A DNA stretch of 64,000 nt from Otis tarda. Its lineage: Eukaryota; Chordata; Aves; Otidiformes; Otididae. Shown here one piece after another: positions 1 through 64,000 of this stretch. Positions within the stretch are counted from its first letter, which is position 1. Every line of letters starts with the position of its first letter. The stretch is taken from positions 77,657,009-77,721,008 of the forward strand of contig CM048591.1 of NCBI GenBank assembly GCA_026413225.1, written 5' to 3'. Made by a program: the position numbers and the translations under genes. A model generated the notes under the pieces. It saw nothing but the letters and a program-made list of their open reading frames with translations, made no database searches and had not been told where the DNA came from.

Positions 1-801
1 TTGGTTTGTATGTGAAATTGCCAGGCAAACCAGTAATGTTTAACTGTTACACATTTCCAGTGCAGTCCTGTCACGGGGTGGGAATTGAGAAGTGAACCTA
101 AAGGTCAAATTGTGTCTGTATTCTCTAAATCAGATTTTAAAATGTTGCATTTTTCTTTAGTTCAACTCAAAGTATAGCAAGTTATATCTGAGCAAGTTAT
201 TGAAGAAGTAGAGATGGCCAGACTTTGGTGCTTTCTGAATGAGTCTTTTTCACTAGTATTTTTAATTGTAATTTTTACCCTTCTGGTTTTTTTTTTGTTT
301 GTTTTTTTATGTACCATATGTTTGTCTAGGAGATTAAACTAAGGTTAAAGTGTAGTTAATTCATAACATTAATAGAGGAATAATAAACCACTAATGACAC
401 TAATAATGTGCTAACTCTTTTTATGATATGACTTAATAAAAATAATAAAAAACAGGAGGCCAAGCAAAAAGGAAAATGCCATAGCACCTATGTTTGGTTA
501 GCTACAATAATCTTAATTTTGAATGTAATATCTATATTATTCTAAAAAAGCTGATCACTAATAAAAACCTACAAGTAAAATTGCTGCCATTAGATTCTCA
601 TACTCTGCACTTTCATGTACTTCGAGAAGTGTCTTTGAAAATTAATAAAAACAAGTAATCTGATGAGGTGTTTAAGGAGTGTTGTTTCACAGGCAGAAGC
701 CTCCTATCCACTGAGTAAGTGCATCATTGCCAGCACATCTCAGTCTTGATGGGAAGTGGCCTCTGCTAACTTTGAGAGAGTAGTTCTGTCTCCGTTGGCA
801 T
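1..801. other. Intronic sequence, AT-rich, no gene seen
   Basis: This appears to be part of the FAM172A intron upstream of the 66-bp exon. It is AT-rich with T-runs near 287-307 and several TAATAAA-like stretches. I see no exon, RNA gene or recognisable repeat. If the antisense relic at 802-2040 is a retrocopy, the T-run near 290 could be its poly-A tail on the opposite strand, but this is only a possibility. Confidence 0.5.
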
Positions 802-2040
802 TTAGTCCTTGGGGTAGTGAGAAGTGGTAACAAGAGTTGTGATGGTGGTGATGGGGTTCTGTTTGTGTTGTGAATAGCTGTGAATGAGGAACATGATGTG
901 GGAAATCTCAGATCCGTCCAGCTGGATCTGGTCCACCAGAAGAATGTATTTAGCCGGTACTTTGCTATGTTTCCTTTTTTCCCAGAAGTCTGCTAGAAGT
1001 ATGTAGGAGCAGGCAATGGTGTGGACAGCTTGGGTTAACAGCTTGCGCTCCCGTATCCTTTCTCCAAGGTCTTGTAATCCGTCCTCTGTCATTTGAGTGG
1101 TCGTAATGTCAACTGCTCGCATGCGCTCTATACTTTGTCGTGTCACATATGCTTTATTCTTTATCATGTGTTAACCATACACCACCCATTTGACAGGGTT
1201 GTTGACACCTTGGTCATGAGGGGTGCACGTATGGGAGAAGAGAGGGACATGTGGCTTTTGATTGTCTTCAAAGAGACTTTGTGGTTTTGCACTAACTGAA
1301 GAGTTCCTCACATCTGTCGTGAATCCATGAATGTTCGTTGCGTGGTAATGATTTCCAGTGACTACTGATAGGTGCTGGTTTAGAAGAGAAAGGCCTGTGC
1401 CATTTCTTCAATATGTCTTTTTCAGAGAATTCACTCTGGAGAAAACATTTTGCAAATATGAGTCATTTACTTCATCTTTCTCTATTTTCCACTCTGCAGT
1501 GAGTTTGCTGTTCTGTTCATATATGTAGTCTGGTGGTGGGTGGAGTTGCCCATGGTTTGTTTTGAAAGTGGGAGCACACTTAGGGGAAAAAAAAAGAGAA
1601 TTCAGAGGACTTGGGTTGTAAAGCACAGCAGAGAGGGGGCTCGACAAGCAAGGCTCAGTGCACTTCATTGCATCCCAGCGTGGTTTTTGATGTGGTATGT
1701 ACGGAAGCAGTTCCTCCGGATTAGGATGTAGGTGTTATGAAGCAAGCTGTTGAGCTGTGATCTGTTCTCTGTGTACCTGGCTCTGTCTGTCATGAGAAAG
1801 TTCACCAGTGGGTCAGCTGCCGTTCTGCTCTTCCTCATGCATGCCAGGCTGGTTCTTGGCTTTTTGATATGCATTATAGTGCTTCTTTCAGTTTCTTACA
1901 GATTTAAAATTTGGGGTATATTATTTTAAACTGAGTTATGTTTGAGTTACCATCTTGCTTTCTGGCCATGCTTTTGATTGTCTTCTTTTCCAGACTTCTG
2001 CCATTTAAAGACCTCTGATACTTGGTGCATTGAGGAGACT
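802..2040 (-). pseudogene. Possible decayed antisense coding relic, family unknown
   Basis: On the minus strand one frame stays open over roughly 360 codons, from about 1890 down to 802, with only four internal stops (at 1813-1815, 1735-1737, 1408-1410 and 1171-1173) before the stop at 802. Chance in this base composition would give about one stop per 16 codons. Upstream, after a one-base shift near 1890, another frame is open from 2038 with a single stop. The predicted residues are polar, rich in Asn, Gln, Lys and Ser, with a more hydrophobic helical stretch near the C-terminal end (around 1000-900). I do not recognise the protein. It could be a processed pseudogene or other retroposed sequence inside the FAM172A intron. 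A chance low-stop stretch remains possible, because many windows were examined. Confidence 0.35.
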
Positions 2041-5000
2041 CTTTGGTATTTGTCTCCACTTATAATCACGTTTAGGCTTCAGTACCTTCAGGATCTTTGT
2101 ACTTTTAAACATGTTGACTTCAATGGCTCTCAGTCTTTAGTTTCTCTTCTCACATAGTTGTATGCAGGTGTTGATCTTTTGATCACGTAGCTTCAGGATG
2201 GAGTATTGCAAAGATTTTTAAAATTAGGCTGCTAACAGATTTTTTTTTCAGTGCTTTTGGGTAATTGAAAACAATCCTGAAGGGAGTCCTCTGTATGAAC
2301 AATACCATCTTAAAAGAACTCAAGTCACATGAAGCCAGGACCTTACCAATTAACGCGTACTACAGTTACGTGTACCAGAACTATTTCCACCGGCAGTTTC
2401 GGTTTTGCTCTGTAGACTGCATGCAGCATCATAGTCTTGACAACCGTTGTGCGGGATATTGAGCAGTGCACAGGTAACATCTCAGCTGTGTCGTAAGATA
2501 ATGTGCTTCTCTTTTCTTTCTGTGATCTTCTCTGTCTCTATGCTTTTTGCTGTCCATCCAAGTCATCAAATGTAATTGCTCTGTAATTCATAATATTTAT
2601 GTTGTGGGTGCATATGAAGGATCACTGACTATGACATAGGTCTGTCCCCTAGTTATCTTAAGAGTTTTGAACTTTGCTGATGTCATGTTTGGGGCCACTA
2701 GCGCTTTGAAAAGGTGCTTCTGGAGGTGTTCACACCGTTACATCCAACATAAGTCGGAAGACTGACTGTTTAATCTCCTTAGAAGTACAGTTGTGAGCAT
2801 TGAGATTTGGTTCCTGTCCTGAATGGAACTATGTGTGTTACTGCTCTCAATGTCCACAGTGGTTGAAGGAAATCTGTAAAAAGGAAGTGGTAGTAGAGAT
2901 CAGATACTTGTATTTTTAACATGCCTGACAGCGTAATCCACTGTTTTTACTGTTTAGGACGCGTACCGCTGGGCTGTGGTGCCTGCTCTCAGCAGCCTGC
3001 CTTTCTCTTGGAATTTTTCTAGTCCAACAAAAGTCAGAAAACCTGTTACTTCAGTTAGAGTGGAAGGTCCTCAGGCTTATGGAAAGCAGGACACTGGCTC
3101 CTCAGCTCTCTGACAGCAAATTGAAATATAAGCCATTTAGCTTTCTTCCAAAGAGGATCACTTTGTGCTGGGAAGAAAGTTTCTCCTGCTCCACAGTTTG
3201 AATACAACCTTTTCCGGGGGTGGAAGTGTTAGGCTCAGTACCTTTTTGGAGTGGAAGTGTTAGGCTCAGTACCTGTTTGGGGTTGAAGAGGATTTCTGCC
3301 TTTCTATCAGAACAGGTGATGAGAGGCATGTAAATTTTTTGGGGTTTGTGTTTGGGGTTTTTTTCCCTCGGTTCTCAGAGCATGCAATAAGAACTCCTTG
3401 ATAGTGCTTATCAGGTGCTCAGGTGCTTATCTTATTTGGGATGTGTTTTCCTGGTAGACTGCACTTGGAAATGAATGAAGAGCAAGGATACTGTAGAATT
3501 GAGTTGAAGTTCCTAGTGTCTCATACAAGAAGTACAGAACTACTATTTTTATTCTCATTCATCAGGCAATTAATTTCACACACTTTGGGCAAGCCTTACT
3601 ACTGATTGTTTTTCCTTTCACATCTCAGACATGGTGCTGCCTGCTCACCAGCAACCTTATTATTGAATTACCGTGCAGTGTACTGCTTGTAGTGTTGGCA
3701 CAGCTTATGAGGTGCAAGAGCATTAGAAAGAGCATAAATATCCCAGGTTAGTACAAATAATACGAACAGGACTCTAGCAAATGTTACAGTTTGCCTTTAG
3801 AATGGCTTGGACTGGACAATTTGTTACTTGATAGTTCCAGATGACTTATAAACAGTCGGCTGGATTGAACAGCCTCCGTCACTGAGTGCCTGCGGTCATG
3901 AGCAACCGTATGATCAAGGATGAGACCATGAGAGTTCGTAGACTGTAATCGTATTCACCTTCTCATGCAAGAAGTCCCAAAACACTTTTCAACATCCTAC
4001 AACACTTTTCAGATCTTAAAAACAAAATACCAGCATACACAAGCTAGTACAGCTACTTAAAGAAGTTGTGGCTATTTAAATTGTGTAGATTTGTAATAGC
4101 AGGTCTAACTAGTGCTATATAAATGATACAGCACAGTTCCCTTGGTTTTTTAATTACCTGTAGAAAAGATATTTTAAAAGTTAATTTTTCAAAATTACGG
4201 ATAGGCCATAAGAATTAAAAGCATCAAATTCCAGAAGTAATATTGGATTTGTAGCTTTTTCAATACTTGCAGCCATGTTCCTAAGCAGGACAGGATTTTG
4301 ATGGATTTTCCAGGCACATTCCATAATAAGTGCAGGGAACCTGGCTGTTACGATGATGCTTTCAAATCTGTGACATTTCGGGCTTTGATGCTGCTTCTAG
4401 AAAACTCGTGTATCGCTTTCCATCCTTTAAAGCTCACAGCGTACCAGGCATTGCTGGGATATCCCTGCACTTGCTGATCTTCTGCTGCCCAAAAAACTGT
4501 TTTGTGGGGCAGTTTACAGCAGTTTTTCCTGAAGTCTCTCTGGGCTGTGGAGACCATCCAGGTGCGGAGCTGCCTGAGGATCAGAACCTCACACTTTGCA
4601 TCCCAGAGTCTAAACCACTGTATCTTTCTTTGGGTTTATTCTTATTAAAAGCATTCATTAGGTTAAGTCTTTCCTATACCAGAGTGCTCTAACGATTTAA
4701 CAGTCCCATTTTTAAGGCTGATATTTATTATATTAGAGTACTGCACAAAGAGCCAGTTAGGATCAGAGCCCCATTGAGCCAGGCTGTGGAAAAAAAAATG
4801 AGTCAAGGTTTATTTCTGCCCTGAAGACACCACAGTCTGAATAGATGAGAGAGAATAGAAGAAACAGATACAAACACATAGCTGCAAAAAAAGGGTAGAT
4901 TTTTGCAAGTAGTGTCTAAAATATATTTTCTTGATACCAATTTTTTTTCCCTTCCAAGTGTTCTTTTAGTGGTTTTGATGGTTAGTAGATGCCTGAATTT

Positions 5001-6818
5001 AGAGTGAAAAATAAAATTTCTGTGTTTGAGGCCATATTATCATTATACTCATTTTAATGCGTGTACAACAGCAGCATCTGAGACTGCAGGAACTTAACTG
5101 CTTTACTTGTTGGCATTACACTGAAGCTGATTTCAGTGAACCGTAAAAAGTTTGGCCCTGAAGGTAAAATTACACTGTATGCATGTTCCTAACATACTGC
5201 TTTGGGGATAAACATGTCTTAAATCAACTCATCGCTCACAGCTAAATTCCTTCCCCAAATGGAGTTTCCCTGTAGATAGTGATGTTCAGTAAGAATGATT
5301 TTCCTAAAAACCATAAAGTTTTTTGAACATAATTCTATCAATAAACATATTTAAGCAGAGTAGCAAATAATTCACGTAATAAAAATTTGGGGGGTTTTGT
5401 GAAAGGAAGGGAGGGGTACAGACCAGCATTTTTAATTAGCTTTCATCAGTACCTCTAATTTGTTCAAATGTGTTCCAAACGTTTGCATATTGTGTTTGCT
5501 CACATGTACGTAATGAAAACTTTTGAACTTCATTGAAACTTTATTTGGTAATGGTGCATTTGGAAAATTAAAATGGAAGTTTATGATACCCTGGCTCCTA
5601 CTTGCTCGGTTCATGGTGTGTTGTTAAGATGCCGTCACTTGAGAGCTTTGTTATACTCGTGTTTCTGTTGTGGCTTAATGTGCTGCGGGTTCAGATGACT
5701 GTAATTCTGGCCTTGAGGGGCTGGACTAAAGAATACCAGCTGGGTTTGTACCCAGATAATCTTGGATTAATATTTTGGGACTTGGATCTTCTCCTGTCTG
5801 GAATTTAAACATAGTTCCTCAAGCTTTAAAGGGAAGACAAGTACCATTTGAGGCTCTTAACAAACACTTTTTTCCCCTCTTTAATTTGCCTTTTTTTAAT
5901 TTTTAATTTTTGTTTTTTAGCTCCTGTAGCTGGTGAAATCCAAGCAGTTACTTCCAAACTTTTTACAGCCCCATATGGACAAAGCACTTTTGTTTGTTCC
6001 TCAGCTTAATTCCCAAATTAATAATAGTTAGAAAGTTTTTACGTCTACATCTCCATTTTTCTTAGAATATGTGAGGGTGAAAAAAATTTTCCCTAGATAT
6101 TAGGCAAGCCTTTGAAGTGTGAACAACTTTGTTACGTTTGAGACTGCAAGTCTTTTGTTGTGACTAGGTTGATTTTTTTTTAGTTGCTCTTTGAAATAAT
6201 TCCTTTTGTTTCAGGTCTAAAATTTTGGTTTTATTTCTACATGGAGACAAGAGACTTAAACTCCCCCATAGTGGGGAATCAGTCAGGGTTTTTCTTCTGT
6301 TTAGAAACCTTTGACCCATCCCTCTCCTCTTCAGTGAAGAGAAATGGCAAGGCAACTTTTGCTGAGGGTGACTAAAGATCTGCTCTCCATGAAGCTCGTG
6401 AAGTAAGCCGGCAGGGGAGAGGGTTTCAGGAGTCCTGCTTATGGAAAAAAATGCTTTTAAAGTATTTCTTTGCAAAGGAGAGCCTTTCTTGTGCCCATGA
6501 GTATATATTAATTGGTTATAATCCTTAGTTTTGCGGCACGTAATTATTCACACAGCAGCACATGATGGATTCACAGGTACAGTTACAATTTCTTTGTACT
6601 GGCAAGCAGCCTTTTCGGAGGGCCAGAGAGGACCTTTTTGTCTAAAGCTCCAAGCTCTATAATTAGTGGTGTAGAAAAGAATTCAGTAAGCGGCAATACA
6701 TATACAAGTGCTTAGAAGTTCAACTAACCTTTAAGTTGTCGCCTGGATATGTCGTTACTGTAAGTGATTTAAGGTCTGTTTGCATTTCTTTTTTATCTTT
6801 TTTTCTTTTTTCTTCCAG
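2041..6818. other. FAM172A intron, no gene seen
   Basis: This is intronic sequence leading to the acceptor of the exon at 6819. It holds scattered short open frames of 60-100 codons without a recognisable family, a 31-bp tandem duplication at 3221-3282, and several A- or T-runs. A short stretch at 2265-2462 is open on both strands but was not identifiable. I looked for the preceding FAM172A exon here and did not find it. Confidence 0.6.
3221..3282. repeat. Tandem duplication, 31-bp unit x2
   Basis: Two adjacent 31-bp units (3221-3251 and 3252-3282) both begin TGGAAGTGTTAGGCTCAGTA and differ at two positions. It is a simple local slippage duplication in the intron. Confidence 0.9.
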
Positions 6819-6884
6819 ATCATTACTAAATATGTTTATGAACTACTGCAAAAGGACTGCCACTTGAAGAAAGTAACTCTCCCA
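6819..6884 (+). CDS. FAM172A: FAM172A (ARB2A) internal coding exon, 22 codons
   Basis: The exon translates as IITKYVYELLQKDCHLKKV followed by TLP. I recognise this as the segment of FAM172A/ARB2A just before the core of the Arb2 domain. A long T/C-rich tract (about 6785-6816) leads into the acceptor AG at 6817-6818, and the donor GTAAGT starts at 6885. The exon begins and ends in phase 0, and its last codon joins in frame to the exon at 15743. FAM172A is known as a cotranscriptional splicing regulator that links chromatin factors (CHD7) with Argonaute-2; its Arb2 domain is related to the fission-yeast Arb2 protein. The short length is compatible with recognition helped by the strong pyrimidine tract. 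The exons upstream of this one were not found in 1-6800, so the gene starts outside the window. Identity rests on my recognition of the protein, not on a search. Confidence 0.95.
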
Positions 6885-9059
6885 GTAAGTATAATTTCTT
6901 ATTTCCAGAAATGTTGTTTGTTTGGATCTGCAAACAGCAGAGCCTGCAATCCAGTATTCAGATAAAGAGAAAGCGTGCCAAGGCTCCGTGCTGGGCATCG
7001 TCTCCGGACCTTTGCGTGCAGCCTGGGCCTGCATCTGGAGACATGGTCCCACATCACGTCTCATGTGTTTGATTTCTCCAGCTGAGCTTTCCTTGCCTTA
7101 CCAGATATCAGAATTTTCAAAATGTGGTAGTTATGATAGAGGAACCGTGAGCTTTTCAGTGACTTGTAATGGGTATGTAATATAAGGTGCTGCTGTTGTT
7201 CATGTGAAAATATTTCATCAATCCTTGGAAGTGATGGAGCATTCCCCAAAGAATGCAGATGAGAGTGTTTGTAAATACGTGTGATACCGTGATGATGTTC
7301 AGGTACTTTTATATTCTGTCAGAGGAGACTATAGTGTGACAGCGCTGTGTGGGTTTTCCATCACTATCATAACGGATTCTTGGGGTCTTTGAGAAGCCTT
7401 TGCATTACTGTTGCTCTCGGCAAGTCCTTCATATTCAGTGGAGGAAAACCCATTTGGGGTAAGGGAGGAAAAATTTGTTTATTTTAACAGTTCTATAATG
7501 TTTCGCAGTTCCCATTCCATTCCACGAGTGGTATTGTTTTGGGAATGCTTTGATAACCTGCCTGAATCGCTCAAGGTTTCCCGGCCAGGCTTTGCCAATG
7601 CCTCCTGATCAGGGCAGATGGAGCTGTGCTAGGAGCTCCGCAGAGCAGTCGAAGAGAGAGCAGCAGCTCTTCTCCGCACTGCCAGTCTGCTAAACCACAT
7701 AGGCTGCACTGATGATCCAGGACACAAAACTGCTTGAGAAAGCATTCCCCTGCTTCAGATTTCCCTGTGTAGACGGAGAAGAGGATTGGGTTCATGGTGA
7801 CAGTCTGCCTGGTGCAGTACTGGTCATGGTCTCCGTGACTTCTTTGCACTACCAGTTTTCCTTGTTGGGGAAGGTTTTGGTACAAGGAGTACTTCCATGT
7901 TGCAGACAGGTAATGTGTCAGAAGACGTCCTGAAGCTGTATCACACTCTCTGTCAAACCAGGAAGCTGTCATTTGTAAACTTTCAGGTGCCAGAATTTTG
8001 AGGCTATACAACTTTCTTTAAATATCCTGTGTAAAAAGCAATATGCACGTGAGTAATGCAGTGCCGAGGCTGATCTATTAGCTTCCAAATCTAAGACAAT
8101 ACTTGGAATAGGTATTACAACACCTCCATCACTTCTGTCACACACATGGGGACTCTTCCACACAACTCTGAGATCTGGTTGTCTGGCTTGGGAGAAGAAT
8201 GGCCCAGTCTGACTCCCACCGTTGAATTAATCAGTGTTTATGTAGTAAGCGCTGAAATACTGATGTAGTTTTTCAGCAGTACCTTTAAGCTATCCTCATA
8301 TGTATTACTTCCAGCTTCTGCAAAGTGTCATCATTTAATTGCATTTTGCAACAAAATAAGAACTCACAAAATCCATGCAGCTGCTTAATTGTGAGCAGTG
8401 CAAAAAATTTGGCACAAGGTATGAACGCATTCTTTAGTAATGGCTGTCACGTGTAGGAAGCCCTCAGTACAGTCAAAAATAGGTTATGAAGAGGACTACA
8501 AAACTGAGAAAAATGAAGCCATGTATGTGGAAGGTGAAAAATTCTGTCTGTCTAAAGGCTATGTTTAAATCACCACTGACAGACTCCCAAGTAAGAACAC
8601 AGAGAAACCTAATTTAAACTAGTAAAGGAGGCTAACGGAAGTAGTAAGACAGCTGGCAGCAAGAATAAGTCCTGTGCAAGTGAGAAAAATAAATAGAAAA
8701 GTGTATAAATGCTAGCAAGTCACACATGAAATCACTATAAGATCACCCAGAACTGAAATTGAGGAGCTTGTTACAGCTGTAAAGGCTAATAATAAAAGAG
8801 AGCTGATGAGGCTGATAGATGAGCTGCATGCAGAAGGAGTGTTCAGCTCAAATGAGAAAAACTGACATGATTATTTCCAACGTTTTTGGTCCAGTTTCCA
8901 CACTTGAATATTATTAATTTCTTTTTTTAGCAGGATATAATTCTGAAAAACTGTTTGAAATGTGGCATATCAGTAGAGATCTTAGAATAAATTGATATAT
9001 CATGCAATAATCAGATCCCAGGATGAGCTGGTTTTTAAGCCCAGCGTACTGTAAGAAGT
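6885..9059. other. FAM172A intron, 5' part, no gene seen
   Basis: The sequence follows the GTAAGT donor. It includes a moderately GC-rich stretch at about 7570-8010 that is open for 146 codons on the minus strand, without recognisable protein features or splice borders. The part from about 8580 may be the further-decayed 5' end of the old CR1 element that becomes recognisable near 9060. Confidence 0.5.
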
Positions 9060-10495
9060 CCAATACAAAGCTGCAGAACAACCAACTAGTATGTAACTAA
9101 CTGCTGAAATCAGCTGTTTTCATCAGAGGAATGGAAAAAAAATAAATGTGATAGGCTTTGAAATGCCTCCAGGAGAGATTCATAGTGATTCTTGTGTGCT
9201 ATCGGGAAATAATATGTTGGGAGAAAAGTCAGTATGGGTTTATTTTTAAAAAACCTACTGGAATTCGTTGAAGGAGTCAGAGATCACAAGAAAAAGAAAG
9301 ATCTTGTTAGTGAAAGAGTACCTGGATTTCCAATGAGCTGTCAACAAGCTTACCAAACCATCTTTAATGAGGCACTGTTATGGCATAGAAGAAGGGAGCC
9401 TGCTTGTGAGTTAGTAATTAGTTAAAAGGAAAAAGAGTTCTTAATGTTTTACAGGTTAGTTAAGTCGTTACTGGTGCAATGTTATTAAGGCCTGCACTAA
9501 CACAGTTGTGAATAAAAGGAAAAAAGGAATTAGTAGAAGCTAACGAACTTTGCCGGGTTTTTTTCTAACCTTATTTAGAATACTTAAATCTAAAGCTGAT
9601 TGCGATGAGTTGGGGAATTATTTCATGATGTTGAATGGTTGGATGATAAATTGACACGAGATTCAATTCTGGTAAATGTGAAATTATGGGGAAAATAACT
9701 CACTCTGTAAACACAATGGTGGCCTCTAAATGAGCTATTGCAACTCAGGAAAGAGCTTGGAGTGATTGTAAATAGTTCTCTGAGAACATCAGTTAGTGCT
9801 CAGTGGCAGTGAAAAACCCTCAAAGCAAATAGGATGTTAGGAATTATGAGGTGTTGAGAACAAAACAGAAAAACATCGTCATTCCACTCGTTATGCGGTC
9901 CCCCATCTTGAACACTGCGTGAAGTCTGGACACCATATCAAAAAGCATATGAAGAATTAAAAAAAAAATACAGAGGAGGGTTACAAGGATGATCACAGGC
10001 ATGAAATGCTTTTCGGACAAAGAAAGATTAGACAAAGATTCTTCAGCTTGGAAAACAGATGACTGAGGAAGGAATATGACAAATCTATAAAATCATGAAA
10101 GGTGTAGAGAAGATGAATAGGGGATGGTTTTTTTTTCTTTTTTGGTAATACAGAAGCTAAGGGGCATCAAGTTTAAATTGTCAGGCAGGAGATCTTTACT
10201 GAAAGAGAGGCAGTACTATTTCATATATGTCCCAATTATGTTGTGGAAGTCATTACAACAGAGTATTATAAAGGAGAAAGATACAAATGCATTAAAAACC
10301 CCCATTTGTCAGTACTAAGGTGAGACGTGTATGTTGAACTGTTGTACATGCTGGTCCAGTTGTAAACTCTGGCTTGGAAGGCTCCAGAGTTACTGGTTGC
10401 CAAAAGCAGGGAAGAACACTCTATAACCACTCCGTTCTCATGCTGTTCCCCTGAGCATTCTGCTGGTTGTCAGAAATGGGACCTTCATCTGTGCA
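9060..10495 (+). mobile_element. Ancient CR1 LINE copy, decayed ORF2 and 3' part
   Basis: This is a badly decayed copy of an old amniote CR1-type LINE in + orientation. Recognisable pieces occur in the expected order. First come remnants of the reverse-transcriptase region (CTACTGGAATTCGTTGAAGG at about 9255-9275). Next is the segment reading CAACTCAGGAAAGAGCTTGG at about 9740-9760, then GGAGGGTTACAAGGATGATC at about 9975-9995. Last is a 3' stretch resembling the end of turtle-like CR1 copies (about 10380-10490). Many stops and indels break the frame. The 5' limit is uncertain. Identification is from remembered consensus sequence. Confidence 0.75.
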
Positions 10496-10599
10496 GGATG
10501 GCTCTTCTTGTGAATATGACATTATTATTCACAAGGTCATATGACCCCTCTTCCCACTCCTCTTGAGTGGATGGACCGCAAGATGGAGACTAGGGGAGC

Positions 10600-11068
10600 A
10601 AAGTCCCTCCCACTGTAAGAGAAGATCAGGTTTGTGACCACCTGAGGAACTGAATATCCAGAAGTCTATGGGACCTGACAAGATACATCCTAGAGGGAAT
10701 TGTCCTGTGTAGTTGCTAAGCCACTCTCCATGACGTTTGGAACGTCATGGCAGTCAGGTGAGGTCCCTGCTGACTGGCAAAAGGGAAACACCACACCCAT
10801 TTTTAAAAAGGGTAAAAAGGAGGATGCTGGGAACGGCCCACCTGTCCGCCTCACCTCTGTGCCTGGGAAGGTCATGGAGCAGATCCTCCTAGGAGCTATG
10901 CTGAGGCACATGGAGGACAGGGAGGTGATTTGGAAATGTTCAAGGCCAGGTTGGCCAGGGCTCTGAGCAACCTGATGTGGTTGGAGATGTCCCTGCCCCT
11001 TGCAGGGGGTTGGACTGGGTGGCCTTGAAAGGTGCCTTCCCACCCAAACCCTTCTGGGATTCTATATG
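10600..11068 (+). mobile_element. Avian CR1 LINE fragment with internal deletion
   Basis: On the + strand the sequence translates to CR1 reverse-transcriptase motifs: WQSGEVPADWQKGN, then PIFKKGKKEDAGN, then TSVPGKVMEQILL and AMLRHMEDREVI. Immediately after the last motif, at about 10930, the sequence jumps to the CR1 3' untranslated end (GGCCAGGTTGGCCAGGGCTC, then CCTTCCCACCCAAACCCTTC, ending in GATTCTATATGA). The intervening part of ORF2 is therefore missing. It lies directly downstream of the ancient CR1 copy. It is non-functional: 5'-truncated and deleted. Confidence 0.9.
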
Positions 11069-12445
11069 AACATTTTAGAGGTGAATACAAAATACATTTT
11101 TTCTGAATTTCATCAGAGGTGATCAGAAAGGTGGTGTACTGGCCTTCCTTTTGCTGTCAGCTGATAATGATGTTTGAATATATGAAATGTGTTTCGTTAC
11201 TTTTTTTTTCAGCATGATTTTAATTGTGTACGGAAATGTTATGCTTCAAAGGTTTAGAATGACAGCATTTCTTGTTCTCTCATCTTTCTTAATTTCAACC
11301 TCATGTGCAAAGTCCAATTTGCTGTCTTTATGTATGGTTTCTCAGGTGGCAGCTTCGGTTTTGGACACAATTGTTAGTAAATTTTTTTCTGAGATATGAA
11401 AGAGCAATTTGGAAATAATCTCTGACAAAACATAAATCTGAACATTTTTTCTCACACAGGGAGGCTGAGATGCATATGGCATTATTGTTACTGTAAAGTA
11501 TTGTAGGTCTCTTCATGTTCAACACATACGATTGGACTTGAAGATTTAAATGAAGAGACTCATATTCAGGGAGAAGCTGTTCAATTATTTCTTTTAAATT
11601 TATCATTTTGTGCTCCCTTGAAGGTTGTATTCTGAATATAAAGAAGACTGCAATTTTTTTTATCTGGATGAAGTCTTTGTGTTTCTCTAGTTTTAATGGC
11701 ATAATCAGTGATTGATCTTTGCTGTTCTTCAGCTTTTGAGGATAAATAGAGGGTGCTTCTGAATTAAACACATCTTTAACCACTTCTGAGAAGGCCTGAG
11801 GTGGAGGTTTAGGTAATGACTAGCATGTTTTATTGACGATGACACTGGAAGGTCTCACTTTGCAGAATCTTCTAACTTATCAATGCTTTGTTCTTTCACT
11901 TCAATAAGTAAAAAAAAAAATTGGTAGTTCTCTTGATCTACTAGACAGCCAAGAATATTATTCTTTGGTCTCCTATCTCCACTGCATGTTCCTTTTGGCT
12001 ATTTTATTACCTAAATCCAGACAATATTTGTTTTGTGAAAATCCCACCGGGTTTAGGTGTGTTAAGTTAGTTGTAGTACTCACCAAATGCTAATTAGCTA
12101 CTTGTGGTATTGATCAGCACTTTTCATTTTCTACAAGTTTGAGTGAAAAAGTATAAATCAGGGTATTCAATATTGTGAAGACTGTAACATAAGTGAGTTA
12201 GCGAGCTTTATGTAGAACCACGTAACAGAAGATTTTCTTCTCTTGCGAAGCAAATGAGCAGTTTTCCCTCTCCACCAGCTGCTCAGAATTTCACAATCTT
12301 TTTAAGTCTTTTCAGTTTCAGTTCCATTGATTTGCCACGTTCTTTCCTGCAGTCATGAGTGACAAATGTTTCACTTGTTTGTAGGCTCTAGGCTCGTAAT
12401 TTTTATTCTGTTTCATAACTGGAATAAGAAAAATTTGTTTCAAAA
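11069..12445. other. FAM172A intron, no gene seen
   Basis: This is AT-rich intronic sequence between two CR1 fragments. A 151-codon open frame on the minus strand (11328-11783) has no recognisable motif and its length is near what chance gives in a window this size. An A-run lies near 11910. Confidence 0.5.
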
Positions 12446-12687
12446 TAGAGGGAGGTAGATTTAGATTAGATATTAGGAAGAATTTTTTTACAATAAAGGC
12501 AGTAGAACACTGGCCCAGGTTGCCCAGAGAGGTGGTGGATGCCCCATCCCTGGAAACGTTTCAGGCCAGGTTGGCCGGGGCTCTGAGCAACCTGATCTGG
12601 TTGGCGATGTCCCTGCTCCTTGCAGGAGGGTTGGACTGGGTGACCTTTAAATGTCCCTTCCAACCCAAACCCTCCTGTGATTCTAAA
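12446..12687 (+). mobile_element. CR1 LINE 3'-end fragment
   Basis: This is the classic avian CR1 3' region in + orientation: AGATATTAGGAAGAATTTTT, then GGTTGCCCAGAGAGGTGGTG, GGTTGGCCGGGGCTCTGAGC, and the terminal CCTTCCAACCCAAACCCTCC followed by TGTGATTCTA. It is 5'-truncated, as most CR1 copies are. Confidence 0.95.
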
Positions 12688-13043
12688 GTATTTATCAAGA
12701 TTTCTCCCCTTTAAAAATTCACCGTTCAATCTGAAACTTAAAAACTTTGCACGAAATGAAAGACCCCCCGTAGAGCCTCGACAGGTCTGGTGCTTCTTGG
12801 TTTGGTAACAGCGAAGAACTGAGAATTGAGACAACATCAATATGGCAGCCTGAATGTCAGTAAGATTAGATTTCAAGGATAATTTGATCTTACCCTATAT
12901 ATTGATAGCAACTGTGTGAAATACTAACCAGCATGCTGCTGAAGTATTTTATACGCGGGTGCTGCTATATCAGGTGATAGTTTGTTTGAGACAGGACTCA
13001 TACGGAAAAATTAATTCACTGTTTGAAAACCTTAAGAATGTCA

Positions 13044-13090
13044 TAACCTTTGAAGGTTCCTTCCAACCCCAACCGTTCTATGATTCTATG
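13044..13090 (+). mobile_element. CR1 3' terminus, very short
   Basis: Only the extreme CR1 3' end is present: TTGAAGGTTCCTTCCAACCC followed by CAACCGTTCTATGATTCTAT. It is an extreme 5' truncation in + orientation. Confidence 0.85.
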
Positions 13091-14504
13091 TATGTAGAGT
13101 GACTAACTCAGGGAATTCACTGTAACTGCATACATTCATAAAACTTACGGTATAGTTGTGCGTTGGAAAAATGAATCTGAGAAAAGGAAAATTAAACAGT
13201 ATGTTTAGACAGTAAATTATCAGCAGAATTTAGATTGGTGACATTCCTAGCTACGTATTATTGGAAGGTTGTTATTGCATGTGAATAACAATGTTGAATC
13301 ACATTGTTAAATTAAACTAATTGAAGTTCAGCATTTTGCTGAATTTGTTCGATTTATGTTTAAATAAAGGATCAGAAATAAGTCTTCGTGAGTAAGTCCA
13401 GAAGAGAAAGTGGCTAATAAATATAAATTATTTTATGCAGCCTCAGTGTGTCTAGCACTAAATGGTATTTTACGTTGGTTTGTCAATAAAGTAAGGGTGT
13501 GCACAAGAGTGACGTTTATGTGCCTTCTGTAGTGAAGGCTTGATCTAATGAATTAGTACTGTTTGAAGATAAATTATCTTGAAGAAAAGTTTCCAAGTGT
13601 GATTAATTTGATGAAGAGAATGAAGAGTTGGTTTTTATGATCTTGGTAGATATTTCTAAGTTTTTCAAATTAACGTATTTGCAGAAGTGTGAACTAGTTA
13701 TATCTTCCAGTACATGTGATTATTAAGTGCTAGTATTTCCTAAATACTAAACAGAAATTGAGTTTATAAATACTTAAATGCATAGCTATGTTTTATCTTT
13801 GTCTGAAATGCAAATTCGCAATGTCTTCTCTTAATTACAGTATCATAAGTATTCAGTTTATGTGCAAAAGTCACATCTTCACAAGTACTATCTGGAATTT
13901 AATGTCGTCTGACTTTTTACCTAAGACATGTTAATTTTCTTTTACCATGTTTTCTCTTTTTACACAAAGTATGAGAGTAGATGAGTGCATCTCCTGTGCA
14001 GAAAGTGCAGGCTGAGGCATGTGAGATGTTACATCATTTTAGGGCAGGGAATAAGGTCTTCAGTGCTGCGGGAGATCATGAAGAGAGAAATTATCATTCT
14101 TCCAGTTAGGAGTTCCATATCGTTTACGTCATTAAAAAAAAGGACTTGCATTTTAAAAAGTCTGGAGATTCATGCAGAATTAATTTTTCCTAAGGTAAGG
14201 CTAGTTAAGAATACATGGCAGAAAAACCTGACGTAATCCAAATAGCCATTCCTCCTGTTTCAGGGAACGGCTCGTATCCTGACCTGCCTTTCATCGCTGT
14301 TGCAGAGCGTAAGGCGATCCAGGGTTGTTCCTAGCAGCTGCACGGTTAGCTTGTGCGAGTTTGGGGTGCAAAGTATGGTAGGATGGGGAGCCTACAAACA
14401 AGTGAAACTTTTGTCACTCGTGACTGCCGGAAAGAACGTGGCAAATCAATGGAACTGAAACTGAAAAGACTCAAAAAGATTGTGAGAATTCTGAGCAGCT
14501 GGTG
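13091..14504. other. FAM172A intron, no gene seen
   Basis: AT-rich intronic sequence runs up to the left arm of the inverted repeat. I see no exon or recognisable repeat. Confidence 0.6.
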
Positions 14505-14893
14505 GAGAGGGTTTTCTTGCTTGCCTGTCTGTTTGGTTTTGTTTTAAGGAAACCAGAGGTGATATTTCTGAACTAGTTTCTGCACAAAAGACATTAAAGC
14601 ACTACTTCTGCAATTTTTACATGTTTTTTTTAAACGAAAATCTAGTCTCCAGCAAATGTTTTAAGCTACCCGCACGTTTCACACTCACAATCAGTGGAAT
14701 TTTCCAAATCCCAGATACTTTTATCCACTTCAAATTCACACAGTTTATTAGAGAAAAAAAAAAATCCACCTTCTCCTGCCATCAGCACTGTAACCTTACC
14801 CTTTGATAAGGTCTCCTATTTCATTCAAGGATGAGACCTCTTTTTAGAAGAAATGCTGGAAGATCAAGGACAATTATTCCTTACTTCAAACTG
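14505..14893 (+). repeat. Inverted repeat, left arm (389 bp)
   Basis: The segment from GAGAGGGTTTTCTTGCTTGC to TTCCTTACTTCAAACTG is the reverse complement of 18109-18500. Reading the two arms side by side, I count one C/T difference in AGCAAAYGTT, one A/G difference in GTCTCCTRTTT, one C/T difference at the extreme end, and length or base changes in an A-rich tract (about 14750-14764). The homology ends sharply and the flanks are unrelated. I see no target-site duplication and it is not CR1. The arm lies 849 bp upstream of the FAM172A exon at 15743. The apparent 61-codon open frame inside it is simply this repeat. Confidence 0.95.
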
Positions 14894-15742
14894 TTATTCC
14901 TTTTCTGTGTATTCATATGGTAGAAAGGGAAGAATGAGTAGATTTTTTTTCCTGCCCTCGTGATGTTTACATCAGCACAGTCCTTTTGCCTTGAGCCAGG
15001 CTTGCTTAAACCAAGTGTAGACGTGTTTTATGGAAGTTCTGTTTTTATTGAACAAAAGTGCTGCTTTACTCTCTAGAGCAAGGACAAACTTAGAATTAGA
15101 TGATGATTTACTGAATATTGAAGTAGCTGAGCTTTGACCTGCGTGCAGGACTCTTAATGAAGCCATTATTTAGACCCAAATTGGATTTCTGTGTTTTGTT
15201 AGGCCTATCCTATTAAATTTATAATAGACAAATTTACAATACTTGTTCCTGCGTGCCTTATTGGGTAATTTTGTGTACTTGTGTTGAGGTGGCTGAGGTA
15301 GAACTCTCCAGGATTTTTTTTTCATATTATGTAAGAATTTTATTGTTGCTTCAGGCATATCAGAGGTGACAAATTACTTGTTCTCCTCTCCTCACCCCCC
15401 AATTGCTCTTTTATGGACTTTCTCTTTTTGCCAGTAAAATTTCTGTAAACAACTGATGTTTCAAAGTTTTAGCATACTTTTTTACCCCTTTTCTAATTTA
15501 AATCTCCTTTGGATTACTGTTCTAAATTGTGGTATGGTTTTATATTTTGAAGTTATGTTGCACAGATATTATCTTTTGCTTTATTTTTATTTAGTACTGG
15601 GCACGTATTAGTGCTTATAATATGCATACAAATAGTCGTTAAATGGTGAAACTTTTTATATCAATTTGGTGACTAACTTTATAACTACAGATGTTTTTTT
15701 AAAAATGTTATTGATGTGTAAAGGCGTTGTCTGTAATTGCAG
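14894..15742. other. FAM172A intron between left repeat arm and Arb2 exon
   Basis: AT-rich sequence leads to the acceptor AG at 15741-15742. It holds small open frames on the minus strand without features. Nothing else is recognised apart from T-runs and the splice-acceptor region. Confidence 0.6.
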
Positions 15743-15934
15743 GTTGATGCGACGGAGAGTGAACCAAAGAGTTTTATCTTTATGAGTGAAGATGCGTTGA
15801 CAAACCCTGACAAGCTGTTGGTCCTAATTCATGGTAACGGTGTTGTCAGAGCCGGTCAGTGGGCTAGGAGGCTTATCATTAACGAAGACCTGGACAGTGG
15901 CACGCAGATACCGTATATAAAGAGGGCTATTGAG
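15743..15934 (+). CDS. FAM172A: FAM172A (ARB2A) internal coding exon, start of Arb2 domain core, 64 codons
   Basis: The translation starts [20 protein letters not shown] and contains [19 protein letters not shown], then [18 protein letters not shown]. This is the highly conserved Arb2-domain core of FAM172A. Arb2 domains have an alpha/beta-hydrolase-like fold, and the HG-x-G turn after the hydrophobic strand sits where such folds carry an oxyanion-type loop. The acceptor is a TGTAATTGCAG context ending at 15742, and the donor GTAGGT starts at 15935. The exon is 192 bp, phase 0 at both ends, and continues directly from the exon at 6819-6884. The codon after HG is AAC (Asn); from memory mammals have Ser there, so this may be a lineage difference. 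The exon lies between two near-identical inverted repeat arms (14505-14893 and 18109-18500). The following exon of the gene was not found in the rest of the window. Confidence 0.97.
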
Positions 15935-18108
15935 GTAGGTGAAAGTACATGTACATATGGTTGTGTGTACATATGCACGTGTATGTGCGTGCCTGTGTAT
16001 GAAGACCTCTAAATCTGTGATGTTTTAATTTCTTAATCACCATTCCATATATCCCTGTATGATAATTATATTTATGATGAGACTACTTGCTTGGTTTTTT
16101 TCAGAACTTCTTTCTGACGGAACCAAGTTTCTTTTACAGTAGAATAAAAATCTAGTTGTATGTCATGTTGTTGTGACGGCACTGCGATGTAGTTTAATAT
16201 GGCAGCTAACGTGACAAGAGCCCTTAGCAGGCGATGAGATGCAATAGAAGGCACTACAGAAATTTGTTATGATTTGAAGTGTTTTCTTTTACATTTCATT
16301 AAATTTGTACGTGTTCTCACTCAACGTCTGTTGTAATCTCATGATAACATGAGCTTTCATAGTAACAGCAGGCTTTTTTGCTAGCCTTATACTGAATTTA
16401 TTAGAGGCACAGTCTTTTTCAGTTTTGCACTGAATACTGATTCATTCTGATTCACCTATCAATACTTGACAGTAAAAAACATTTGCATTTTATGGACATT
16501 ATTTTGTTACATTTATGTCAATGTGAGAGACAATGCACAATTTGTGTAATGTTTTTAACACTAGAACTTTGTAGGTGTAATTAATCTCTTGTATCTTGCT
16601 ACCTAAATGAAACTTCAAGGTAAACATTAGAAAAGCCTATTTGAGGCTCACTATTTCTATTATATTTACCAAGTTAAGCTAATATTCTACTCTAAATATC
16701 AGTGTTATCAGTGTAATTTTTAGATGTTTTGCTAAACAAAGTAGATTTTTTTTCAGTTGGCTTTAAAGTGTTCAGTATAGAAAATGGTTCTCTTCAAATG
16801 TTTTCTTTTTTTTTTAATGAAGCAAAGAAAGAAGACATATTAAAGCATTAGGCCATTAAGTTTTGTTTTGTGTAATCCACTGACAAAGCACCAAACTACA
16901 CTTTGTATGAAAAAGAAACCTAGTCTTGTGAAGGCAGTGCTTGCCTTCTAACATAAAGTTTTTGTTCATTTTAAATCAAGACTCAGAGGCAGAACAAAAA
17001 CTACTTTAGGATTATTGAGTGTAATATAGGTGTATGGTGGGTCCAGTGTGCGAGGTTAATCTCTAGAGTGCAAGTTCCAAAACCTTTCCTGAGAAACCTG
17101 AAGAGCTGTAGCTACTTAAATTTTTGTAGCAATGGTTACATGCCTGCTTCTTCATTCTTTTCTAGAGATACTAGTGTCTTGGCTAAGTGAGAGGCTGAGC
17201 ATTTAAAACAGGGATACTATCTCTAAATGAACAGATAATCTTTAAGAGAGTGTTTCTAGTAAAGGAGACTAACAGTTCTTTTTCCTGTCTTGTTATTTTT
17301 ATTTATTTTATGCAATGATTGTGCCAGTGTAACAGCACTGTTCCCTCAGATGGTTATTATCCTTAAAAACAGATTACGTATTTCTGCATTTTGCATGCTG
17401 CTTTTAAAAACACAGGAAAAAACCCACAGAGTTTAATGAGAAGCTATCTTTAAAAAAATGTAATCATTCAGTTACATTGGGACATTGGACTTTCTGCTCT
17501 TATCTTTTCACTTCCTTCTTTCTTAGCATGATTTTTAAATTCATAGTTCTTTTTAGCTGCGTAATTCCAGCTGCTGTAAAACCCTCTCTCCCTTTTTGTG
17601 CATCTTAAAATTCTGGCAAATGTACTACATGTTTAGAACACACACTATTTGCAATGATTTTTTTTCAGGCAAAATGAAGATTAGATCGTAATCATTTATA
17701 TTATATTAAATATGTTGCTATTTTTTGTATCCTGTAATCATTGTAGTGGGAATTGAATGTATATCTGGGTAGATAAGGCAATATTTTATGGAAGTCGAAC
17801 TCCACTGAAGGTATTTGGAATCATTATGTTATGATTAAAAAGAGAATACAGATAGCTACATGCTGATACCATTCTACGTCATGTACAGATCATACAAATT
17901 ACGCTTCCAAGTGCAGGAAATTATGGAAGAGTGAGTATAAGGACTCCAGTTTTAGTTGATAATAATAAAAATTGCATATTTTTCTGGGTTTTCTGGTGTT
18001 CAGCTTGTAGTTGGTTTAGGCACTTCTTTCACTTAGGAAATGGAAATAACTGGCCTAGACAATAAATGGCCTGAGTGAAAACTGTGGTAACATCTCATGC
18101 AACATTGC
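15935..18108. other. FAM172A intron between Arb2 exon and right repeat arm
   Basis: The sequence begins with the GTAGGT donor. A GT/AC-rich alternating tract follows at about 15945-16000 (GTACATGTACATATGG..., TGCACGTGTATGTGCGTGCC). The rest is AT-rich intron without recognisable elements. Confidence 0.6.
15945..16000. repeat. Alternating purine-pyrimidine (GT/AC-rich) tract
   Basis: An imperfect run of GT, AC and AT dinucleotides lies directly downstream of the splice donor of the Arb2 exon. Such tracts can adopt non-B DNA and can pair or recruit splicing factors, but no effect is shown here. Confidence 0.6.
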
Positions 18109-18500
18109 CAGTTTAAAGTAAGGAATAATTGTCCTTGATCTTCCAGCATTTCTTCTAAAAAGAGGTCTCATCCTTGAATGAAACAGGAGACCTTATCAAA
18201 GGGTAAGGTTACAGTGCTGATGGCAGGAGAAGGTGGATTTTTCTTTTTTTTTCCTAATAAACTGTGTGAATTTGAAGTGGATAAAAGTATCTGGGATTTG
18301 GAAAATTCCACTGATTGTGAGTGTGAAACGTGCGGGTAGCTTAAAACGTTTGCTGGAGACTAGATTTTCGTTTAAAAAAAACATGTAAAAATTGCAGAAG
18401 TAGTGCTTTAATGTCTTTTGTGCAGAAACTAGTTCAGAAATATCACCTCTGGTTTCCTTAAAACAAAACCAAACAGACAGGCAAGCAAGAAAACCCTCTC
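18109..18500 (-). repeat. Inverted repeat, right arm (392 bp)
   Basis: This is the reverse complement of 14505-14893, beginning CAGTTTAAAGTAAGGAATAA and ending GCAAGCAAGAAAACCCTCTC. It is three bases longer only because of the A/T-tract (about 18240-18256). The arm lies 2174 bp downstream of the FAM172A Arb2 exon, so the two arms enclose a 3.2-kb loop with the exon inside. The minus-strand open frame at 18196-18570 derives largely from this arm and is not a gene. Confidence 0.95.
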
Positions 18501-19524
18501 GGTAGGTCAAAACCCTGTGCTTTTCTCTACTGACTTTCTCTGTGGAGAGTGATGAGACTACCACAAGCAAATTTCAGTTTATTTCTTGGGAAGACTGAAA
18601 ACAGGGAGGCAAAAGCTGGAGTTATAAGTGAGCAGTTGATTGAGCAGGATGAATTGATACCATCCCTCCTAACAAGGAAGTTAGGAGTAGAAAAGAAACT
18701 ATTTCTCTCTGGTACAACACTTTCAAGAAAAAAAAAAATTAAAAACTTTTCTCTTAAAGCATGGAGTAAGGGAGCAATGTAAAGGCTTAAAGTTTATCAT
18801 GCTTCTAGTGGCTTGGGGCTAATGTGCATTAGAAATAAAATATCCAAGAGGAAACATCCTGGTGGGAATTCGAGTAGCTAGAAATGTGGTTTTTCTTTCC
18901 ATCTGGGTGGTTCCTGTAGGTAATACTTCTCCTTCCATCTTTTATATCAGACTCTCTTGTGTAGATTCAATCTTTTGTGTAATAGGTGTTGGAGGTAATT
19001 TACAAGGTTTTCTGGGAAGAGATAAGATTATTGTGTTAATTCAGAAATTCAAACTTGATAGTGTAAAGAAGATTCTGAAATATGAAAGTAGAAGGGAACA
19101 AGCAAGCAACTAGATAGGGAACAGATTGTAGGAAAAGGAGGAGGGAGGAAAGTGTATACAATGTGAGAGACAGATATGTGTAAATACGTTAAAACACGGT
19201 AGGGAAAGACCTACTTCAGAAAAACAAGTATGAAAACGGTGAACGTGGGAATATAAGGCAGTAAGACAGTAACAAAAGCTTAATGAAAAGAAAACAAATA
19301 CACATTATAAAGATACTTTAAAAAGATGGCAATTTCCAGTAAATACAGTGCAAAATAAATATTGCTTAGGTTAATTGTTTTGTTAAAAAAACCTCTCTAC
19401 TGAACCTTTCTACAGCGGGTAATACTGATTTTTGACGGAAGCAGTCATCTGGCATGTAAGAGACTGAAGTTCAAGTCCCTCTTCTGGGAATGAAGGATTA
19501 TTCCATTTACAATGCTGCACTGGA

Positions 19525-19672
19525 ACCAAATAAAGAAATAAAAAATGTAAATTAGATTAATAAATAAGTGTAAATTATAGAAATAAACAATTGTGAATTA
19601 TATAGATAATTAAATATAAATAATAGAAATAAGTGAACAAATAGAAAATATATAAATAAATAAATGTAAACC
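19525..19672. repeat. A/T-rich low-complexity (TAAA)-like block
   Basis: Imperfect AAATAAATA and AATTATAGAAATA units run for about 150 bp almost without C or G. It is a decayed simple repeat. Confidence 0.8.
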
Positions 19673-22600
19673 GGAAGAGGAATTTTAGTCTCTCTCTTCT
19701 TCATTTTGCATAAGGTCAGGCTCTTCTCAGATCAGTTATTATCTAGGCGTATATGCAATGACTGAAACAGAACCAAGAGGAGATGGTGAGAGACCAAGTT
19801 AATTCATTAATTCTGTGATCAGGACATTTACGTGGAGTGTCAAGAACTAAGTGGTTTCTTCTAGTTAGTTCAGGGGCTCCCACGTTCCCTGTGAGGACCT
19901 CGGTCACCACGCCCTTTAGGAGGAGGAGGTTGTGAGGACGTACACTTCTCTGGTTCATCGTTGAGTGGTTACATGGATGGTAACCTAAAGATTTGTTTAG
20001 GAGATGCACAAGTGATACCAGTGATACAGGGAAACAAGCAAGAAGGGGTGCAAAAGTTGGCTACTGCTCCATGCAGGAGTGTTCCTTTCGTAGCGGCTGG
20101 AGGAGCGGGTTTGTGCTTTGAAGTCCACTGAGTGCTAGGTGAGGAGAGGCTGACGTTCGTCTGCTTACGGAGGAAGTTTGTTCCTTGGGGAAACGGGAGC
20201 TGAGCTGACCTAAAGTTTGGACACTGAGCAGAATTTTGAAGTACTAATATTTTGATACCTTTCCTCTAGGGAATAATGAGGACATTCGCTTCCTGCACAA
20301 GTACAGAGAAACTGTTGGAGGCTTTCTGTGTCCTTGGAAATTCAGTACATTTGTTACATAAGATAGCTGTGGTCCCAAGGATGCTAATAAAATTCAGCCA
20401 CGGCAACTGTCAGTTATTTCACCTTTTAAAAAAATACGTCTTTTTAAAAAAAAAAAAAAACATCCAAGAATCGTTGCCTGGTTTCAAATTCAGCACACTT
20501 TTAAGATGGCCTAGGTATTTTTCTTATCACTTAAAGGAGAGTTAATACTTGACAAAGGGGTTAATAGCACCAGAAAAATAGCTTCTTCAAAGAACCTGGA
20601 TGAGTTTTTTAGAGGAAATGCAGCAGTACCCAGTTTTTTTCCACGAACAAATGAAAAAATGTTTGCAGGACGTGAGCATCCATTGCAGAAAGCTTTCTTT
20701 AATGGCTGATAAAACGTGATTTTTAGCTTTGGTTTTCTCTTGTGTTTATCCTACTCTTCTACTCTTAAAACTACATTTTAACAATTTCTGTTCTTAAGAA
20801 TATTTTTAGTCAGAATATTGGATTTATTCACTCATAATAATATTCATTTGTATAAAACCATCAGGCTTGAGAATTGCTGAGGGCGGCTGCTTTCTTCAGG
20901 ATGCAATAAGATGTTATTAGTTTTGTAGCTGAGTCGAATGGAGCAACGAAATAATTCAGTATAGCGGTAGTAAATTTACCTGCCATAACCTGTATGTGGT
21001 TTAGTATCCTTACTGGTTAGTAACTGGTGTGGTAACAGATTTTGGTCTTTCCATTTGTAAAAATCAATCAGTTTCGATAGTGGATATTTTCACATTGTTG
21101 TCAAGAAATTATGCTTTGTTTAAACTACAAAATAATATCTTGCATATCTTGTTAGACAACACCCTCGTTGTTCATAGTGGTCAAGATTTAAAATTTTGTC
21201 TCATCATTTATACATGCTTAGCATAATTTCAGTAAGATGGGAAGTGACACTTCCTGGAAAAAAACAGAGCTGACATTTCACTGCAATTACAGTTGTTCCA
21301 CAGAATACTAATATTTATGTACCTTTTATGTCTCCTAAGTATATTCTTGCAGAAAGATGTTTAAATACTTCATTTATTTATTAATAGTCATTTACAGTGC
21401 CAGAGTAATTGTAATCTTACTTGGGCATTCTGATATTTTTCTGGAAATAAAATTTTACTAAAATGTACAAAAATGTGCTATATATTGTTTTCTTTCAAAT
21501 ATTAATTTTCTAACTCCAGAATATCTATTTGCTTATGTTCATTCTGTTAGATCATACAAATAACATTGCCAGTAAAATACTTCTTACTAGAGGAAAAAAA
21601 TTATTTACAACTACTTTTGTGGGGATAATATTAAGAAAAGTTAAGTTAAATAGCTGGTTGGGCAATCTTTTGAGATCATTCTGAAAACATAAACACAATA
21701 TATTGCTAAATAATTTGTCAGATATAATTGGCATAAAATGCACCATGCTCTGGAAAGAAAATTTAAAAAGCAATGTCTTTAATTCCTTCTAAAACATTTT
21801 ATGAGGAATTGATAATATCTCAAATACTGATTTGAAATACTGATCACCAAGCAGATAGAAGGAAAAGTTGCACAGTTAGTTGACAGCAATATTAATTGAT
21901 GGCAGAATACATAATAATGAATAATAAGCTGAATAGGAGTTAATGGTTATTAAGTCAGAAATTCAAGAAAAGGTTAAAAGCTTAGACTAATACTGAGCTG
22001 ACAGGGTCTGTAAGCCCACACCAGCCCCCATGCCAGCAAAGGAAAACAATGAGATGACAGCTCTACTGTTTGGAGAGAGGTTGCTAACGACAGCTTATTC
22101 CTTTATGATTTCAACTCTTGACAGAAGACAGGTCTGCTTGTTGCATCATGGCAGATGTATCATTACCTCCTGGCCCTGTCATGACTGAACTGGAAAAAAC
22201 CCCTCTTGCGGTTCTGAAAAACCAATTACCCTTTGGAATTCGGTGTGTCCTTTCCAGGATACGTGTTACCGTTGTTGTGTTAATTGCGTGTATTACATTA
22301 TTAGAGTTTTCTGTGTTACGTTAATTTGATAATGTAGAGATACTTACAGATTGCTTTGTGTTCCTTTGTTCTGCTGGCTGTCATGTTTTAGGACCCTGTA
22401 GCACCTCGTGTTAGCTTACTCTTACTTTGTCACTGACCTGAGAAAATCGTCGTTCAAGATGCTTGGATAAATGTGGCTTGAAAATATTTTTCCCCCCTCG
22501 CTGAGCGTTCTTTTTACTGGCGAAGTACGGGGCTGAGAACACACACTGAATATTTAAAATAATCATGATCATTTTAGAAACAAAGTTTAATATAAGTGGC

Positions 22601-24262
22601 CTCTTTATCATATGCATATTAGGATTCTTCCTCCCCCCCCACCACCACTTCAACTTGTTGGATACCTAACAGTGACTCTGGAGACTTAGAAAAGAGTAAG
22701 AGCGGGGTGTGGATTTTTGAAAGTATGTCAAAAGCCTTGGGGTTTGGGTGTGATCGGAATTTCAATAGAGGTTGAGATGAGTTTAAATGCATAGAAGGCG
22801 AACATAAAAATCTTGTTTAATTTCTGTCATGTTGTTCTTTTTTTAGTCACTCTGATGTCTTTTTCAAATCTGCTTTTCTCTCAAGCTTTGTGGTACTATA
22901 TCCAAGATCTGTTTTTTTTTTTTCCTCTTTGTATTTCGTTTTAACTGCTGATCCCTTTTCTGTGGTGCTTCTGCCTTTAATATCAGCTGAAGCGGTCTGA
23001 ATTGCTGAATCAAAGCCGTTTTGGGAGAGAGACAGTGTTTAAGATTGTGCAGGGTGAGATTCTCTGGGTAGAAGGTAACACTTCCTGCAGTTATAATCAA
23101 TGCGCTTGACACTTTCAAAGGCAGGAGAAGCCATGACTTGCTCAGGGGTTAAACTTTTTAAATAACTTCCCTTGGGAAAAATGCCATCAATAAAATGGAA
23201 TAATTAGTTGAAGATTCTTGAGTAGCCTGGGTTTGAAAAGAAAAGATGAGAGATAGGTCAGGTTTATACTTCTATTGTATTTTCTATCCCTTTTGTTTTT
23301 TAAACTATGAGCTTTTGTTTAAGTATGTGCAGTATTATAAAATCAGTCTGCTCCAAAAGTAATGTCATCTACTTAAGCCCATACAATACCTTTTGTAGTG
23401 TGCTATTGTCTGTGCAGTTTGATAATTGTAAGACCAGAGATTAATTTCTGCATAAAAATACGACTTTAGGTTTGGTCCCTTTCTCTTTTCCTACCCACAC
23501 GTCTATTTTGCAGGTAGTCATTTTAGCTAACAGAAAACATTTGCAACTTTGAATCTTAATAAATAAGCATCAGACATAATATATGTTAACAAATTTTTTA
23601 AATTGCGTCTAAATAGCATTGAATGAACATCCAGTGCATATCATCATTGATTTCTATAGAGGTGAACAGTTTTACTATGAAATTAAATGCATCTCACTTT
23701 GCATTAATAATGTTTCACAATTTCAAATTTTGTGGGAAATTTATTGTTCTTCTGACTTCTTTGTATATTGATTTTTGTTAAAGCAGCTATTTTGAACTGT
23801 AAAACCTGACTAGGAATGGTGCTTCCAATACACAGTGTAGTATGTGCATACCATACAAAATATTGATAAGTAATGCATGAATAGCTTCAAAGTAAAATAC
23901 TCTTACCCCTTGTTAATTATTTACTTATTTGCACTTTTATTTTTTCTTAAAGGGAAGTAAAATCACTGACAACACTCTAAACAGTAACTGAACAAGACTT
24001 TAACAAATACGTAATCGACGTTTTTGAGAAGTATTTTCTGATGGATTATATCGAAATGAGATCTGTACCCCCAGAATATGACAGTTTACTTGATAGGGAA
24101 TATTCTGCATGCAGAGTAGTAACAAAACTTTTAGCAATAAATTATTTACTAGTCTTGATCCAGCAATGTACTGCTGTTCCTGCATGGAGAAGTTTTGAGG
24201 ATCTGCTTCTGGGAAGCTAGCTGTGGAACCATCACCTTCTAATCTTTCTGTTGTGGTACAGA

Positions 24263-24310
24263 TGTTTATTTTAAATTGATTATATGTGTTTATTTTAAAT
24301 TGATTATATG
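24263..24310. repeat. Perfect tandem duplication, 24-bp unit x2
   Basis: The unit starting TGTTTATTTTAAATTGATTA and ending TATG occurs at 24263-24286 and again, without mismatch, at 24287-24310. Confidence 0.95.
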
Positions 24311-26394
24311 CGTAGCATTTGAAGGGGAAATGGGTAAATACACACTAGTATTGCTGTGCTTGGAAACAGAGTAGTTATTGGTAGCTTGGATTGTACTCTA
24401 TATAGACCGTTTAGTAAGAATCCTGTTTAGAAGAAAATAAAGTTGTTTTAATTCAGAGAATTTGCATTTGTGGAAGTATCATAGCTTTGTGGTTGTTATA
24501 TCTGAAAGCAGTACTTAGGAATAACTCTTCATTTCAGGTGGTGTGCTGTACAGCGGCGGTATCTCACATCTCAAGGTGGGATGGTCCAGTGAAGCTGTGG
24601 TAGTGTAGCATCTCAGCTCCGGTGACACAGCAGTGCCGTCACAGGATGGTGCAATTTAGGATGGGAACTCTGCTGGGCGGTTTTTTTTGTGTGCTTATCT
24701 TCTAAGCGTGCTTACCTTATGATGGAACAAAGAACTTAAAATAACTTTCGTCGGTTTTTTGGCAACTTTTTCTGTTATTGATCATCTTGTAAATTATTAT
24801 GTTCCTACAGTCTTTTGAGTGGCGCCATGCTGAGTAGTATAGGTATGCACCCAAACTTTTTTTTCATCATAAAATGTAATTTTAACAGTGATAATCTTAA
24901 CTTACTAAAATTATGGTTGTATAGGATGGGGTGAACTGTGAATTGTTCATTAGTTGACGTATTAATCGCCATATTAATATGTTAAGCTTCATTTTGCTTT
25001 ATGAAAAAAAAAGAATCATTAGCCAACAGCTTTGTTCTGGTCATCCAGGAGCATATTAATTCAGGAATGAGATACATACATGCATGTTTTTTATATCCTT
25101 TAAAGAAATTAACCCACTAACATTTAAAAATACATAATGCCTGTTTAAAAATTTTTAAATCGTCTGTTGTCGTATTTATTAGATGTACAGATGGTTAAAT
25201 TATCACCTAACTAATCTTAATGTATTACAAAGTGTAAATTAAATGCTTTATAATAAATATAATAGAAATAGTATTACATGCGTGTCAGTAGAGGTGTGGT
25301 ATATGCATGCATTTAATATTACACTAAATTGCCAATGCCCTGTTGATTTTTCAAATGAATCATTACTTAAAAGACTTACCAATTCAATGGGGAGATGAAC
25401 ACTTCCTTATTCATACCATGAAATGCATATTTGAATAAAATTATCTTTTGCTTACTGTGCATTGAGCTGGAGAATATTAACTTTAATGTGCAGGAATTCA
25501 AATAAAAATTTGATATGCTTCATCCTTAAATAGTTTAGTACCGTTCTAATAATGCACATTGCTGCTTCAGGTAATAAGGAAATAGATATGGCAAAGACTT
25601 TGTCATGCAAATTTACTCAGGATTGTAATCTTTTGAAAACACACAGATCTTCTGAACGATATATGTCACTTTTGATCAAAAACTTTAAAAAGTTTAATAA
25701 TTCTGCTAGAACACACTGAAACTGTGGGTAATTGTCTTTTTTTTTTCCCTGAAATTAACAAATTATAACATCAAAAAATCTGAGAGTGAGGTATGTAGTA
25801 GGTCATTTGCTGCTGCAGGCGTTTTCTCTCCCTTCAGGATGTGCTTGTTTAGTTTCTCTCACTTTGTGCCTGTGGCACTGTATGGTGAAATTCAGACATC
25901 TTCTTCCCCTCCGAGGAATCTCTGGGGTGGCAGATAACTTATACAAAATTAATAAATGGTGGTGCTTTTTTTTTTTTTTATTATCACCCATCCCAGGCAA
26001 TTCGCTTTGTGTTCCCTTTGGAGAAAAGTTGAGTTGCATACAATGGGTGCATTTAAAAAAGGTGTATGCTTCTATGTAGAGTTAAACAGTGAAATCAGAC
26101 ATGATAGGGTGAGATACATCCTTAGGAAAATGGAATAATTCCATTTTCAGTTATTTCTTTTGAGAAAAAAAAATGGAACAGTAAAAATCCCTTATATTGG
26201 TTGACTTTTGTTTAAACTTAGAAAATATTAAGAATTTTTAAATATAGCAAAGCGTGGCTGATTTTTACCTTTTTTTTTTTAATTCTGGGGTTATGAATTT
26301 AGTTCTCTTTCATCTGAGCAACATTTAAAGACTGAACCAGTTCTGGGCCTGTTCAGTTGGGTGATTATTTCTGGGGAGGTCCAGGTGTAGCACC

Positions 26395-26520
26395 TTGCTG
26401 ATTCACAGACGTTTCTTATGCCAAATTGCGGTGCCGATCCTCTAAGGGAAGGCGGAGATCGGCGCGGATAGCTTAACCTGTTCTGTCGTCTGCGCCGCGC
26501 AGCCTCCATCTCTGTCGTGC
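26395..26520. other. CpG-rich patch in AT-rich intron
   Basis: About a dozen CpGs fall in 126 bp (for example GATCGGCGCGGATAGC and TCTGCGCCGCGCAGCC), while the surrounding intron is CpG-poor. It could be a small orphan CpG island, a regulatory element, or a GC-rich unique insertion. No exon or core promoter motif was recognised. Confidence 0.4.
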
Positions 26521-26603
26521 CAGAGGCAGTGGGACTTGAGCTTGCTTTGGAGGGTAGGACAGATAATGAAGCTTGGGTGTAAATAATTGGTGATACATGA
26601 GGG

Positions 26604-26650
26604 AAAACAACTTAAATCTTCTTTTTTTTTTTCCTTTTTTTTTTTCTTGT
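26604..26650. repeat. T-rich low-complexity tract
   Basis: Two T-runs of about ten separated by CC, flanked by further T-rich sequence. Confidence 0.85.
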
Positions 26651-29600
26651 GGCGATTAATTTCAATTGCTCTTTTAGCTGTAAGAGACAGAGTTGTACTT
26701 AATAGTGCTGTGGTCTTATACTGTTGCTTGCTTCTAATGAATAAGAATCCTTAAAATCTTGTGGTATTAAATATTATCATTTATTTTAATATTTATTTCC
26801 TAGGAGTTACTCATTGCCATTTTTAGGTTTTCCGTAAGAACATGTATATTTAGCTAATACGTAAGTATTCTTTTTACTGTAAAAATAATTCGGAAGATGC
26901 AGGCAGAAAACGTTCACAGTGCTTCAGTGCACAAGTGATTGAGTTTCTGCTGACCCCTGGTAACTGAGCCTGTGTTTTGAATCACAACTCTTCCTCCAGC
27001 GCTGGGAGTAATATGATTGAGTCTTCTGGAATGAGCTCCTGAATGCTGATAACGGGAGGCTTTTCCGTGAAACGCAGAAGCTACTCATGTGGAATATGCA
27101 CCTTCCACATCACACATGGTTGAGATCAGATACAGGATTTTCAAGACTTGACAGCTCTGGTTCGTGAACAGGGATATTTAGATGGAACTGGGGACTGTCT
27201 GAGTGATACCAGCTGATGATAAAAATAAGTGATTCTGTGAGTCCGTTCTAATGATGCGGTGTTGTTATTGTCAAACACATACTGAAAACAGTTGTTACCA
27301 ACAACTGATTAAAATTTAGTTTATTAATTAAGATGTTGAATCAAACACTTACTGGCTTTGATTATATAAGCAGTGTCAAAACATTGTCATTAATTTAATC
27401 TTTTTTTTACTGATGCAAGTATTTTGTTCATTGTGTTTACGTTCACCATGCTAGATCAGTGGGGGTTTTTAAGTGAAGTTGGTGTTGAGGTGCAGCTATA
27501 AATGCTGGTTTTAGCAGTAGACCTATTTTCAATCCAATTACAAATGAACTTTGTAAAAGTTGTGTGGACTATCAGCCATGGCGAGTGCATCCCTGCAAAC
27601 TGCTACAGGCAGGCAGGGGTGACGAAAGCCCCCGCGCGCAGCCCCACCAATGTCCCCCCGCCTTCTTCTGCAGGGGACCACCTCCAGCAGTATCCCCCTC
27701 ACCCTGGCTTTTATGGCATTCCAGACCTCCTCCACACCATCCGATCTGGAAGGGTCCCTTTACCCTTTTTCAAAGGAAACAGTGCAAATTCATTACCTTT
27801 GTCTTCCGCTTTCTCCTTCTGAAGTTCAGGAACAGATTTAATGGCAAAGTTTTTAGTCCTGTTCTTAATTTTTGTCCTGGGAACAGGCAGCTTCAAGCTT
27901 TCTAGGAAATAATGAAAAGGAAGCTCCAGTAGTTTGGCTGCAAAAGATGGTGACCTGTAGAAAAGATGTTTAGATAGTGGGAGTGTGGTTTTTTTAAGTG
28001 TTGGAACATTCTTGTTGCCTTTTTTTTTTGTTTTCCCCTTCTGATAATGTCTTGCAGTACTTACGATCTTGGCTTTATGGATGGAGAGGTATGTGCCTGT
28101 AGGGTCCAGTACCTGCATGGAATCTGATACGGTTCTGATGCAAACTTTTACTTCCTTATGTGTATTTTGTACAAGTTCTGGCGTTGTGTTGTTTAAAAGT
28201 AACTCCATCTGGTGTGTCTCTTAAATGTATTTAATTTTGAAGATTAAATTTAAAAGTAATGCTGAATGTAATCAGTTCAATGAAGGTTCAGGTAGCGAAA
28301 TAAATCCCTAAGAATTAGGAAGAATAATCAGATTTTGCATCTCTTGTAGAGTATTCTACCATACTGTTCTGTGTGTGTGCCTTTACTGACATTTTAAGTA
28401 AATACGGTGCTGTTTCAGGTTCCTAACTAATTTTGCCTACAATAAAACTTACGAATGTGTTTTGAAAGATGTGATCTACTTTTTTCCTGGTGGAAAAAAG
28501 GTCTTTAGCTCTGTGGAGTAAGTGGTACAGCATTTATCCATGTTCTGAGCTGCTGATGACATAGTAACAATATTTTGAAATCAAATTCTGGACATAAATC
28601 TGGAAGATGACGGGCAGCAGTTAAGTTTGTGTCCTCTTCTTAAATGTTATGGATAAATACTGTTTTACCAATTGTGTCATGCACTGACCTATCTGGGAAA
28701 ACAAAATTTCATTGATATCTTCACAGATACACAAAGGAAAGAGCCTGATGTATTTCAGCTCAGATATTTTGACTTAAGGATGCTTCACTTTGCAATGCTA
28801 GTCACCGTTTTTCTTACAAAATGGATTATGAGAAGGCAGTAAGTTTCCAAACAGTCCCCACTGTAGGCACGTTCCCAGACTGTTTCTGAAGTGCATATAC
28901 ATCTTCATTGCTTGCACTAGCAGGTGATACTTGCCTGGAGAAGTAGTCTCAGTTCCACTTTTCTTTAAAAATTATATATGGGGTGTGTGGTGTGTGAATA
29001 TCTGTAAAACCAGCATTTTGGATTGAGGATGAAGTAGGAGCATCACTATTCTTGCCATGAAGTGTGATTGTGACCCGTTTATTGAGGTGTAGTCTTTCAG
29101 GCTTTTGTTTCTGGACAATTTAATACTGGTTTAGAGGTAAATCCACTGGGCTGTTTCCATCTTCCATTCCCTCCAGCCAGTTTTGTGTCCTAATACCGAT
29201 ATCCGAATGATCGCCTGCCTTCCCTCCTACTCTCTTCTTTCCTCTCCTCATGAACTTAGGTTGAATAGCTTTCTTCTGCCATCTGTTTTTCGGTGCACGT
29301 CAATTCAGACGCACACTGGTGAACAGCAAGACAGTCTCCATATTTTTCATTCACTGTCCAGACCTGAACTTAGCAAGTGCAAATGTTCATCTGCATGGCA
29401 AGCACTAGCTTAGTTCAGACTTCGTGTACTTTGGTTGCTAAAATGTATGAAATGTCTACTGAGAATGTATAAATTGTAAATTTTCAGAAGTTTATACGTT
29501 GGTCGGTTTTGACTAGAATCTTATGGGAATGGGAGGAGTAAATCCCACCAAATTTTGAGTCCCTGATTCAAAAAACAGGTGCAGTAGAGTGTTTTGTAGT

Positions 29601-32600
29601 GAAGTCTGCTAGATTTTTGTAAAGTTGGCAAACAAATAACATCTTTGTATTTTGACTTTTCCTTGCCTAGAGATGAACTGTTTACTGGGAAATTTTCAAT
29701 GCAGTTCAGCCTGAGACAAAACCAGCTAAAAGATATAGCTACGGTTTGGTAAAGTTTTAAGTAAGTAGGAGGAAAGTTACTGAAATTTTGTTGGCCTTAA
29801 GGACTGGCCAATAAATTGATTTCCAGCCACCCGTCACTGCAGTGTGAGTGTTCCTTAATCGTCAAACTGGAAGCCAGCAGCAAGAAACTCTTCAGCCTTT
29901 AACTGTGAAAGTTCTGTGTTGCAGTACTGTTCACTGTTCACCTGATGAATTAGACTGAAGTCTTTGTTCTTACTGTCTGATTTTTTGCTCAGAACGTCAC
30001 GTCAATTTCTGAGTAACATGGTGGAGCTACTTTGTGCGAAAGAAAAGCTTTGTGGTATCTTCTGTTGACCAGGTTCTGGATTCAATTAATCTGTTCTGGA
30101 CATTTGTTTTCTGTTCTCTTCCAGTATTTTTTTTTTTTCAAATGTGCATATATCTTGATATTTCGTAGACTGGGAATTGCTGGACACCCACTGGTGAGAG
30201 ACTAAGCATTAAAATGTGATGTTAGAAGATGACCACTGGAGGTAGCTGGAGTTAAGACTCACTTGTCCTTCAGCTGTTCGGTACCTCATATGTGGCGTCT
30301 TACCGTTTGGCCTCATAAAATTATACAGCGCTGCAGCAACTTGATTGTTGTCCAGTTCTTGGATAATCTTAGCTGGGATCATGTCAAACAAGGCGTTCGG
30401 ATTCAGTTCTGACTCACAACTCCTAGGCTCTTCCAGAATCTTATCCCAAAATAGTTCAGTGCTGACCTTTCTAACCAGAGTTCCCAAAAGAGGACTTCTC
30501 TTATTTGAGGGGCAATTAAGCCTAAAGCTGTTACATTAAATGATTATGATGTGCTAACGGCGAGGCAGTACGTGCCTCTGGACCTCTCCAAGTATAATTA
30601 TGGGATTTACAAACTCCACCAGCTATCATATGTGATGTGCTGAATGGTTACTTACGGAGAGGAATGACGAGGACGTGCCAGTAAAGATCAGGAGGAAAGC
30701 AGATGGCCTTGTGCAATGCCTGGTAGCTACCGTGTGATAAGAAAAGGCATAAAGAATCAGGTTCTGAATACAGTTGCTTCTCCAGAGGATGTAAAAATCA
30801 GTTAAATTGCTCAAGTGAAGGACAAGTTTTAAAAGTTGGAAGCAAAGAGTGTGTTTTTCACTCGTTAAAGCGTGGCTGCTATCCCTTGTGTGTGAGGGAA
30901 GGAGGGGAGCCCAGGTTGTTGTGTCACGGCGGTGTACCAGAAGAGAAAGGGTGTGGTGGTGAAAAGTGGTAGAACAGCAGAGCCTAGGGAAAATCACTAG
31001 AGGAGGCCAGGAAATCCTTATTTTTGAAGGAGAATTTAATGCAGCTTTACTTGGTACTGTCTTTTAGGGGTGACGTCTAAACCGTACGTAGTGAAACGCC
31101 TTCCTGAACTAGCAGAGGTCGTAGTCTTTAAAGACAATGCCTGCTGTTGTCAGAGGGTGCCACCAATAAAAATTAGCCTGCACTTCCCGCTATCAGCATG
31201 TCCAAATCAAAATACTTTGACTTTTGGCAGGACTGTTTAGATTTTTTAATTTAAAAAAGGGAAAAAGTCTTTAGAAATGCTGAGATGAAAAAGAAACATT
31301 CTGTGGCCAGAGTCCGAGTTTCTGACCATCTCTGCAAAATGAAGCTGCTTAGACCGTTTTGATCTAATGATTGTAAATCTGAAACTGAATCACTGTATTT
31401 CAAAGTACGTGTTTTAATTATTATTTTTGCCCGCTGTTGGATTTGTGGAGAGATTACAGGTGAGGCAGGAGAATTCACTGTGCTTCGTGCAGTGGCTACA
31501 TATAGCCCCACTTCTGCTGAGACTCTCAAAGGGAAGACAAAAAGGAACTGAACACATTTTACATGTAGTGGTAAGCAAGGTGCAGTAGCAGGTGCGGTGA
31601 AGTTAAGCCTCTTGCACCAGCTACGCAAAAAAATCTCTGGCAAGCCTGAAAATGACACTCCTTTCCCCTGACACCCTGGCCAGTGTCTCAATGTTGATAT
31701 TCTTTTCAACATACCAGTTTAGCTAAACAAAAACTGTGGGTGTTGATGGGGAAACATGCTTTTTTGTTGGTTTGGTTTTTTTTTTTTTTGCATTTTCCCC
31801 TCAGGATACTGTAGTTCACCCATCTGTAGTGTTATGCAGTTTGCTCTGTCTTGTGGAAAAGAACACTGAGTACTAGTGATATTTGAAAAGGTCCATAGTT
31901 CTTTTTTATTTCTACTGCTTTTATTAAAGCAAAAGCGGAAGTTTCTAGAGTCTTCTAACTGCTTTATGAAAAGAAATTCTTCGTTTTCCAGAATATGAAA
32001 AAAAAAATTCAGTGAGCTCCTATGGAAGACTATGTGCCATGCAATACTAATTTTATGAAGAGGCGGGATCATTTAAATGTAATGCTATGCTTTTTTGAAG
32101 TGTTTAGGATAGAATGTGAAACTGCTTTCCATCCCTAAAAAGTGACATCTTCTGATCTGGGTAGCCCTGAGCATCCAAGGGACGCTGACATGGGTCAGCG
32201 CTGGAAGTGGAGCAGTTTGCTTGCAGGTGGCTATCTGCCACTTCAGTAACTCTGAAATGGTTTGAAGATTTCTAATGACCGATTTTGTGGAAGAGTGTGC
32301 AGTCAGCGGAGCAGTCATACTGTTCAAAAGTTACTGAAGACCAGGGCTGACATTCTGGGTTTTTTTCAGGATTCTTATATACGAGAAGTCATGGATACAG
32401 ATTTACTTTAGATTTTAGCCAGTTATTTTTCATGCTTTGATTTCATCCTTTATGAGTGATCTCTTAAATAATTTTTTTCCCATTGCCTGGTGCTTAACTA
32501 AAGAAGATTTACTTTTTTTTCAGAGGCATAATATCTTATACTTGAGAAATCTGCTTTTTACAGGGAAATGAATAGACTATGGTGGTTTTGTATATTTGAG

Positions 32601-35600
32601 CAAACTGAAGGTCAGCGGTAGAAAATGAACTGTGCAAAAGAAGAGTGGAGTCCTGCTTTCTTTCATATCCAGCTACAGACTATTCGCTTTATGCAATAGG
32701 AATATACTCATTTATAGTGTGTACTTTTGCATTGAGATTCGACCTGCATCGCTTTTAAGTTACTCCTTGACATTTCCTAGTGCTACTTTGTGAATGCTAG
32801 GTATTAGTAATAAGTAAAATGACAATTCTGAGTAACATTTATAGCATTCAAAGCTGATGATTTATCATCAGGCTCAAAGAATTGGTCATTTACAGCAACA
32901 TTACTGAAAAATACTTTTTCTTGGAAGTGGTTTGGAAGTAGTCTTTCAGAAAGGAGTTAACAAAAGAAAAAAAAAAAAAGGAGATTAAAGATTGGTAAGG
33001 TAACAAAACCTGGACAAATAAGTGAATAGACTTGAGAGCTATTTTGTGGCTTGATTTTTGAAAGATAGGAGCTTAGCCTTTTGTATTTAGCAGCAGTGAG
33101 AAAATGAAGCATACTTACCTAATTTCTTCTGTGTGAGAGATTCACTGTAATACAAATGGATCTTTCCCTTTTTCTGTTTTAGTCGTGTCTTTAAATCATT
33201 AATGGTTATAGATCATAGGAGTCCACAGGTGGTACTTTTATATGTTCTTGTAAGTGTGTGGTATACCAAGTATGTTCAATATACACTTTATTTTGATTTC
33301 CATTCACTTCCAGGTATTAATTCTTTGACTTGTCTCCTCCTCTGTCACCCATAACAGAAGTAAAAACAATTTCTAACAACTTTATTTGTATGTAAAAATC
33401 AGACTAGTGTATATAGGGTGGATGGTAATCCAAAATATTTCTACTGGGTTTCCGTTTTTTATTAGAAATTATGAGGAAATTTTCTTGACCTGCAAAGTTC
33501 ATAACCCTGACTTACGGAGGTGTGCAAACCTCTATTTTCCATACATTTCTTGAAGGACTGGGAGAATATTCCTTCCCCAACAACCATCTGACCATGCAAC
33601 CAGAAATCTCCATCTTTCAGACCCTGTAAAGATACTGCTTTTACACCACAGCACCTGTGCCCTGCACTCGGATGGATTTTAAAGCTTTATTGGCCACTGC
33701 ACGGGCAGAAAAGGAATATGGAGTAAAATCTCACAAAGAGGAACAAATCTGCAGCAACTGAATTGCTCTGGTTTTTTTCCTCGTATGTTCTTTTAGTCAG
33801 AATTTGATATTTCTGTGAGTATTTTATTTAGAGGGGAGAAAGGTTTTTCTTTCACCTATTTGAATTGTACGCTGTTTGTTCTGAATTTTAGGTTAAAAGA
33901 TTAAGAAATCCAATTTTAGTTCCTGTGAGAAATGTTCCCACAAAATGTTCACACTCTAGCATTTCGTGTCCCTTATGTGTTTGGTTTATGAACATTTTTG
34001 CTTAATTCAACTTCTGAATTAAGAAAAAAGCTGCTTGGGTACCGTGAGCTTCGGTGCTCTTTTCTTAATGCGAGGAAGAGTCTGAAGGGTAAAAATTCTC
34101 ACAAATGAGGGACAGTATTGAAGAGAACCTGTAAGCATTGCTGTGGAAATAAGCCATTATTCACAAATATACACTGTATTCATTTTTTCAAGGGGATGTG
34201 CATCTCAGGACTCAGTTCTTCTAGGTGAAGGTGCAGTTCTTTCAGATTTTGTCTTTTTTATGCACGAAGACACGCTGGTAAATTGATCAGTAAGTTCCTC
34301 AAGTGGCGCTGAGCCACGTGGTCCTTCTTTCCTCTCGGTGGAGGGCTGGAGTTGTGCTTTTGTGTCACAATATTCTTCTGCACGTGCAATTCCAGCATAA
34401 CCAAGTCCTGACAAACCGTGTTGCCAGACAGTGTTCGGCTCCTCCTGTCTCTTCACAAGTGTCTCCTCGTTATTTTTAGATCCCGATCTTCTGCCTCTGT
34501 AGGTAATTAAACTTTCAAAGTCAGTTTGTACTCTGGTTTTTGTACAGATTTATTCTTCAGCTATATGCCTGTGTTAACCCTGGGGTTGATGCTACCACTC
34601 GCACCATGTGTGACCCTCCATCCTTTTGTATGTGTTTGTATTTTAGTAAAAGTTACAAATCTTATATTGAAGTTAAAATGTAGAGGGAATGTAAATTAAC
34701 CATTTTATTTAACACTGGAGAAGTACCAAAGTGAAAAGTGGATTTCAAATCATTTTGGTCTGTTCAGGTTACTTAAACCCAGCGCTCCATCTAAATGCTA
34801 GCGTGTTGCATATTTTAGTTGTTTTCTAGACTTTCATTGTTTTTAACTTGCCTGCTGTACAAAGGTGAAGACTGCCGACCTACGTGACAGAGAAGTCTGA
34901 ATTAGCTGTGTTTTTGTCAGAAAATTATTCCCTGGATATTACAGTTTATCTCCTGGATAAGCTTCTGTCTCATCTTGCTGTGGATTTACAGGCTAATAGA
35001 TATTCTCATCTAATCATATTAATTATTCTGTACAACCAAATTATGAATCTCTTGATTTATAATGTTCTACAACTGTTCCTGTGACTTGTAATTGCCTTTT
35101 AGAGTTTTTTAAAAACCCAGACTGTTCTCATTGACAGGCCATTGCCCACAAGGTCAAACGCGGACGTTCGGTTTTGCTTAGAAATAAGCTTTACTAAACT
35201 TCAGTGTTGAACTGAAAAATGATGTCTTTGTGTGGGATTAACCTTCCCCGGCGGAGCTGTCGCTGCCTCTGTAGCCTGGGACTGCTCGGTGCCGTGGCGC
35301 TCTCCTGATCTTTCCCTTGAGGAGGGTAGGTTGAGTTGTTCTCCTGTTGATCATTTTGTGTTGGGAGGCCTTTCCCACTCCCCTCAATTTTGTTGTGCCG
35401 CTGAATGGGACTATGGTAATGCTTGGGCTTTGTGGCTCTCTCATTGTCTTTCTGACTAACGGATAGAAATGTCAGGCATAGAGAACCAGCCCCAAACTGT
35501 GACCCCTGTAACATTCCCCTTGGGCTGATTGACGTCCGGGCAGCTGCTGGGAGAAGCCCCCACCATTCAGAGGTTGGTGTACTTGCTGAGCGAGTCCCCC

Positions 35601-38600
35601 GATGTCAATCCTGTTAGCCCAATTGCCATGTGTTGGGAATGGTGGCCTTTCAGCGCTAGATTAACCATTCTGCACCTGCCGCTGGTGCGGTGCTTCCCCC
35701 TTCCCCTCCGCCACCGTGTCACCTTGAAGACTTGTGGGGCTTCTGCTGTCCAGCTACAAAGGCAGCTTTTGTCCCGTTAGGGTTCCCAAAACGCTTTGTA
35801 CCCCTACTCATTTTGTTTGTTTGTTTGTATAAACCCAGCTAAGCCTGAGTATGGGTAATTTTAATTTTTTTCTACGAATGTTGATTTTCAACATTTTGCT
35901 TGGAAAGTGAAACAACAGCATCAAATTTGTATTCAAATAGATATGGATAATTGCTCTTAGTGCAAATGTACCAGCAAAAATAATCAGAAAAAATACAAGC
36001 GTTAAAAATGGTAAGGAAGAGTGTACACATTGCTGAAATTCTTGCCGTACCAAAATATTTTTTTTTGCAGTCTAAGGAATTATAAACCTATTTATCAGGT
36101 GAGGGTTAAAATAATATTGTTGTTTATTGATCTAATTATTATACTAGCACTTCTCAACTTTGTTTTGAACATTTATCTTATTTTACATCTTAAAATTTCC
36201 ACTGTTATGATGTAAAATTTATAGAAATAACTAGAGTTGTCCTATGGCCCTTGCCTTTTCGGCATCTTTGCCTTTCAAACCCATAGGTAGAGCAGCACTC
36301 AGTGCTGGGAAGAAGCTCAAGAGGAAACTCTGAGAACATTCTCAAAAGTGGCAGCGTGTCAGGAGTCGTGCTCTCAGCATGCTCTTAGTCACGGAGTTCT
36401 CAATGTCGCTGACTTGACTGTGGGGATGAGAGTGATACCTCATCGTAAGTGTAGGTAATTACATATCTGACCCAAGAATTCTCTGATTTTGATGATATTA
36501 CTATTCGTTGTACGGAATTAATCATAGGATTGTGCTTTTCCGTTCACTGTGAACTGTTGCGTGTTCTTTTGAAGTTTTATCCTTGTTGGCAAGCTGGAAA
36601 TTTGTACGTAATTATTTGCCAAATATTAGCACACCTCTACAGCACAACTGCTTGCGTGTATATGTATGTTTAAGCTAAATAAATATGTTTTTTCAGAATA
36701 TTCATCCTGTTAACAAGTGAAAGAAACAACTTTTAATTCAGCGCTGTTGCAAGAGGAGTTTGAGTAGATTTTTTTCAGCAGAATAGGTGACTGTCATAAA
36801 ATTAATTTTAGATTGCACCGCAAATGTCTTCGGCATCTCTTCAGCGAATGCTGGAAACACTACCTTTGTTTTTCACTTGAGTTTGATATTTTTAGTATAG
36901 AAATGGTTTATTAGAGCATTCTGAGCAAGGTAGATTTTATTTCAGTGTTGTATCTAGGTTTTTCTTGATGGAAGAATGGCAGGCTGGCCTTCACAGGGCA
37001 GATGTTAATCTCTCTGAAATCTCCAGTAAAGTCTTGTAATGGAAAGAAGAAAGGACATAGACCCATTCTTTTATACGACTTCTGGTTTTCTGTCTGTTTT
37101 TCTTGGGTTTATGAAGAATAGCTTTGACATTGGTCTCCTGATTGCAAGCTAGTATTTTGAGAATCAGATATCAGGAAAATATTAGAAAACATAGCGAGTT
37201 TTGTCTTTATGTCCCAGAAAATGCAGGTTCCATTCAGGTGAATAGAACTTGTATTTTATTAGGAGAGCTTTCAAGAATGTATCATCTGTTTGAAGACAGG
37301 TCAGATCAAAAATTTACAATTTAAAATAGAAATTAATTAAAGCCTATAGGTGGGTAACATTTCAGGTAGGTAGTTCAGAATTATGTCATGGTGATACGTG
37401 TACAGATACATATTTCATTAATGGAAAGGTTACTCTCAATAGGTTCTTAAAAAGTTCTCACTTATTTTGAAAAAGCAAGTGACGCTGAGAGGCTACATCT
37501 TGACTACCTCAACAATTGTTAGTTCAGGTGCAATCGAGTTATAAGTAATTTTGCTGGCTGCTAGTAATGTAAAATGTAGAGGTACACCTTTTCGACTGCT
37601 CTATACTGCTCAGCATCACCATTCTAAGTGTTTATTTGGGCAGGACTGGACCATTGTTTATCAAATTCCATTCTTTAGCACTTGGCTGGCAATCACTGTA
37701 TCTTTCTGTATGGTTGCACTTAGAAACTGAAATGCTTAAAGAGAGAGGTATATGCTGTATGTGAAATGAAATGGACTTGGCTTGCTTGATATTACTTTCA
37801 TCTGAACCAAAACAGCTGAAAAGTTTGGTAAAATTTGTCGGAACTGTTGGAAAGTCAAGCAGACAAGTTTACACAAAACAGCCATTTACTTCTGGTTGCA
37901 GTTCAGAGGAGAGCCTCTCTATAGTTTTCCCTTTTTTAACATTTTGTATTTTGTGTTCCAGTGAGTATTTTTACTTTTTAAACTATACATTCCAAGTTGG
38001 TTTATATCATCAGCAAAATTCAGAAGGAGTTTATTTTCACATTTTTATTTTGTTATGGCTCTAACCTAAAACATTTCTTTAAAATATAGGTGTTGGTTGT
38101 CTTGTTTGTTTGGGTTTTTTTTCCCTTGGACTGTGTATTTTGCATTTCCCTCCCATCAAGTTCTTTGCTTTTTTTTGAGCTGACATTATTTCTAGTAATT
38201 GTCGAAGATTGGTTTTTAAAACATTTAGGAGGAATATAGGTTTGTAGTTCCTGTAAACACCTCACAACATTTTTAGAGCCAATACCTTATAATAATTTGG
38301 ACTGTAGCTATCACTCTTGCAAGCCTACAACTAGACTAAGGGGATTACTGAAATAAAATGTGCTGTATTCCTTTAAGTTCTGTTTAGTCCGGGACTTTGC
38401 CATTCAATTTCTGTATTCGGTGCAGATGACAAGCTAGATCAGCAGTTGCCGTTCTTTGCATTTCACTCACTTGGTGCTGTATGCTTCTTCGGCTTAAAAA
38501 TTACTCTTAAAATTGCTGCTCTACTCCGTTACCAGACACCAATTGCTGATTTTACAGCCCATTTACTGTGCAAAAATGGTTCACCTCTTAGATACAGAAA

Positions 38601-41600
38601 TCCTGAATCATAGGAGGTGACTGCCCAAAGCCACAGCTTAGTTATGCTGATCTGCAAAAACCTCCAAACCTCCAGCCAGATGTTGTTCAAGAAGTGCTGT
38701 AATCAGCAGCCATTTTTATAGAAAAATTCTGCTCACTGTGGATAAAAAAAAAAGTTATGTTTTGTTTAAAGTCCATGTAAATAAAGACTAGTAAATACAT
38801 TGGGTGATTAGGAACTTTATTCGTAAGGCTGAGAAAGTCTTGTTTTCTTTTGCTGGAGCTATTTATGACGATTTCCAAACTGAATTTAAAGAATAGTTCA
38901 GTGCAGCTTGTTCAAGAAAATGAAAATCCCAAGTTTGTCACTGTGATTTTGTAGGAGTTTGGGTGAAGCATGGAGCAGAAGTGAAGGAGAGCCCAAAACC
39001 AAGTACTTTAATTCCTCTGTTATTTGCTGGATGGTCAGTTACGTAATAAATCTAATGCTGATTGTATGTAAAAATGTTTTACGTACAAGAAATAGATGCT
39101 AGAAATTTTGAAATTTATTATGGAAGTCTTATGAGAGAACTACCTGCATAAACGTCACACTAAGGAGATGTCCTAAATAGCATCCAAGGGATTGCACGGG
39201 AAATTAAAAGAAGCAACTTAGCAATATGCTTCTGCTCTGAGAAGTGGTGGATGCAAGTTAGAGGAAAAGAGAAAAATGCTTATTCCAAGACCTAAGCTTA
39301 ACTTTTAACTAATTAGCACAGTGTGCTCAGAATGGTTTATGCTGGGGTTTGGAATTAAATATTGAGTATGAATATGATGTCATACATGGACGTTGTTATA
39401 ATCACCCATCATATTCAAATATCTTTATCCAGAAGTCCATGGAAGGAGGAAAGAGACCTAGCTCATTATTAGTAAAATAAAAACCTTATTTGAAAGCAAA
39501 ACGTATTAAATAGCAAAGCAAAGCAAAATAAATCCACAATAGCAACACCAGCAGCAATGTGCAAAGTGTTTTTCGTTGGTTGTTCCAAGGACAATAAAGA
39601 AACCAGCTTTTCTGTAAGGCAGTGAATGAAGGAATAAATTCACATCTGAAATACAGTTCAAAGCCAAATCTTTACAGTGTTTTAAGGAAATCTTGTGAAT
39701 AAGAAGATGTACCTATAGCCAATTGGAATAATTATGCCTTTTCTCACATAACTTGATAGGGCAATGAATGAATAAATAAGGAGATCGGCTATGTGGTATT
39801 TGGAAATTCTGTTGTGAAGGACCAGAAAAAGCCTGAGGAAATAAGGAATCCAGAGGGAAAAAATAACATGCTGTTATCGGTGAATATTTTAATACTAAAT
39901 CCTAGATCTGGCCAGTATCTACTTTCTGTATTTGGTGGGAAAGTACCATGCAACAGGAACACTCCGGAGATGGGATTTTAGGCACAGGTCCAGAGCATGA
40001 CTGGTGTATATGGCTAGATGCAAATGGTACAGAAAGTTTAGTCTGGGAGAGAAAATCTAGACCTGCCAAGGAATTTGAAGACCAGAATGAAGTGGTCGGT
40101 AGATTGACAGGTGCAGATGGATGCTCCTCTGCCCGTGGTCGGAGCTGGTGGCGCACAAATTCGGGGCCTCCGCGCTTTGGCTAACGGAGCTGCACAGCTT
40201 CCAGAGCATCTGGCCAGGTCGGGACAGGTAGGACCATTCAGACTATCTGCAGATGTGACTTTTGAGGTGTCTCTTTCCCGGTAACTTGGGCTGTGGTTGC
40301 ATTCTGTTAGAAGTTGGGTCCAGAGGCCAGGGAATCAAAACCGATGCTGCCGTGGAAGTGGTTGCATATTTTATGCTCTAAGTTGACTCCAAGTCTGCAT
40401 ATCAGATGATATTTGGAAGTTAATTGAGCAACTCCACCAGAAGACATGGGGAGAGGAGAAAAAAAAAAAAATAAGATGACTAGTTAACCTTTAAATCAAC
40501 ACTCATGCAGTGTTTTGAGATGACTTTGGATGTCTGCCTCACAACAGATTGTGCAATGGAAGAGTGAGAGCAGTTATTGATGCTTCTGGAAAAGCATCCC
40601 TTTTTTTTTTGCAGGTTGAAACATGATTGTTAAATTCAGCGCAGGTTATTTTATGAAACTGCGGAGTGGTGGTTTGATTATTGGTAAATATCAAGGGATT
40701 TTCCTCTTAATTAAATTATAAGATTTAATGGGTAATGGATAATGCTAATGATTAGAAATTGTGTTCTTCTTCTGAAGGGCTCTGAGTTTAAGTAAAATCC
40801 AGTGACTGCAAGACTGTTTACTGATAACACAGTGATATCTTAATTACTATTGGATAGCATAAGACAAGTATCAAATACCAAATACAAAAGAGAAATATGT
40901 TTTTCATTTGCACTTATGGGAATAACATCATTCCAAATTACACTTTTTTTGTAATAGCAGTTGCATCATTTCACAAAAAAAAACCCAGTGATATTTATTT
41001 AAGAAATTTGAGCCATTTGAGTTAACAAACTTTGAAAAGATTACATCACCCCTGAAAAAATATGTTCCAAATTTTATCATTAAAATAGTTTATTCCTCAA
41101 ACGTCCTTAAAACTTATTTTATCTGAATGCTTTTTTCGCTGTCTTTCATTATCTGTTGACTTTAGTATTTCCCCTCACCTGGTTTCTGTCTTTTGTTGTC
41201 TCTCAACTTGATGTTTTTGCCCTCACCTGGTCTGGGAGGGATCTGTGGCTTGGTCTCAGGAGGTGGGTTGTATATGCAGTCCTGGCGCCAGACAGGGGCT
41301 TAGGGAAGGAAATTTTCAAGAACACGGATACAAAGGATGACTCTCTCATAATAACATTTTTTTAAAGTAGGTGATGACATTGTCGCTACATCTCCCGGTT
41401 CCAGTTTGGGATTATTTGTGTCAAGCCTCCTATCTTTGGTAGTTGTCATTTACGATGGTCACTTCTTGTTTCTGTAGAGACATTGTAATGAATTACGTTA
41501 ATTACTTTCCTTTATATCTTTGCATTGACTATAGTTGTCATCCCAGGTGTTTCTTACGAAGTGCAGTTTTCAGAGAATGATGGATAAGGCACCAAAGCTT

Positions 41601-44600
41601 GGATGGTGCCTTGCCCGTTCATGAAACGGCGCATTTCTCTCAGCATTCTCATACTCACTGTTGGTGGTGGGGAAGTCCCAGGTTTTACATTCACAGTCAG
41701 TGAAGATCCACAGCCACAGGACACCTCTATGTCTAAAGAGGGCAACTGGGACCTCACATTAAAAAATGGTGACATTTAAATCAAGGCTGTTAGATAGTAC
41801 TTTTCTCCCAGGTGGCAGTTCTCTTTACTTTGATATTACCCCTTTAAGAAGCACCTCTTCTCCTTTCTTCTCTCCTCTCCTCCCACCCTGAAGGTTTCCA
41901 TCCCTTCAGACCAATTCAGAGTGATGGTGAGTTGTGCTCACAGGGCAAAATTAGCAGCCTGAGGTAAAACTCGAATGGATCTCTTAGCTGAAAATGGTGC
42001 CAAGACAGACGCTTGTCTCCAAGCAGATGTCCTGTTCAGCAGAGGTGACATCTGGGATGAATCTGACCTCTGAAAGCCTGAACCCCAACAACCTCTGGAA
42101 ATGTTATCAGGTTGTAACTATCAGTTAAGTTCTATAGTTTAAAATTTTGTAGTGGATTTTAAGGTTATACAGTTAGGCTCCAGAAAATTCTGCATGAAAT
42201 TCCATGCTGGTCTGATTTGATTTTATACAACAAGCAGCTTAGCTTCATGAAGTCAGTCTCTTTTGAATTATAAGTAGCAGGGTAGTACTTTCATTTAAAA
42301 TCTCAGTTTTATCAGGCTGCAACTCCACTGCTAGTATTAGTATTATGTGTAAAAGTTCAGTGACATTTTTGACAAAGCGTGTTTTCAATTGCTTCAGTGC
42401 TCTTTTGTGAGAAGAAGTACAGTAATATTTGTCCTACTTTTGGGTGCTTCTCAGTATTCATTTAATAGTGAAAAATAATTACGAAATGTCTGGGGTGGAA
42501 AATGAAATTCCAGAGATGTTTAGATGGGGTGGAAACTGCTTTTTAAATACTTGTAATATTTATGAAGTGATCTTTGTTAATATTTTATAGCTACTGGTTT
42601 TAGGAGCTGAATCACCATTGATTTTGTTTGTAGTATTCCTGATGTTATCCATGCAGATGGATCGCTTAATATTTAACACAAGCATTAAAGGAGCGATTCC
42701 AGAATCCTGCACCGCAAATGGATGCTGCGCTAGGAATCCAGACTGTCCTTGGAAGGTTTATTATAGATATGTTGTAGTAACTACTAAAAAGCTAAAAGTA
42801 ACTATAAAAACTGAAAAACAACCCAAAACCCTATTAAAAAAAAAAATAAAAATAACAGTGAAAAACTAAAACCACAGTATTTGATTGCATAATGTTGTTA
42901 CTTGAAGTTATTTTCATCCTTAAATGGGCATACGGCAGAAGTTTGTCGTAACCAATGGGCATATGAAAAAGATAAAGTTAACCTGGCCATCAGGCTGCGA
43001 ATCGGGGAGACTTCAAGGGGAGCAAGATGACTATGGCATTGTAGGGGAACGTGGAGGAAAGGAGTGAGAAGACTCACTCTAGAAAAATGTTGGATTGATG
43101 GGGTGGGCAAAAATAGGAGGTTGTATGTTGGCAAAGCAAAAAGGGTGTAAGTCTTTCAGAGGATGGATAAAAGGAGTGAACACCTTGTCATGCTATGCTG
43201 AGGCTGATGCTGCAGGTTTGGTGACCAAAACTTGGTCTTCACTCATGCTTTAGAGTGCATTAACTAATGTAAATAAACTGATCCATGATAATGCTGAAAC
43301 CAGCCTATGGGTAAAGCCAAAACTAAGGTAGATCTTATTTCATAAGCTAGGCTTTAGCGCTAACATCTGGACAATAAATTGTTGGGAGTATGAATTAGGT
43401 CATAGAAGAAGTTTTTTTTCCACTGGCTGACTTTAGAAGCTTGAATTTAAACTTGACTCTGGAAATTCCTTTTGACTTTTGAGAAGAGCTTAGTTACTCA
43501 GTTTAGGTGCTGTAACATGGACCTTTGGTAGATGCTCGAAGTTTTGAACAGAGCAGTCGTGAATACCTGTGTGGTGTGGTGCTGAGGTCAAGGAAGACAG
43601 AGGTGGGTGCCATCAGCGTTGAGTGTAGTGATAACATGAGAATGAGTGAGGCTGGGTAGTGATGGGAGAGGATGGTGAAGGTGGACCTAATGGCACAGCC
43701 AGACACTGCAGAAGAGATAACCCAAAAAGGGTATGTGAAGGGGGCTGCTAGGGAAGCAAAAGAAGAGCCACGGGAGTGGTATCTCATTTCACTTGACTGT
43801 CATGCACAGCAGAAGTACAGACAAGGCCTGAGATTTGGCATGGCAATTTGTTGTCTGAGTAACTGGAGTGAGAACCGTTTCAGTGGAGGAAGAGAACCCA
43901 GAGAGTAAAATGATCAAAAAGAGCACTCGGAAAAAAGAGATTCAAGGCTAGAATCGGTTCCATATTCAACATACGTGAGAAGTAACAGCAGGACTGAGAT
44001 GAGCCGGTAGGACATTTGAGTTGGAGGAAGATGAGTGGTTGTTTGAATGTGCTGCAGAGGTGAAATGCCGTGGAAAGAGTGTTGACAGCTTTCCTAGGAG
44101 AAGGCACTAAGTGCTTTGGTGGTCTTGTCGTCCCCGTTAATGGCTTTCCCTTCCTCCTGGCTTACCTTGATCTCTACACTCTGGTTGTACTTCTAGAGCA
44201 CGATCTAATTTGTCTTTTATGCCTCTTTCTTCCGTTTCTTTGTTTGCCTTGGTCGTTCTGACTTTGCCTTGTTTAACGAGCCTTTCCCTGTGGATCTCAC
44301 AGCATAAATTCAGATGTTGATTTTTCAAGGGGAGAGGATTTCGGGTGTGTGTCTGCAGCGCTGCATTTGCACTGGATTTTCTTTCCAGTGCTTAGGCAAA
44401 CCTGCCTGAGCTTTGCAAGAGGTTCCATGCTGAGCGTAAGGGCGCTTCATGTCCCAGTTTTTGCCTTCTTTCCTGGCCTGGAAAATGCAGTTGCACCTCC
44501 TGGACTTCCCAGAGTGTTGAATAAAGCCTTGCAGATTCATCTGGAAATCAGAGTTCAAAACCAGTATTTCGTACGGAGCCGACCAGGGTTAGAGGAGTTT

Positions 44601-45584
44601 AATTTGTACCGACACCTTTGCACCAGCTTCCAAATGGACACTGTGTGTTTCGTGCCTCTATGCGAAAGTTTTGCCCCGTTGTGTTCAGCAGATAAGCTAG
44701 AGGAACTTTCTCTGAGCTTTAAGAATTTCATCATTTGTGTGGTTTTATACAAAGATCTGTCATAGCTGAAAAAAATCAACTTCTGCTGCGGAGTTTAAAA
44801 CAAAAAGCTAAACTTAAAATGTGGGGGATTTTTTTTTTTTATTATTTGAAAGCCATGGTCAAAAAAAAATGTTGTACAGTGTAAGTGAGACTTGTGAGGT
44901 TATACCTTCTATTGAATTGAGATTTCTTGTGTTAATCTAGGCTTGTTTTTTTGCAAAGCCTGAGTTCCAAATACATTTTAATTATAGTAAGTGTGAAAAT
45001 CTGCAAAGAAGATTTAAAGCTAAAGTGCGCTTTCGAAAGAACAAAATTAAAATCCATTCAGAAACTTCTAATTTAAGCAAGTTTTAATGTAGGATGTGCA
45101 TATACCCGGAAACTCAGCTTTGCGCTCAGGCATACTCTGAACGTTGGGTTTGAGCAGGAAAATTCTAACAGAGTAAGTATCACAATTGGTAATTTTGCTG
45201 CTTAGCACCGAGAAGCAGAGTAAATTAAAATTCTCCTCACTGTGTGCCTTGGAGCCCATTCCACCTGACTCATCAAATGAAAAATTCATCAATTAATCCT
45301 CTGACAATAACGATATCTACACAAAAATCAATCCAGGATTGATTTTTTGAGCCCAAACATGAAAACCAACCCTCGGCTTACACATAATGTAAAATTTCTC
45401 TTCATTTCAACCTTATTATCGAGTATAAAAGCTGAAGTGTTCTCACAATTATTTGTTCTGAGTCAACTACAAAGGTGGGATTGTTTGAGGAAGGGTGCGC
45501 ATGCCGTGGAGATGTTCCGAAGCGCTATCGGAGCTGGCTAATAAAGTTGTCAGATGCATGTAAGAGCACGGCTGATAGGAGTCC
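26651..45584. other. FAM172A large intron, middle part, no confirmed gene
   Basis: This is intron sequence without a recognised exon of FAM172A or another known gene. Several minus-strand open frames with splice-like edges (27.7-28.2, 30.2-30.5, 31.3-31.7 and 34.2-34.5 kb) are treated as findings because I could not name a family. GC-richer blocks occur at 27.58-27.77 and 35.2-35.8 kb. Purine-rich stretches of unknown origin occur at 42.9-43.2 and 43.5-44.1 kb. Homopolymer runs are common. Confidence 0.4.
38540..38680 (-). mobile_element. Possible MIR-type SINE relic, reverse orientation
   Basis: The words GATTTTACAGCCCATTTACT and GGAGGTGACTGCCCAAAGCC then ACAGCTTAG follow the order expected from the reverse complement of a MIR core (TTTTACAG..., then TGACTTGCCCAAGGTCACACAGC). 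Similarity is weak and the ends are not defined. Confidence 0.3.
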
Positions 45585-45800
45585 CCCCAGAAGGCAACCG
45601 GTGGAGAGAGACACTGATCGCCGGGATCTGACAGGAGACCACCCAGGGTAGCTGAGAGTCAGCCGTGTACCAGGCGGGATCAAAGGCAGGGAAGAGCAGC
45701 CTCACGTAAACTCAGCTCAGAAATCCGAGGGGGACGAGCACCGTCCCGATGGGGGAACGCCGGGGCTGCGGCCGAGTCAGTAAATCGTGAGGCTGAGGCA
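45585..45800. other. CpG-rich patch in AT-rich intron
   Basis: About fifteen CpGs fall in 215 bp (for example GATCGCCGGGATCTG, GGGGGACGAGCACCGTCCCG and GCTGCGGCCGAGTCAG), abruptly flanked by AT-rich sequence. It may be an orphan CpG island, an enhancer or an unannotated promoter. No exon was recognised. Confidence 0.4.
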
Positions 45801-48677
45801 CTCTGCTTTGCGGGGATTGTGACAAATTCTCCACAGCAGAAAACAAGATAATAATTTGTCAGATCTCTCGCTTGTAATTCATCCTGCTTTCTCAATGGAA
45901 AGGAAAATTGCAGCAGATTCACGTGCGTTGGGGTGGCTGGCGCGCTGCTATCTCTTTGTTTACCTAATCCACCTCAGAGTGTATGATATATATTGAGATA
46001 ATGAGAGGTCGTCCCTGAAACGACAATATATTAATCTGATCAGAAGTTAAAAACATCGCTTCTTGTTTGTACTGATGTTGCATCGTTTGAGATCGGATTG
46101 ATGCCGGGGAGTATTTTTGTGCTGCATTATGTATCAAAGCACGTCAGATACACAGCAGAAATTCCAGATAAGGAAATCTCTCAAATCTCTCAAGATAAAC
46201 ACAGGTTGCTTTTTACTTGAGGTACAAAAGAAAAGTAGCCTACTTCCTGCATTATGTGTAAAAGCTTATGGTTTTAACTCCTCATCAGATTAATATTTTA
46301 AGCAATCTTACCTCCAGCGTAAGAAACACTGATAGCAACTTGTTGAATACGTTCTTGCCTTCGAGTGCTGAATGAAGAAAGAGATAAAAATCTTCCGAGT
46401 GAAAGAACTCGGTTTTTGTTCTTTGCATCACTTCTGGCAGCAGTTCACTGCTTCCTGCCCAAACATAAAAATAATATGCAGGCTGTAAAGAAGGACCCAA
46501 ATATGTTAAAGGGCTGGAAATTTGCACCCTGCAGCATGCAGACAATGATCAAATATTAGGTATGTTAACTTTTGATGGGTATTCACGGTGCAGATCAACA
46601 TTAACATCTTTATCAAGTTCTAGATGCGTGAAAGGTGGAAACGCACTTTAGGAACGCTTGATTGGTGTCTACTTCCTCAGTCGTAAAACCACAGAGAATT
46701 TTGGTAGGAACACAGGCTGCGAGGCACTGTGTTGTTATTTTTGCTTTCTTCGTTGAACGCTAAGACCACTGTCTTCAGAAATTGTATGTGCAGTAGAGCA
46801 AGGACGTTGTCATAACTGTTTGTCAGCATATTAAATATTCAGATGTATGTGGAGAATTTGGCTCCGAAGAGAATATCAGAACTTGTATCTACTGCCATGT
46901 GATATTTCTTTCTAAAACATTACTGCAGAGTATGACTCATCGCAGGAGAATTTTTGTTTGCTCTTTCAATTTACAGGTCTATTAAGAGTCTTAAAGTGCG
47001 GACAGTTTCATGAATTATATTCATAGGTTTTGCTGTTGTCATGTAATTAGAGACTGAAGGAAGTTAAGAGGGAACGTGGTAGTTGGTATAACTTACTTTT
47101 AGGTATATTAAAGTTGAGTCTGAATTCTGGTCTTTTGTTTCAGCTGTGCTTCATGCATTTTTTTATTTGTATAGATTTACATAATCGATCCCTGCGGGAA
47201 ACGTACTGTTACCAGAGAGCGAGTAATAAAGAGTAACTTGAAGGTGGAGAGCATGTATATATTTCAGAATATGCTTCAATAATTTATTTTTATAATGTTT
47301 ACTTGGATTTACCTTTGTGATTTATATCATATTGGTAATGTGTATTTTAAATTTTATTTGTGAATTCTTGTATACATTATTTCTAAATATGAGGCTAAAA
47401 TGCACTATTACCATTTTTACAAAGTAGAATTTTTTTTTTAATACAGGTTAACATTAACTTGGCAAAATAATGAAGTAGTGCCTTTTATCTTTTGAGAGTC
47501 CATTTATAGGGTGCTTTAATGTATGGATGATTTTAAAAATAAAATTATTTTAATGTTAGGGGATTTTACTTTTTTTTTTCCCTTTCATATATACATTTCT
47601 GCAGTAAATTAGTTTTTATGTGTTACAGTCACCTACAGATAAACTGGCAATATTGCTCGATAATTGTAGAGCCTTTACTCAGGTGTGATGCGTTAGAACA
47701 GATCAAAGTTCAAATTTTCCCTTTTCTTCAAAACATATTATGAAAGTTTTCTTCTTTGAACAGGAACCTTATAGCTGGTTTCCAGACTGGATGTTTGCAG
47801 CGCATCTAATCCCTCTGCTACCCCCTGCGCTAATTAATCACCACTGAGTGGGGAACCTGGTGAGGACGGTGGTCGGCAGAGCACGGTCCTGATGGGCAGG
47901 GATGCCCTTCGTCCCTGCCGGCCCTGGGCAGGAGAGGGCAAGCATCGCTTGGGTGTGACCTAACTGCTCTCGTCAGGAGGTCGCCAGTGTGCCCAGGGGT
48001 TCCCTGTTTTGTCCTGGCGTTGTAGCTGCCCTTTGAAGGGAGCTCAGACATAGGGCGTCTAAAGCAATCCAGTGATTTTCTGTGTTTTTATTTTTCTAAA
48101 TTCTACTTTGAAAGGTAATTAGTTATAAATAAATACCAGGGGCTCTTGCCAGTCGTACATAAGTGCACTTTTTATTATATACAACTTGAATTGTCATTTA
48201 AAAGACTGACATAGGTAAAGAATATACCTAGTCTGATTTTTTTTTTAGGCAAAGGTTTATGCTCTGTCATACACAATTAGATCAGTATTTTCAGATCCGT
48301 GTGATGAACTCAGACACCAAATCCATACTGAGGTATCTAAATGAAAATACATCACTTCCTGGTGCTTACACTGTGAAATCTCACAGACCTCAAAAATGAG
48401 CAGCAGATAGACAGGTTCTCTTTTACAGGAAAGCCATTTTTGTGTACGTGTCTGAAAATATATATAGGCATCGCATATTAGGCAGATGGATTGGAGAGCA
48501 CCAGGTGCAGTTTGTGTTTTCAGTCTAGTAGTGTCTGTTTCTCAGAGCTAATAAGAAAATTGTGTTGTGTTTAGCAAAAAGGAAAATACTTTTGCACACA
48601 GGCACTAAACAAATCGTGGTTGTTAAATTGCACTTTAAAATCTTATTGTATGTTGAGCCAAATCTTGCACCCACCTA
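45801..48677. other. FAM172A large intron, no gene seen
   Basis: The first 450 bp next to the CpG patch have few simple repeats and several transcription-factor-like words, including a forkhead-type TTGTTTACCTA at about 45957, and read like possible conserved non-coding sequence. The remainder is ordinary AT-rich intron with a GC-richer patch at 47820-48050. Confidence 0.4.
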
Positions 48678-48850
48678 AAACGGAGCGCACGGTGTTTGTT
48701 GGGAAGTTCGCGTTGCATTCCCGAGGCAGCCGCCGCCGTGCTCCGCGGAGTCTCACCCGCTGGGGTTGGTACCTTCACCTCAGGCCCAGCCCTGCCTTGC
48801 TGAGCGGCCACGGAGCTCGCCGAGAGCCGGCTCTGCCCGGCTCTTTTGAG
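48678..48850. other. Small CpG island-like patch
   Basis: About seventeen CpGs fall in 170 bp (for example AAGTTCGCGTTGCATTC, GGCAGCCGCCGCCGTGC and GGAGCTCGCCGAGAGCC). By eye the density is close to that expected from base composition, so it is not CpG-depleted as the rest of the intron is. It ends sharply on both sides. A 78-codon + frame across it is probably a by-product of high GC. Confidence 0.5.
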
Positions 48851-51800
48851 CTCTGATGATGAAAACTGCTATTGCAGCGTCTGTTCTTGTGAAGGTGATG
48901 CTTCAGCATGTGTTTTTGAACTAAGGGAAAATTAAGATCATGCTTCAATTTTATCCTATGCTTTCATGTCTTGCAGAAGTGTGGCCTTAATATCTCAGCC
49001 ACTTTGAATTCAGTTTGGCTGAGGCTTGGGCTTTGTTTCAATATGCTTAAATTTCAGCATATGTTCAGCTGAATGAGAGCTTTGGTATACAGATGACAAG
49101 TCTAGATGTTACCATTTGCATCATTCCTTCCTCCTTTGGAAAAAAAAAAAAAATCAAAACATACATTACAGATGCTGAGTTTTGATTGACACTGAGGTGG
49201 GAATTGGGGTTTGGGGCCATCCGCTTTCTTGTTTAGTGTGCATGCTTGTTTTGTTCAGGCTCTCAATGAAAGTTAAGGATTTATGCCGTGTCCTTCTGGG
49301 ATTTTTTTTTTTAAACAAATGGTATTGAGACTATTCGTGCTGTCCTATCTTTGTATAATATTAGAAATCTTACTGCGCATGGTTTCATGCAAAAATAAGC
49401 CTTCCTAAAAGGATAAAAAAGGCTGTAGCAGAATCTCCTAAATTTGTTTTCTGTATCGCTCTTTTCCATACTAATATGCCATCGTTCCATTTGAATAATA
49501 AACTGACATTCACGTAACAAACAGGATGGAAATTCAGAGGTTGGTATTTTGCAATAGCAGCCGTAGAATGGGGAGACACTGCAATCTGTCCTTTCCACTC
49601 CGCACTCTGTTCCGTGTTGGCTCTGCAGCTGATATGGCCCCGCTCCAGCCTTGGCTTTGCAGCTGATAAGGGTCTCCGAACAATGAATTATTTTAGAACT
49701 GTACTTTGCCATGTGAGCCGCATTACCTAGGTAAAATGCGGTGAGTTGTAGGGAAAGATAATTCCGTATTCTGTGGCCAGTTGGAAATAATTTCCTTGCA
49801 TTTGTGAGTCTTAGTCTTGTATCGTTTTGATGTGGCTTTTGTGTTCTTTCTGAAATGGTTACTACTGCATTTAAGGTTTATATCACACAGTCGATAAGCT
49901 TTGCTGGCATGGGCTTACTTTTAATAACATCTTTGCTTTATTAAAGAGATATGTGCCTTTTTACATGAAAAATACATCTTTTTTAAGAGATAAAGATGGT
50001 GGGATTTCTGGCTAGACAAGCAGCACGTATAGCAGTTTTTATCTTATGTCACTTCTTAACTGCACATTAAGGTTTATCTCAGGCTAGAATAATAGTGTAG
50101 TTATAGGGATTTTCCTTAAAGTTTATTAGTACAGTTTGAAACATGTATTTCTGTGAAGATGTCGGCCTGTAAAGCTCAGATTCATAACTGAGAATTTATA
50201 TGTTTTGTGGAAAAGTAAGAGAGGATACAGTTGAGTGAAAATAACTAGCCACGTTGTTTTTCTATGGGTACGATATAGATGTGTCTATATGTGTGTACTA
50301 CAATTTATGTTCTGTCATTGGAGCTATGATTTTTCACAGGTGCCAAAATCAGATTTCTAACTCGGCATTGGGTTTAAGGTTGTGTGGAATAAATGAGAAG
50401 GGAAGGAGAGAAAACACTTGGCAGTACCTCAACTACAAAAGCCATCCAGAGCCAAAAAAGGTTATATTCCTTTTATTTTCTAAGGCAATTTCTACACCAA
50501 ATTGACCAATTCTTGTCTGGGACTAAGTGGCACTTTTGCTGTTGGATTTTTTTTGGTGGCATCAAGGAGAAGCTCTAAGAAATCATTTGGTAGCAAAGAG
50601 GCCTGTAGAAATGGCGAGGGTTTCCATTTCCACCGCTTTCAGATGGGTGGGTGGTTGCTGGATGACCCTGCGTACAACGTAATGACATCCCCAGGGAAGC
50701 GCATGCTGTAGTCAGGCTTTGAGGACCAGGGATTACGAAGGCTCGTTTCTGGTATAAATGAGAGGGTATCCGCAGATATTTGCTCGGAAAGGAAGAACTC
50801 AGCTGCCCTCAGCTGAAGTAGAGAATGTTATTGTCTTTACAGGTAAATTGCTTCAGAAAAGCCGAAGTACAACAAAAGTCACCAGCTTTCTTCCTCCTCA
50901 ACAATGGCTGCCAGGCACACGCTTCATCGAGAGGTTTGATGGGAAAAAGGCATGGCCTTGAAAGGCACCTCGCCCTGTTCATTTGACGTCGTATGATGTT
51001 CATTACCCGTTGTTACGCTATGTAAATCCACTTTTTATGCCTAATCCACCTCTCTTCCACATTCCTCTTGAAGGACACTTCTCATGAGAGCCTTTTGCAA
51101 GAGAAGTGGCCTTGCTGCTTTGTTTAAACTCTTTAGATGAGTTGTCATCATAAATCAGGGGCAAAAATTTTCCAAAGAAAAAACACAAGTCTTTATTGTC
51201 TCCTAGACCTGAACTCAACAAATATCCCAACCCACCAAGATTACCATGTTTGCCTCCACCGTTCGATGTCCTCAGCTCCTTGGGTTTCACTTAACTTCCG
51301 AATATTTCTAACCCACCTGAAGTGTCTGAAGAGTTGGGGTAGGGTGCTGCTGGTATAGCTTGCTGCCCTTCAGCACAGCTGCATCGCTGGGAATCTTCAC
51401 AAAATTGAGGAGGCCAACAGTAGCGTAGGTACTAACAAAGGGAATATTTGTCAGTCCATCTGTGTGTGGACTGTCTACTCCACTCCTTTTCCTCTCAACT
51501 TAAATTCCTTATGAGCGAAAAAATAATCTCTAACAGCATTTCAGATGAGACCACTCATAGGAACTTTGATCAGCTCCTGCCTGCCAAAAGACAGGCTTTG
51601 CTACCTTCAGTTATTGACAAGGGCTTGAACCCGGTATCAGTGGTGTACGTGTGTCTGCAGCTGCTGGGGAAGTGTTGTGCATGTGTGTGACATCATTTGT
51701 CAAACTTTGTGTGTGGCTTGATAGCTGATGTCTTCTGTACTCTTCATCCAAACATTCCGTCAAAACAGTGATAGATCTTGTGAGTTCCTGGAGGTTTTGG

Positions 51801-54224
51801 GGAAACACAGAAAACGTATGAAAGCATCTTCCCTTCTTGACACTGGGCAGCCTAAGTTCATCTCAAAGCTGAGCTCAGAGTTTTATCTGAACCGGTTAAT
51901 TAATTTACCGGTGTTCTTTCCAACGCCACTTCCATTGCTGATCCTTGTTTGCGGAGTCTGGCACCGTTATCTTGGAAGGAGCCAACCCTTTCTACCCTCC
52001 CCGGCTTTCCACGAGTGTAGCTTGATTATCGAAATGCTAAGTTGCCTAGTGAGAGAGAGTCTTCAAGCGAATCATGCGGTGGGTTATGCTTTGTGTCTCT
52101 GTCTGTTATCAGTCAGAAGGTGGACCTTTCCATCCAGACGTCAAGGCGTGCATTGTCTTGGGCTTGCTGCAGAGCCATGCCAGAGTGCAAAGTCTGCGAA
52201 GCATGCAGAAACACAAGCTGCAGACTTTTATAAAACGTTGTGCTGGTGATCGCAGGGCTGGTTTTGGTGTCAAGTTTGAGCTACAAGTAATTGTTGCCCA
52301 GAGGCGCTGGCCCGTTACAGTGGAGCTTCTACGAATCTGTGTTTCACGAAGTGGAAAGGTTGCGTGCTGCAGCTGTGGTTCTTCAAGAGGTGATAGGGAC
52401 CACGGTCCGCAAATCAGCCCTCCTCCTGTGCCTTCCCAAAGCTGCTGTTGAGCTACGAAGGAGGTGTGAGAGGGATCTTTCCTGTCCTACCATTACAGTG
52501 GGCGACAAGGAGGCCTGAAGTGCCAGCGTAGCAGTGGTAGGTGTCGCTGTTCAGAGGGTGCCGGGCCTGCCATGACCGCAGATGTATGGCAGCACTCATC
52601 CTGGATGAGGTGTTTTGGAAGGCCTTGGTCAAACAGCTTCACAATTCACCTAGGAAATGGTCTGTCTTCTTGTTTGTTTGTTTGGTTTTTGGTTTTTGTT
52701 TTTGCCACCCCTCTTCTGCAGATTCAGTGAAAACAGTACTGCCCTTCCTGTCCTGCAAACATTGCTGGTTTTTGAGAAATTACTGTTCTCAACCCATCTG
52801 CTCATTTAACAGTCAGTGTCCTGAGTACTTACCGAACCATTACAAAGCATTTAGAAGAGCTCAGGAAGGCAATATGTTCTTTCTTTAGTTTCTGGGCTGG
52901 TACCGTGGCACAAAACCACGAGAAAAGGTTGGTGTTGAGTACAGTATGATGTACTAGTGCTAGGTGCTTGATACTTAAGAGAGATGCTGGACGTGTATCT
53001 AGAACTTAATTTAATGTATTGTCCAAATATTTTCCCTCTTGCAGCGCCCTGAATAGCAATTTTAATTTTTTTTTTTTTTGCGCTGTTGCTTGCTCAGTCT
53101 TTAGAAGAGTAGGACGAGAGACCCATTACCTGCCCCCAAGGGTTTCCAGCCAAAGCTTCATAAAGTAAAAAGATAAATATTGTTTATTCTCCTTTCGCAG
53201 CTACAGATATTGAGCTACAACAGGCTTGTGACTTGGCTGAGGTACAGATGCTAATTCAGCAGCACGGCTGGTTTATAATTTAAGAGTTTGGTGTTTATAG
53301 TTCTATGCACGAGCCGTTTGACCGTGCTTGTTCCCCTGTATCTTTCGGTAGGCAATATCTTTAACCAGTCTATTTCTAAGCTACTTACCAGTGGCTCATG
53401 CGTCTTAACGCTGTTCCTCAAGCGGCTGATTATATTAATGGCACTAAGAGCATCCGTGATAAAGAAAACCTGCTGTTTTCTGAGCCGTTCAGTCTAAATT
53501 GTTAGTGCTCTGACTGTGGGTAAAGAGTGTGGAACGTAACGTGAATACAGGGTCGAAGTGTAAGTATATTTTGACGTTGTGTTGTACTTTAAGTGTCAGG
53601 TGTGGGTTTTCTTGTATTTTTTTAATTGCAAGAGTTGCACTTAGGTTCTGATTTCAGCTGTTCTGCTGAATTGTTGAAAAAAAGCTACCCAAATGGCAGT
53701 ATTCCTTCTTCAATGTTTTCGCCTGGCAGAATTGTGCTGTTGCTCTTTAACTCTAGGTATCAGTACGTCTCTCCACCAAACTGAAAGGATGTGAAAAGTT
53801 TAGTTATATACCGCACTTATTTTTCTTCTAAGTGACATTATTGGCCCCACTAATAGTGTGACTAACCTCATAATATTCAGTCTTTCCCCCAGGAAACATG
53901 CCTCTGTTCTTCCCCATTTAATTTGATGCCAGACCGTGTGGTGTTTCTTTTAAGCTCCTTCTTTATCTCAGCGTTGTAGTGTGGGGGACCTCTCTAGATT
54001 ATTTCAATCTCTCTTCATATGTAAAGATAATGGTAACATCCACAATGGGAAGCAGTAACTGTAAGAAAGCACACAGCTTGGCGTTTCCTCTTTTTTTCTT
54101 CTCCCAACTTCAACCGTGGTCTTTCCTCTGAAAGAACGAAAACCATGGAGCTTATCAAAATAACTTACCTCCCTGACTATTGATTGTCTCCTTTAATAGT
54201 CTGTCAGAATTAGATGGAGAAAAT
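48851..54224. other. FAM172A large intron, no confirmed gene
   Basis: AT-rich intron surrounds a GC-richer block at 51.7-52.6 kb with overlapping + open frames (173 and 125 codons in different frames) and no recognisable domain. Long A/T runs lie near 49140 and 53067. No splice-bounded exon of FAM172A was recognised. Confidence 0.4.
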
Positions 54225-54480
54225 ACTTTTTAGATCTTTTGGTCTGCCCCCTGCCAGTTCAGCATCGTTCCCTTCATTATGCCACCAAGTGCTCCTTCTA
54301 GTTTGTTGAGAAATTATTCCACAGTTTCGCTGTCAGGAAGATTTTCCTGATATGCAGCATGCATTTTTCCTTTTTTTTTTTTTTAATTTAATCTGACTGT
54401 TCCTAGTTATATTTCCCTATCATGCCAATATTTCTCTTTCTTAGCATGTACTTGGACATTTCAAGCGTTCCTGCCTGGCT
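54225..54480 (-). mobile_element. Probable ancient LINE (CR1/L3-like) 3' end, reverse orientation
   Basis: The words GTTGAGAAATTATTCCACAG and CTGTCAGGAAGATTTTCCTG then ATATGCAGC match, in reverse complement, the type of 3' untranslated sequence found in old CR1/L3-like LINEs (TGGATATCAGGAAAAA... then a GTGGAATAA stretch). Divergence is high and a T-run interrupts it. Its ends and exact family are uncertain. Confidence 0.5.
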
Positions 54481-56919
54481 GCCTCTCGGCTAAGCGAACA
54501 ATTTACTGGTCACCCAGCATTTAATTATTTTTTTGTGTGTTTTTCTTTTAATCATGTCTTATTTCCGTATCTTGATATTGAAAGTGATAGGGAAGATTGC
54601 AGAGCTGCATATAAAAGAGGTCTATTACCTGTGATTTCCTAAGCTTTTTTTTCTTCTCACTTCTACCCTTGTTATTCTGCAAACCTTCTCTATTATTCTG
54701 CAAACTTAATATAAGTTTAGCAACTCATATAATCTCAAGGTCACTTACTGCCTTTTAAATTTGTTTCTCTCATTACAGGTATGCTCTTTGAACTACTTTC
54801 CCTGTTTTATTCAGTGTCATTTTCATGATCCTAATCTTATTTTTTGTATTTTTCTGTATAGAGATCTGAATCTGAAAGCCCTGTGGGTTCCTTTGTGTTA
54901 TTTGTCTGTTCTCTTCGGTATTTACATCTACGGCCAGCTCAGGATTTTCTGTCTTTGATTCTGTTAAGGTAGTCGTTATCCCCTTTCGGTTTGTAGCAAC
55001 GATAAAACGTGACTTTGTAGATGGATTTGTTCTTAACAGTATGGTAAGATGTTCTCTATACTGAAATTCAGATGAGTTATTTTTCTTGCGTTTTTGGTAT
55101 TGATCTATTTGTTTATTGTTTTCCATAGATCTACCTCACGTTGTAATTGTGATTCTAGCATCCCATGCCCTTCTCCCCCGGCTTGCAGCTGCAGGGTCGT
55201 GTTGACAACGGTTCACCGCAGGTTTGCAAGCAGTGTGGTACCTCAGTGGTGCTGAGATGCCTGAACTGCAGCAGGCTTTTCTAAATGAGTTATTCCCAAC
55301 CTCATTTCCTCAAAGCTCAGCCTCCATCCCAGGACACCAGTTCCCACTCAAGCAGAGTCCATCCATCACAAAGGGTCGTCTTCCAGCAAGTACTTGCCAG
55401 CAGCTAAAGATCTGCAAAGTGAAGTGTAGAAGGACTTTCCTAGCATCGTTCCATGTCACTCATCCTTGGTGTCTCTATTCTCAAATTGTACGTTTTCTTG
55501 CTTGTGAAGTGTTCTCTCATATTTTTAGATATGATTACTCAGAAATTAATGTGATAGTCCACATTTTCATGGCTATTTAATTGTTATTATCTACCTCTTT
55601 CTGCTGCGTAACACAATTCAGAATAATGGAAAGGAAAAATGCAAATCTTTAAAGTCTTTTACTCTTTTAAAATAAGGTACAGAGAAGTTTAAGTGCCATT
55701 AGCAAAAACCTTTCTCTGCACTCTTTAATTTTGTAATATACATTGGTTTGTTAAACTAATTCAGACAGGAGTTATTTCAGTTTCTTACCTTAAAATTTAC
55801 CTCCAACTTTATTTGTTAGTTCTGTACTTTGGAATGATGGTCCGAAGTGCTGAAGCATTGGCAACATGATTTCAATTTCATACACTAACAGAAAAGAGTA
55901 AATTATTTGGGTTTGTTCTATCTGCTGATTGCATGGCAGCAGGGCAGGATTTCTGTTAAAAGTCTGAAGTTTAGGTAATTTTTTGAAATGAAAGCCTCGA
56001 GGTGCCGCATTTAGCTGACCATTGTCTTCTGTGAGGTTGAAAACAGCATTCTGCTGCAGTGCCATTGTGCATAAATAATTATTATTGCTTTTACTGTGGA
56101 CCTGCTGACTGTACTCGTGCCAAAGTATACATCACAGCTACCGTTTACAAGCTTCAGTACACTCATTCACGCTACTCTTTTATTGGGTAGTAAAATATTA
56201 CCTCAAGTTTTTAGAGGCTTTGACCTGTGGCACACAGGTGAAGCTAATATTTTATCAAAGTCGCCGTTTATTGGGGGGGGGGCGGGTTCTGTGTTTCTGG
56301 GTGCTGATTTTGGTATGTTGGGTCTGCTTTTGAAAGGTGTCGTGTGTTCACAAATCCTTTTAAAATCATTTGGAATTGTTGTCTTAATAATTTTAAAGAG
56401 AATCAAATCCTGACTGTCCTAAGCTGAGTGTTTCTTTAAAAACAGCAACAAAAATCAGTTATTAATCAGAATGTGAAGGTCAGAAACACATGTTTTTTTA
56501 ATTCCCAGATCTTCAAGAATGTGTCTGCAGTGTTTCTCTTGCATATTTCTCTCAATTTTTAATTCCCCAGGTATTCACTGACTGTTATTCCTTGCCTCTG
56601 TCCTTTCTGATCGCTTTGTGCCCTCCGATTTTCCTCTCCGGCTTTTCCACATCGTCCAGCTTGGGGTGATTTTTACTCTCCTGTTTATCTCCTTTCTTCT
56701 TCACTGCAGAGCACTGGGCATCCAAGGGCAAACAGCATCCATGACCTTAATAGCGAGGTGGAGCAATCATCTTCATCGTTTTCCTTTCTTCTGATGGTTC
56801 CCATCAGTTTGTGAACATCTGTTTAGGATGTTACCTCTTTGGGACCTGATTTACATCTAGAGAAGCAGAGCTGATAAGTGTATCTAACCGGTGGTTCAGG
56901 TTGGTTCAGTAGTGTGCTT

Positions 56920-57125
56920 CTGTAGCGCGTCTCCCAGTTCTCCTCGCCGTTCTTTCGCTGTCATCCCAGAGCAGTCTAAGAGCAGGCAAACTGGATTTCC
57001 TGCGTGTGGAACTGAGCCAGAAAGTGCGCTTGACCCAGATTGGCGTGGCGTGGTGGGTGCCGGATCCTCAGCATCGGCAGTCTTGCTCTACAAGCCCCTG
57101 CCGTTGGGCTGCGCTGGTTGCTGAT
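56920..57125. other. CpG-richer patch
   Basis: About thirteen CpGs fall in 205 bp (for example CTGTAGCGCGTCTCCC, TCCTCGCCGTTCTTTCGC and ATTGGCGTGGCGTGG) within AT-rich intron. No further identity is visible. Confidence 0.3.
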
Positions 57126-59156
57126 GTCAACCTGCTAACGAGAACCCTCTGTGCCTAACGAGTTCTGCGGTGGGTCAGCCTTGTCCATTGTTCGTAAGTT
57201 TTGTTGACTTCATTGATTTGCATTTGGCAAGAGGTGGGCATAGCTGTGCTACCATAAATAGAGGTATCTGCAAATGCCCGAGCAGGCTTTGGAAGAACGT
57301 TCTCTTAAAAAAAGTTAGATTTACCACTAAAAGATGTTGGTGATAGGAAACTGAAAAAAAAAATAGAGATTCTCTCCTGTTCTTAGTGGTACGAGATACG
57401 CTCTAGGTTGCCAAGCAGGGAATTATTAAAACAGTGGTGTAGCAAACCCCGTAAAGTTACTGTTCATGTTAAGCTGAAGTTCATATTCAGGGGAACGGCA
57501 ATTGCAACATCGTTAAGTGCACAAAAAAATGATATGTTTTGAATGTAGTTACTAGTGTGTTAGTTGTTTCTTAGCAAAATTTATGTTTCTTGATACGGTT
57601 AAAATTGCAGTGGAGATGAATATTGTATTGAACTTCTACGTACACCTAAGAACAACATATGCTGCATTTAATATCTTCTCCCCTATCTCATTTTTCGTTT
57701 TCAATTTACTTTTTTATTGCAAGCCAGTAGCACAGAGCTACATAATGAATGCATTATTGAAAGTATTGAAAGCCTTAATTGATGACATAGATGCATGAAT
57801 GTTTCACGTGGCAGAAAATGCAGAAGCTTTCCTGGAGGGATGCAAGGAAAGTGTTTAAATTTTAAGTAGCAAATATTGGCAGCTCTTGGAGTGGTAGCAC
57901 AATATTTAAATATTTCTCCACTCTTAGGTTTTTTGTCTGTTGCCACTTCTTGAGGAGAACTACCCAAGAGTAGTCTAACTGCAGCTTAGCCTCTGGAAGT
58001 ACATCATCTTCACACCTATTTTCAAGGCAGTACCTAAACTGGCAGCGGTTAACGTAGCACGTGAAGCCTTTACGTGCAAAATTGCTTCTTGCGGTTCTGC
58101 CCGGGTAAAATGAGAGGGCCAAGAGAGGAACAAGCTTGTGAAACACAAGACCAAAAACCAGACAAATAATTAAAAGGGATTCGCGTCTCATAACTCCGTA
58201 ATTCATGTCACCGATGGTAAAAAATAATTGGATGATTTCAGCAGAGGGATTGAGAACACGCGGCATGCCGGCATTTTTTCCAGCTAGAACAATATTCCTT
58301 TAGGGCATTTTGGAAAGATGTAGTAGCTGATTCTGAAGCGAATTTAACTGCACGCATGTGCAGCGCTGTGTTTCTGAGGTGTAATTTGGGGAAGGGGACA
58401 AGGAACTAAGGTAGCTATGAAGTTAATGAAGCTGCAAACTTAAGTGGCTGATGTGGTTTTCGCTCTTGTTTTATTTAAAGGGAGACTGCCAGCTTGGACT
58501 ATAGTCAATTTACCAAAAATGTTTAGATACTTACAGAAAACACAGCAGACTGTGCTCGCCAATTTTAGTGGCTCTGTAGTCACGCTTTATAATGAATATA
58601 TTTTTTTCCCGTCTCTTCAACATCTCTGTGAAGCTGTAGAGGGAATCTGAACATGCGGGCAGGCGAATGCTGCGTGATTTCTCTGCAAATATTTTTGTGC
58701 AAAGTTATACATTTGCCTACATACCTGTTACATTGGAACCTGAATATTTACAAAGAAGCTGATTATACATAGCAGAAAATTATGTCAAAAACACAGAGAA
58801 AGCCTATTAGAAAAGCAAGGGGGGAAATGTTTTTCTCCAATCTCTCACAGGTTTAATAACATTGGATGTTGTTTATAACATGATGGGTGCAAAGGCAGAA
58901 GTGTGAATTCCTATTAAGCACTCATCAATACTTTTAGTTCTTAGATGCTGTACTTTTTCTGGCACTCATAGCATAATTTTAAATTTCTTTTATGAATAGT
59001 AGTACAAAGAACATGTATTTCCCACTCCTGTTTGAGAACTTTTGCAGGAACTTGCAATACGCACTGTTGTAATTGATCGTTACAATATATTGTCCCACGG
59101 GGACCGTGTTAGGATTGCTACCACAATTCAGATATTGCCATTTCCTGTTCCTTGTC

Positions 59157-59176
59157 TTTTTTTTTTTTTTTTTTTA
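59157..59176. repeat. Poly-T tract
   Basis: An uninterrupted run of roughly nineteen T. It could be the A-tail of an old reverse-oriented insertion, but no body was recognised beside it. Confidence 0.85.
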
Positions 59177-61194
59177 GTGTTTACTGTGCAAAATATATCT
59201 TTCATACTATTTTGGGACAGAATTTTTCTGGAAATGTTTGGCTGGAAAAAATAAACCAGAACAAGGAAAACCCAAAATTATTACAGCAACTCTTAGATGT
59301 CCCTTTTAAAATTGGTCCTCAATATTCAGAAATCTGTGCAGGCAGAAAAAAAAGATGTGACAAGACCACATTGTCAGGTCTTGTGGCAAGGAGCTTCTTT
59401 CAAGGTAGGACCGTTAAACGATCCTGTAATTGACAAATTCATACTACATCCATGGAAAAAAAGTCTTACTTGACAGACAGGAGATGCGTTAGAGGAACTC
59501 TTTGCTTCAGCATCTTTGAAAGCTGCAGGAAGGAACCTTTTTTATTTGAAATTTTATTTTTCTCTCATTCCTCATATGTTATGTAAAGCAAAGCTTAATC
59601 ATGAAAGTGTTGACTGTTAAGCTGCATAGTTCTGAATACATATGCAATGTGGTTTTCCGTATTTACAAAATTTCACAATTTTCATGGAAACTGTAAAATA
59701 TATCAGAGGTTTTTTCATATGGTCAGTACTCAATCAAATTGAAACTCATTTTCCTGGAAACTCTGAACTCACATTTTTTCAGTGAGGACTATTCTCAAAC
59801 ATCATGCATGCTTTGTTACAAAATATTACATTATTATATTGCTTTTGCAGTATAATATTTCTTATAATCTATCTAAACTTTATTAGCTATTTCTGAGGTT
59901 CTCAATTTGATCTCTTAACTAATGGTGTAATTTTGAAAGGTACTGGGTTTTAAAGATCTGTTCATACTCAAACTCTTTACTTTGAGCAGAACCTGCTAAA
60001 GGCACCTGATGCATCCAATTTTATTCACTATAGCATCACAATTTATTTTCATTCTATTACATCGTGATCGGTATATCATTGGAATTGAGTCGTGTGGATC
60101 ATCATCCATCTCTATCATTTCTAGGTCCCCAAGATAATCTGTGATTTCTGGTTACAGGAAATAAATTAATGACAACTTGTGATGTGTAGGAGATTTTTAA
60201 CTCTAAATAAGGAAAACACATTTCCAGTTGCAGAAATTGGTGTTCTTAAGAGTTCCGCTGTTGTCATCGATATATTTAACATTTTCCATTAGAATGTAGC
60301 CACATCATCTTTTTAACTGACTGCAATATCTAATCTGTCATCAGACATTTGGTACTTTGATTTAATTAGTATTGGTGACTCCTGTGTCTAATGGTGATGT
60401 GTACCCTTAACCCTTAATAAAAATCATGAGTAAAAATCATGCAGCATACCAGTTTGGGATCTTCGTAAGATTTTTTTTTTTGCTAATTTTACATACACAA
60501 ATTGATCTTTTATTATCACAAAGTTTCTAGTCTAGGCAACCGGAGTTTGCTCGGGCACAGCATATTCCTCGTTCCGTAATCCAGTAACTCTCAGCATGCA
60601 CAACACTCCTTCCCAAACAAACTGCGGTGCCCGAACTCCCCGGGAAGTGTTTGCAGATATCTGTATGTCAGCAGTGATGATTTATCTCAATCTTTTCTGG
60701 AACTGAAATATTATTTTGAGGTATCGAGAGACTTGCTTCTGTTAACCGAAAACAACAGAGGGTGCTCTTTCATACTGCCTACTAACGTGGATATTTCCAT
60801 AGCACTCACACCCTTGCCTTCTCTTATCTCATTATTCCTATCCTGCTTGCCTGGGTGTCTCAATATCAAAAAGTTTTGAGTCAAATATGACTGCATTAAC
60901 TCTTGTGAGACTTTTCCCCCTCCTTCCCAAGTGGCACGGCATGATCAGAGTTACCCCTTTCTTTCCTTTCCATAATGAGTTTCAGAATTTCTACAGGAGA
61001 AAAAAAAAAAAATAGTAGAATAGATTTTACAAGCCTTATTCTTTCGCAGTACCATTGGATCCTTTTTGTACCATAAACATTTTATCCGGTCTGCCTATTG
61101 GCGGGTGGCTCTCGGAGTTACTGACAGCGAAATCTAATTAGACCTCCCTACTTGTCTTGTTGTTCGTGTTCTCCAAATAGTTCCTTGAAGAGTA

Positions 61195-61310
61195 GGGTTG
61201 GGAGATCTGGATTGTGTTCAGACCTCTGTCACACAATTCTTGTAAGAGTTTAGGCAATTCTCTGAGCTTCATTTTTTCCATCTGTAGAATAGGAGGAATG
61301 ATAATCGTGT
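61195..61310 (+). mobile_element. MIR-type SINE relic
   Basis: The sequence GTTGGGAGATCTGGATTGTG, then CTGTCACACAATTCTTG, TTTAGGCAATTCTCTGAGC, and finally CATCTGTAGAATAGGAGGAA with ATGATAAT, follows the MIR core in order: left half, then GGCAAGTTACTTAACCTC..., then CATCTGTAAAATGGGGATAATAA. It is diverged but colinear. MIR is an ancient tRNA-derived SINE of amniotes, so this is a fossil shared with deep relatives if it is at an orthologous site. Confidence 0.8.
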
Positions 61311-61434
61311 GCCAGCTGTCTTGTGGTGGGCAGAACATTCAAAAGTTTCTCTGTTCCCATCGTGCTCGCAGCTCTACTGAAACACTCTGCTTGCTAAGGT
61401 CTGTGAAGAATTTTCCACACTGACTGCTCGTCAT

Positions 61435-61660
61435 CCCCGGGAGCCAATGCTGGGGACGTGGAAACTGTCTTCAGCGCTATCCCTGCTTCTCGGGACAGTG
61501 CCCACTTGGAAAGGAGCGGGAAGCTGGGTGTGCCGTATGGGGCGAGCGGAAAACGTGGGGCTGCGCGGGCTGCGAGGCAGAGGAGAGCGGCAGACAGAAG
61601 CTGATCTGGGGAAGCTGTTGGGACGGGCAGAGTTGCATCTACACCCCGAATGATTCACCT
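61435..61660. other. CpG-rich patch
   Basis: About fifteen CpGs fall in 225 bp (for example ATGGGGCGAGCGGAAAACG and GGCTGCGCGGGCTGCGAGG) just downstream of the MIR relic. Both strands are open for 65-75 codons, as expected from high GC. It is a candidate orphan CpG island or regulatory element. Confidence 0.35.
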
Positions 61661-62935
61661 CCTGCTCTGAAGAGCTGCGGTACCCAGCTGCCTTGCAGTA
61701 GTCACGGTCGCTAACTTAAAGACCTGCCTTTCAGTGTTGCTGTTAATTGAAAGGAGACAAAGTGACACGAATAATTTGTCTTTTTATTTATTTCTTTATT
61801 ACATAGCACTAGCTATGGCTTGATATTTTCCTGTTGCGGTGTAGGCATTTCTTCCGCTTCCATTACTAGACATCCCTGAAAGTTCTTGGTGAGTTTTGTA
61901 GGTAACACATACAAATGCTCATTCTCAACCTGGAATGAACTGCTTTGGTGCCCACTGGTACTCCACGCTCTTAAAAATACCCGTTTCTCAAAGAACGTTC
62001 TCTTTCTCAGTGACATTTCTAAATCTCTGAATTCAGTTTTCTGAAGTGCCTCTAAAGCCATATGAAATCCAAGGAGAGCAGAAGGCATAACGGCCTTTCG
62101 GAGCCGAGAAGTGGCTTGTGCTCGGATACGGGGAGTTTGAATTTTTATTAAATTAGTGTTTTACAAAACTGAAAGTGTGAAAGTTTACTTTGCCTGGGGA
62201 TGGCATTAACTTTGACTCCTGCTGTTTAATAAAGGAAAATGAATGCACACTAGAGCTGCTGCAGAAACCGTTAAGCATGGTATCTCCAAAAGCTAACTCG
62301 TTTTCCTAAATATATTTCTTGAAATAATAAGAGAAATTTCACTTTAAAAATGTAAATTTAAAAAATGTTGAGGACAAATGTTCTAAATGTATTTTGTCCT
62401 TCCAAGTCTTTCTGTTGATATATGTACAGTTAGCCCAGACGATACATTTTATTTGTACCTTTGGACTATGTCTGGGGAGACTGTTTCGTATTCCTCTTTG
62501 CTGTTACTGTGGATATGCATGGTTGTTATGTTTTGTTTTGTTCCTTAAAAAAAAAAAAAAAGGAAAGAAAAAGCTCCTGCAATACAGTGTTTTCGTGCAA
62601 AATCGCATCTTCAAAAGTGCCCAACATTCTGCTCAGTGTCCGTTGCACCTGTGCAGATGTAATTGCAAGACCAAGTCCGATGTACTTAGGGCAAAAATAC
62701 CCACTGGCTTTTTGGCAGGAGCATCTCCAGTGTTTTTGCACAATCACTTCAGTTTATCAGTTTCCCACATTGCAAAATATTGTCATTTAAAATGTGCGTG
62801 TGTTTAGATTTTCAGTTTCAGACTTATTCTGAAGCACAGTAAAATTCAGGAAAAGTATTCCTAGCTGTAAATCTCTCGTTTCAGAGAAATGTTTGATAGG
62901 TTTAACCTACTATTGCTGGGGTTTTTTTTCTTTAA
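61661..62935. other. FAM172A large intron, no gene seen
   Basis: AT-rich intron with an A-run of about 14 at 62547. Overlapping + open frames at 62394-62807 (137 and 109 codons in different frames) have no recognisable motif. Confidence 0.5.
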
Positions 62936-63280
62936 ATCACAGAATCACAGGATGGTTTGGGTTGGAAGGGACCTTCAAAGGTCATCCAGTCCAACCCCCC
63001 TGCCAGGAGCAGGGCCATCTCCAACCAGATCAGGTTGCTCAGAGCCCCGGCCAACCTGACCTGGGATGTTTCCAGGGATGGGGCATCCACCGCCTCTCTG
63101 GGCAACCTGGGACAGTGCCCCACCACCCTCAGTGTAAAAAATGTCTTCTTTATGTCCAGTCTGAATCTGCCTCCCTCTGTTTTAAAACCATCACCCCTGT
63201 CCTGTCACACCAGGCCCTGCTGAAGAGTTTCTCCCCGTCTTTCCTGAAGGCCCCTTTGGGGACTGGAAGACCAATCCCAT
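62936..63280 (-). mobile_element. CR1 LINE 3'-end fragment, reverse orientation, well preserved
   Basis: The sequence begins AATCACAGAATCACAGGATG and GTTTGGGTTGGAAGGGACCT. It continues with CCAGTCCAACCCCCCTGCC, the typical GAGCAGGGCCATCTCCAAC and GTTGCTCAGAGCCCCGGCC, and extends through TGTCCTGTCACACCAGGCCC to GGACTGGAAGACC. This is the reverse complement of an avian CR1 3' region. It looks less decayed than the other copies, so it is probably the youngest. Open frames over it are repeat artefacts. Confidence 0.97.
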
Positions 63281-64000
63281 ATGAGAGGAATAATGCAGCA
63301 TAACACAAAAATATTTCAGATCTGTCTAGTGTTTTGTTATGGTTGAGTGCACAATTTTTACTTCGTACATCTGTAAAACGGGTGTAGCAGCATGTAAGTG
63401 ACTCAAATGATAAAACGGTGTAATTAAGCAGTGTTTGTAAAATGAGGTCTTGTGTCAGTATCTGATGCTATTATTTTAGAAGTACACAGATCTTTTAATC
63501 TCTAACTGGAGTATACATTGATCTGAAATAAATGTCATGTATTAAAATGTTAGGCAAAAATAATTTTATTGGCAAACATCATTAGGTTTGTGTCTTATTT
63601 AAATAGCACGCCGGCATCATACTTTGGAGATATGTTTAACATCTGACATACACCAATATCCAAATTCCAATCAGACAGATTTGGTTCATAATTGGTAATT
63701 TATATGGGTTGCAACGCAGATTCAATTTTAATAATGCAACTCTTGAAATTCGTATTCTTCAAAAACAACTTTACCATAGAGAAGTTGCAAAACAGATCAT
63801 GTATTTTGACTTATTAGGTGTGGATGAGAAAAATTACAGTAATTTCTGTGAGTTACCGTAAAAAGTATATCAAATGTGGGTTCATGGTGTGCAAATTGTG
63901 TTAGGGGATTAGAGGGCATTGGAACAGCGCTGCTGACAGCAGTATTATAAAGTCAAAGCTAATTTTTTAATTTCTGTTTGTAACAATGCAGCAATGGAAA
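63281..64000. other. FAM172A large intron, end of window, no gene seen
   Basis: AT-rich intronic sequence to the window edge with no recognised exon or repeat. The next FAM172A exon is expected beyond this point. Confidence 0.6.

What the first reader, a model, noticed from the sequence alone, without database searches (positions are those of the whole stretch)
14505..18500. Near-identical 390-bp inverted repeat bracketing a FAM172A coding exon
Arms 14505-14893 and 18109-18500 are reverse complements. Over roughly 375 positions outside an A-tract I count two internal base differences (both transitions) and one at the extreme end. Both ends are sharp, the flanks are unrelated, there is no visible target-site duplication, and the arm is not CR1. 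Such identity in an intron full of decayed repeats implies a recent duplication, ongoing gene conversion between arms, or an assembly artefact. Recombination between the arms would invert the 3.2-kb spacer and flip the Arb2 exon, so the structure could also seed harmful inversions.
Basis: seen in the sequence. Interest (0 to 1): 0.8.

Follow-up and report, generated by a model that had tools for sequence, protein, structure and literature searches.

The report
Two-template copy insertion in gene intron
A 506-bp stretch in an intron of the FAM172A gene looks like a DNA-copying accident that stitched together backward copies of two nearby pieces of the same gene; one of them creates the near-perfect inverted repeat around an exon, and the process is a known one.

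Summary
The inverted repeat is real: arms 14505-14893 and 18109-18500, three transitions apart outside an A-tract. In the 1.198-Gb genome the arm matched only these two places. The insert 14388-14893 (506 bp) is best read as one replication template-switch (FoSTeS/MMBIR-type) insertion from donors 2 kb upstream and 3.2 kb downstream; arm B is then donor, arm A derived. In 260 kb these are the only two low-copy inverted pairs of at least 90% identity, and they abut. Nine FAM172A exon hits lie on + in order, so the exon is not flipped and its bracketing looks incidental. Gene conversion between the arms is undecided (p = 0.067); an artefact is unlikely. Short repeats at two outer boundaries stay unexplained, and no outgroup could be searched, so direction is inferred. 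The arms would pair as RNA across the exon; circular RNA or editing is testable, not shown. Interest is low.

The parts
12266..12388 (+). Donor 1: inferred source of the left half of the composite insert (copied in inverted orientation)
   Evidence: Matches 14388-14511 inverted, 124 columns, 4 mismatches and 1 gap; genome search of 12080-12436 finds only itself and the copy
14388..14511 (-). Left half of the composite insert: inverted copy of donor 1
14505..14511 (.). 7-bp junction microhomology GAGAGGG shared by both donors
   Evidence: Present at the end of both copied blocks; 7 bp or more at random pairs of positions: 7.8e-4 of 200,000 draws, 5.5e-4 by formula
14505..14893 (-). Right half of the composite insert = arm A of the inverted repeat (inferred derived copy)
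14894..14902 (+). TTATTCCTT directly at the right junction, repeating 14874-14882 inside the arm
   Evidence: a 9-mer repeated fully within the preceding 30 nt occurs at 61 of 63,930 window positions, 19 if at least as complex
12382..12395 (+). TAGGCTC twice in tandem, the boundary of donor 1 lying exactly between the two units
   Evidence: 7-mer tandems at 41 of 63,986 window positions, 4 if at least as complex
15743..15934 (+). FAM172A coding exon, 192 nt, frame 0 open, Arb2 domain; sense orientation
   Evidence: Pfam PF22749 E 7.8e-14; frame; order and strand of nine exon hits
18109..18500 (+). Donor 2 = arm B of the inverted repeat (inferred original)
   Evidence: genome search of 17700-18900 finds only itself and arm A

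Best explanation
The repeat is the scar of a single replication-repair accident. A nascent strand in this FAM172A intron left its own template and copied about 120 bases backward from 12388-12266. It switched at the shared bases GAGAGGG to 18500-18109, copied about 390 bases backward, and returned to the original site. (The mirror-image order of steps fits as well.) The product is the 506-bp chimera 14388-14893, and arm A is its half that matches arm B. Shown: two abutting inverted copies, the 7-bp overlap, no further copies found, and the divergence. Inferred: that one event made both, its direction, and the polymerase pathway (FoSTeS/MMBIR type).
For: The insert is accounted for end to end by two nearby inverted templates. 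They overlap by 7 bp, which random pairs of positions reach at 7.8e-4. In 260 kb of continuous sequence (6,906 N) 171 self-matches at E <= 1e-8 were found; after dropping those under 90% identity or covered three times or more, four remain: these two inverted pairs, which share a boundary, and two short direct pairs. Four searches of the 1.198-Gb genome with the copies and their flanks find only the three local places. No target-site duplication at the ends of the insert and no terminal poly(A) were seen by eye. Complex inserts from several templates, inverted copies and junction microhomology are the published signature (passages read: PMC2621351; PMC8421209; PMC5120786).
Against: The two halves differ in divergence (4/122 against 3/370 outside the A-tract, Fisher p = 0.067; p = 0.14 when gaps and the A-tract are counted, 5/123 against 6/389), where one event predicts equality unless the arms were later converted or the first tract was copied with errors. 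The left outer junction shows no microhomology and the right one at most 1 bp if no target bases were lost (read). Two short repeats at outer boundaries are not accounted for: TTATTCCTT at the right junction and the TAGGCTC tandem at the outer end of donor 1; the latter could as well mark 12266-12388 as the inserted copy. No outgroup with an empty site could be examined.
Confidence: 0.75

Rival explanations
1. Two separate duplication events of different age used the same fragile spot: 12266-12388/14388-14511 and arm A/arm B, with the break near GAGAGGG.
For: Divergence 3.3% against 0.8% (p = 0.067).
Against: Requires an independent endpoint within 7 bp of the first, when these are the only two such pairs kept in 260 kb; the overlap looks like a microhomology join.
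Confidence: 0.12
2. Reverse direction: 14388-14893 is old, and two overlapping pieces of it were copied outward in inverted orientation to 12266 and 18109.
For: Sequence identity alone is symmetric. TTATTCCTT twice near 14874-14902 would then be ordinary old sequence, and the TAGGCTC tandem would lie at the edge of an inserted copy.
Against: Needs two insertions at two sites whose source pieces overlap by just seven bases; one composite insertion is simpler.
Confidence: 0.08
3. Patch insertion of reverse-transcribed FAM172A pre-mRNA at a double-strand break (class 2 templated sequence insertion) instead of DNA template switching.
For: Both donors are intronic parts of the same sense transcript and both are inserted antisense; no target-site duplication seen; microhomology. 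Class features from passages of PMC5110952.
Against: Read in sense, the order is downstream piece then upstream piece, so one plain transcript cannot give it; a second template switch or a ligation is needed.
Confidence: 0.12
4. [quoted passage not shown]
For: The 123-bp half, which may be too short to convert well, is more diverged. Homogenisation of IR arms is documented elsewhere (passages of PMC8604942).
Against: The difference is not significant; error-prone copying of the first tract gives the same pattern (passages of PMC6902434).
Confidence: 0.3
5. Assembly artefact.
For: None found beyond the high identity; reads could not be examined.
Against: Copies differ from each other, two different templates are involved, and one contig of 84.19 Mb runs through.
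Confidence: 0.03

Closest known systems
FoSTeS / MMBIR complex templated insertions (PMC2621351, PMC5120786; passages read)
   Same: Iterative copying from several templates, inverted copies, microhomology at a join
   Different: Seen as a germline scar in a presumed bird intron; microhomology at the inner join is 7 bp against the 2-5 bp quoted for Pelizaeus-Merzbacher duplications (PMC5120786 lists over 4 bp as one feature of its complex cases), and 0-1 bp at the outer joins
MMB-TI germline insertions in humans (PMC8421209; passages read)
   Same: Inverted copies of nearby DNA; complex events with several templates exist as germline variants
   Different: That survey sought templates within 100 bp; here donors are 2 and 3.2 kb away and the insert is 506 bp
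Short-range template switches in great apes (PMC7954356; passages read)
   Same: Reverse-complement copying from nearby template that creates inverted repeats
   Different: Median copied length in its gold-standard set is 12 and the maximum 128; here about 123 plus 389
Class 2 templated sequence insertion polymorphisms (PMC5110952; passages read)
   Same: No target-site duplication or poly(A); microhomology; experimental inserts of 73-414 bp
   Different: Those templates are distant; here both are local and two are joined

Membership tests
FoSTeS/MMBIR templated insertion | Inserted DNA copied from other genomic templates that remain in place | tested here: met
   Both partner copies present at 12266-12388 and 18109-18500; which copy is the template is inferred
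FoSTeS/MMBIR templated insertion | Microhomology at joins | tested here: inconclusive
   7 bp at the inner join; 0 bp at the left outer join and at most 1 bp at the right; PMC5120786 calls blunt joins at a portion of junctions not uncommon (passages)
FoSTeS/MMBIR templated insertion | Iterative switching, more than one template | tested here: met
   Two templates in one 506-bp insert, assuming one event
FoSTeS/MMBIR templated insertion | Empty ancestral site | not testable with these tools
   The search tool holds no relatives of this genome
Transposable element / long terminal inverted repeat element | Other copies in the genome | tested here: not met
   Only local places in 4 answered genome searches; very common words are skipped by the tool
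Transposable element / long terminal inverted repeat element | Target-site duplication at outer ends | tested here: not met
   By eye the flanks at 14387/14894 and 18108/18501 share no duplication
Class 2 templated sequence insertion | No TSD or poly(A) tail; NHEJ-like joins | tested here: met
   By eye; the A-tract is internal and present in both arms
Class 2 templated sequence insertion | Template from a distant region | tested here: not met
   Templates are local
Class 2 templated sequence insertion | RNA intermediate | not testable with these tools
   Would need experiment

The most novel reading that the evidence does not exclude
The accident created a working regulatory structure: the near-perfect intron arms pair in the FAM172A pre-mRNA, loop out the single in-frame 192-nt Arb2 exon, and thereby give a lineage-specific circular RNA, exon skipping or heavy adenosine editing, while arm conversion keeps the pairing intact.
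Probability: 0.1. Interest if true: 0.5.

Novelty: new member of a known kind. Interest (0 to 1): 0.27.

Why it matters
It shows how a low-copy inverted repeat can arise around an exon without any sign of a transposon, and it is a tidy example of a two-template switch in a vertebrate germline. Because arms of this identity would pair strongly across one exon, the locus would allow a direct comparison, between species with and without the insert, of whether new intron pairing alone starts exon circularisation. Otherwise it is an ordinary mutation scar.

Tried and rejected
Dispersed repeat or transposon: rejected, only local copies; the search tool warns that very common words are skipped, so this is not absolute proof of rarity. 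RNA family: 0 matches of 4227 Rfam families at gathering threshold in 13500-19500. Tandem repeats at score 30 or more in 14000-19000: two short arrays, outside the arms. Coding content of the arm: open frames of 103 and 125 codons stop to stop, not scanned against any family library; not followed. Third template in the flanks: small-word search inside the window (E <= 0.5) with the six flanks gave only 12-17-base hits, apart from a 25-base (88%) hit that belongs to the 12437-12684 repeat. Repeat continuity as a clue to direction: the flanks searched around all three places match nothing else in the genome, so it gives no answer. A wider census of such duplications was planned but only the 260-kb neighbourhood could be done. 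Searches for a W-linked or other FAM172A copy (exon protein; family PF22749) and for the spacer did not complete. Literature: in the titles and abstract starts listed (20 of 90 papers; 20 of 126; 20 of 23; 10 of 169) I saw no report of this locus or of such an insertion in a bird; FAM172A with circRNA (12 of 12 listed) named no circular RNA of this gene in title or abstract start; none of those twelve was opened. Further listings.

Full report
Observation. The arms 14505-14893 and 18109-18500 are reverse complements. Outside the A-tract three transitions separate them, one of them the seventh base from the end; the A-tract differs by one substitution and two small gaps. BLAST gives 97.96% over 392 columns. 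Both ends are sharp: 400-bp flanks align within the range of shuffled controls. In the own genome (1,198,220,595 bases, 116 contigs; window at C40:77657009-77721008) the arm has two matches, these two.

A self-comparison of the 64-kb window shows seven non-trivial matches at E <= 1e-4. The best is the reported pair. The third is 14388-14511 against 12388-12266, inverted, 96% over 124 columns. It ends inside arm A: bases 14505-14511 (GAGAGGG) belong to both blocks. Alignment gives 4 mismatches and a 1-bp gap. Both partners continue differently beyond their blocks. Thus 14388-14893 (506 bp) is a chimera of two inverted copies of DNA lying 2.0 kb upstream and 3.2 kb downstream, meeting at a 7-bp microhomology. 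Random pairs of positions in the window share 7 bp or more at 7.8e-4 (200,000 draws; 5.5e-4 by formula). The other five matches join 10931-11064, 12437-12685, 13043-13090 and 62938-63188, apparently a dispersed repeat.

Uniqueness. Genome search with 14300-15100 at E <= 10 finds itself and the two donors only; with 12080-12436 itself and the copy; with 17700-18900 itself and arm A. In a 260-kb contiguous stretch around the window (6,906 N), 171 self-matches pass E <= 1e-8; keeping those of 90% identity or more whose sequence is covered fewer than three times on average leaves four: these two inverted pairs and two direct pairs of 72 and 58 bp. That the only two inverted pairs kept share a boundary is the main argument for one event. 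By rough reckoning (inference, in no call: 16 endpoint pairs, 15 positions, 260 kb) coincidence is near 1e-3; if events cluster within about 12 kb it is near 0.02.

Direction and age. One composite insertion explains both pairs with one new piece, so the copies at 12266 and 18109 are taken as donors and arm A as derived. This is inference; no outgroup is held here. Divergence is 3/370 (0.8%) for the long half and 4/122 (3.3%) for the short half, Fisher p = 0.067; counting gaps and the A-tract, 6/389 against 5/123, p = 0.14. With assumed (recalled) neutral rates of 1.5-3.5e-9 per site per year the pooled 7/492 gives 2.0-4.7 million years, with intervals from 0.8 to 9.7. The excess in the short half can be chance, error-prone copying (replicative repair is described as error-prone in passages of PMC6902434), later homogenisation of the long arms (homogenisation of IR arms: passages of PMC8604942), or two events. 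I cannot decide among them.

Loose ends. The sequence after the right junction starts TTATTCCTT (14894-14902), which also stands at 14874-14882 inside the arm. A 9-mer repeated fully within the preceding 30 nt occurs at 61 of 63,930 window positions, at 19 if at least as complex. At the outer end of donor 1, TAGGCTC stands twice in tandem (12382-12388 and 12389-12395) with the block boundary between the units; 7-mer tandems occur at 41 of 63,986 positions, 4 if at least as complex. Both were noticed after the fact. Slips at the switches could leave such marks, but the second also fits the reverse direction, with 12266-12388 as the inserted copy; I gave that reading a little more weight for it.

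The exon. 15743-15934 is 192 nt, open in frame 0, with an Arb2 match (PF22749, E 7.8e-14). Hence the spacer has not been inverted relative to the gene in this assembly. As far as these hits show, donor 1 and the insert lie in the upstream intron and donor 2 in the long downstream intron; the bracketing follows from where the second template happened to be.

Possible consequences. As RNA the arms form a duplex of -689.8 kcal/mol, against a mean of -133.2 and a best of -211.6 for 60 random pairs of the same size; the short pair gives -217.2. In the predicted fold of 14300-18700, 386 of 389 arm A bases pair with arm B; donor 1 lay outside that fold, so its competition was not modelled. Complementary sequences in flanking introns favour back-splicing (passages of PMC8516420), and ADARs act on double-stranded RNA (start of abstract of PMC8938519). 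Nothing here shows that it happens.

Verdict. A real, apparently recent, local inverted duplication, better described as a two-template switch insertion; ordinary in kind, neat as an example.

Noticed in passing
10931-11064, 12437-12685, 13043-13090, 62938-63188: Four mutually similar stretches (84-89% identity in pairs), one starting 49 bp after the end of donor 1; apparently a dispersed repeat, not classified here.
   Followed up: no
14874-14902: Nine-base direct repeat TTATTCCTT whose second copy starts exactly at the right junction of the insert; not explained by a simple three-switch path.
   Followed up: partly
12382-12395: TAGGCTC in tandem, with the boundary of donor 1 exactly between the two units; unexplained, and compatible with the reverse direction.
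   Followed up: partly
18109-18111 and 18501-18507: Donor 2 begins with CAG and is followed by GGTAGGT, so it looks superficially like an exon with a splice donor; probably coincidence.
   Followed up: no
14250-14387: The left flank of the insert is 55% G+C with 7 CpG, against 39% and an expected 2.0 for the window; the part from 14300 has no other match in the genome.
   Followed up: partly
L003-L022 region: The 260-kb neighbourhood holds 6,906 N, withheld or gap, none in the window itself.
   Followed up: no
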